This document shows, piece by piece, positions 1 through 34,969 of a DNA stretch of 34,969 bases (position 1 is the first letter of the stretch; the number at the start of each line of letters is the position of its first letter). The DNA comes from Ignavibacteriota bacterium. GTDB lineage: Bacteria; Bacteroidota; Ignavibacteria; UBA10030; UBA6906. The notes under the pieces were generated by a model. The model was given only the letters and a program-made list of their open reading frames with translations. It did not search any database and was not told where the DNA came from. The DNA lies in NCBI GenBank assembly GCA_003152875.1, contig PMBF01000018.1:75536-110504 (forward strand), given 5' to 3'. The translations under genes were made by a program, and so were the position numbers.

Positions 1-398
1 CCCATCTCGGAGAGCTTGTTGGCGATCGTCATGGTGCCATCCCCGCCGATCGCGATCAGCACGTCGAGCTGCCAGTTCCTGTAATGGGCCACGACCTGGT
101 CCGATGCGTCGATGATCCGGATGTTGCCCCGCTCCCCCATCGGGAAATGATACGGATCGCCCTTGTTGGAGGTTCCGAGAATGGTGCCCCCCTGATTGAT
201 GATGCCGAGGACGTCGATAGGGGTTAGCTCACGTGCCCGGCCCTCCACAAAGCCTTCGTAGCCGTCCAGAATGCCAATCACCTTGGTTCCAAAGTGAGCC
301 ATTGCCGGCTTCGCGACGCTGCGAATGACCGCGTTCAAGCCGGGGCAGTCTCCCCCTCCGGTCAGTATGCCGATTCTGCGCAGTTTGTGCATTGCCAT
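1..398 (-). CDS. pfkA: ATP-dependent 6-phosphofructokinase, N-terminal part (cut by window edge)
   Basis: Phosphorylates fructose 6-phosphate to fructose 1,6-bisphosphate, the committed step of glycolysis, in the cytoplasm. About 132 residues are visible. A nucleotide-binding GGGDCPGLNAVIR segment lies at residues 14-26 and GGDGT at 118-122. In this family the Gly after GGD favours ATP, while Asp there marks the pyrophosphate-dependent enzymes, so ATP use is likely. ATG at 398 is chosen because the family N-terminus begins a few residues before RIGILTGG; an in-frame ATG at 392 is an alternative. An AAGGA stretch lies about 15 bases upstream, rather far for a ribosome site. The gene diverges from the cassette starting at 568. 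The C-terminal two thirds lie outside the window. Confidence 0.93.
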   Translation of the reverse strand, partial: MAMHKLRRIGILTGGGDCPGLNAVIRSVAKPAMAHFGTKVIGILDGYEGFVEGRARELTPIDVLGIINQGGTILGTSNKGDPYHFPMGERGNIRIIDASDQVVAHYRNWQLDVLIAIGGDGTMTIANKLSEM

Positions 399-567
399 AG
401 TGAACTATTCACATCCTTTTCGTAAGTTAGTGAGAACCACAGGGTGTTGCGGCGTGATCAGCGCCTCGAAAGCGGCCAAGCATGTGCAATATAGCCAAAT
501 TCCCCACTGTAGTAAAGTTCACATCTTGCGTCTTTTGAAAAATTCCATAACTTGAACGCTACAGAAG
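399..567. promoter_or_regulatory. Divergent intergenic region between pfkA and the head-group cassette
   Basis: 169 bases between two divergent starts must hold both promoters. A small inverted repeat (GTGAA, 3-base loop, TTCAC; 400-412) sits directly before the pfkA start. An A/T-rich stretch (about 530-555) precedes the + strand gene. No convincing -35/-10 pair is visible for either gene. Confidence 0.4.
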
Positions 568-1470
568 ATGAGCTTGCTTGAAGAATACAAGGTTTCTCTG
601 AAAATGCCTGAGGTCGAGGAGATTCTCGACCTGATTTTCTACAGGCCGATCGCATTTGTTTTTGTCAAGCTTATCTATCGCCTCCCGGTCACCCCGAACC
701 AGGTGACGTTCCTGTCTCTCCTGGCGGGTTTGACTTCCGCTTGGTATATGCTTCCAGGCACCCGCGCGGGTTTCCTCTTCGCCGGCATATGGTACGGGGT
801 GGCCAACATCCTGGACTGTGGGGACGGGATGCTTGCCAGATTGCAGAAGAGCGGAACCCCGTTCGGCCGGCTGGTGGACGGGGTGGTAGACTGGGCGATC
901 AGCGTGGCGATTTTCGTCGGATTGGGCGTCGGGCTGAGTTCTGCCTCCGGCAACCCGTCCATCTGGTGGCTGGTAGCCGCAGGAGGATTCACCTCGGCCC
1001 TTCATGCAGTCATCTTCGATTACTATCAACAGGAATACATTTCAAACGTCCGTGGGACGAGGAATTTTCTCTCCCAGGAAGTCGTGAAGGCGCGCACGGA
1101 GCTGGACCGCCTGGCCGCCGCGGAAGCTGGATGGTGGTCACGGATCTGGCTTAAGGTCTATCTTGGATACCTCGGTTTGCAGGAAAGCTCCCAATTCAAG
1201 GCCGAGGGCGAACGACAGGCACCACCAGAGCTCTTCCGTCAGCACAACTACCGTGTCATGCAGTGGTGGACCCTTCTCGGAGCAACGACAAACCGAAGCG
1301 GATTGATCATCGCCTCGATCCTGGGAAGGCCGGATATCTTCTGCTGGATTGTCGCCATCCCCGGAAACCTTTTTCTCGTCTTCATGCTCTTCTGGCAGAG
1401 ACGCGTCCAGCAGCGTCTTGAGCTGGACCTGCGTCTGCAGACCGTTGACGGGGGTTCCTCCAAGGGGTAA
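568..1470 (+). CDS. CDP-alcohol phosphatidyltransferase family protein (first paralogue)
   Basis: Integral membrane enzyme of 300 residues that transfers a phospho-alcohol from a CDP-alcohol to an acceptor hydroxyl, with Mg2+ or Mn2+. The complete family motif D-x2-D-G-x2-A-R-x8-G-x3-D-x3-D is present at residues 83-108 (D83, D86, G87, A90, R91, G100, D104, D108), within several hydrophobic segments. The N-terminal PVTPNQVT stretch (40-47) is shared with the second paralogue at 3304, pointing to a duplication. It heads a tight + strand set: 41 bases separate it from the PLP enzyme gene. The charged segment after the motif (about residues 155-225) is probably cytoplasmic. Substrate and acceptor cannot be read from sequence. 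Start ATG 568 has only a weak upstream purine run. Confidence 0.9.
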   Translation: MSLLEEYKVSLKMPEVEEILDLIFYRPIAFVFVKLIYRLPVTPNQVTFLSLLAGLTSAWYMLPGTRAGFLFAGIWYGVANILDCGDGMLARLQKSGTPFGRLVDGVVDWAISVAIFVGLGVGLSSASGNPSIWWLVAAGGFTSALHAVIFDYYQQEYISNVRGTRNFLSQEVVKARTELDRLAAAEAGWWSRIWLKVYLGYLGLQESSQFKAEGERQAPPELFRQHNYRVMQWWTLLGATTNRSGLIIASILGRPDIFCWIVAIPGNLFLVFMLFWQRRVQQRLELDLRLQTVDGGSSKG

Positions 1471-1511
1471 CGCCCCATACTCTATTGTTGCATTCAGACT
1501 GAGAGGCAGTT

Positions 1512-2588
1512 ATGGGTCTGATTTATCTCGACCGCAATGAAAACCAGTACGGCCCTGCTCCTGCCTGCTACCAGGTCCTTCGCGAGGCCAATCTTGAACA
1601 GCTCAGCCTCTATTCCCGGGCCTATGCAACCGGCAAGAAGAGCGATCTCTCGGACCGCCTCAGCGCGGACCTCGGCATTCCGGAGTCCCGGGTCCTGCTA
1701 AGCTACGGGAGCGAGGACATGCTCAAGCAGGCGGTCCACTGTTACCTTCAGAAGGGGGAAACCATCCTCCTCCCCCACCAGTCGTGGTGGTACTACAAAT
1801 CCGTGGCAAAGGAGGTCTTCGGCACCGAGATCCACTACTCGATGAAGGAGCGCGGCGGCCTCTTCGTGTACGACCTGCAGGAGATCATCGACCAGTATGA
1901 CCGGCATCATCCGCAGGTGATCCTGATCGCCTCTCCGAACAACCCCACGGGCAACAGCATCGGGATGGACACACTCCACCGGCTGGTTGAGCATTGCGCT
2001 TTGTCGGTGATTGTGCTGGATGAAGCATATTTCGGCTTCGGCGGGGACGGGAACGGCCACATCAAGACCCTTCTTGACGCACACCCGCGGATGGTCATCC
2101 TCCGGACATTTTCGAAGTATTTCGCGCTGGCGGGGCTGCGCATCGGGTACTCCATTGTCGGCAGGGAGCTCGAGCAGCTCGTTGCGTTCAGCGCACGCTA
2201 CCTCGGCTACAACCAGTTGTCAGAGAAGATCGCCCTTGCTGCCCTGGACGACCCGGCCTACTATGCCCGTATAGCACAGGCGATGCGCGAGGACACGGAG
2301 ATGTATTTCCAGGAGTTTTCGCTGATCGAAGGATTCACACCGTTCCCATCTGAGGCCAACTTCATGCTGGTGCGTTACCCCCGGCTCCGGAAGAAGGAAC
2401 TCAAGGCGGGACTCGAAGGGTACGGCGTGGTAGTAAAGTTTCTCGATGATCCAGGACTCGAGGATTGCATCCGTATCACGATCGGGACGAAGGAGCAGAA
2501 TGTCCGCGTGATGGAAGCCTTCAGGGAGGTGGCAACCGGTGTGCCGCACCTGTCGACTGTCACACCGGAGATCTCCCAGGCGCGATGA
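1512..2588 (+). CDS. HisC/CobD-like PLP-dependent aminotransferase or decarboxylase
   Basis: 358-residue fold-type I PLP enzyme of the class I/II (histidinol-phosphate aminotransferase) family. Visible landmarks are the SPNNPTG loop at 141-147, LDEAYF at 169-174 (Asp170 to the PLP ring nitrogen), the Schiff-base lysine K202 in TFSKYFALAGLRIGY, and R210. HisC makes L-histidinol phosphate, but no other his gene is near. CobD, a close relative, decarboxylates threonine phosphate. Lying between CDP-alcohol transferases and a cytidylyltransferase-like gene, it more likely makes an amino-alcohol phosphate or aminated head-group precursor; this is inference. An AGAGG ribosome site lies just before ATG 1512. 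Its stop overlaps the next start (ATGA, 2585-2588), so translation is probably coupled. Confidence 0.88.
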   Translation: MGLIYLDRNENQYGPAPACYQVLREANLEQLSLYSRAYATGKKSDLSDRLSADLGIPESRVLLSYGSEDMLKQAVHCYLQKGETILLPHQSWWYYKSVAKEVFGTEIHYSMKERGGLFVYDLQEIIDQYDRHHPQVILIASPNNPTGNSIGMDTLHRLVEHCALSVIVLDEAYFGFGGDGNGHIKTLLDAHPRMVILRTFSKYFALAGLRIGYSIVGRELEQLVAFSARYLGYNQLSEKIALAALDDPAYYARIAQAMREDTEMYFQEFSLIEGFTPFPSEANFMLVRYPRLRKKELKAGLEGYGVVVKFLDDPGLEDCIRITIGTKEQNVRVMEAFREVATGVPHLSTVTPEISQAR

Positions 2589-3307
2589 CCGGCATCCTTC
2601 TCGCGGCAGGTATCGGCTCGCGTCTCCGGCCGCTGACGGAGAGCAGGCCCAAGTGCCTGCTTGAGGTGGGCGGAGTGTCACTGCTCGAACGCACTCTCCG
2701 CGCGTTTGTGGAGGCGGGAGTGGGCGAGTGTCTCCTGGTCACCGGCTACCTGCAGGGCATGGTGGAAGGAGCGGTACGCGGTTTCGGGCTACCTCTCCAG
2801 GTACGTTTCGTCCATAACGAGCGGTTTGGAGCCACCAACAACAATTACTCGCTCTGGCTGGCCGGCCTGCAGGCGGAGGGTGAGGACATCATTCTGCTGG
2901 ATGGGGACATTCTCTTCGAGACGGGCATCCTCCGTTCTCTTATTGGCGCGGCCGAGCCCGACGCTCTCGTTGTCCGGGCAGGCGGCCCCCTGGGGGCAGA
3001 GGAGATCAAGGTGGAACTGGACGGGGCGGGCGCCGTCAGGCGCATCGGCAAGGAGGTGGATCCAGGCTGCGCGGACGGCGAATCGATAGGCATCGAAAAA
3101 TTCTCAGCTCCCGCAGCGAGGGAGCTGTTCAGGATCCTCGGCCGGAGGAGGGAGCGCTACGAGTTCTACGAGGCTTCGTTCCAGGAGCTGATTGACGGCG
3201 GCGTCCGCCTGGCCGCGGTCTTCGCGGGGGGCATGGCGTGCATGGAGATCGACACACCGCAGGACCTTGAGGCGGCCGGCATTCTGGCAAGCACGCGCGG
3301 ATTATGA
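2585..3307 (+). CDS. LicC-like nucleotidyltransferase (probable CTP:phospho-alcohol cytidylyltransferase)
   Basis: 240 residues with a Rossmann-like nucleotidyltransferase fold: the nucleotide loop LLAAGIGSRLRPLT at 5-18, K23 in RPKCLLEV, and the metal-binding LDGD at 105-108. A TNNNYSLWLA segment (84-93) and a C-terminal EIDTPQDLEAA (221-231) resemble phosphocholine and aminoethylphosphonate cytidylyltransferases more than sugar-nucleotide enzymes. Expected reaction: CTP plus a phospho-alcohol gives a CDP-alcohol, the substrate of the flanking transferases. The start at 2585 is chosen because the conserved N-terminus begins there and ATGA overlaps the upstream stop; a longer upstream reading frame is not family-like. 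It also overlaps the next gene by 4 bases (3304-3307). The exact alcohol is unknown. Confidence 0.87.
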   Translation: MTGILLAAGIGSRLRPLTESRPKCLLEVGGVSLLERTLRAFVEAGVGECLLVTGYLQGMVEGAVRGFGLPLQVRFVHNERFGATNNNYSLWLAGLQAEGEDIILLDGDILFETGILRSLIGAAEPDALVVRAGGPLGAEEIKVELDGAGAVRRIGKEVDPGCADGESIGIEKFSAPAARELFRILGRRRERYEFYEASFQELIDGGVRLAAVFAGGMACMEIDTPQDLEAAGILASTRGL

Positions 3308-4164
3308 GCGGCACACCGGGGTATCGCTACTCCGTCTCCACCAAGTCCGGTCTCTCGGACGAGCTCATCAACACGTACCTTCTCCGGCCGATCGCAGGCC
3401 TCCTGGTGCGCGTGTTGTATTCCTCGCCGGTCACTCCCAACCAAGTCACCGTCTCGGCGATAGCGGCGGGCCTCGTCAGCGCTTTCTGCTATCTTCCGGG
3501 AACTCCGGGGCTCACCGCCGCGGCCGGTCTCTTCCTGACGCTCAAAGACCTCCTCGACTCGGCGGACGGCCAGCTCGCGAGAGCCAAGAACCTGTTCAGC
3601 CGCCGAGGACGTTTTCTGGACTCGATAGGCGACGTTGTGGTAAACTTCTGCGTGTTCCTGGCCATCGCCGCCGCGCTGAGCCGGGCGGGTGCACCGTGGC
3701 CGGTCTTTGCCGCCTCGATGGCCGCGTTCTTGTCGCTCACACTTCGTGTCTCCTACCACGTCTTCTACCAGACATCATACCTGCACCGCCGCAACGCCTA
3801 CTTGCTGAACCGGACATCGGAGGAAATCAGCGGCGAAGACCTCAGCGCCGACAGGGTGACGATCGCACTGCAGCGGACATTCCTTGTGCTGTACGGATGG
3901 CAAGACGCGCTGATGGCGGGGATCGATGCGTGGTCGAGAAACGGGAAGACCGTTGGAGATGAGGCCTGGTACGCCGACCCCGCGGGGCTGCGGTGGTCGG
4001 GGTTTCTGGGGCTGGGAACCGAGTTGTTCCTCCTGATGCTCTTCTCGCTTTGCAACGAGCTGGAAGACTACCTGGCGGTCAACCTCCTCGGCATGAATGC
4101 CGTGTGGGCGGGGTGCATCCTCTACCGCAAGAGGCTCGGCCGGAGGAACAGGCGGGACGCCTGA
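3304..4164 (+). CDS. CDP-alcohol phosphatidyltransferase family protein (second paralogue)
   Basis: 286-residue membrane protein with the intact CDP-alcohol transferase motif at residues 85-110 (D85, D88, G89, A92, R93, G102, D106, D110). It aligns with the gene at 568 through RPIA, PVTPNQVT and the LPGT turn, so the two are paralogues, but loops and the C-terminus differ, suggesting different acceptors or head groups. ATG overlaps the preceding stop (ATGA). The gene ends only 3 bases before the stop of the convergent gene at 4168, with no room for a separate terminator. Function is probably the final membrane step of a polar-lipid or phosphodiester synthesis; this rests on family and context only. 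Confidence 0.9.
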   Translation: MSGTPGYRYSVSTKSGLSDELINTYLLRPIAGLLVRVLYSSPVTPNQVTVSAIAAGLVSAFCYLPGTPGLTAAAGLFLTLKDLLDSADGQLARAKNLFSRRGRFLDSIGDVVVNFCVFLAIAAALSRAGAPWPVFAASMAAFLSLTLRVSYHVFYQTSYLHRRNAYLLNRTSEEISGEDLSADRVTIALQRTFLVLYGWQDALMAGIDAWSRNGKTVGDEAWYADPAGLRWSGFLGLGTELFLLMLFSLCNELEDYLAVNLLGMNAVWAGCILYRKRLGRRNRRDA

Positions 4165-4167
4165 GCC

Positions 4168-7100
4168 TCAATCTCTGGAAAAGCTCTTCTCAATCTCGCG
4201 CGCCTCGGCGGCGGCGATATCGAAACGGCTGCGCAGGTTCTCGAGGGCCTGTTTGTCGGACCAGCCCACTCCCCCGTTCCGCAGCGCGGCGCGAAGGCCC
4301 TCACAATAGGCCTCCTTTCTCACAGCCTGTTCCACGGCAGTGCAGTCCGTTTCGCTGATGCCGAGCGAGAGCTTGACGACGTCGATCATGGCCTTCTCGT
4401 CGCCCTGCGGCGGACCGTTGATCCAGGAGTGCTTCAACATGGCGCGATACGTTCCCAGGGCGTCCTGTTTCAGCTTTTCGCGGTCTGCCTGACGCTCGAG
4501 TACGCGTCCTTCTTCCCTCTCACGCCACGACTCCCCTTCCATGGCACGCTTCTTTGCCACAACCTCGGCATGGGACTTGGAATCACGGACAGCCACGATC
4601 TTCGCCTCGATCTCCCGGCCGGCGATGTTCCCCGGGTCGATGGCAAACAGGTTTTCAAGCTCTGACAGCGCCATCTCCAGCTCCCCGGCGCGCGACAGTT
4701 CCCGTATGCGATGAAGGAGCGTGCTGGTTTTCGCTTCCATCAGGGCGCGTTGTTTCTGCTCGTCCGCATCCCGGCGGGCCTGCTCCTCGATGCGGCGCTG
4801 CAATTCCTCCATGCGGCGCCGCTGATCCGCCCTGCGGGCCGCAAGCTCGCGCTCACGCACCGCCTCGTCGCGGGCGGCAGAGATGCGCTGTTCGAGTTCG
4901 ACCGCGGCAGCGTTTCCGGCATCGAGCCGGAGCGCATGGGAGACCTCCCGGAGGGCGTCGTCGAACTGCTCTTCGCCGAGAGAACGGTTCGCCCGGTCAA
5001 GGTACTCGCGCAGCTTTTTCTCCTGAGCGACGCGTCTTCCCTCTTCGATCGCTCTGCGAACTGCTTCCTCATACCTCCGCGTCTCCTCCGACTCCTGGCG
5101 CCGGCGTTCCTCCTGCTCGGCTTCCTGCCGGCGAAGCTCTTCCTCTGCCTTCAGGCGAAGGTCGGCGGCCAAGCGCTCCTCTTCTTCCCGGTGGATGAGG
5201 GCGGCTTCCTGCGCGCGGCGATAGGCTTCCTCCTCGATGCGCACCCGCTCGATATCCAGCTGGCGGCGTTGCTCGGCGGAGAGATGTTCGCGTTCGAGTG
5301 ACAGGCGCCGCGCGAATTCTTCTTCCATGTGCCGGCGCAGTTCCTCCTCGAACTGGACCTGGCTGTCACGGGCCTCCGCCAGCTCGCGCGCCCGATCCTC
5401 TTCGAGGCGTATGCGCTCCTTCGCAACGCGTACACGGAATTCCTCCTCGAGCGCCATGCGCTGTGCCGCCAGGGTTTCCTCGGCGTTCCTGCGGATCTCC
5501 TCCTGCAGGCTCCGGAGCTGCTGCTCGGATGTCCGGCGCCGCTCCACTGCAGCAGTCTCCTCCTGTCCGCGCAGGTCGTCCAACCGCTTCTGTTCATCGG
5601 CAAGGCGCAGGTCCGCGTCTTCCTGAAGCCGCCGCCGTTCCACCTCCAGCGCCGTTCTGGTCTCATCCAGCTCCCGGGAATGCGCCTCCACCTCGTTCAG
5701 TCGTGATGCCAGCGCCTCTTCATCGCGCCTGCGAAGCTCTTCTGCGGCGGACCGTTCAAGCTGCAGATGATCCGCAAGCTCTGCATCCAACCGAGTCTTC
5801 TCCTCCGCCACACGGCCCGCGAGCGCTCTCTCCATGCGGGCCCCCTCCTCCTGGACCCGCTCGGCAAGCTCGCCTTCCAAGCGGGCTTTCTCCTCCTGGA
5901 GACGATCGGCAAGCTCGCCTTCCAGCCGGGCGCGCTCCTGCCGCAGCCATTCCACAAACTCACCCTCCAGATCCTTCCTGCCCTGCTGGAGACGCCCGGC
6001 AAGTTCCTCATCGAAGCGCCTGCGCTCCTGGAGGACCCGCTCGCCGTATTCAGCCTCCAGGCGCCTCCGTTCCTGCGCCATCCGCTCGTGGAGCTCGACG
6101 GTCAGGCGCTCCCGCTCCGTGGCAATCCGGACTTCCGCTTCCTCCCGCGAACGAGCCTGTTCAGCCTGGATGGAGAGGTGGCTCTCTTCCACGATCCTGA
6201 GGCGTTCCCGTTCGGACTCCTGCAGCCGTGCGGCAGATTCCTCATTGCGGCGCCGGAGCTCACCTGCAAGCAGCTGTTCCTTTTCCAGTCCTGCGGCATG
6301 CACTGTATCCCGGCGGTGCAGCTCCTCTTCCATCCGTTTCTGGAATTCGGCCTCCAGGCCGCGCCGCTCCTCCGCATTGCGGGTTTCCGCGTCCGCCAGG
6401 GCCCGCTTCCTTTCCGCCTCAAGGGACTGCTGCATCTCCTCCAGGCTGCGAATCTGCTCCCGGGTCGATGCCTGATGTCCGGACAGCGCTTCCTCGCTGC
6501 TGCGGCGGATCTCTTCGGCGGCGTTCTTCTCCTGCTGAAGGCGGAGGATGAAATCCGCCTCGAGCCGCTTCCGGTCCTCCTCGGCTTTCTTCTGGAACTC
6601 CGCCTCGAGCCGGTCCCACTCGACGGCGACCCTCGTTTCGATTTCTTCCTTCACGCGGCGGCGCTCAGCCTCGAGCGACAGGCGCGTTTCCTCCAGGATC
6701 CGAAGCCGCTCCTGCTCCGACTTCTGACGCGCAACGACAGCTTCCTCGTAACGCCGGCGAAGCTCATCGCCCACGAGCCGTTCTTTCTGGAGGCGGACCG
6801 TGTTTTCGGCCTCCAGCCTCTTCCGCTCCTGGTCGATCCGTTCGTGGTATTCCGAAGCCAGGCGGTCGCGCTCATCCTCGAGCCGCCGAGTCATCTCTTC
6901 GTTCAGCTCCTCCTCGCGCGCCGAGGAGAGGGATTTCAGGCGCTCCTCCTCCTCCTGATGGCGCTTCTGTTCCTCCTGCTGGTGCCGGTGTGTCTCTTCA
7001 ATCAGGCGGGCAGCTTCGTCAAGTTTCTTCCGTTGATCTTCCTCCGCTGCCTTGCGTGCCTGCTCTTCCTTCGCCTTTTTCCGTGCTTCCACCTCTGCGT

Positions 7101-7455
7101 TCCGGCGCATCTCCTCTTCGAGCGCGCGGGACTGTGTGTCAACCGGCGAGTTGCGCATCGCCTGAGGAGCGGCGGGATGCGCGGCGGCGCGGGGAGAGGG
7201 AACCGCAGGCGCTGGCGTGGCAGGGGCGGCCGCGGGGCGCGAGGGGGAAAGAGCTGCCTGCTGATCCTTTGCAAGACGAAGACGCTCCGCGTATGCGATC
7301 GCATACGGATTGCGCGGATCGACTTCCGTTGCCTTCTGCACAAGCCTCGCGGCGCCTTCGATGTCGCCGGACTTGAACAGTCTGTCGGCCATTTTCAGGA
7401 AATCGCCGGCTTTCTTCCTCAGCTCATGTTTTTTGGCGTCGTCGAGTTCAGCCAC
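4168..7455 (-). CDS. Giant coiled-coil protein with TPR-like ends and nested 15/84-residue repeats
   Basis: 1095 residues. A TPR-like helix pair (about 15-65) is followed by an Ala/Pro linker (68-100). A very long Glu/Arg-rich helical region runs from about 105 to 815. Two TPR-like segments follow (about 816-865 and 912-960), then a compact helical C-terminus (about 1000-1095) that I do not recognise. The rod contains an 84-residue unit starting at residues 227, 311, 395 and 569. Between the last two starts an array of 15-residue units (residues 447-566, pattern ERxRLExEL) is expanded. No signal peptide or membrane segment is seen, so a cytoplasmic scaffold or spacer role is plausible, but function is unknown. 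A strong promoter lies at 7528-7556. The neighbouring gene upstream is also a TPR protein with the same type of promoter. Confidence 0.85.
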   Translation of the reverse strand: MAELDDAKKHELRKKAGDFLKMADRLFKSGDIEGAARLVQKATEVDPRNPYAIAYAERLRLAKDQQAALSPSRPAAAPATPAPAVPSPRAAAHPAAPQAMRNSPVDTQSRALEEEMRRNAEVEARKKAKEEQARKAAEEDQRKKLDEAARLIEETHRHQQEEQKRHQEEEERLKSLSSAREEELNEEMTRRLEDERDRLASEYHERIDQERKRLEAENTVRLQKERLVGDELRRRYEEAVVARQKSEQERLRILEETRLSLEAERRRVKEEIETRVAVEWDRLEAEFQKKAEEDRKRLEADFILRLQQEKNAAEEIRRSSEEALSGHQASTREQIRSLEEMQQSLEAERKRALADAETRNAEERRGLEAEFQKRMEEELHRRDTVHAAGLEKEQLLAGELRRRNEESAARLQESERERLRIVEESHLSIQAEQARSREEAEVRIATERERLTVELHERMAQERRRLEAEYGERVLQERRRFDEELAGRLQQGRKDLEGEFVEWLRQERARLEGELADRLQEEKARLEGELAERVQEEGARMERALAGRVAEEKTRLDAELADHLQLERSAAEELRRRDEEALASRLNEVEAHSRELDETRTALEVERRRLQEDADLRLADEQKRLDDLRGQEETAAVERRRTSEQQLRSLQEEIRRNAEETLAAQRMALEEEFRVRVAKERIRLEEDRARELAEARDSQVQFEEELRRHMEEEFARRLSLEREHLSAEQRRQLDIERVRIEEEAYRRAQEAALIHREEEERLAADLRLKAEEELRRQEAEQEERRRQESEETRRYEEAVRRAIEEGRRVAQEKKLREYLDRANRSLGEEQFDDALREVSHALRLDAGNAAAVELEQRISAARDEAVRERELAARRADQRRRMEELQRRIEEQARRDADEQKQRALMEAKTSTLLHRIRELSRAGELEMALSELENLFAIDPGNIAGREIEAKIVAVRDSKSHAEVVAKKRAMEGESWREREEGRVLERQADREKLKQDALGTYRAMLKHSWINGPPQGDEKAMIDVVKLSLGISETDCTAVEQAVRKEAYCEGLRAALRNGGVGWSDKQALENLRSRFDIAAAEAREIEKSFSRD
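5758..6117 (-). repeat. Eight tandem 15-residue (45-bp) coding repeats in the coiled-coil gene
   Basis: Protein residues 447-566 divide into eight consecutive 15-residue units. Most match ERxRLExELxxRxQE, for example ERARLEGELADRLQE and EKARLEGELAERVQE. A 15-residue period over four turns gives 3.75 residues per turn, unlike the 3.5 of a heptad coiled coil. Confidence 0.85.
6022..6777 (-). repeat. Three head-to-tail 84-residue super-repeats
   Basis: Residues 227-310, 311-394 and 395-478 align without gaps, each starting with a xxxEx-[LI]-RR segment and containing an EERxxLEAEF-like block. A fourth copy starts at residue 569, exactly 174 residues (84 plus six times 15) after the third start. 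Confidence 0.75.
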
Positions 7456-7527
7456 AGCCTGGATTCCGGGTATTCAGAGGAATCTGCAAGGTCATTGCGC
7501 GACGGCGCACTCCCTGGCAGTTTGAAG

Positions 7528-7556
7528 AATATATTTATTCGTTGTGCGAGAGTCAA
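7528..7556 (-). promoter_or_regulatory. Sigma70-type promoter of the coiled-coil gene
   Basis: On the minus strand, TTGACT (7556-7551) and TATATT (7533-7528) are separated by exactly 17 bases. The expected transcript start leaves about 65 untranslated bases before ATG 7455. Confidence 0.7.
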
Positions 7557-7598
7557 CGGACTGCACAGAAGGGGTGACGGCCGGCACATCCACAGATG

Positions 7599-10274
7599 TC
7601 ACAGAGTGACCGATGTCTGGAAATCGGGATTTCCGTGCAGATTGAAGAGATCCATATCCAGAACAGCCGCGAGGTCGTATTTCTGGAGCACGGCCATTCG
7701 CAGATTGTCGAGGGATTGCCTGGCGTCCCGCTGGAGGGCGTACACCCGTGCCGCGTTGTAGAGAACGGAGGGGATCTTTGCCCCCTGGCGGAGGGCCTGC
7801 GTGACAGCGGTCTGGGCTTCCCTGAATGCTCCCAGCCTTGTCTGCACGAGCGCCAGCCAGCTGAGAAGCACAGGGTCACCGGGGTTCAGCGTCAGACGCT
7901 CGTTGATCACAGACCGGGCCCTGGCCAGCACTTCCTGCCATTCCGGGATCGGCCGGCCGGCAGCCTGTTGCATCCGCCCCAGCCTGTAGAGGCTTTCATA
8001 GTTCTGGCGGTTCTGGGCGGTCTCATCGGTGAGGATGGCCAGAGCTTCCTCGGGCTGCTGCGCATACAACTGGACGTTCGGCAGATAGCGGCTGACGTAG
8101 GCGCCGCGGTCCGGAGCCAGGCGCTCGCCCGCATGAAAAGTCAAAAGAGCGGCAGCATAGTCGTCCTTGCGGTCCCCCGCGGCAACTGCCATGTACTGTT
8201 GGATGAGGCCGAGGGCGGTATACGAAGCCGGATTGGCCGGATCGTCGCGGACAGAGCGTTGCGCCGCGGCAAGCGCTCTGTCGGTCTGGGCCCGCATGAC
8301 CAGCAGAAGAGCGAGCCTGCGGGTCGCTTCCGCATCGGTCGGCGCGACGACAGCCGCCTGCTCGAACCGCTCGACGGCTTTGTCGTATTGCCGCTGCTCC
8401 TGGTTCACGGCCCCGCACAGCCGCAGGGCTTCCGAGTTCTTCAGTCCCAGTCCCAGTGCACGTTTGCTGGAGACAGACGCGGCGAAGGCGTGATCCATCG
8501 AGATGTCGCCAGCCTCACCTGCGAGGATGTGCGCCCAACCGAGAGCCGCGTACGCCTCGGCAAAAAGTGAATCGTCCCTGACCGCATGTTCGAACAGCCC
8601 GACTGCAAGCAAAGGAGCTCCGGGGTCCGGCCGCAACAGAAGTGCGCGCCCGCGGAGGTAGGCTTCGTAGGCGTCTCCGCTTGCCGTCGGAATGCTGTGG
8701 AGCATCACCTGTTCTTCCTCACTCGCCCTCACCCCCGTTGCCTCAACCAGTTCCGCAAGGAGTTCCGAACGCTGGACAGGAAAGCCCTGCAGGCTCACGA
8801 TGAATTTCCGGGTCCACTGCGCCGAGGCCGCCACCGTGTCATATGCCGCCATCTCAATCGTCAGTGATGAACCGCTCGCGGCCATCGTCCATCGGAGATA
8901 CATGCCGGCTCTGGAGTTCCGCGCAGCCTGGAGCGGGGAGAAGGTGCTCGCTGCCTTGAACGCAGTGTATGAGGGGAGAACGCGAAGGTTTGCAATTGCG
9001 GAAAGCTTGTGGATCACGTCATCGGTCAGGCCTTCGGCCAGCTGAGCGGTCGCCGGATCGCCGTCCCTCGGAATCGCCGGAAGGACGAGGAGGGAGGGAT
9101 GAGAGGGTGCGACCGTGGCTTTCAGCTTTCGTATGAGGGCGTAGCCTCCCCCGAGCACTGCGCACGCCAGAAGCAGAGAGACAACGGGAGTGACGAGGTT
9201 TCTCGAGCGGGCTGCGATGCCCGGCTTTGGAGGAGCCATCGGGCCCTGCTGTTCGGTCGTTCCAACCAGTGTCAGGGGATCGGCGGGTTTCTCACCCAGC
9301 CCCGCATCGCGCAGCTCGTCCGCCTCATCCCGGAAAGGCGCCCCCCCCGGAGTATCCGCAAGCATATCCGTCCGTGTGTCTTCTTCCGCGATTTTCGCGG
9401 AGAGGTCCCTCGAGCGCTCCACCAGGCGGCGCAGCCGCCGGGCCTCATCGTTCTCCGGATCAAGGGAGGAGACGGTATCCAGCATCTCGAGAGCAGAGGT
9501 ATAGTGCTCGCGCTGGTAATGATTATCCGCCCTCTCCAGCAGCTCCTTGATCTGCTCCCTGTCGACGGCTCCCGGAGGAACCGGGGGAGGCCCGGGCATC
9601 TCATCAGGCTCGACCGGCAGGGAACGGTTCCGCCCTTCCATCACCTCGAGGCGGTGACGCATCGTGTCCAGCCCTGCATCGTCGGGTGTGAGGGCAGTCA
9701 GGCCATCCAGACATTTCCTCGCCACTCTCAGCTCTCCCTGCTCCATCGCGTTGTAGTATTCGTCGCGGAGCGTGGAGATCCTCTCCAGGAACTGGTCCAT
9801 GGACTCGGGCAGCACGAGATTGGCCGCGTCACCATCCGGCGTCGTACCGGTGAAGACCGGCCGCACTTCCTGAGCGGGTGACACATCCATTACAGGGACG
9901 CTCACCGGAACATCGTCGTGGGGGGGAACGAACCCGGGCGCAGGGGGGGGAACCATAGGGGGCGGAACAGCGGCGGGAGGACTCTCGGCGTTTTTTGCGG
10001 CCGCAGGAAACTCTCCACCTGCGGAACTTCCGGCGACTTCCTCCGCAGAGGGCGGCTGTCCAGCCGGGGTTCGGACATTATCGGAGCTTTCGCCCTGCGC
10101 CATCAGGGGAAGGCCCTGAGCGGACTGGTCCGAATCCTTCGTGGGGCGTTCCGGGAGTTCCTGCTCTTCATCCTCGATGCGCCGGAGTTCCGCCTCCTCT
10201 GCACGGCGGCGGATCTGCTCCAGCAGTTGACGGCGTTCTTCGTCTGTGGGTTTCTGGTGTTCGTCAGGGCTCAT
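7599..10274 (-). CDS. Membrane-anchored TPR protein with FlgO/TolB-N-like domain
   Basis: 891 residues. The N-terminal half is charged and Pro-rich with TPR-like helices (about 155-212 and 238-290). One transmembrane helix follows (about 360-381, LVTPVVSLLLACAVLGGGYA, flanked by Arg/Lys). Beyond it a domain with LLVLPAIPRDGD and GLTDDVIHKLSAIANLRVLPS resembles the FlgO/TolB-N-like segment that follows the kinase or DNA-binding domain in some bacterial Ser/Thr kinases and CadC-type regulators. The C-terminal third consists of TPRs starting with YEAYLRGRALL. No kinase or HTH domain is present, so the output domain is missing or supplied by another protein. ATG 10274 is preferred because the promoter at 10317-10345 lies just upstream; a longer frame would begin before that promoter. 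Role unknown; an envelope-sensing or scaffold protein is possible. Confidence 0.8.
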   Translation of the reverse strand: MSPDEHQKPTDEERRQLLEQIRRRAEEAELRRIEDEEQELPERPTKDSDQSAQGLPLMAQGESSDNVRTPAGQPPSAEEVAGSSAGGEFPAAAKNAESPPAAVPPPMVPPPAPGFVPPHDDVPVSVPVMDVSPAQEVRPVFTGTTPDGDAANLVLPESMDQFLERISTLRDEYYNAMEQGELRVARKCLDGLTALTPDDAGLDTMRHRLEVMEGRNRSLPVEPDEMPGPPPVPPGAVDREQIKELLERADNHYQREHYTSALEMLDTVSSLDPENDEARRLRRLVERSRDLSAKIAEEDTRTDMLADTPGGAPFRDEADELRDAGLGEKPADPLTLVGTTEQQGPMAPPKPGIAARSRNLVTPVVSLLLACAVLGGGYALIRKLKATVAPSHPSLLVLPAIPRDGDPATAQLAEGLTDDVIHKLSAIANLRVLPSYTAFKAASTFSPLQAARNSRAGMYLRWTMAASGSSLTIEMAAYDTVAASAQWTRKFIVSLQGFPVQRSELLAELVEATGVRASEEEQVMLHSIPTASGDAYEAYLRGRALLLRPDPGAPLLAVGLFEHAVRDDSLFAEAYAALGWAHILAGEAGDISMDHAFAASVSSKRALGLGLKNSEALRLCGAVNQEQRQYDKAVERFEQAAVVAPTDAEATRRLALLLVMRAQTDRALAAAQRSVRDDPANPASYTALGLIQQYMAVAAGDRKDDYAAALLTFHAGERLAPDRGAYVSRYLPNVQLYAQQPEEALAILTDETAQNRQNYESLYRLGRMQQAAGRPIPEWQEVLARARSVINERLTLNPGDPVLLSWLALVQTRLGAFREAQTAVTQALRQGAKIPSVLYNAARVYALQRDARQSLDNLRMAVLQKYDLAAVLDMDLFNLHGNPDFQTSVTL

Positions 10275-10316
10275 GGCACGGGGGTATCCGGGAATGGTCC
10301 AACGGGGAGCATAGAA

Positions 10317-10345
10317 AATATATCCAAAACCCGCTCGAATGTCAA
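10317..10345 (-). promoter_or_regulatory. Sigma70-type promoter of the TPR membrane protein gene
   Basis: On the minus strand, TTGACA (10345-10340), a 17-base spacer and TATATT (10322-10317) match the promoter at 7528-7556 in spacing and -10 box. It also sets the start at 10274 rather than further upstream. Confidence 0.75.
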
Positions 10346-10474
10346 CGAAGGCTTCCGGCCATGGCCGGGTATCGCTTTCCTTCAGATCCGGACACGCCGG
10401 GGCGATTTGGTCCCGCAATCGTGGGCAGAAGGAAAAGAGGGGCTGCAGGATACGCCGCCGGACGACCGGGTCTC

Positions 10475-10503
10475 TTGATTTCCACGCCTCTTCTTTCTAA
10501 GTT
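10475..10503 (+). promoter_or_regulatory. Likely promoter of lemA and the M48 protease gene
   Basis: TTGATT (10475-10480) and TAAGTT (10498-10503) are spaced by 17 bases, about 50 bases before the lemA start. The -10 box is less canonical than those of the two divergent TPR genes. Confidence 0.5.
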
Positions 10504-10555
10504 CCCGGGCGTGTGGCTATTGCGCCGCCGTCTCATTCATAATCCGGGGGCATCC

Positions 10556-11122
10556 ATGTCCGTCTTTGGAATATTCCTCATTGTCGTCGTCATTCTTGCA
10601 TTCTGGGTCATGCTCAAGTACAACAGCCTCGTGGCCCTGCGTAACCAGGTTGAAAACGGCTGGCGGCAGATTGACGTCCAGTTGAAGCGCCGCCATGACC
10701 TCATCCCGAATCTGGTAGCCACGGTGAAGGGGTACATGGAGTTCGAACAGGACACGTTGCAGAAGGTCATTGCCGCCCGAAACGCCGCCGCGGGTGCCCA
10801 GGGAGTGGCTGATGCCGCAAAGAAAGAGGGGGAGTTGAGCGGGGCGCTGTCACGGCTCTTCGCGCTGGCGGAGAATTATCCCACGTTGAAGGCCAATGAG
10901 AACGTCAAACAACTGCAGGAAGAGCTTTCAAGCACGGAGAACAAGATCGGGTTTGCGCGCCAGTTCTACAACGACATCGCCACCAAGTTCAACATTGCCC
11001 AGCAGGTCTTCCCGGCGAGCATCATTGCGGGGATGTTCGGTTTTCAGCCTCGGGAGTTGTTTGAGGTAACGGAGCCGGGCGAGAGAAACGTTCCGGCCGT
11101 CGACCTGTCACTCCGAAAGTAA
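10556..11122 (+). CDS. lemA: LemA family membrane protein
   Basis: 188 residues. One N-terminal transmembrane helix (about 4-20) is followed by the LemA helical bundle, with the family signature LKYNSLVALRNQVENGWRQIDVQLKRRHDLIPNLV in the first 55 residues. LemA proteins are small membrane-attached helical proteins of unclear function that often sit beside an M48 peptidase gene, as here: the next ATG comes 3 bases after this stop. ATG 10556 is preceded by a G-rich ribosome site (CGGGGGC). A longer upstream reading frame is ignored because the LemA family begins at the membrane helix and the promoter lies inside that extension. Confidence 0.95.
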   Translation: MSVFGIFLIVVVILAFWVMLKYNSLVALRNQVENGWRQIDVQLKRRHDLIPNLVATVKGYMEFEQDTLQKVIAARNAAAGAQGVADAAKKEGELSGALSRLFALAENYPTLKANENVKQLQEELSSTENKIGFARQFYNDIATKFNIAQQVFPASIIAGMFGFQPRELFEVTEPGERNVPAVDLSLRK

Positions 11123-11125
11123 GTC

Positions 11126-12148
11126 ATGGCGCAGAGGGTTTCGGGCAACATCTTCGAGCAGCAGCAGACGAACCGCCGGAACACCGTGCTGGTGATGGCG
11201 GTGTTCATCGGGTTCGTCGGGTTCCTTGGACTGGGATTCGATGTCCTCATACTGGGACTGGGGCAGCGGGGGTCCTTCCATCTCCCCGTAGCGACGTTGC
11301 TGGCAGTAGGGTTCGGGTCGATGAGCGCCTTCTGGAGCCTTCAGGCCGGCGCAGCGTCGGTCCTTCGCTCATCGGGCGCGGTGGCGGTTGCCGCTGATGA
11401 TCCGCAGTACCGGCAGCTCCGCAATGTGGTTGAGGAGATGTCCGTCGCCGCGGGGCTTCCTGTTCCCTCGGTGTATATCATCCCCGACCCCGACCCGAAC
11501 GCATTCGCAACCGGAAAGGACCCGGCTCACGCCTCTGTTGCCGTAACACAGGGTCTGGTGGACCAGCTGTCACGCGATGAGCTCCAGGCTGTGGTAGCTC
11601 ATGAGATGAGCCATGTGCGCAACGAGGATATCCGGCTGATGACGGTCGTCGCGGCTCTGGTGGGAGCAGCAATGCTGCTGTCGCAATTCGGGATGCGGTC
11701 CATGCAGTTCGGGGGAGCCGGCGGGGGAAGGAGGAGCGACAGTTCGCGGCGGAGCGGCGGAGGGGGGGTGATCTTCCTGGTGTTCTGGCTCCTGGCGATG
11801 ATCCTGGCGCCGATCATCTCGCGGATCCTGGCGATGGCAGTATCGCGACGGCGAGAGTACCTTGCCGACGCCTCGGGAGCTGAGCTGACCCGTAACCCGG
11901 GAGCCCTTGCAGCTGCACTGGAAAAGATCGATGCGGCAACGGACCCGACCAGATCGATCAAACAGGGGACTGCCCATCTCTGCATTGCGGACCCGCTCGG
12001 AGCGGCCGCCAACGACCGGGAGGGGTGGCTGGCAGACCTGTTTGCCACGCATCCCCCCATCAAGAAGCGCATCGACGCCCTGCGTGCAATGGCTTTTCAG
12101 GCACGACCTGACCCTACGGCGCTGAAGCAGCCTTCGCCAGGATCGTGA
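11126..12148 (+). CDS. htpX: M48 family zinc metalloprotease (HtpX-like)
   Basis: 340-residue membrane protease. Two N-terminal hydrophobic segments (about 21-45 and 53-75) precede the catalytic domain with zinc motif HEMSH (159-163; E160 catalytic). The third ligand is probably E244 in REYLADASGAELTRNP. Two more hydrophobic segments lie at about 172-187 and 215-238, separated by a Gly/Ser/Arg-rich loop. HtpX enzymes cleave damaged membrane proteins in envelope stress. It is co-transcribed with lemA (3-base gap). The last 35 bases overlap the end of the convergent lipoprotein gene at 12114. This lemA-proximal subgroup differs from E. coli HtpX, so substrate may differ. Confidence 0.93.
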   Translation: MAQRVSGNIFEQQQTNRRNTVLVMAVFIGFVGFLGLGFDVLILGLGQRGSFHLPVATLLAVGFGSMSAFWSLQAGAASVLRSSGAVAVAADDPQYRQLRNVVEEMSVAAGLPVPSVYIIPDPDPNAFATGKDPAHASVAVTQGLVDQLSRDELQAVVAHEMSHVRNEDIRLMTVVAALVGAAMLLSQFGMRSMQFGGAGGGRRSDSSRRSGGGGVIFLVFWLLAMILAPIISRILAMAVSRRREYLADASGAELTRNPGALAAALEKIDAATDPTRSIKQGTAHLCIADPLGAAANDREGWLADLFATHPPIKKRIDALRAMAFQARPDPTALKQPSPGS

Positions 12149-12617
12149 CCATGTCCTGTTCGATCGTCGCCTGCGGACTTTCGACGATCCGCCCCAGCTC
12201 CTTCCCTCCCTTCATAAAGACAAACGTCGGCAGCAGCACGATCGCGTACTGATCGGTGAGCCCATCGTTCGACTTCTTGGTCCTGTCCAGCCCGTACAGC
12301 CTGATGGACGCCGGGGGAATGCCGGCCTCGTCCGCCAATTTGAAAAACCTCGGGACCTCGCGCCTGCTGTCAGAACACCACGTTCCTAAAAACACGATAG
12401 TCTCCACGCCGCTTGAGACACTCTTGAGCATTTCCACGAACGGTTTGCCGACACTGACCGTGTCGTAGGTCGTCCGGAACGCCTGGTACTCCGGGCTGAA
12501 AAGGGCGCTCCGCTCCATCCATCCGCGCGCGATACGTTCCTCACGCTGGGTGCCCGTATGCGCGCAGCCGGCCAGCAGAGCCGCCGCAAGGGAAAAGCAG
12601 AGTGCCGTGCGTCTCAC
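12114..12617 (-). CDS. Thioredoxin-fold lipoprotein with WCSDS active site
   Basis: 167 residues from GTG 12617, chosen because GGGGGA lies 6 bases upstream and the product then begins with a compact lipoprotein signal (RRTALCFSLAAALLAGC, lipid-accepting Cys18). The thioredoxin-like domain holds FLGTWCSDSRREVP with C81 but Ser at the fourth position, so it is CxxS rather than CxxC, and a later cis-Pro segment LLPTFVFM. Without a second Cys it may form mixed disulfides or act non-redox. Likely anchored in a membrane, facing the periplasm. An upstream ATG at 12668 would add 17 uncharacteristic residues. The 3' end overlaps the M48 protease gene by 35 bases. Confidence 0.82.
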   Translation of the reverse strand: MRRTALCFSLAAALLAGCAHTGTQREERIARGWMERSALFSPEYQAFRTTYDTVSVGKPFVEMLKSVSSGVETIVFLGTWCSDSRREVPRFFKLADEAGIPPASIRLYGLDRTKKSNDGLTDQYAIVLLPTFVFMKGGKELGRIVESPQATIEQDMVTILAKAASAP

Positions 12618-12658
12618 ACTGCATCCCCCGTTGTTTTTCCGCACGAAGGTCGTATATT

Positions 12659-12675
12659 GATTCATCACGTGAATC
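12659..12675. promoter_or_regulatory. Operator-like inverted repeat in a divergent promoter region
   Basis: GATTCA (12659-12664) and TGAATC (12670-12675) form a 6-base inverted repeat with a 5-base centre, 12 bases before queF and about 42 before the lipoprotein gene. It could bind a dimeric regulator, or be chance. Confidence 0.35.
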
Positions 12676-12687
12676 TACGGAATCACC

Positions 12688-13113
12688 ATGAGAAAGACAA
12701 CCACGCGGCCTGAGCCTCTCGGCCGCCGGTACAATGCGGAGGATGCCTCGCGTGTCGATGTCACAGCACTCGACGTCTTCCCCTATGAATATCCGGGGAA
12801 GGAGATTGTGATTGACGTTGAAACGGACGAGTTCACTGCCGTCTGTCCTTTTTCCGGCCTCCCCGACTTCGCGACGATCCGCATTCACTACATCCCCGGG
12901 AAGTCGATCATCGAGCTTCGTTCGCTGAAGTACTACCTGTTCTCGTACCGGAACGTGGGGATCTACCAGGAGCATCTTGTCAACAGGATTCTGGAAGATC
13001 TGGTGCGGAGGGCGAAACCGAAATGGATGAAGGTGGTCGCTGACTACAGGGTGAGAGGCGGGATTCACACCGTTGTTTCGCGCGAACATCGGACCGGCGG
13101 AGGCCGCCGCTAG
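12688..13113 (+). CDS. queF: NADPH-dependent preQ0 reductase
   Basis: 141 residues, the length of the short (YkvM-type) QueF. It reduces 7-cyano-7-deazaguanine to 7-aminomethyl-7-deazaguanine for queuosine in tRNA. C53 in AVCPFSGLPDF forms the thioimide with substrate and D60 is the acid. The NADPH-site motif appears as ELRSLKYYL (76-84), with Arg where Lys is common. No other queuosine gene is adjacent. It diverges from the thioredoxin-like lipoprotein gene across about 70 bases. Confidence 0.96.
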   Translation: MRKTTTRPEPLGRRYNAEDASRVDVTALDVFPYEYPGKEIVIDVETDEFTAVCPFSGLPDFATIRIHYIPGKSIIELRSLKYYLFSYRNVGIYQEHLVNRILEDLVRRAKPKWMKVVADYRVRGGIHTVVSREHRTGGGRR

Positions 13114-13192
13114 CGGCAGAATCGACATTGCGTGCGCGCTTTGACCCCCGCCCCCTTGGGCCCAGGCCCCGGGCAACGCGAGGGGCACGCGC

Positions 13193-14011
13193 TTAGGAGC
13201 TTCCCGGTGCCGGCAGCTGCTTCCCCTTCTCTTGCTGCTTGAGAAATTTTCCCATCCGATACGGTGCTCCCGGGCTTTTGAACACTGCATCGCGGAGGGT
13301 ATCGTACAGTATTTTTGCCTCACGCCGGGCTTCCAGGTTCAGGACAAAGACTTTCCATCCCCGTGCCGTTTGATCCCCGACTTCGCTGATCCGCGCCCCC
13401 CGCGGATCAAACACGCAGGAGGGTCCTCCTTCCATTCCCGCCGCATTGCATCCGGCCACGAACACCTGGTTTTCGATCGCACGCGCTTTCAGGAGTGTGC
13501 GCCAGGCATCGGCGCGGACGGCTGGCCATCTGGCAGGGACCACGAGAAGGTCCATCCCCTGAAAGGTAAGGCGCCGGGCAAGCTCGGGGAAACGAAGGTC
13601 GAAGCAGATGATCAGGCCGAGGCGGACCCGGCCGTTTCCGATCCTGATCGTCGTGGTCCGCGCCTGCGTGCCCGCGCGGAACCAGCGGTGATCACCCGTG
13701 GGCCGGAACAGATGGATCTTATCATACCGGTATACGGTGCGGCCGCGCTGAAAGACGAACGAGGTATTGGCGGCGGCTTGAGCATTGACCGGCACGCGGG
13801 CCGAGCCGGCGACAATGACCAGGTGGTGCCTCCGGGAGATTTCCAGGAGATGCCTGAAGTATTCGTCTCGTGGAGCATGTGTCCCTTCACCGCGGGTGAG
13901 CGCCGCGTAGCCGCCGTCTGCCAGCTCCGGGAGCACAATGAAGTCGACGGTTCCCACGCGGCGTTCTTCAAGCCGCCGGAGATCCGTACAGAGTGCAATT
14001 CGAAGAATCAT
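13193..14011 (-). CDS. Nitrilase-family amidohydrolase
   Basis: 272-residue cytoplasmic carbon-nitrogen hydrolase. The catalytic triad is E29 (VLPEL), K98 (YDKIHLF) and C136 (IICFDLRFPE). The short length, LICFDLRFPEL and AIENQVFVAGCN are typical of omega-amidase (YafV/Nit2-like) and related small amidases that hydrolyse alpha-ketoglutaramate or similar amides. Substrate cannot be fixed from sequence. It converges with queF. A 16-bp perfect hairpin lies just upstream of its start (14031-14065). Confidence 0.87.
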   Translation of the reverse strand: MILRIALCTDLRRLEERRVGTVDFIVLPELADGGYAALTRGEGTHAPRDEYFRHLLEISRRHHLVIVAGSARVPVNAQAAANTSFVFQRGRTVYRYDKIHLFRPTGDHRWFRAGTQARTTTIRIGNGRVRLGLIICFDLRFPELARRLTFQGMDLLVVPARWPAVRADAWRTLLKARAIENQVFVAGCNAAGMEGGPSCVFDPRGARISEVGDQTARGWKVFVLNLEARREAKILYDTLRDAVFKSPGAPYRMGKFLKQQEKGKQLPAPGSS

Positions 14012-14030
14012 GGCCTCTCCCCTTCAAGCG

Positions 14031-14065
14031 GGAAACCCCGTCCCGCATTGCGGGACGGGGTTTCC
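14031..14065. terminator. Perfect 16-bp hairpin, probable terminator of the cold-shock relic
   Basis: A 16-base stem (14031-14046 with 14050-14065) and 3-base loop contain the core GTCCCGCATTGCGGGAC. It lies 3' of the decayed cold-shock gene on the minus strand. No clear T-run follows, so it could equally be a dispersed palindromic repeat. Confidence 0.55.
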
Positions 14066-14104
14066 GGTAACCTGGGACCTCCCCCGGAGCACTCCTTCAG
14101 GGTA

Positions 14105-14310
14105 TCAAGGACGGCGCGGGGAACCCTGGACTTTGGTGACGTTCCGGGCCTGAGGGCCCCACGAGGCTGTTTTCCACTTCAAACTCCACCCTGTCACCTT
14201 CATGAAGCGATCGGCACCCGTCACCGCTGATGGCCTTGCAGGTGTTGCGAGCGTGCGATCCATGGCGGGAGTAACACTCGTACAAGCAACGGAACCATGA
14301 AGGGCCAAAA
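14105..14310 (-). pseudogene. Decayed CspA-family cold-shock gene
   Basis: The C-terminal half of a cold-shock domain is readable in two frames. One frame has AISGDGCRSLHEGDRVEFEV (about 14234-14168). After a one-base frame change near 14150-14165, the other has GPQARNVTKV followed by a stop at 14105. These match the end of CspA-type RNA chaperones. The N-terminal KWFN and KGFGFI RNA-binding segments cannot be recovered in any frame, so this is more than a single sequencing error. The upstream limit is approximate. Confidence 0.62.
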
Positions 14311-14371
14311 TCGGTGTACACGAGCTACCCGGTCAAGATATGGTCCCGACTCCTGAAATGCAACAGAACGA

Positions 14372-14406
14372 AAGGGGTGAACCCGCTTACGCGGTGCTCA
14401 CCCCTT
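14372..14406. terminator. Hairpin downstream of the 49-residue gene
   Basis: Arms AAGGGGTGA (14372-14380) and TCACCCCTT (14398-14406) pair perfectly with an inner GC-rich stem. It lies 3' of the minus-strand small gene ending at 14484. A perfect 16-base palindrome (14463-14478) lies between them. Confidence 0.55.
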
Positions 14407-14483
14407 GATCGGGCCGCCGTCCCACCTTCAAACGGCCCGCTTGCTGATGTGTCCGAAAGTGACGCCGGCATGCCGGCGCCCGA

Positions 14484-14633
14484 TTACTGCAGAGCGAGAA
14501 AGAGCTCCCCTCCAAGGATGGTGCTGAAGGAGACTGCGTACCACATCTGACGGTCCATCTCTTCGAGCAGGACCATCTCCAGAAACTCCCGCTCGCTTCG
14601 TGAGAGTTTCCCAAAACGGCGGTTTGTCTTCAT
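14484..14633 (-). CDS. Unrecognised 49-residue small protein with hydrophobic C-terminus
   Basis: A 49-codon frame from ATG 14633 to TAA 14484 preceded by a near-perfect ribosome site (AAAGGAGGA, 4 bases before ATG), one of the strongest in the window. The product has a basic start ([16 protein letters not shown]), an acidic Met/Leu-rich amphipathic stretch (17-29) and a hydrophobic end (about 31-49, [19 protein letters not shown]) that could insert in or lie on the membrane. I do not recognise a family. Two hairpins follow the stop. It diverges from the aldolase gene across about 255 bases. Confidence 0.68.
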
Positions 14634-14888
14634 GATCTCCTCCTTTCCCGCTCTTATCATCCATATTTCCTTACGAAGATCATGCCAGAATTGTTGCCGC
14701 GCCCGGGCTCATTTTTTCGCCTTTCTGGTTCCTGCGTGTCCTTTTTTGACCACAGGGGTGTTGACTGGAATACCCAACGGAGTGTCGCATTGGGTCCCCA
14801 TCCCTTTCATTCTTGGCTTTTTTTGCCTATAGTGAAGGGTCACCACGGCAAACCCTCTCACAGTTCACTGCACACAGGAGAAGCATTC

Positions 14889-15944
14889 ATGTTGAAGGAC
14901 ATTGAGCAATTGCTTGGCGCCGATGCGAAGGGTCTATTTGAACACAAGTGCAAAGGCATCCCGAAGGAGTCCCTCCATCTGCCCGGACCGGATTTTGTGG
15001 ACCGAGTCCTCATCGGTTCTGATCGCTCCCCGATGGTACTGCGCAATCTGCAATCGCTGTTCAACACCGGCCGTCTCGCAGGAACCGGCTACCTGTCCAT
15101 TCTTCCGGTCGACCAGGGGATCGAGCATTCGGCAGGGGCATCATTTGCGCCGAACCCGGCCTATTTTGATCCGGAGAACATCGTCAAGCTGGCCATCGAG
15201 GGGGGGTGCAACGCGGTTGCCTCCACCTTCGGAGTTCTTGGTTCGGTGGCCCGAAAGTTCGCCCACCGGATCCCGTTCCTGGTGAAGTTCAACCACAATG
15301 AGTTCCTCTCGTATCCCAACAGCTACGACCAGATCATGTTCGGGACGATCGATCAGGCCTGGAACATGGGTGCGGCGGCGGTGGGCGCCACGATCTACTT
15401 CGGATCCGCTGAATCGAAGCGCCAGATCCAGGAGGTCAGCAAGGCGTTTGCGTACGCGCACGAAAAGGGGATGGCAACCGTGCTCTGGTGCTATTTGCGC
15501 AACAGCGCATTCAAGACCAAGGAGAAGGACTACCATGTGTCCGCCGACCTGACCGGTCAGGCAAACCACCTCGGCGTGACGATCCAGGCCGACATCATCA
15601 AGCAGAAGCTTCCGGAGAACAACGGCGGGTTTACGGCGCTGAATTTCGGCAAGACCCACAAGAAGGTATACAGCGAGCTCACCACCGACCATCCGATAGA
15701 CCTGACACGCTACCAGGTGGCGAACTGCTACATGGGCCGTTCGGGCCTCATCAATTCAGGCGGCGCATCGTCGGGTGAAAGCGATCTTGCAGAGGCCGTG
15801 AAGACCGCCGTCATCAACAAACGCGCAGGCGGAATGGGCCTCATTTCAGGACGCAAGGCCTTCCAGCGGCCGATGGCCGAGGGCGCGAAGCTTCTCAATG
15901 CGATACAGGACGTCTACCTGACCAAGGAGATCACGGTCGCGTAA
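14889..15944 (+). CDS. fbaB: Class I fructose-bisphosphate aldolase (DhnA/FbaB type)
   Basis: 351 residues. Cleaves fructose 1,6-bisphosphate to dihydroxyacetone phosphate and glyceraldehyde 3-phosphate through a lysine Schiff base. Family landmarks are [10 protein letters not shown] (72-81), [11 protein letters not shown] (130-140), the [13 protein letters not shown] strand and the C-terminal phosphate-binding [10 protein letters not shown] and [18 protein letters not shown] 14889 follows AGGAGA at a good distance, and the family N-terminus matches; the longer upstream frame is not homologous-looking. With pfkA at the left edge it supports a working glycolytic or gluconeogenic trunk, though the two are not in one operon. 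Two hairpins follow the gene. Confidence 0.94.
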
Positions 15945-16294
15945 GGCGCGGATCAGGATCGCTTCCCCCTCTATCCATCGATGGGAGGGGGTCAGGTGCG
16001 CCGGTTTATTCGGAGATGCTTTCGCAACGGGGACGATCCTGGAAAAGACGTCCCCGTTCTCTTTGCCGGGACGTCCGGGTGCATCGCTCTGGGATTTGTG
16101 AAGGGAAACTCGTCAGGGAATTTGGGTCAGGGGAATTGGGGTAGAGAAGTCCGGGTATTGCAGATTGAGCGTTGCCGCCAGGGTATTGTGGGAGCATTCC
16201 AATGAAGACAAGGGCGGGGACAGGGTGTCGGCAGGGAGGATCAGAGCCTGATTGAACCGCCGGGGTAGGGTGAAGAGGCCGGCTGGCGGCAAGT
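15945..16294. other. 350-base gap with two hairpins, no gene seen
   Basis: Between the aldolase stop and the GroES-like stop I see no coding pattern. A hairpin at 15965-15991 (7 bp, 3-base bulge, 3 bp) and a 10-bp stem at 16026-16035/16049-16058 followed by CTCTTT are likely 3' structures of the aldolase transcript. The rest is G-rich, without recognisable structure. Confidence 0.5.
16026..16064 (+). terminator. Probable terminator downstream of the aldolase gene
   Basis: AACGGGGACG (16026-16035) pairs perfectly with CGTCCCCGTT (16049-16058), loop 13 bases, followed by CTCTTT. It is the only gap structure here with a pyrimidine-rich tail. Confidence 0.5.
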
Positions 16295-16663
16295 TCAGTC
16301 GTCGCGCAGTTCGTTCCGTTCCACCATGAAGACGGCCGCCTGAGGGACGATGAAGTATTTCTTCTCCTCAAACTCGACCTCGACAGCCTGTTCGCGCAGG
16401 AAGATCGCATAGTCCCCCTCCTTCACCTGGAGCGGGATGTAGCGGATGGGGTTTTTGGGAGCCGACCAGGGCTCGTCATCCGTGTAATTGGGATTGGGAA
16501 TGGCGTAGCCAGGACCGATTTTGATGACCCGGCCGGTGGCGACCTTGTCTTTTTCACGGACCGACGCAGGAAGGTAGAGTCCGGCCTTGGTGCGGTCCTG
16601 CTCGTCATCGAGCTGCATCAGGATTCTGTCGCCGATGACGATGAGTTGTTTGCGCAGTTGCAT
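16295..16663 (-). CDS. GroES-like co-chaperonin family protein (orphan)
   Basis: 122 residues of the cpn10 fold: VIGDRILMQLDDEQDRTKAGLYLP in the first 35 residues and VATGRVIKIGPG after the mobile-loop position. It differs from GroES in a longer middle (about residues 56-85, NPNYTDDEPWSAPKNPIRY) and in the C-terminus. No groEL is nearby. ATG 16663 is preferred over a TTG two codons earlier because GGAG lies 6 bases upstream. It may be a specialised cofactor of a chaperonin or a cpn10-fold protein with another partner; function is not established from sequence. Confidence 0.82.
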   Translation of the reverse strand: MQLRKQLIVIGDRILMQLDDEQDRTKAGLYLPASVREKDKVATGRVIKIGPGYAIPNPNYTDDEPWSAPKNPIRYIPLQVKEGDYAIFLREQAVEVEFEEKKYFIVPQAAVFMVERNELRDD

Positions 16664-16735
16664 GGACAACTCCGGATTTCAGTCTGGGGAGTATACGAAA
16701 CCTCCAGGTGAACCTCAACTCCAAGGTGACCAGGC

Positions 16736-16921
16736 ATGAAACGACTCTATCGTTCCGCCGCCGACAGGAAGATCGCAGGCGTGTGCGGCGGTCTCGGCGA
16801 GTATCTCGATCTCGACCCCACGATCCTGCGCCTCGCCTGGGCCCTCGTCTGCATCATTACAGGAATCGTGCCGCTCGTCGTTGTGTATCTTCTGGCCTGG
16901 ATCCTGGTTCCGCGCGCGTAA
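16736..16921 (+). CDS. PspC-domain small membrane protein
   Basis: 61 residues that form essentially one PspC domain: KRLYRSAADRKIAGVCGGLGEYLDLDPTILRL followed by a membrane helix (about 35-57, VCIITGIVPLVVVYLLAWIL). PspC proteins sense or buffer inner-membrane stress, in Proteobacteria with PspA/PspB. None of those partners is visible here, so it is a stand-alone copy. It diverges from the GroES-like gene across 72 bases. Confidence 0.9.
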   Translation: MKRLYRSAADRKIAGVCGGLGEYLDLDPTILRLAWALVCIITGIVPLVVVYLLAWILVPRA

Positions 16922-17127
16922 GGTGCTTTGGCACCCACTCGCTGGATGGCATGAAGCCCCCGGGCCTCCCTGGAATTCGGTCGTGGAGGAAGGGGACTCC
17001 ATCCGGCCCGGGTCCACGAAATGGGTCAGAGTGTGTAAGGCGGCGCCGAGTTCATGCTCCTGACGGGGAAAAAAGTGCCACGGTGTACTGTTCACGCCCA
17101 GGCCCCGATCCTGCACGTGTTTCCGGC

Positions 17128-18390
17128 TCAGCGCCTCACACCCCCGCGCCGGGCACCTCCACCGCTGCTTTCCCCACCGCCCCTCGGAGAAGACTGGCCT
17201 GCCCCTCTGTCGCCTCCGCTGACGCCTCGCTCCGGACGGGATTCAGGACGGCGCACGGTCCGCTCCGGAGGATCCGAGCGGCGCTCGAGACGGTCGAATC
17301 GCGGCGGCCGGTCGATGGGTTCGTCGCGGCGGCTCGGGGTGTGGTCATATTCCCGCTGCCGTCCCCAGGGTGAACTGTACGCCCTCCGCTCCACCGCTCC
17401 TCGGTCGCGCCTTTCAGGGTTGTTCCAGAGGCGCGAGTCTCCTTCGGGACGCGGGTTTCCTGCCCCGCGGCGGAAGCCCTCTTCGGCGAGCCGGCTCCGG
17501 TACTGATCGGCGCGGCCGAGATCCCGTCCCTGCTCCCTGGCGACATCCCGCGATCGGACATCGGCATTGCGGACGTCGAGGTTCAGGGGCTTGCCTTCCT
17601 CCGCCACTCTCCCCGGTCGAGCGGGCTCGCCACGGGTGGGCCCTCCGTCAATCCGGGGACGATACACTTCGATCCTTTCCCGCCCTCCGTTGCCCTGGAG
17701 CACGCGTTCAGACGGCCTGTCGGTGACCGATACCACGTCGGCGCGGTCGATCCGGACATTTCCCACCCGCTCCACATAGTTGCGCTCGGGTCCCCGGGTG
17801 ATGATCCGGTTCCCGTCCGGGACCACGCTCCCCGCTCCGCGGGTGCGCCCGAACCAGCGGCTGTTCTCGTTCGTCCGGTATGCAAATTCATGAACGCCCG
17901 GGCGACAAAAATTCCGGCCATCGACAAATGTCCAGTACGACAATGGCGTGGCCCAGTGGCGTGTATAGTGAATGCCCCAGCTCATACTGAAGAGTGCATA
18001 GGGGCCGAGCGGCGCCCAACCCATACACTCTCCTCCGTAGCGCCATTCAACCCACGCCGGAGACCAATCGTAGCCCGGCACCCAGACCCAGCCATACTCA
18101 TCATCATCGTACCACCGGCCGTAGTGATACACCGCCCAGGCCCACGGCTCGTCTGAATCCCAGAACCAGCCGTCGTCGGTCCAGACCCAGCGGCCATGAT
18201 AATACGGTTTCCACTCTGATGCCATCCCGCCGGGATGCCATGCATAGACACCTGACCCGGCGTGGATCCATTCTCCATGAGGGCTGAGAGCATCATAGAA
18301 AACGCTGAACGAGACTCCCGGCGGGGGGGCGCCTGCAGCCAGCGTCCACCCGGTCAGAGCCATAGCAATGAGCAGTGCCAGCTTTTTCAT
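17128..18390 (-). CDS. Exported Trp/Tyr-rich DUF6600-type protein with Arg-rich tail
   Basis: 420 residues from ATG 18390, with GGAAGG 7 bases upstream and a clear signal peptide (MKKLALLIAMALTGWTLAAG). Residues about 25-150 are Trp/Tyr-rich with repeated GxWxWxxDxGW-like units (YHGRWVWTDDGWFWDSDEPW, YHYGRWYDDDEYGWVWVPGY), as in DUF6600 proteins. The rest (about 165-420) is Arg/Glu/Gly/Pro-rich, low-complexity and probably disordered. Function is unknown. The export signal and basic tail suggest a cell-envelope or surface polyanion-binding protein, which is inference. A longer upstream frame exists but carries no signal peptide at its start. Confidence 0.83.
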   Translation of the reverse strand: MKKLALLIAMALTGWTLAAGAPPPGVSFSVFYDALSPHGEWIHAGSGVYAWHPGGMASEWKPYYHGRWVWTDDGWFWDSDEPWAWAVYHYGRWYDDDEYGWVWVPGYDWSPAWVEWRYGGECMGWAPLGPYALFSMSWGIHYTRHWATPLSYWTFVDGRNFCRPGVHEFAYRTNENSRWFGRTRGAGSVVPDGNRIITRGPERNYVERVGNVRIDRADVVSVTDRPSERVLQGNGGRERIEVYRPRIDGGPTRGEPARPGRVAEEGKPLNLDVRNADVRSRDVAREQGRDLGRADQYRSRLAEEGFRRGAGNPRPEGDSRLWNNPERRDRGAVERRAYSSPWGRQREYDHTPSRRDEPIDRPPRFDRLERRSDPPERTVRRPESRPERGVSGGDRGAGQSSPRGGGESSGGGARRGGVRR

Positions 18391-18539
18391 GGTCGTGCCT
18401 TCCAGAGATGCAATGGAGCCACCTGATAAAGGCAATACCAATCCGCATGCCAGAAGAGGGCCCGGAATTCGGGCAAAAACAAGGACAGATGAGGGTACAG
18501 CGTCTTGTTTCGTGGGCGAATGACCAGAAAACACAACAC

Positions 18540-19436
18540 TCAGCGCAACAGCTTTGTCATGACCGCTTTCTGAACTTCCAGCCTGTTCCGCGCCTGTTCG
18601 AGGGCAATGCACTGCTTTCCGTCCAGAACATCCCCCGTGATTTCCTCTCCACGATTCGCAGGCAGGCGGTGCATCACGACGCATCCGGGTCTGGCGCGTC
18701 TCAGCAAAGATTTATTAACCTGGTACGGCCGGAAGATGCTCAGCCTTCGCTGCCGCTCCCCGGGGTCTTCTGCCTGCGACCATTTGTCGGTGTAGACGAC
18801 GTCCGCATCATGCACTGCTTCCTTCGGATCATGTATCACCTTAATCGAGCTTACGTTTGCGCCGATAGCCTGATCCAGGATGCCCGGATGAGGTTCATAC
18901 CCCTGCGGACACGATATTACAAGCTGAAGGGGAAGCTTTTCAGCAAGCTCGAGCAGGGAATTGGCAATATTGTTGCCATCTCCCGTGAAGACAATCTTGG
19001 TCCGGGAGTTGAGGCGTCCCAGGCCCTGAAGCGTGAACGCATCTGCAAGAATCTGACAGGGATGGAGCAGATCGGTCATGGCATTGATCACCGGAACGGC
19101 AGCGCTCTCGGCGAGCTGCACGCATGTCTGGTGCTTTGCCGTTCGGGCGACAATCAGCGGGCAGTATTGCGAGAGGGCGACCGCCACATCATGGACGGAC
19201 TCGCGGGTGGCGATGCCGATCGTCTGTTGCTGCAGGAAAACCGGATGTCCTCCCAGTTCGGCGATGCCCACTTCGAAGGACACGCGCGTGCGAAGAGACT
19301 CTCGTTCGAAGACCAGCGCTGCGGTCTTTCCGTGGAGCGGGCGCGCCGAAGGGATACCCGGGTTGCGGGCCAGTTCAAGGATCTCCAGAATCTCATCGCT
19401 GGTCCAGAGCGCGAATGAGACGAGGTCACGTTTCAT
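18540..19436 (-). CDS. Ornithine-carbamoyltransferase-family protein with altered substrate motifs
   Basis: 298 residues. The carbamoyl-phosphate half is conserved: ESLRTR at 46-51 (STRTR in most family members) and HPCQILAD at 125-132. The ornithine half is not. The usual D-x3-SMG segment is replaced by TDKWSQAED (216-224). The HCLP catalytic cysteine is Arg (MHRLPANRGEE, 255-265; codon CGC). QAENR appears as EQARNR (280-285). So it is a transcarbamylase by fold, but ornithine may not be its substrate. No other arginine gene is adjacent. ATG 19436 matches the family N-terminus (MKRDLVSFALWTSDEI); the ribosome site is weak. Confidence 0.85.
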   Translation of the reverse strand: MKRDLVSFALWTSDEILEILELARNPGIPSARPLHGKTAALVFERESLRTRVSFEVGIAELGGHPVFLQQQTIGIATRESVHDVAVALSQYCPLIVARTAKHQTCVQLAESAAVPVINAMTDLLHPCQILADAFTLQGLGRLNSRTKIVFTGDGNNIANSLLELAEKLPLQLVISCPQGYEPHPGILDQAIGANVSSIKVIHDPKEAVHDADVVYTDKWSQAEDPGERQRRLSIFRPYQVNKSLLRRARPGCVVMHRLPANRGEEITGDVLDGKQCIALEQARNRLEVQKAVMTKLLR

Positions 19437-19501
19437 TGGGAGTCTGCGTAATGTGGCGGAATAAGGTACGACAGGGCTCCGAGAAGAGCAAGACAACTCC
19501 G

Positions 19502-19531
19502 GGAGTAATCATCCCAGGAGTAATCATCCCG
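19502..19531. repeat. Two-copy 15-bp tandem repeat
   Basis: GGAGTAATCATCCC occurs at 19502-19515 and again at 19517-19530, a recent-looking duplication since only the last base of the 15-bp unit differs. Each copy carries a short GGA/TCC dyad. Confidence 0.8.
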
Positions 19532-19723
19532 CGGAACAATGTCAGACATGGAGAGACGTTCCCCGATTGAGGCGACGCTCCCCGTGGGCATGGAATGCTG
19601 CAAAAGCATCACAGGAGGAGAACAACGGTTTCGGGAAAGCATCAAGGCTGACTGAGAGCGACGAACGAGAAGGGATGAGTTTCTTATCTGTGGACAGGGA
19701 AGGAACTTCAGGGGGGCTTACGG

Positions 19724-19762
19724 GAAGGCCGGATCGGGGTGGCAATCTTTGATCCGGCCTTC
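19724..19762 (-). terminator. Probable terminator of the DksA-like gene
   Basis: GAAGGCCGGATC (19724-19735) pairs perfectly with GATCCGGCCTTC (19751-19762), loop 15 bases, about 75 bases past the stop of the minus-strand gene. Confidence 0.55.
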
Positions 19763-19835
19763 TGTTCAAAAACTGTACGATAATTTGGTGGCCTGCCCTC
19801 AGGCCTGAACGCAGATTAAGGGGATCATCCAGGCG

Positions 19836-20180
19836 CTATGCGTGGGCGCGTGTTTCGAATCTTCCTGCCAGGACGTGCGTGTATGCTTGCTCGCATGATG
19901 GACAGAGCCGCTGTGTGGGGTCGGCAGCCAGTGTCTCCTGACTGATCGGGCTCTTGCAATGGATGCAAACTCCGTACGTCCCGTCGTCGAGACGGTGGAG
20001 AGCCGAGCTCAGCTCATCAAGGTGAGAATCACTCTTGAATGCAAGAGCAGCATCGATCTGATGACTGGAAATCTGGCCATCAACGAACACATCTCGCGAC
20101 CAATCCAACCCGTAATTCTCGTGCAGGTGCTCAAAGAGCCTGGACAAGACCACATGCCGCATGATTCGCTTCTGCTTCAT
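19836..20180 (-). CDS. DksA/TraR-family zinc-finger protein
   Basis: 114 residues with a C4 zinc finger: C72, C75 (CIHC), C93, C96 (CPSC), preceded by ALHRLDDGTYGVC, the family signature. DksA-type proteins insert into the RNA polymerase secondary channel and tune the ppGpp response. This one is shorter than E. coli DksA (151 residues), and I see no clear DxxDxA tip motif, so activity may differ. ATG 20180 has AGAGG about 5 bases upstream. It diverges from the peroxidase gene, with a 45-bp tandem repeat between them. Confidence 0.88.
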   Translation of the reverse strand: MKQKRIMRHVVLSRLFEHLHENYGLDWSRDVFVDGQISSHQIDAALAFKSDSHLDELSSALHRLDDGTYGVCIHCKSPISQETLAADPTQRLCPSCEQAYTHVLAGRFETRAHA

Positions 20181-20260
20181 TGCGTCCTCTGGGTCATCGT
20201 GTCAGTAAACACCGAAAGAATCCTGCTCTCGCGACTCAGTGCAGATCGCAGAAATAATTT

Positions 20261-20350
20261 GATAAAAGGTTTTGACAAAATCAAGTGGAACTTCCAGAAT
20301 CACCAGATAAAAGGTCGTGACACAATCAAGGGGAACCTCCAGAATCTCCA
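20261..20350. repeat. Two-copy 45-bp tandem repeat upstream of the peroxidase gene
   Basis: Units 20261-20305 and 20306-20350 agree at 39 of 45 positions. Both begin GATAAAAGGT and end in CCAGAATC(A/T)CCA. The first contains a consensus TTGACA (20272-20277) that the second has as GTGACA. It occupies the divergent control region of the DksA-like and peroxidase genes. Confidence 0.85.
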
Positions 20351-20406
20351 GAATTGTTATTATCATAGCGAGATTTGGTCATTTTCAGGTCAAAACGGGG
20401 TATAAA

Positions 20407-20994
20407 ATGAAATCATCTTCATTCCTTCGGCGTCTTCTCCTCTTCCCTGCAATGGCCGTCGGGCTTGTTGCCTCCCCATCTCCAGCTTCGCCGCCTTCCG
20501 GCAAGAGCGTACTCGACTTCACCATGAAGAGCATCGATGGAACCGATGTCTCTCTATCACGGTACGGAGGAAAGGTCGTACTCATGGTCAACGTCGCATC
20601 CCAATGCGGCAACACACCGCAGTATGAGGGACTCGAAGCACTTTACCGGAGGTACAAGGACCGGGGGTTCGCAATTCTTGGCTTTCCCGCTAACAATTTC
20701 GGCGAACAGGAGCCGGGAAGCGATGCCGAGATAAAGCAATTCTGCAGCTCGAAATACGACGTAACCTTCGACATGTTTTCGAAGATCTCCGTGAAGGGGG
20801 AGGATCAGCACGCGCTCTACCGGTTCCTTACCTCAAAGGAAACGGACCCGCATTTTGCGGGGGACATCACCTGGAATTTCCAGAAGTTCCTCGTGAACAA
20901 GGAGGGAAAGATTGTTGCGCGGTTTGACCCGAAGACGCAGCCGCTTTCCGATCAGGTCGTACAGGCCGTCGAAAAGGCGTTGAACGAAAAGTAG
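20407..20994 (+). CDS. Exported Cys-type glutathione peroxidase
   Basis: 195 residues with an N-terminal signal (about 1-28, hydrophobic LLLFPAMAVGLVA), so probably periplasmic. The catalytic site is C67 in NVASQCGNTPQYEGL (Cys, not Sec), with Q101 (NNFGEQEPG) and W156 (ITWNFQKFLV). C113 in FCSSKYDVTF is the likely resolving cysteine of thioredoxin-dependent members. It reduces hydroperoxides, probably with a thioredoxin-like donor. ATG 20407 starts the signal peptide. The upstream region lacks a strong Shine-Dalgarno site but holds the 45-bp repeats. It converges with lpd across about 87 bases. Confidence 0.92.
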   Translation: MKSSSFLRRLLLFPAMAVGLVASPSPASPPSGKSVLDFTMKSIDGTDVSLSRYGGKVVLMVNVASQCGNTPQYEGLEALYRRYKDRGFAILGFPANNFGEQEPGSDAEIKQFCSSKYDVTFDMFSKISVKGEDQHALYRFLTSKETDPHFAGDITWNFQKFLVNKEGKIVARFDPKTQPLSDQVVQAVEKALNEK

Positions 20995-21081
20995 TTCGCC
21001 GGAGGGATCCCCGGGAACAGACACTGCAGGCGCTGAAGTCCGGCCGTGAGTGTCCTGCTCTCCCGAAAGCAGGGGAAGGTC

Positions 21082-22500
21082 TCAGCTCTTCTTTTTTGCG
21101 GTGAGCGCGTGCGTGGCGACGCCATAGTACATCTCGGCGGCTTCGCTTAGCGTTTCCGAAAGGGTCGGGTGGGGATGCACCGACTCCGCCAGGTCCCTGG
21201 CTGTTGCCCCCATTTCGATCGCCACAACGGCCTCGCTGATCAGGTCTCCGGCCCCCGCTCCGACAATGCCCACCCCCAGAATCCGCTCAGTGAGAGGATC
21301 GATGATAAGTTTTGTCAGACCGTCGGTCCGGTCGAAGCTCAGGGCTCGTCCCGAGGCCGACCAGGGGAATTTTGCGGTTTCGAACGTGAGTTTGCGTTCC
21401 CGCGCCTCCGCCTCCGTGACACCGCACCAGGCCAGCTCCGGGTCGGTAAACACAACGGCGGGGATGACGATGTGGTCGAACGCGCTGTGTTCTCCCATGA
21501 TCACCTCCACAGCGATGCGCGCCTCCTTGTATGCCTTATGCGCCAGCAAGACTCCGCCGGCGACATCTCCGATTGCGTACAAGTGCGGTTCATCCGTTTC
21601 CTGACGGTCATTGACCTTGATGAATCCTTTCTCGTCCAGCTTCACGCCAGTGTTCTCGAGCCCCAGGTTTGCGCTGTTGGGGGCACGTCCCACCGAAACC
21701 AGCACGCGATCGAAGAGCTCATCCTTCGTCTGTCCGTTCCATTCGGTTGTCACCTTGATCTGCTTCCCGCTGGTCGCCATCTTGTGTACCCTGGCGTTCA
21801 CCCTGACGTCTTCGAATTTCCGCTCCGCATACTTGATGATCGGACGCACGAGATCCGGATCGGCTCCCTGCAGGATGGTGTCGAGGGCTTCGACCAGCGT
21901 GATGTGGCTGCCCAGCGTGGCGTAGACCGTGCCCAGTTCCATGCCGATGTAGCCGCCTCCGACCACGAGGAGTCTCTGGGGGATCTCATCGATCTCGAGG
22001 GCCTCGGTCGACGTCATGATCCGCTTGTTTCCGAGGTCGAAGGCCGTCGGCATTGCCGCTCGTGATCCGGTTGCGATAATAGCCTGGTCAAACGTGAGAT
22101 ACTTCTGCCCCTTGCTTGTCTCCACCCGCAGCGTTTTCGCCTCTTCAAAATATCCCCGTCCCTCCATCACCTCCACCTTGCGCCTCTGGGCGATTGTCGA
22201 GACACCCTGCGCCAGCTTGTCCAGGATCGATTCTTTCCATGCGCGCATCTGGTTCAAGTCGATGGTCGGTTTTTCGAAATGCACGCCCCTGAATCCCGAT
22301 TCCTCGGCCTCGCTTATGAGTTTCGCCGTGTGCAGCAGAGCCTTAGACGGAATGCACCCGCGGTTCAGGCAGACCCCCCCCAGGCGCTTTTCCATTTCGA
22401 CCATGGTGACTTTTTTGCCGCGCTCCGCGGCGTAAAAAGCGGCCGTGTAACCTCCCGGCCCTGCTCCCAGCACCACGATGTCGGTCTTCGTCGATTTCAC
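21082..22500 (-). CDS. lpd: Dihydrolipoyl dehydrogenase (E3)
   Basis: 472 residues. This FAD flavoprotein reoxidises dihydrolipoyl groups with NAD+ in 2-oxoacid dehydrogenase complexes. The FAD loop GAGPGGYTAA (12-21), redox disulfide C44/C49 in GGVCLNRGCIPSK, the NAD-binding GGGYIGMELG, and the C-terminal HPHPTLSE base are all present. GTG 22500 is chosen because AAAGGA lies 5 bases upstream and the FAD fold starts directly after. It is third in the aceE-aceF-lpd order, 306 bases after aceF. Confidence 0.95.
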   Translation of the reverse strand: MKSTKTDIVVLGAGPGGYTAAFYAAERGKKVTMVEMEKRLGGVCLNRGCIPSKALLHTAKLISEAEESGFRGVHFEKPTIDLNQMRAWKESILDKLAQGVSTIAQRRKVEVMEGRGYFEEAKTLRVETSKGQKYLTFDQAIIATGSRAAMPTAFDLGNKRIMTSTEALEIDEIPQRLLVVGGGYIGMELGTVYATLGSHITLVEALDTILQGADPDLVRPIIKYAERKFEDVRVNARVHKMATSGKQIKVTTEWNGQTKDELFDRVLVSVGRAPNSANLGLENTGVKLDEKGFIKVNDRQETDEPHLYAIGDVAGGVLLAHKAYKEARIAVEVIMGEHSAFDHIVIPAVVFTDPELAWCGVTEAEARERKLTFETAKFPWSASGRALSFDRTDGLTKLIIDPLTERILGVGIVGAGAGDLISEAVVAIEMGATARDLAESVHPHPTLSETLSEAAEMYYGVATHALTAKKKS

Positions 22501-22806
22501 GGGATTCCTTTCGTTTCGTCTGATCGTCTTCGCAGTCGTCTTGGTGTCGATCAACCAATCCGGTGTTCTCAGGTCGTCAATGAAATGCCTGATCTCCCGG
22601 CGCCCGGCGCCTTCTCCCTCCGGGGTGCATTGCATCCGGGGCTTCCCGGGCCGTCAAGTGATCAGGCTGCGGGTTCAGGAAACAGCGCAAGCGCGTGGGT
22701 GTATGAGTACCCATGCGGGCAGCGGGACGATCTCTGCCGAACCTGGTCCCGCGAGCTTCCAGGTGTTCCCACCGGAAGCCTTCCCCTGGCCCGCACCTGG
22801 ACGCTG
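22501..22806. other. 306-base gap between aceF and lpd, no clear gene
   Basis: No recognisable coding or RNA feature. A short inverted repeat (ACCTGG 22741-22746, CCAGGT 22759-22764) lies 3' of aceF and could be a partial terminator. Length suggests lpd may have its own promoter, though no clear box pair is visible. Confidence 0.4.
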
Positions 22807-24147
22807 TCAGATCTTGATTTCCTTTTCGGTCATCCCTTCGATGTTCTTCACCAGATCGACCATGAACCTAGCCGCGTCGGCGCCGTCAATCAGACGGTGG
22901 TCGTACGAGAGACTAAGGGGAAGGACGGTGCGCCGCATGAGCTTCTTCTTTCTGAACAGCATCGCCTCCGAGCTTCGCGCCACGCCGAGAATCGCCACTT
23001 CGGGCTTGTTGATGATCGGGGTGAACACTCCGCTGCCGATCCCGCCCTGGTTGGATATCGTAAACGACCCCCCTTGCATCTCCTCGAGGGAGACCTTTCT
23101 CTCTCGTGTGCGCTCGGCCAGCTGTGCGAGTTCGACGGCCAGGTCAAGGAGCGACTTCTTGTCAGCATCACGAATGACCGGGACGATCAATCCCTGTTCG
23201 GTGTCTACGGCGATGCCGATGTGGAAATACTCCTTGAACACCACGTTCGTCCCTGTTTCATCGATGCTGGCATTGAAGAGGGGATGTTCCTGGAGGGTCT
23301 TTACCACCGCCTTGACCAGAAGGGGGGTCATGCTCAGGTGGGCTTTCTTCTTCTGGTATTGTGGCGCGAATTTCTTCCGCAGCTTCGTCAGCCCCGTGAT
23401 ATCGGCCTCATCGAACTGCGTCACATGAGGAATCGCATTCCAGGATTCCACCATGCGTCCGGCGATCGTGCGCCGGGTCACCGACAATTGCTCCGTGCGG
23501 ACGTGTCCCCATTTCGAAAAATCGACCCGCTGAGGAGAGGGCTTTTGCGCCGTGGGAGGGGCACCCGCACCGCCGGCCGTCTGGGACACCTCTGCTGCCC
23601 TCTGTAGCCGCTGGAGGTAGAGGCGCACATCTGAGGTGACAATACGCCCTCCCCGTTCGCTTCCCCTGACACGGGAGAGATCGATGCCGAGTTCCCGGGC
23701 CATCTTTCTCAACGTGGGAGAAGCGACGGGCGTTGCGCCTCCGTCGGATGGTTTCGCCGCGGTCTCCTGAGGAGCGAGCGTTGTGCCGGTGTCTCCCGTA
23801 TGCCGGGCAGCGGGCGGCGATCCCCCGGCGGCCCCGGCCGCTGCGGGTTCCACCGCCGGTTCACTGGACACTTCAATCTCTTCGGGGGCGTGACGGGGCA
23901 CCGGGGCGGGGGCAGCACCTTCGTTCAGCGTAAAAATCAGCTGCCCGACTTTTATGAGATCGCCATCCTTGACGTGCATCGCCATGATGGTTCCGGCGGC
24001 AGGCGATGGAATCGAAGCGACCGCCTTTTCGCTCTCCAGTTCCAGGATGGGCTGGTCCTTGTTGACCCTGTCGCCTACCTTGACAAAGATGCTGGCCACG
24101 GTTCCGGAATCCGCTCCTTCGCCGAGACGGGGTAATCTGACCTCCAT
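22807..24147 (-). CDS. aceF: Pyruvate dehydrogenase E2 (dihydrolipoamide acetyltransferase)
   Basis: 446 residues. One lipoyl domain (1-78, lipoylated K41 in ESEKAVAS), a Pro/Ala linker, an E1/E3-binding domain (about 130-170, TLRKMARELGIDLSRVRGSERGG) and the acetyltransferase domain (about 215-446) ending in YDHRLIDGADAARFM, where the His is catalytic. It passes acetyl groups to CoA and forms the complex core. ATG 24147 has AAGGAGG 8 bases upstream. It lies 28 bases after aceE. Having one lipoyl domain instead of E. coli's three is common outside Proteobacteria. The lipoate ligase gene at 26929 could modify K41. Confidence 0.95.
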   Translation of the reverse strand: MEVRLPRLGEGADSGTVASIFVKVGDRVNKDQPILELESEKAVASIPSPAAGTIMAMHVKDGDLIKVGQLIFTLNEGAAPAPVPRHAPEEIEVSSEPAVEPAAAGAAGGSPPAARHTGDTGTTLAPQETAAKPSDGGATPVASPTLRKMARELGIDLSRVRGSERGGRIVTSDVRLYLQRLQRAAEVSQTAGGAGAPPTAQKPSPQRVDFSKWGHVRTEQLSVTRRTIAGRMVESWNAIPHVTQFDEADITGLTKLRKKFAPQYQKKKAHLSMTPLLVKAVVKTLQEHPLFNASIDETGTNVVFKEYFHIGIAVDTEQGLIVPVIRDADKKSLLDLAVELAQLAERTRERKVSLEEMQGGSFTISNQGGIGSGVFTPIINKPEVAILGVARSSEAMLFRKKKLMRRTVLPLSLSYDHRLIDGADAARFMVDLVKNIEGMTEKEIKI

Positions 24148-24175
24148 GAGCAGTTGCCTCCTTGAGGAAGGGGTT

Positions 24176-26872
24176 TCACACAACGATGTACGGATACGGC
24201 TTTTCGGGGTCGACCCCCAGCTCCTTGATCGCCTTCTCGACCGCCTGTTTCTTCACCTGGCCCTTCTCAGCCAGCGCGTAGAGAGTGGCAATGACCACAG
24301 ACTCGGTATCAATCTCGAAATAGCGGCGAAGGCGCGTGCGGGTATCGCTTCTGCCGAAGCCGTCGGTCCCGAGTGTCGTAAGCCCTCCCGGGATCCACGG
24401 CGCGATCTGGTCGGGCACCATCTTCATGTAATCCGAGACGGCGACAAACACGCCGCTTTCCTTCCCCACGGTGGATTCCAGATACGACTTGCGCGGGGGT
24501 TCCGCCGGATGGAGCATATTCCAGCGGCGTGCCTTCAGGGCATCGTGACGGAGCAGCTTGTAGCTCGTCGCGCTCCAGACGTCGGCGGAGACATTGTACC
24601 GGTCAGCCAGGATCTTTTGTGCTGCCAGGGCTGAACGGAGAATGGGACCGCTCCCCAGGATGTGGGCCTTCAACCTGGTCCCGCCTGGACCGGGGGCGAA
24701 CCTGTACAGGCCTTTGAGGATCCCTTCCTCGATCCCCTGAGGCATGGGCGGCATGCTGTAGTTCTCGTTGTAGAGTGTCAGGTAGTAGAACACTTCCTCA
24801 CCATCCGCGTACATGCGCCGCAGGCCGTCCTGAATGATGACCGCCACTTCGTAGGCCCAGGCCGGGTCATAGGTCAGGAGGGTGGGAATGGTGCTTGCCA
24901 GGAGGTGGCTGTGGCCGTCTTCGTGTTGCAGTCCTTCCCCGTTCAGTGTGGTACGGCCGGCCGTACCGCCCAGCAGGAATCCTTTTGCCCTGATGTCGCC
25001 TGCCGCCCACATGAGGTCTCCGGTCCGCTGGAACCCGAACATCGAGTAGTAGACGTAGAAGGGGATCATATGGATTCCCCAAGACGCGTAGGAAGTCGCC
25101 GCCGCAATCCAGGATGACATAGCTCCGGACTCGGTGATCCCTTCTTCGAGGACCTGGCCGTCTTTCTTCTCGCTGTAGAAGAGCAGCGATTCCTTGTCCA
25201 CGGGCTCATACAGCTGCCCTTTCGGCGAGTAGATGCCGATCTCCCTGAACAAGGGGTCCATGCCGAACGTGCGCGCCTCGTCGGGGATGATGGGGACAAT
25301 GCGTTTCCCGATCGTCTTGCTCCGGAGCAACATGCTCAGCATCCTGACGAAGGCCATTGTCGTGGACACCTCGAACCGTTCCGACCCGCGAAGGAACTCG
25401 GAGAATGCGGCCAGCCTGGGGATATCCAGCCGTTCCGTGGACGCCCTGCGCCGCGGCAGGAAGCCTCCAAGCTCTTTACGGCGCTCATGGAGGTAGAGCG
25501 TTTCGGGGCTGTCGGAGGGAGGACGGTAGAACGGAGTTTCCGTGACCTCTTCGTCGCTGATGGGGATATCGAACCGCCTGCGGAACTCGCGCAGCTCCTT
25601 TTCGTTCAGTTTCTTCTGCTGGTGGGTTACGTTCCGTCCCTCGCCAGCCTCTCCCAGGCCGTACCCCTTGATGGTCTTTGCCAGGATCACCGTCGGTTCT
25701 CCGCGGTGCCCGATGGCCGCCTTGTAGGCGGCATGGACTTTTTTGGGATCGTGACCGCCCCTGAGCAGCTTGCTGATCTGCTCGTCCGAGAGATGGTTCA
25801 CCATATCGTAGAGCTCCGGATAACGGCCGAAGAAGTGCTTGCGCGTGTAACTCCCGGGGCTCACTGAGTATTTCTGGTAGTCGCCGTCCACGGCCTCTTC
25901 CATCCGCTTGAGCAGCAAGCCCTTGGAGTCCGAGGCGAAGAGCGGATCCCAGTCCGACCCCCAGATCACCTTGATGACGTTCCAACCGGCGCCGTGGAAA
26001 AGCATCTCGAGCTCCTGAATGATCTTGCCATTGCCGCGGACCGGTCCGTCGAGACGCTGGAGGTTGCAGTTGACTACCCAGATCAGGTTGTCAAGATGCT
26101 CGCGGCCGGCCACCGTCACCGCACCCTGGCTTTCCGGTTCGTCCATCTCTCCATCTCCCAGGAACGCCCACACTCTGGGTTCGTCGCCCTCCGTCAGGCC
26201 TCGCGCGCGGAGGTAGCGGTTGAAGCGCGCCTGGTAAATGGACATGATGGGTCCGAGTCCCATGGACACGGTCGGGAACTGCCAGAAATCCGGCATGAGA
26301 TAGGGATGGGGATAGGAGGACAGCCCGCCTCCCTCGGCCAGCTCTTGCCGGAAATTGTGAAGGTGATCGGCATCGATGCGTCCTTCGAGGAAGGCGCGCG
26401 CATAGATTCCGGGGACCCCATGCCCCTGGAAATAGACCATGTCGGCCTGGCGGCCGTTGTCTCCCCCGACGAAGAAATGATTGAACGCCACCTCGTAGAG
26501 TGTCGCCGAGGATGCGTAGGTGGAAATGTGACCTCCCAGACCGCTGTGGAGCCGGTTGGCTTTCACCACCATCGCCATGGCATTCCAGCGTGTATAGCTC
26601 TTGATCCTCCGCTCGATCTCGCGGTTTCCGGGATAGGGGGGTTCGTCTTCGACCGGGATAGTGTTAATGTACGGGGTGCTGACGGTATGGGGAATGGACA
26701 TCCCGGAGTCGCGGAGGCGCGTGACCAGCCGCTCAAGGAGGAGCGGGACCTGCGCATTCTCGCGGTCGCGCAGGACCGACTCGATCACGAACTCCAGTGC
26801 CTCGAGCCAGCGGTCGCGGTCCAAGCCGCCGTCTTGCGGAAGTGTCGTACGTTCAGTATGTTGCTTTTCCAC
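24176..26872 (-). CDS. aceE: Pyruvate dehydrogenase E1, homodimeric type
   Basis: 898 residues, close to the 887 of E. coli AceE. Thiamine-diphosphate enzyme that decarboxylates pyruvate and transfers the hydroxyethyl to E2. The TPP/Mg motif GDGEMDEPES is present, and the N-terminus (YINTIPVEDEPPYPGNREIERRI) matches AceE, whose N-terminal part binds E2. The start is GTG 26872 with GAGG just upstream. First gene of the aceE-aceF-lpd group. The divergent lipoate ligase gene begins 56 bases away, so their promoters overlap or interleave. Confidence 0.96.
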   Translation of the reverse strand: MEKQHTERTTLPQDGGLDRDRWLEALEFVIESVLRDRENAQVPLLLERLVTRLRDSGMSIPHTVSTPYINTIPVEDEPPYPGNREIERRIKSYTRWNAMAMVVKANRLHSGLGGHISTYASSATLYEVAFNHFFVGGDNGRQADMVYFQGHGVPGIYARAFLEGRIDADHLHNFRQELAEGGGLSSYPHPYLMPDFWQFPTVSMGLGPIMSIYQARFNRYLRARGLTEGDEPRVWAFLGDGEMDEPESQGAVTVAGREHLDNLIWVVNCNLQRLDGPVRGNGKIIQELEMLFHGAGWNVIKVIWGSDWDPLFASDSKGLLLKRMEEAVDGDYQKYSVSPGSYTRKHFFGRYPELYDMVNHLSDEQISKLLRGGHDPKKVHAAYKAAIGHRGEPTVILAKTIKGYGLGEAGEGRNVTHQQKKLNEKELREFRRRFDIPISDEEVTETPFYRPPSDSPETLYLHERRKELGGFLPRRRASTERLDIPRLAAFSEFLRGSERFEVSTTMAFVRMLSMLLRSKTIGKRIVPIIPDEARTFGMDPLFREIGIYSPKGQLYEPVDKESLLFYSEKKDGQVLEEGITESGAMSSWIAAATSYASWGIHMIPFYVYYSMFGFQRTGDLMWAAGDIRAKGFLLGGTAGRTTLNGEGLQHEDGHSHLLASTIPTLLTYDPAWAYEVAVIIQDGLRRMYADGEEVFYYLTLYNENYSMPPMPQGIEEGILKGLYRFAPGPGGTRLKAHILGSGPILRSALAAQKILADRYNVSADVWSATSYKLLRHDALKARRWNMLHPAEPPRKSYLESTVGKESGVFVAVSDYMKMVPDQIAPWIPGGLTTLGTDGFGRSDTRTRLRRYFEIDTESVVIATLYALAEKGQVKKQAVEKAIKELGVDPEKPYPYIVV

Positions 26873-26928
26873 GTTGCCTCATCTGCGTATCTGGTTGCTT
26901 AAAAAAAACCTAATGCCGCCGTTTGCCG

Positions 26929-27804
26929 ATGACACCGGAACCCTCGCTCTTTGAGTCCCGCAACACGGGACCGCTCTTTGGGTCCCGCAAGACGAGGCCG
27001 CTCTCCGAGTCCCACGCGGCGGGGTCGAATTTTGAATCCCACGAAGCGGGACCGCTCACCGGAGGATTGGCCGGGCCGTTTCGTCTGATTGATCTCACCC
27101 TGCCAACTCCCGAGGAAAACCTCGCGTGTGATGAGGCGATGCTCGCTCTCTCTGAAGAACGGGGGACATCCGGCATCCTGCGGTTCTGGGAGCCCCGGAC
27201 GTCGTTCGTCGTGGTGGGCTACTCAGGAAGCGTTGCCGAGGAGGCATATGTTGACCGATGCAAGGAGGAAGGCGTTCCGATTCTGCGCCGTTTCACCGGC
27301 GGGGGAACCGTCCTCCAGGGACCGGGCTGTCTGGACTACGCGCTGGTGCTGCCGATAGCAATGCACAGCGCGCTGGAGACGATCACCGGCACCAACCGGT
27401 TTGTCATGCAAAGGCTCCGTGGTGCGATTGCGTCTCTCCTCCCTCCGCAGGCCCCACTCGGGGTGAACGGCGGGACGGACCTGACATTTGACAGATGGAA
27501 GGTCGCGGGAAGCGGCCAGCGCCGGGGCACTTCGCACCTCCTGTTCCATGGTGTGATCCTGCTGGAGCTTGATCTCCCGCAGATCGGGAGGCTGCTGCCC
27601 ATGCCCGCAAGGCGGCCGGAATACCGGAAGGGCCGTCCCCATGAAGAGTTCGTGCGAAATCTCGGATTGCCGGCTGCCAGTGTCAAGCGCGCAATTGCCC
27701 ACGCATGGGGCGCCGGGGAAGAAACAGTGGATATTCCCCCCGCGCGCATCACATCGCTGGTCGACTCGCGGTACGCCCTTTCCTCCTGGAACTTCAGGAA
27801 ATAG
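26929..27804 (+). CDS. Lipoate/octanoate protein ligase-family enzyme with repeat-derived N-terminus
   Basis: 291 residues of the LplA/LipB/BirA fold. RRFTGGGTVLQGPGCLDYAL holds the RRxxGGG loop, and WKVAGSGQ supplies the conserved adenylate-site lysine. The catalytic domain begins near FRLIDLTLPTPEENLACDEAM (about residue 51). The C-terminal LplA accessory domain is absent, so it may be an octanoyltransferase (LipM-like) or a ligase needing a partner. The first 46 residues are four 9-residue repeats (ES/GS-R/H...) coded by a 27-bp tandem repeat and not part of the fold. ATG 26929 is the only in-frame ATG upstream of the fold and lacks a ribosome site, so the true start is uncertain. Divergent from aceE; likely lipoylates AceF. 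Confidence 0.85.
   Translation: MTPEPSLFESRNTGPLFGSRKTRPLSESHAAGSNFESHEAGPLTGGLAGPFRLIDLTLPTPEENLACDEAMLALSEERGTSGILRFWEPRTSFVVVGYSGSVAEEAYVDRCKEEGVPILRRFTGGGTVLQGPGCLDYALVLPIAMHSALETITGTNRFVMQRLRGAIASLLPPQAPLGVNGGTDLTFDRWKVAGSGQRRGTSHLLFHGVILLELDLPQIGRLLPMPARRPEYRKGRPHEEFVRNLGLPAASVKRAIAHAWGAGEETVDIPPARITSLVDSRYALSSWNFRK
26954..27061. repeat. Four-copy 27-bp tandem repeat at the 5' end of the lipoate ligase gene
   Basis: Units 26954-26980, 26981-27007, 27008-27034 and 27035-27061, preceded by a partial copy (26941-26953). The first unit carries the dyad GTCCCG-N5-CGGGAC (26955-26971), close to the hairpin core at 14040-14056 (14 of 17 bases equal). Being a multiple of three, it stays in frame. 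Confidence 0.88.
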
Positions 27805-27853
27805 GCGGCACCTATTCGTCTTCGTAGTATAACACGGAAAACAGGCAAAAAAT

Positions 27854-28606
27854 TCAAATCCTCTCCACCCCGTTCTCCTGTATCCATCCCACCTTTCCGT
27901 CGGCGATATGGATCTTGACCCAGGATCCGACGCGGTCGATCAGCTGCACCCTGATCCCCGCATGAAGGACAAAGGCATCGCTGCTCTTCTCATCGGGGGA
28001 GTTTTTCACGGTGACGACCCCTGTCATCACCACGGCCTCGTCGGTGCGGTGCAGCTCGGCCACCCGGACATACATCAGGAGAAGGGTGCATGCCAGGAGC
28101 AGGACAGCAACACCTGCGCACCATAGTCCGGCAGTGCGCAGCAGGTACGTGCGTCCGAGGAGGACGACACAGAAGGCACCGAGGAACAGGACGAAACACC
28201 CGTAGCAAATCCACGTGATCGTCAGGAGCGAGAAGGAATCTTTCAGTCCCTGCCACCAATCCCACAGGAACAGGCGGGGGGCCGGTTCGATCTTGTCGGT
28301 GATCATCGTTCCGGCCAGCTGGAGATTGTGGCGGAGGTCCTCATCATCGGGCATCAGGCGGCGGGCGCGCTCATAGTTCAGGATGGCCCGCGCGATATTT
28401 CCTGACCGGTAATAGGCGTTGCCCAGATTGTAATACAGATCGCCCGCGACATACCCATTGTGGAGGATGGATTCGTACAGCCCGAGGGCCTTTCCCAGAT
28501 CGCCCTGCTGGTACGCCTGGTTGCCTTCCGCAAACAGTTGTTCCGGAGCCTGCGCGCTGAGCGCAGCCGGGAGACAGAGGAGAACTGCCAGGAGGACTCT
28601 GTTCAT
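27854..28606 (-). CDS. batE: BatE: TPR and SH3-like membrane protein
   Basis: 250 residues. Signal peptide (MNRVLLAVLLCLPAALSAQ), two TPR-like repeats (about 22-97, GNQAYQQGDLGKALGLYE and LYYNLGNAYYRSGNIARAI), two membrane helices (about 130-150 and 158-178), and a C-terminal SH3-like domain (about 190-250, VVTVKNSPDEKSSDAFVLHAGIRVQLID). This is the BatE layout. Last gene of the bat cluster; its ATG overlaps the batD stop by 4 bases. It converges with the lipoate ligase gene. The role in aerotolerance or envelope integrity is known only broadly. Confidence 0.92.
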   Translation of the reverse strand: MNRVLLAVLLCLPAALSAQAPEQLFAEGNQAYQQGDLGKALGLYESILHNGYVAGDLYYNLGNAYYRSGNIARAILNYERARRLMPDDEDLRHNLQLAGTMITDKIEPAPRLFLWDWWQGLKDSFSLLTITWICYGCFVLFLGAFCVVLLGRTYLLRTAGLWCAGVAVLLLACTLLLMYVRVAELHRTDEAVVMTGVVTVKNSPDEKSSDAFVLHAGIRVQLIDRVGSWVKIHIADGKVGWIQENGVERI

Positions 28607-30447
28607 TGCGCGTTGAGCGTCCGTTCAAGTTCCACGATGATGCGGCTGGCTTCCTCGTATGCCCGCTGCATGGCCGGCCGGTCCACGCTGGTCGGTGCGA
28701 ATCTCGCCATGTCACATGTCTCGAGGAGCGTGCGAAGCGCCTGTACGAGAGGCGCAGGGGTACCGGCATCGGCGAGGGCCCCGGCGGCCCGCTCGACCGA
28801 AAACTCCGCCTGGGGAATGCCGAGCTTGTCCCCAAGGTACTGCCAGAGGGCGCCTGCGGTCTCCGAGAAAAATCTCGGAGCGGACTTTGAGGCGCCGCCG
28901 GCTTTCGCACCGGTCTCCCGCAGCAGCCGTTCCCCCGTCTTGAGGCGTTTACGCGCCTCTCCGATGGCGCGCCGGTTTCGGTATCCCGCAACGTCGGAGA
29001 GTGCCGCGCGTCTGTTGCTGGCATAGACATAGGCTCCCGCGGCACCGGCAAGCGGAAGCAGGAGCAGCAGGACGAAACCACTGCTGTTGTACAGATACTC
29101 CCCCTGCCGTACAAACGCCGCCGGCCGTACCTTGATGAAGCGGATATCCTGGTTCAGCAGGCGGACGTCTTCCCTTCCCCCTCCGGCCACAAGCGGGACC
29201 GCGGGGGCGGTTCCCTGTTCGACGTTCAGCTCGATCTCCGGTGAGCGGAGCCTGATATACTCCCGCCGGTTCAGGTCAAAGTATGAAAAGGTTACGGGTT
29301 TGATGACTTTCATCCCGGGGTACCGCGGGATGAGGAGGTACTCGAACACCTTGCTGCCGGTGATCCGCTCCCCCTGCCGGTTGATGATTTCCTGGACCTT
29401 GGGGCTGTACTGCTCGAAGTCGGCGGGAAGCTCCAGAGCCGGGGCTTCAAGGAGCTTGATGTTTCCCGTCCCTGACACGGTGACCTTCAGGGAAACCGGT
29501 TCGTTGGTCCGGGTGGTCTTCTTGTCTACGGAGGTGGACATCGCGAACTGCCCCACGGCCCCCTTGAAATCCGGAGGGGCGCCTCCGGGGAGGGGATCGA
29601 CCATCACCTTCACAGGCTCGCTGCGGGCTGCGTAGTTCGTTGTCCGGCCGAAGGGATCACGGAAAAAGGCGTCAAAGGGATCGACCGACCGTGGGGCCGG
29701 CATTTGAATCTGGGTCTGGAGAGTCATAGGACTGATCTCCAGTGAGCCCGACTGCGTTGGGAAGAGGGCGGTCCGCTTGATGATTCCCACCCGGTACTGT
29801 TTGCCGTTGACCGTTTCCGTGCTCAGCTGGACATCTTTCGGGGTCTCCACATCCTCCCCCCAGAATCCGGTCATGGTGGGTGTTTTCTCGACTGCATAGT
29901 TCATCACCGTGAGCCGGGTGTAGAGCTTAAAGGAAAGATTGATCTGTTCCCCCTGCATCACGTGCGTCTTGCTGACGATAGCCCGGAGGAACACATTCTC
30001 AGCAATCTGTCCGCCCGCATTGTCAGGCGCGGATTGCTGCGCCCGCTGGGGGTTCTTCACCACGTCGAGGACAATAGGATTTGTCCGGAGGGTTTTGCCA
30101 CCGACATCGATCGTTGCCGGCCCGATGGAATACTTCCCTGCATCTCTGGCCTGCACCATGCAGCTGTACGTCACCGACGATGACATGGCCCCGTTCATGA
30201 ACTGCATGCTCGTCGACTGGTTAGGGCCGGACAGGGTGCGGAATCGGCTTAGGTCGGGAAGCTTGAAATTCTTCCCCCCACCGGTGCCGGCATTGGCGAG
30301 GGTGAAGGAGATGGTCAATTCCTCACCGACCCCCACCGGGTTCCGGTCGACCGATGCCTGGAACGAGGGATCCTGTGCCGCCGCCCGAAACGTCCCCGTC
30401 AGGACGAGGAACGCCAGGGCGTATCGTAGCCTATGGAAGCCAGCCAT
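28603..30447 (-). CDS. batD: BatD: oxygen-tolerance envelope protein
   Basis: 614 residues. Signal peptide (about 1-25), a large extracytoplasmic beta-rich part with the family start FQASVDRNPVGVGEELTISFTL (29-50) and repeated Ig-like segments (about 27-420), one transmembrane helix (about 457-476), then a helical cytoplasmic tail (about 480-614). Matches BatD/DUF-type oxygen-tolerance proteins. The gap to batC is 6 bases; no separate ribosome site is visible apart from an AAGGA inside the batC end, consistent with coupled translation. The stop overlaps batE. Confidence 0.92.
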   Translation of the reverse strand: MAGFHRLRYALAFLVLTGTFRAAAQDPSFQASVDRNPVGVGEELTISFTLANAGTGGGKNFKLPDLSRFRTLSGPNQSTSMQFMNGAMSSSVTYSCMVQARDAGKYSIGPATIDVGGKTLRTNPIVLDVVKNPQRAQQSAPDNAGGQIAENVFLRAIVSKTHVMQGEQINLSFKLYTRLTVMNYAVEKTPTMTGFWGEDVETPKDVQLSTETVNGKQYRVGIIKRTALFPTQSGSLEISPMTLQTQIQMPAPRSVDPFDAFFRDPFGRTTNYAARSEPVKVMVDPLPGGAPPDFKGAVGQFAMSTSVDKKTTRTNEPVSLKVTVSGTGNIKLLEAPALELPADFEQYSPKVQEIINRQGERITGSKVFEYLLIPRYPGMKVIKPVTFSYFDLNRREYIRLRSPEIELNVEQGTAPAVPLVAGGGREDVRLLNQDIRFIKVRPAAFVRQGEYLYNSSGFVLLLLLPLAGAAGAYVYASNRRAALSDVAGYRNRRAIGEARKRLKTGERLLRETGAKAGGASKSAPRFFSETAGALWQYLGDKLGIPQAEFSVERAAGALADAGTPAPLVQALRTLLETCDMARFAPTSVDRPAMQRAYEEASRIIVELERTLNAQ

Positions 30448-30453
30448 GTGTTG

Positions 30454-31218
30454 TTACCAGTCCTTGTCTGTCTTTGCCTGCCCGGCAGGCCGGGCCCGCA
30501 GCTTCTTCTGCACGTCCTTCTCGCTGTTCTTCAGTACCTCCAGAATCCGCTCCGCATCCGCCCGCGACATCCTCTTGTCCTGTTGCTGCTGTCGGTTCTG
30601 AGCCTGGTTCTGCTGATCCGGCGGGTTCTGCTTGTTTTTGTCCTGATTCTTATCCTGATTTTTATCTTTGTTTTGATCCTGGTTCTGTTTCTGATTGTCC
30701 TGCTTATTCTTGTCGTTCTTCTTTTTGTCGTTCTTGTTCTTGTCGTTCTTGTTCTTGTCGTTTTTGTTCTGTTGCTGTTGTTGCTGCTGCTGTCGAAGTT
30801 TTTCCAGCGCGTACGAAAGGTTGTACTTGGCTTCCTCGTCGCGGGGATTGAGTTTCAGGGCATCGACGTACGAACGCACGGCGTCTTCGTAGCGCTGGTC
30901 GGCCATATGCGTGTTGCCGATATTATACCAGGCGTAGGCTTTGGTGTCCCGTTGTTCCGCCTTTTGCAGCGCCAGGTCGAATTCCTTCGCCGCTTCCTCG
31001 TTCTTCCCCTGTTTAGCGAGAGCGTTGCCGAGGTTGAAATGCCCCTGCACCAGGTCCTTCTCTTTCTCGAGCGCTTTCCGGTAGTTCACCTCCGCATCGG
31101 CGAACTTGCGGTCCAGATAGAGGTCGTTCCCTCCGTTGACCAACGAGCGGACAGACTGCGCGGGCGCCGACTGGACGGCCAGTATGAGAGCAGTCACCAT
31201 CCACCATTTCCTCATCAT
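30454..31218 (-). CDS. batC: BatC: TPR protein with Gln/Asn/Lys/Asp low-complexity tract
   Basis: 254 residues. N-terminal signal-like segment (WWMVTALILAVQSAPA), TPR repeats (about 24-140; GHFNLGNALAKQGKNEEAAKEF, AYAWYNIGNTHMADQRYEDA), a 70-residue Q/N/K/D-only tract (143-213) and a conserved BatC end (MSRADAERILEVLKNSEKDVQKKLRA). The start ATG 31218 overlaps the batB stop by 4 bases. The tract is coded by short repeated triplet-like units and is probably length-variable between strains. BatC is thought to act with the VWA proteins BatA/BatB in a membrane complex. Confidence 0.9.
   Translation of the reverse strand: MMRKWWMVTALILAVQSAPAQSVRSLVNGGNDLYLDRKFADAEVNYRKALEKEKDLVQGHFNLGNALAKQGKNEEAAKEFDLALQKAEQRDTKAYAWYNIGNTHMADQRYEDAVRSYVDALKLNPRDEEAKYNLSYALEKLRQQQQQQQQNKNDKNKNDKNKNDKKKNDKNKQDNQKQNQDQNKDKNQDKNQDKNKQNPPDQQNQAQNRQQQQDKRMSRADAERILEVLKNSEKDVQKKLRARPAGQAKTDKDW
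30580..30792 (-). repeat. Low-complexity Q/N/K/D coding tract in batC
   Basis: Eight Gln, then NKNDK-type units (NKNDKNKNDKNKNDK) and Q/N-rich runs, in codons made mostly of AAC, AAG, GAC and CAG. The A-rich coding strand contrasts with the GC-rich neighbours and is prone to slippage. Confidence 0.85.
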
Positions 31219-32267
31219 GCGATCTCCTCCTCCCGACGCCTGAGCGGGTTCCAGTGCGCCAGCCAGCGAGGGCGTTTTTCCGATATCAGGATTTCAAGCA
31301 CCATGAGCACAATCACGGGCACCAGGAAATACTGAAACCGGTCTTCATAGTCCGTGAATTGCCTGACGCCGAACTCCCTCTTCTGCAGGGCGTTGATGTT
31401 CTTATAGATCTCGTCCAGTTCGTCCTGGTTGGCTGTCCCCCGGAAGTACTTGCCATTCCCGATCTCGGCGATCCGCGTCAGCGAGGTCTCATCCAGTTTC
31501 GACACCACAACACTTCCCAGTCGGTCCCGCTTGAAGTCCACCTGCAGGCCGGAGCTGTTGTAGACCGGAATAGGGGCGCCCGTGGGGGAGCCCATGCCGA
31601 CCGTGTAGAGCAGGATTCCCTTGGCCGAGGCCTCGCGCGCGGCCTCGAGCGCATCTCCTTCGGTGTTCTCCCCGTCGGTGATGACAACCACAACTTTAGA
31701 GGTCTGCTCCTTGAAATCGAACGATTCCATCGCCCGTTCGATTGCGGCTCCGATCGCGGTGCCGGGGACAGGGACGGCATCGACATCCACCACGTCGAGG
31801 AAGAGGTTTGCAGCGCTGTAGTCCGTCGTGAGCGGGAACTGAATGAACGCCTCACCCGCAAAGACAATCATGCCGATCCGGTCCCCGGCCAGACGGTTGA
31901 TGAGGTTTCGGATCTCCAGTTTCGCCTTCTCGAGGCGATTCGGCTTGATGTCCTCGGCCTTCATGCTCAGGGAGACGTCAAGCGCAATGAACAGGTCCAC
32001 ACCCTCCTGTTTCACTTCCTGGAGTCTTGTCCCGATCTGCGGATTGGCCAGGGCGACCATGAGGAACCCAACCGCACCGCACAGAAGGACGAACTTCAGG
32101 AGGCGTCTCGCCCCGCTCGCCCGCTCCGCGAGCCGTGCGAAGAGCTCCGGGGAGGCGAATCTCTTGACGGCGTTGGTCCGGAGCCGGACGAAGGTCAGGT
32201 ACAGCACGACCATCAGCGGCACGAGGGCCAGCCCGTACAGGTATTCGGGGTGTACGAAGCGGATCAT
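31215..32267 (-). CDS. batB: BatB: VWA-domain membrane protein
   Basis: 350 residues. Two N-terminal hydrophobic helices (about 8-27 and 57-75), a von Willebrand A domain (about 90-290) with metal site D97-x-S99-x-S101 (LDVSLS) and the ITDGENTEGD strand, then a C-terminal helix (about 311-328). The intact MIDAS suggests metal-dependent ligand binding on the periplasmic face. Order and overlap (4 bases with batC, 1 base with batA) put it in the bat operon. BatA and BatB are paralogues; this is the copy lacking the N-terminal MWNPD-like start. Confidence 0.92.
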   Translation of the reverse strand: MIRFVHPEYLYGLALVPLMVVLYLTFVRLRTNAVKRFASPELFARLAERASGARRLLKFVLLCGAVGFLMVALANPQIGTRLQEVKQEGVDLFIALDVSLSMKAEDIKPNRLEKAKLEIRNLINRLAGDRIGMIVFAGEAFIQFPLTTDYSAANLFLDVVDVDAVPVPGTAIGAAIERAMESFDFKEQTSKVVVVITDGENTEGDALEAAREASAKGILLYTVGMGSPTGAPIPVYNSSGLQVDFKRDRLGSVVVSKLDETSLTRIAEIGNGKYFRGTANQDELDEIYKNINALQKREFGVRQFTDYEDRFQYFLVPVIVLMVLEILISEKRPRWLAHWNPLRRREEEIA

Positions 32268-33265
32268 CAGGGCAATTTCCTCAAGACCGTTCCGCGGACC
32301 GTGAATTCGACCAGGAGCATCAGCAGCCCCAGTCCCGCCCAGGTGTAGAACAGCTCCGTGTATGACCGGTAGGCACGAACCTCGATACGTGTCTTCTCCA
32401 TGGAGTCAATCTGAGCATAAATCTCCTTGAGGGCCCGGTTGTTGGTGGCCCGGAAGTATTCCCCCCCGGTCATTGTGGCGATCTGCTCCAGCGTTTTCTC
32501 GTCCACATCGACCGGCATGTTCTGGTACCGGATGCCGAACGGCGTCTGGACCGGGTACGGGGCTTCGCCGATCGTTCCCACCCCGATCGTATACATGCGT
32601 ATGCCGAATGACTGCGCGATCTGCGAGGCGGTGATCGGGTCGATTTCCCCCCTGTTGTTGACGCCGTCAGTAAGGAGGATCATCACCCGGCTCCGCGCCT
32701 TGCTGTCTTTGAGCCTGTTGACTCCCTGGGCGATGGCCATCCCGATGGCCGTTCCGTCTTCGACCATCCCGGGGCGCACCTGGCGGAGCAGGTTCTTCAA
32801 CACGCGGTAATCGAGTGTCATCGGACACTGTGTGAAGCTCTGCCCGGCGAAGATCACGAGTCCGATGCGGTCGTGGCTGCGGCCGTCGATGAAGTCCTGC
32901 GCCACGGCCTTTGCCGCTTCGATACGGTTGGGCGAGAAGTCTTCCGCAAGCATACTTCCCGAGATATCGAGCAGCATCGCGATATCGATCCCTTCGGTAT
33001 AGACATTCTGGCCCGAGGATGACGTCTGGGGGCGGGCCAGTGCGACGATGAGCAGCGCGACAACGGCCATGCGGAGGCCGAACGGGAGGTGGCGCAGCCG
33101 TTCGCGGAGGGTCGGCTTCATCCCGGCAAACGGGGCCAGCGTCGAATAGCGGAGGTCCGCCGCCTGTTCACGGTACCGCCGGATGTACCAATACACCAGC
33201 AGCGGAATGGCGAGCAGGCCATACAGGAACATCGGGCTGGCAAACGTGATGTCAGGATTCCACAT
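32267..33265 (-). CDS. batA: BatA: VWA-domain membrane protein
   Basis: 332 residues from ATG 33265, where the family starts (ITFASPMFLYGLLAIPLLVYWYIRRY). N-terminal membrane helices (about 11-28 and 62-77), VWA domain with MIDAS D100-x-S102-x-S104 (LLDISGSM) and LLTDGVNNRGEID, C-terminal helix near residues 308-325. The upstream frame beyond 33265 lies inside the DUF4381-like gene, so the genes overlap by 14 bases. Works with BatB; exact ligand unknown. Confidence 0.92.
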   Translation of the reverse strand: MWNPDITFASPMFLYGLLAIPLLVYWYIRRYREQAADLRYSTLAPFAGMKPTLRERLRHLPFGLRMAVVALLIVALARPQTSSSGQNVYTEGIDIAMLLDISGSMLAEDFSPNRIEAAKAVAQDFIDGRSHDRIGLVIFAGQSFTQCPMTLDYRVLKNLLRQVRPGMVEDGTAIGMAIAQGVNRLKDSKARSRVMILLTDGVNNRGEIDPITASQIAQSFGIRMYTIGVGTIGEAPYPVQTPFGIRYQNMPVDVDEKTLEQIATMTGGEYFRATNNRALKEIYAQIDSMEKTRIEVRAYRSYTELFYTWAGLGLLMLLVEFTVRGTVLRKLP

Positions 33266-34217
33266 GGGCGCCTGTCTCGGCCGCCGCCGGAACATGCGGC
33301 ACAGCGGCGGGTTTTGTCTGCTCGACGACCGAGCGCGCCAGGGCAAGCACCTCCTCATGCTCGGTGATGCCGGGCTGGAATTTGGCAAACTTGACGAGAT
33401 CGGCAAGCTGCAGCATGCGGGTAGTGACAGCCATCGTCCCTGCAGGGATGCCCGCGCCGCGAAGGGCGTCGAGAATCTCTCCGGTGGTCTCCTCCAGAGC
33501 GCGGACCTCAAAACGCCGTTCGAAATACCTTCGGACGATTTCCGTTACCCCTGAATAGTATTCCTTGATCAACCCGCGCTGCCAGAGCTTCTGCTGCTGG
33601 AGCGCCCCGAGTTCTTCGAGGGCAAGGACATGGGCCGGTCTCGAGGGGGCTGGGAGTGGCTCTCCTGCAGGCCTGAGTTTTCTTCGCTTCCAATACCGGT
33701 AGGCAGCCCACGCCAGCGCAGCGGCGGCGGCCGTCACGGCCCCATAGACCAGCAGCTCGGCGAGTGACATCGGAATTGATAGCGGCGCCTTCAGGTCCCG
33801 GTACTCCTTGCTCGTATCCACGGCCAGCGTGTGCACGGTCACCGTGATGGGGTTGGTTCGGGCGATGCGGCCGGCGGTGTCGCCGGGGAATGCATATGGG
33901 ATGAAGGCGGGCGGGATGGTCGCAGTCCCCGAGCCATAGTAGGCGACCACGACGCCCGTTGAGGCGGTCGTGTCGCCCGCAGGGGTCACCGGCATCCGTT
34001 GCAGAACCACGAAGGAACCGAGCGAATCGCCTGCGGGCGGCTGGACGACGGCCCCGCGCGGATGTGCAATCACGATGTGCACGGTGATCGGGTCGCCCAC
34101 CGTGTAGTGCGAGGAGTCAACCCACGCGCGCGCGGTGAGGCTGTCCGCCAGCGGTGCGGCACGGGTCACGCCGGCAGTCATAATGAGCATGGCGAGAGCG
34201 GCAGACCCGGCAGTCAC
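33252..34217 (-). CDS. DUF4381-like bat-cluster membrane protein
   Basis: 321 residues from GTG 34217, chosen because GTGA overlaps the upstream stop, GGGAGAG lies 6 bases before it, and a signal peptide results (TAGSAALAMLIMTAGVTRA). An extracytoplasmic beta-rich half (about 20-145; HYTVGDPITVHIVIAHP) is followed by one membrane helix (about 152-172) and a helical cytoplasmic part with YYSGVTEIVRRYFERRFEVRALEETTGEIL. This layout is usual for the gene between DUF58 and batA. Function unknown beyond cluster membership. Confidence 0.85.
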   Translation of the reverse strand: MTAGSAALAMLIMTAGVTRAAPLADSLTARAWVDSSHYTVGDPITVHIVIAHPRGAVVQPPAGDSLGSFVVLQRMPVTPAGDTTASTGVVVAYYGSGTATIPPAFIPYAFPGDTAGRIARTNPITVTVHTLAVDTSKEYRDLKAPLSIPMSLAELLVYGAVTAAAAALAWAAYRYWKRRKLRPAGEPLPAPSRPAHVLALEELGALQQQKLWQRGLIKEYYSGVTEIVRRYFERRFEVRALEETTGEILDALRGAGIPAGTMAVTTRMLQLADLVKFAKFQPGITEHEEVLALARSVVEQTKPAAVPHVPAAAETGAHVES

Positions 34218-34969
34218 AGGCGTCTCTCCCGCAGTCTGAAGAAATCGACGATGGGCTTGATGTATGGACGGTCCATGCGGATTGGAATCGTGTCGACATG
34301 CGCCCGCAAAAGCACACTCTTCCGCTCGGCCCGGCGCCGTTCCCAGTACCTCAGGAACTGCGTCCGGACGGCCGTGCTGCCTGTATCGACCCACCGCCGT
34401 TCGCCGGTCTCCGCGTCCCTGAGGAACAGCGGCCCGGCATCGGGCAGCGACTCCTCGCGGGGATCGGTGATCTGGACGGCGATCACGTCGTGCTTGCGTG
34501 CAACGATGTTCAGGATAGTGTCATAGCCCTGGTCGATGAAATCCGATATCAGGAAGGCGATGGTCTTTTTCTTGCTCACATGATTGAAGTACTCGAGCGC
34601 GCCGCGGATGCTGGTGCCCGTGCCCCCGATCTGCGGTGAGATCAGCTCGCGGATGATCCGGAGGATATGCGCGCGGCCCTTCTTCGGGGGAACAAATTTC
34701 TCGATGCGGTCGGTGAACATGATCAGGCCGACTTTGTCGTTGTTCTTGATCGCCGAAAAAGCGAGCACGGCGCAGATTTCCGCCGCCACTTCGTTTTTCA
34801 TCTGGGCCGCCGAGCCGAACTCCCCGGAGCCGCTGAGGTCCACGAGGAGCATCACGGTGAGTTCGCGCTCTTCCTCAAACACTTTGACGAACGGCCGGTC
34901 CAGCCGGGCAGAGACGTTCCAGTCGATCGAGCGGATGTCGTCGCCGAACTGGTATTCCCGCACCTCGGA
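34214..34969 (-). CDS. DUF58 domain protein, partial (continues past the right edge)
   Basis: At least 251 residues are visible. SEVREYQFGDDIRSIDWN is the DUF58 signature, followed by a VWA-like fold (MLLVDLSGSGEFG). The N-terminus is outside the window: codons run in frame to the last base. DUF58 genes normally sit between a moxR ATPase and batA, so moxR is expected just beyond the edge. MoxR with DUF58 and BatA/B is thought to act as a chaperone-like system maturing envelope proteins. The stop overlaps the next gene start (GTGA). Confidence 0.92.
   Translation of the reverse strand, partial: SEVREYQFGDDIRSIDWNVSARLDRPFVKVFEEERELTVMLLVDLSGSGEFGSAAQMKNEVAAEICAVLAFSAIKNNDKVGLIMFTDRIEKFVPPKKGRAHILRIIRELISPQIGGTGTSIRGALEYFNHVSKKKTIAFLISDFIDQGYDTILNIVARKHDVIAVQITDPREESLPDAGPLFLRDAETGERRWVDTGSTAVRTQFLRYWERRRAERKSVLLRAHVDTIPIRMDRPYIKPIVDFFRLRERRL

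Follow-up and report, generated by a model that had tools for sequence, protein, structure and literature searches.

A conserved four-gene cassette

What do four closely packed genes make when they combine a PLP enzyme with a nucleotidyltransferase and two CDP-alcohol phosphotransferases? The question is raised by positions 568-4164 of the window, i.e. the whole stretch of 34,969 nucleotides analysed here, which comes from an Ignavibacteriota bacterium (contig PMBF01000018.1). Judged from the encoded proteins, the most likely answer is an amino-alcohol phosphate that is activated with CTP and then joined to a membrane lipid. All four genes are on the + strand. The first, cdpA (568-1470), encodes a CDP-alcohol phosphotransferase of 300 aa, a membrane enzyme (Pfam PF01066, CDP-OH_P_transf, 48 bits), and is separated by 41 bases from plp (1512-2588), which encodes a fold-type I PLP enzyme of 358 aa belonging to a HisC-derived clade (Aminotran_1_2, 126 bits). 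These are followed by ntp (2585-3307; 240 aa from the ATG at 2585), encoding a LicC/PntC-like cytidylyltransferase (NTP_transf_3, 49 bits), and by cdpB (3304-4164; 286 aa), encoding a second CDP-alcohol phosphotransferase (PF01066, CDP-OH_P_transf, 46 bits). All four Pfam matches exceed the curated cut-offs, and plp/ntp and ntp/cdpB each overlap by 4 bases (ATGA). The cassette is a stand-alone unit, as the phosphofructokinase gene upstream diverges from it and the coiled-coil gene downstream converges on it. Open reading frames, Pfam matches and alignments thus confirmed the initial annotation of a four-gene cassette with overlaps among its last three genes and complete catalytic motifs. Literature searches of open-licence PMC papers did not turn up any account of these four genes as a set.

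Many Bacteroidota and related bacteria also have the cassette genes, in some cases with other attachment enzymes. Both plp and ntp are present in 29 of 60 related genomes, while ntp alone was found in 2, plp alone in none and neither in 29 (Fisher p 4e-15); in 28 of the 29 genomes having both, the two genes share a locus. In these relatives, cassette plp genes score 356-539 bits, and the matches that come after them reach no more than 178. With regard to gene order, the 80 loci included plp-cdpA-ntp (36), plp-ntp-cdpB (9), plp-ntp (6), cdpA-plp-ntp-cdpB (2) and cdpA-plp-ntp (1). Where ntp had no plp nearby, plp was located elsewhere in the genome in 18 of 19 cases, and plp adjoined a cdpA in six of the nine split genomes examined; two genomes carry ntp-cdpB and no plp. 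The cassette is therefore a real, selected module and not a set of chance neighbours, its order and co-occurrence being kept in dozens of genomes. A phosphofructokinase gene also lies beside the cassette in four near relatives of the window's genome, and gap-pgk beside plp-cdpA in four genomes; a triose-phosphate link via such neighbour genes was considered and found weak, being confined to close relatives.

Moreover, the plp-ntp pair is found beside LicD at two loci (L104 and L135) and beside a CDP-glycerol-type transferase (Glyphos_transf) at two others (L112 and L123), these neighbours occurring in Odoribacter, Dysgonomonas and Prevotellaceae. Both transferase families take CDP-linked donors. 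From these neighbourhoods, plp and ntp together look like a self-contained module for a CDP-linked donor, to which different transferases may be coupled.

The nucleotidyltransferase

A profile of ntp (A1, positions 2-235) gave LicC (1jyk, 2e-26) and PntC (6pd1, 1e-25) as best PDB matches. This similarity over most of the domain, together with the D-x-D metal site (D106, D108), places ntp among the LicC/PntC cytidylyltransferases, in agreement with the LicC-like assignment made initially. D106, D108, Y195 and E196 are invariant in 75 of 75 aligned rows. In PntC, Glu196 contacts the primary amine of AEP, and the acidic residues at the amine end are Glu104/Glu196 in PntC and Asp105/Asp192 in LicC (PMC6697681). 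Both acidic positions are kept in ntp as D106 and E196, the latter aligning with PntC Glu196 where LicC has Asp192. We propose that ntp makes a CDP-amino-alcohol.

The PLP enzyme and the proposed route

The PLP enzyme had initially been assigned to the HisC/CobD family, with a CobD-like decarboxylation of phosphoserine as its suggested reaction. By score plp falls outside both families, reaching 220.5 bits against the hisC model TIGR01141 (cut-off 276.55) and 126.7 bits against the CobD model (cut-off 290.55). The AF2 model of plp (pLDDT 92.4) matches both folds, HisC (Z 38) slightly better than CobD (Z 36.5). The PLP lysine K202 is invariant in 53 of 53 rows, as are D170, Y173, N144, R210 and R321. 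Families on this fold vary, some being transaminases and others decarboxylases, and HisC chemistry yields 2-amino-alkanol phosphates. In a phylogenetic tree, which is small and has long branches, the cassette enzymes form a single clade (support 100/100) that goes with HisC and is split from the clade of CobD (1lc5, 3fkd) and 6oux with support of 100/99. The cassette enzymes also carry the motifs RITIGT and YLGYN, whereas CobD, 3fkd and 6oux carry others, e.g. W-[SNA]-[IV]-N. The tree favours a transaminase over a decarboxylase, which weakens the case for phosphoserine decarboxylation.

The route whose substrates and products we infer from these enzymes is as follows. The PLP enzyme would make a phosphorylated 2-amino-alcohol straight from a phosphorylated central metabolite, preferably by transaminating an acetol-type phosphate; the simplest case would be the conversion of dihydroxyacetone phosphate into serinol phosphate. 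The product of ntp would then be the CDP-amino-alcohol, formed by coupling to CTP, from which cdpA and cdpB would move the phospho-amino-alcohol onto two alcohols that are lipids or otherwise membrane-accessible, e.g. diacylglycerol or dihydroceramide. Such a route would make a choline/ethanolamine-type kinase unnecessary, and no such kinase (PF01633) was found in any of the 60 genomes. Together with the joint conservation of the genes, the nearness of ntp to LicC and PntC and its amine-contacting Glu, this supports in outline the initial proposal that a PLP enzyme opens a Kennedy-like CDP-alcohol route without a kinase. That plp and ntp make a CDP-amino-alcohol in general we regard as probable. 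Granting this, serinol phosphate is our first choice of product and ethanolamine phosphate the second, since HisC-type reactions give 2-amino-alkanol phosphates and a dihydroxyacetone phosphate reaction is known for C. jejuni Cj1437; we put serinol phosphate close to, though short of, an even chance.

The closest competitor is a version of the same general route, and its likelihood is contained in that of the route. Here plp would be a phosphoserine decarboxylase yielding ethanolamine phosphate, ntp would make CDP-ethanolamine, and the CDP-alcohol enzymes would form PE or ceramide phosphoethanolamine. Several observations point this way: C. jejuni Cj1436 converts serine phosphate to ethanolamine phosphate (PMC12409886), Glu196, which ntp has in common with PntC, suits a small primary amine, and Bacteroides are rich in ethanolamine phosphoceramide, for which a query with a eukaryotic synthase found no match there, the enzyme of Bacteroidota not being identified in that study (PMC8791184). 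A further one is a locus in Marinilabiliaceae at which an ntp-PLP fusion adjoins a cassette plp-ntp pair; the best match of its PLP part is the threonine-phosphate-decarboxylase-like 6oux (147 bits). Against decarboxylation by plp, however, stand the position of the cassette clade on the HisC side and its motifs. In addition, a search for psd and pssA found both PssA and Psd in the host genome, so that ordinary PE is already made; a second route to it by way of a CDP-amino-alcohol would be superfluous, and the cassette is unlikely to be the cell's sole PE source. On balance we consider ethanolamine phosphate less likely than not to be the product. A ceramide acceptor could not be read from serine palmitoyltransferase (SPT) genes. 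The host genome has one (best PDB match 3a2b, 378 bits), but SPT-type genes are found in 54 of the 60 relatives and show no association with plp (27 of 29 genomes that have it, 27 of 31 that lack it), and one plp-ntp-cdpB genome has no SPT-type match.

The CDP-alcohol phosphotransferases

As initially described, cdpA is a paralogue of cdpB (31% over 181 aa), and both contain the complete motif D-x2-D-G-x2-A-R-x8-G-x3-D-x3-D, formed in cdpA by D83, D86, G87, A90, R91, G100, D104 and D108. This motif is invariant in homologue alignments of cdpA (50/50 rows) and cdpB (12/12). The top PDB matches of a cdpA profile (A3) were AF2299 and PIP synthase, with CEPT1/CHPT1 matching weakly. The AF2 model of cdpB (pLDDT 83) superimposed on AF2299 with Z 20.6 (rmsd 2.4, 193 aligned), on IPCT-DIPPS with Z 17.8 and on CHPT1/CEPT1 with Z 10-12; the motif in both proteins and the fold of cdpB thus place them in PF01066. 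As cdpB is closer to AF2299 and DIPP synthase than to the eukaryotic CDP-ethanolamine enzymes, its acceptor may not be diacylglycerol.

This fold, and a similar cluster proposed beside myo-inositol-1-phosphate synthase (MIPS) in Bacteroidetes (PMC9246714), would suit a CDP-inositol or di-inositol-phosphate type of pathway. However, MIPS (PF01658) is absent from the host genome, on which ground an inositol route was rejected there, and was found in seven of 60 relatives, just one of which has the cassette. Such a pathway would also leave the strictly co-occurring PLP enzyme without a role, and we consider it very unlikely. Still less probable is a phosphonolipid route, raised as an alternative in the initial annotation, in which plp would aminate phosphonoacetaldehyde and ntp would form CMP-aminoethylphosphonate. 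Although ntp is nearly as close to PntC as to LicC, PntC's own transaminase is class V and plp is HisC-like, and no PEP mutase was found in the host genome or over the cut-off among the 60 relatives, the best weak matches lying among aconitase- and isocitrate-dehydrogenase-like genes. A reading without any pathway, in which a surplus HisC, a nucleotidyltransferase for sugars and two enzymes of lipid metabolism lie together by accident, agrees with the score of plp against the hisC model, but is barely credible given the co-occurrence, the retention of plp in split cases and the two other HisC genes over the cut-off in the host genome (316 and 310 bits). None of the outcomes that the initial annotation had named as counting against it was found: plp is not the genome's only HisC, ntp is not a sugar-1-phosphate enzyme by its nearest matches, and the order is conserved in relatives.

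Significance and comparison with known systems

Returning to the preferred reading, we tentatively suggest, as possible rather than probable, a CDP-2-amino-alkanol pathway not described before, which would most probably run through CDP-serinol made from dihydroxyacetone phosphate. It would decorate lipids in Ignavibacteria and relatives with a new amino-alcohol phosphate head group and, via LicD or CDP-glycerol-type transferases, do the same for surface glycans in gut Bacteroidota. If true, bacteria would have a counterpart of the Kennedy pathway that needs no kinase, with a CDP-amino-alcohol from central metabolites feeding three kinds of transferase, and the pathway would be a candidate source of the amino-alcohol head groups of lipids and capsules in Bacteroidota (Odoribacter, Dysgonomonas, Prevotellaceae). 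The plp and ntp genes, annotated as histidinol-phosphate aminotransferase and as phosphocholine cytidylyltransferase, would then also need new names.

Among known systems, the Kennedy (CDP-ethanolamine/choline) and Lic-1 (LicA-LicC-LicD) pathways likewise convert a phospho-alcohol to a CDP-alcohol by a cytidylyltransferase and hand it to a CDP-alcohol phosphotransferase or LicD, but the cassette has a PLP enzyme in place of their kinase, and cdpA and cdpB are nearer to AF2299 than to CEPT1/CHPT1. AF2299 and IPCT/DIPPS share fold and motif with the cassette enzymes, but at 21-22% identity and with inositol-phosphate synthase missing from the cassette's genome. Phosphonate tailoring by PntC (PMC6697681) also couples a LicC-like cytidylyltransferase with the amine-contacting Glu to a PLP enzyme and delivers its product to the cell surface, whereas the genome with the cassette has no PEP mutase, and the cassette's PLP enzyme resembles HisC, does not belong to class V and is not fused. 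By their described reactions, Cj1436 and Cj1437, the latter forming serinol phosphate from dihydroxyacetone phosphate, likewise provide a surface structure with amino-alcohol phosphates, but these are amidated directly to glucuronic acid in a route described without CDP activation (PMC12409886). Finally, the Bacteroidetes cluster beside MIPS, with a putative NTP transferase, CDP-alcohol phosphatidyltransferase and HAD protein (PMC9246714), is likewise proposed to act in a Kennedy-like manner, nucleotidyltransferase first and CDP-alcohol enzyme second; its inositol phosphate comes from MIPS, whereas the cassette has a PLP enzyme as its front end.

Organisation and conservation of the cassette

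The cassette comprises four forward-strand genes, all above the curated Pfam cut-offs: cdpA (window 568-1470) and cdpB (3304-4164), paralogous CDP-alcohol phosphotransferases that both carry the full motif of that family; plp (1512-2588), a HisC-related PLP enzyme; and ntp (2585-3307), a LicC/PntC-like cytidylyltransferase. The plp/ntp and ntp/cdpB junctions each overlap by ATGA. Going by the sources of the nearest loci, the host belongs to the Bacteroidota/Chlorobiota group and is Ignavibacteria-like. Divergent from the cassette lies a phosphofructokinase start (3-398, minus strand), with the same neighbour in four near relatives, and the minus strand also carries pyruvate dehydrogenase E1-E2-E3 genes (21082-26872) and a BatA/BatD-like VWA-TPR cluster (27854-32267).

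The cassette is a genuine module. Among 60 related genomes the ntp family was found in 31 (in one of them split in two pieces) and a cassette-type plp in 29, the plp matches to the cassette-family profile scoring 356-539 bits and the next matches in the same genomes at most 178 bits. Both genes were present in 29 genomes, ntp only in two, plp only in none and neither in 29 (Fisher 4e-15, kinship among genomes ignored), and in 28 of the 29 genomes having both they are grouped together on a single contig. With regard to gene order, the conservation of which the initial annotation proposed to check, we compared 80 loci, mostly from Ignavibacteria but also from Bacteroidales, Calditrichota and Aminicenantes. 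The full order cdpA-plp-ntp-cdpB occurred in two; the other arrangements were plp-cdpA-ntp (36), cdpA-ntp (10), plp-ntp-cdpB (9), plp-ntp (6) and cdpA-plp-ntp (1), besides one double plp and 15 loci with ntp without the others. A cassette-type plp was encoded elsewhere in 18 of the 19 genomes whose ntp had no plp nearby, and plp adjoins a cdpA in six of nine split genomes examined, so that the functions stay together despite a broken operon. Two genomes have ntp-cdpB without any plp, behind UvrD-like helicase pieces (G030, L064:7397-9110; G058, L151:7975-9706).

Several neighbours recur. The genes immediately upstream of an unlinked plp-cdpA pair in four Ignavibacteria genomes are gap and pgk, as judged visually from the N-terminal sequences (loci L171:8305-11714, L173:4705-8305, L174:5325-8856 and L175:5172-8579), and rhomboid protease and IspG (GcpE) genes follow ntp in roughly 18-20 loci (e.g. 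L138:7750-10575). A LysE-type translocator family, which about 15 of the 80 loci carry close to the cassette (e.g. L097:4193-5008, L115:7736-8551 and L129:4442-5272), could export or flip the product.

Predicted reactions of plp and ntp

plp scored below the cut-offs of both the HisC model (220.5 against 276.55 bits) and the CobD model (126.7 against 290.55 bits). It is not the host's sole HisC, a concern raised at the outset, as two other genes exceed the HisC cut-off. The high-confidence predicted structure (pLDDT 92.4) was nearly as close to CobD (Z 36.5) as to HisC (Z 38), and the fold thus favours neither. For phylogeny, solved structures of HisC, CobD and the threonine-phosphate-decarboxylase-like 6oux served as references. 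In the resulting tree, a small sample with long branches, 19 cassette PLP proteins grouped as a single clade (100/100) that falls with HisC and is separated from the clade of CobD and 6oux (100/99). HisC interconverts an acetol phosphate with a 2-amino-alkanol phosphate; such a reaction on dihydroxyacetone phosphate would give serinol phosphate. Campylobacter jejuni Cj1437 performs this conversion, while Cj1436 converts serine phosphate to ethanolamine phosphate (PMC12409886). Provided that plp and ntp make a CDP-amino-alcohol, we tentatively rank transamination to serinol phosphate first, by analogy with HisC and Cj1437. Under the same proviso, the CobD-like decarboxylation initially proposed, here to ethanolamine phosphate, loses first place with the position of the clade and is kept as a rather doubtful second choice; another amino-alcohol takes the remaining share.

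The best solved relatives of the ntp profile are LicC (1jyk) and PntC (6pd1). PntC Glu196 and Glu104 are positioned for contact with the primary amino group of aminoethylphosphonate, the LicC equivalents being Asp192 and Asp105 (PMC6697681). The aligned ntp residues, E196 and D106, were invariant in 75 of 75 rows, which fits a small phospho-amino-alcohol substrate without proving it. The coupling of ntp and PLP functions is independently supported by Marinilabiliaceae bacterium JC040, where a 598-aa fusion of an NTP transferase and a PLP domain (L141:3016-4809; PLP domain best match 6oux) lies beside the cassette plp-ntp pair. An octopine-dehydrogenase-like gene adjoins this fusion.

The kinase-free character proposed initially was supported, no member of the choline/ethanolamine kinase family being found in the 60 genomes. 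The phosphonate alternative fell, since a search for PEP mutase found none in the host genome and none above the cut-off in the 60 relatives, and an inositol-phosphate pathway was rejected for the host for want of an inositol-phosphate synthase in the host genome (3.96 Mb, 97% complete).

Acceptors and exchange of transferases

The cdpB model matched the AF2299 fold best (Z 20.6), followed by IPCT-DIPPS (17.8) and CHPT1/CEPT1 (10-12); AF2299 was also the first match of the cdpA profile, with CEPT1 weak. That they are two paralogues suggests that cdpA and cdpB serve two different acceptors. PssA and Psd, which the initial annotation had proposed to look for, are both encoded in the host genome, for ordinary PE, as is a serine palmitoyltransferase (L178:1501-2646, host contig position G000:C108:87099-88244; best match 3a2b), from which the host probably makes sphingolipids. 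Diacylglycerol and sphingoid lipids may therefore both be available. Serine palmitoyltransferase-type genes, however, occurred in 54 of the 60 relatives, and their distribution did not track the cassette.

Moreover, other transferases stand after plp-ntp: a CDP-glycerol:poly(glycerophosphate) transferase-type gene in Dysgonomonas (L112) and a Prevotellaceae genome (L123), and a LicD-family gene in another Prevotellaceae genome (L135) and Odoribacter (L104), the latter having genes for the capsule protein Wzi and for a glycosyltransferase nearby. The CDP-glycerol:poly(glycerophosphate) transferase family uses CDP-linked donors. So does LicD (PMC10434233). plp and ntp would thus make a CDP-linked phospho-alcohol, whose destination, lipid or glycan, would be set by the adjacent transferase.

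Comparison with known systems

We found no published description of this gene set in the open-licence literature. Its logic is already known from the Kennedy, Lic-1 and PntC pathways, and it resembles an NTP/CDP-OH cluster beside MIPS in Bacteroidetes, itself unconfirmed (PMC9246714). The cassette stands apart by its HisC-descended PLP front end, by lacking a kinase and by exchanging one transferase for another.
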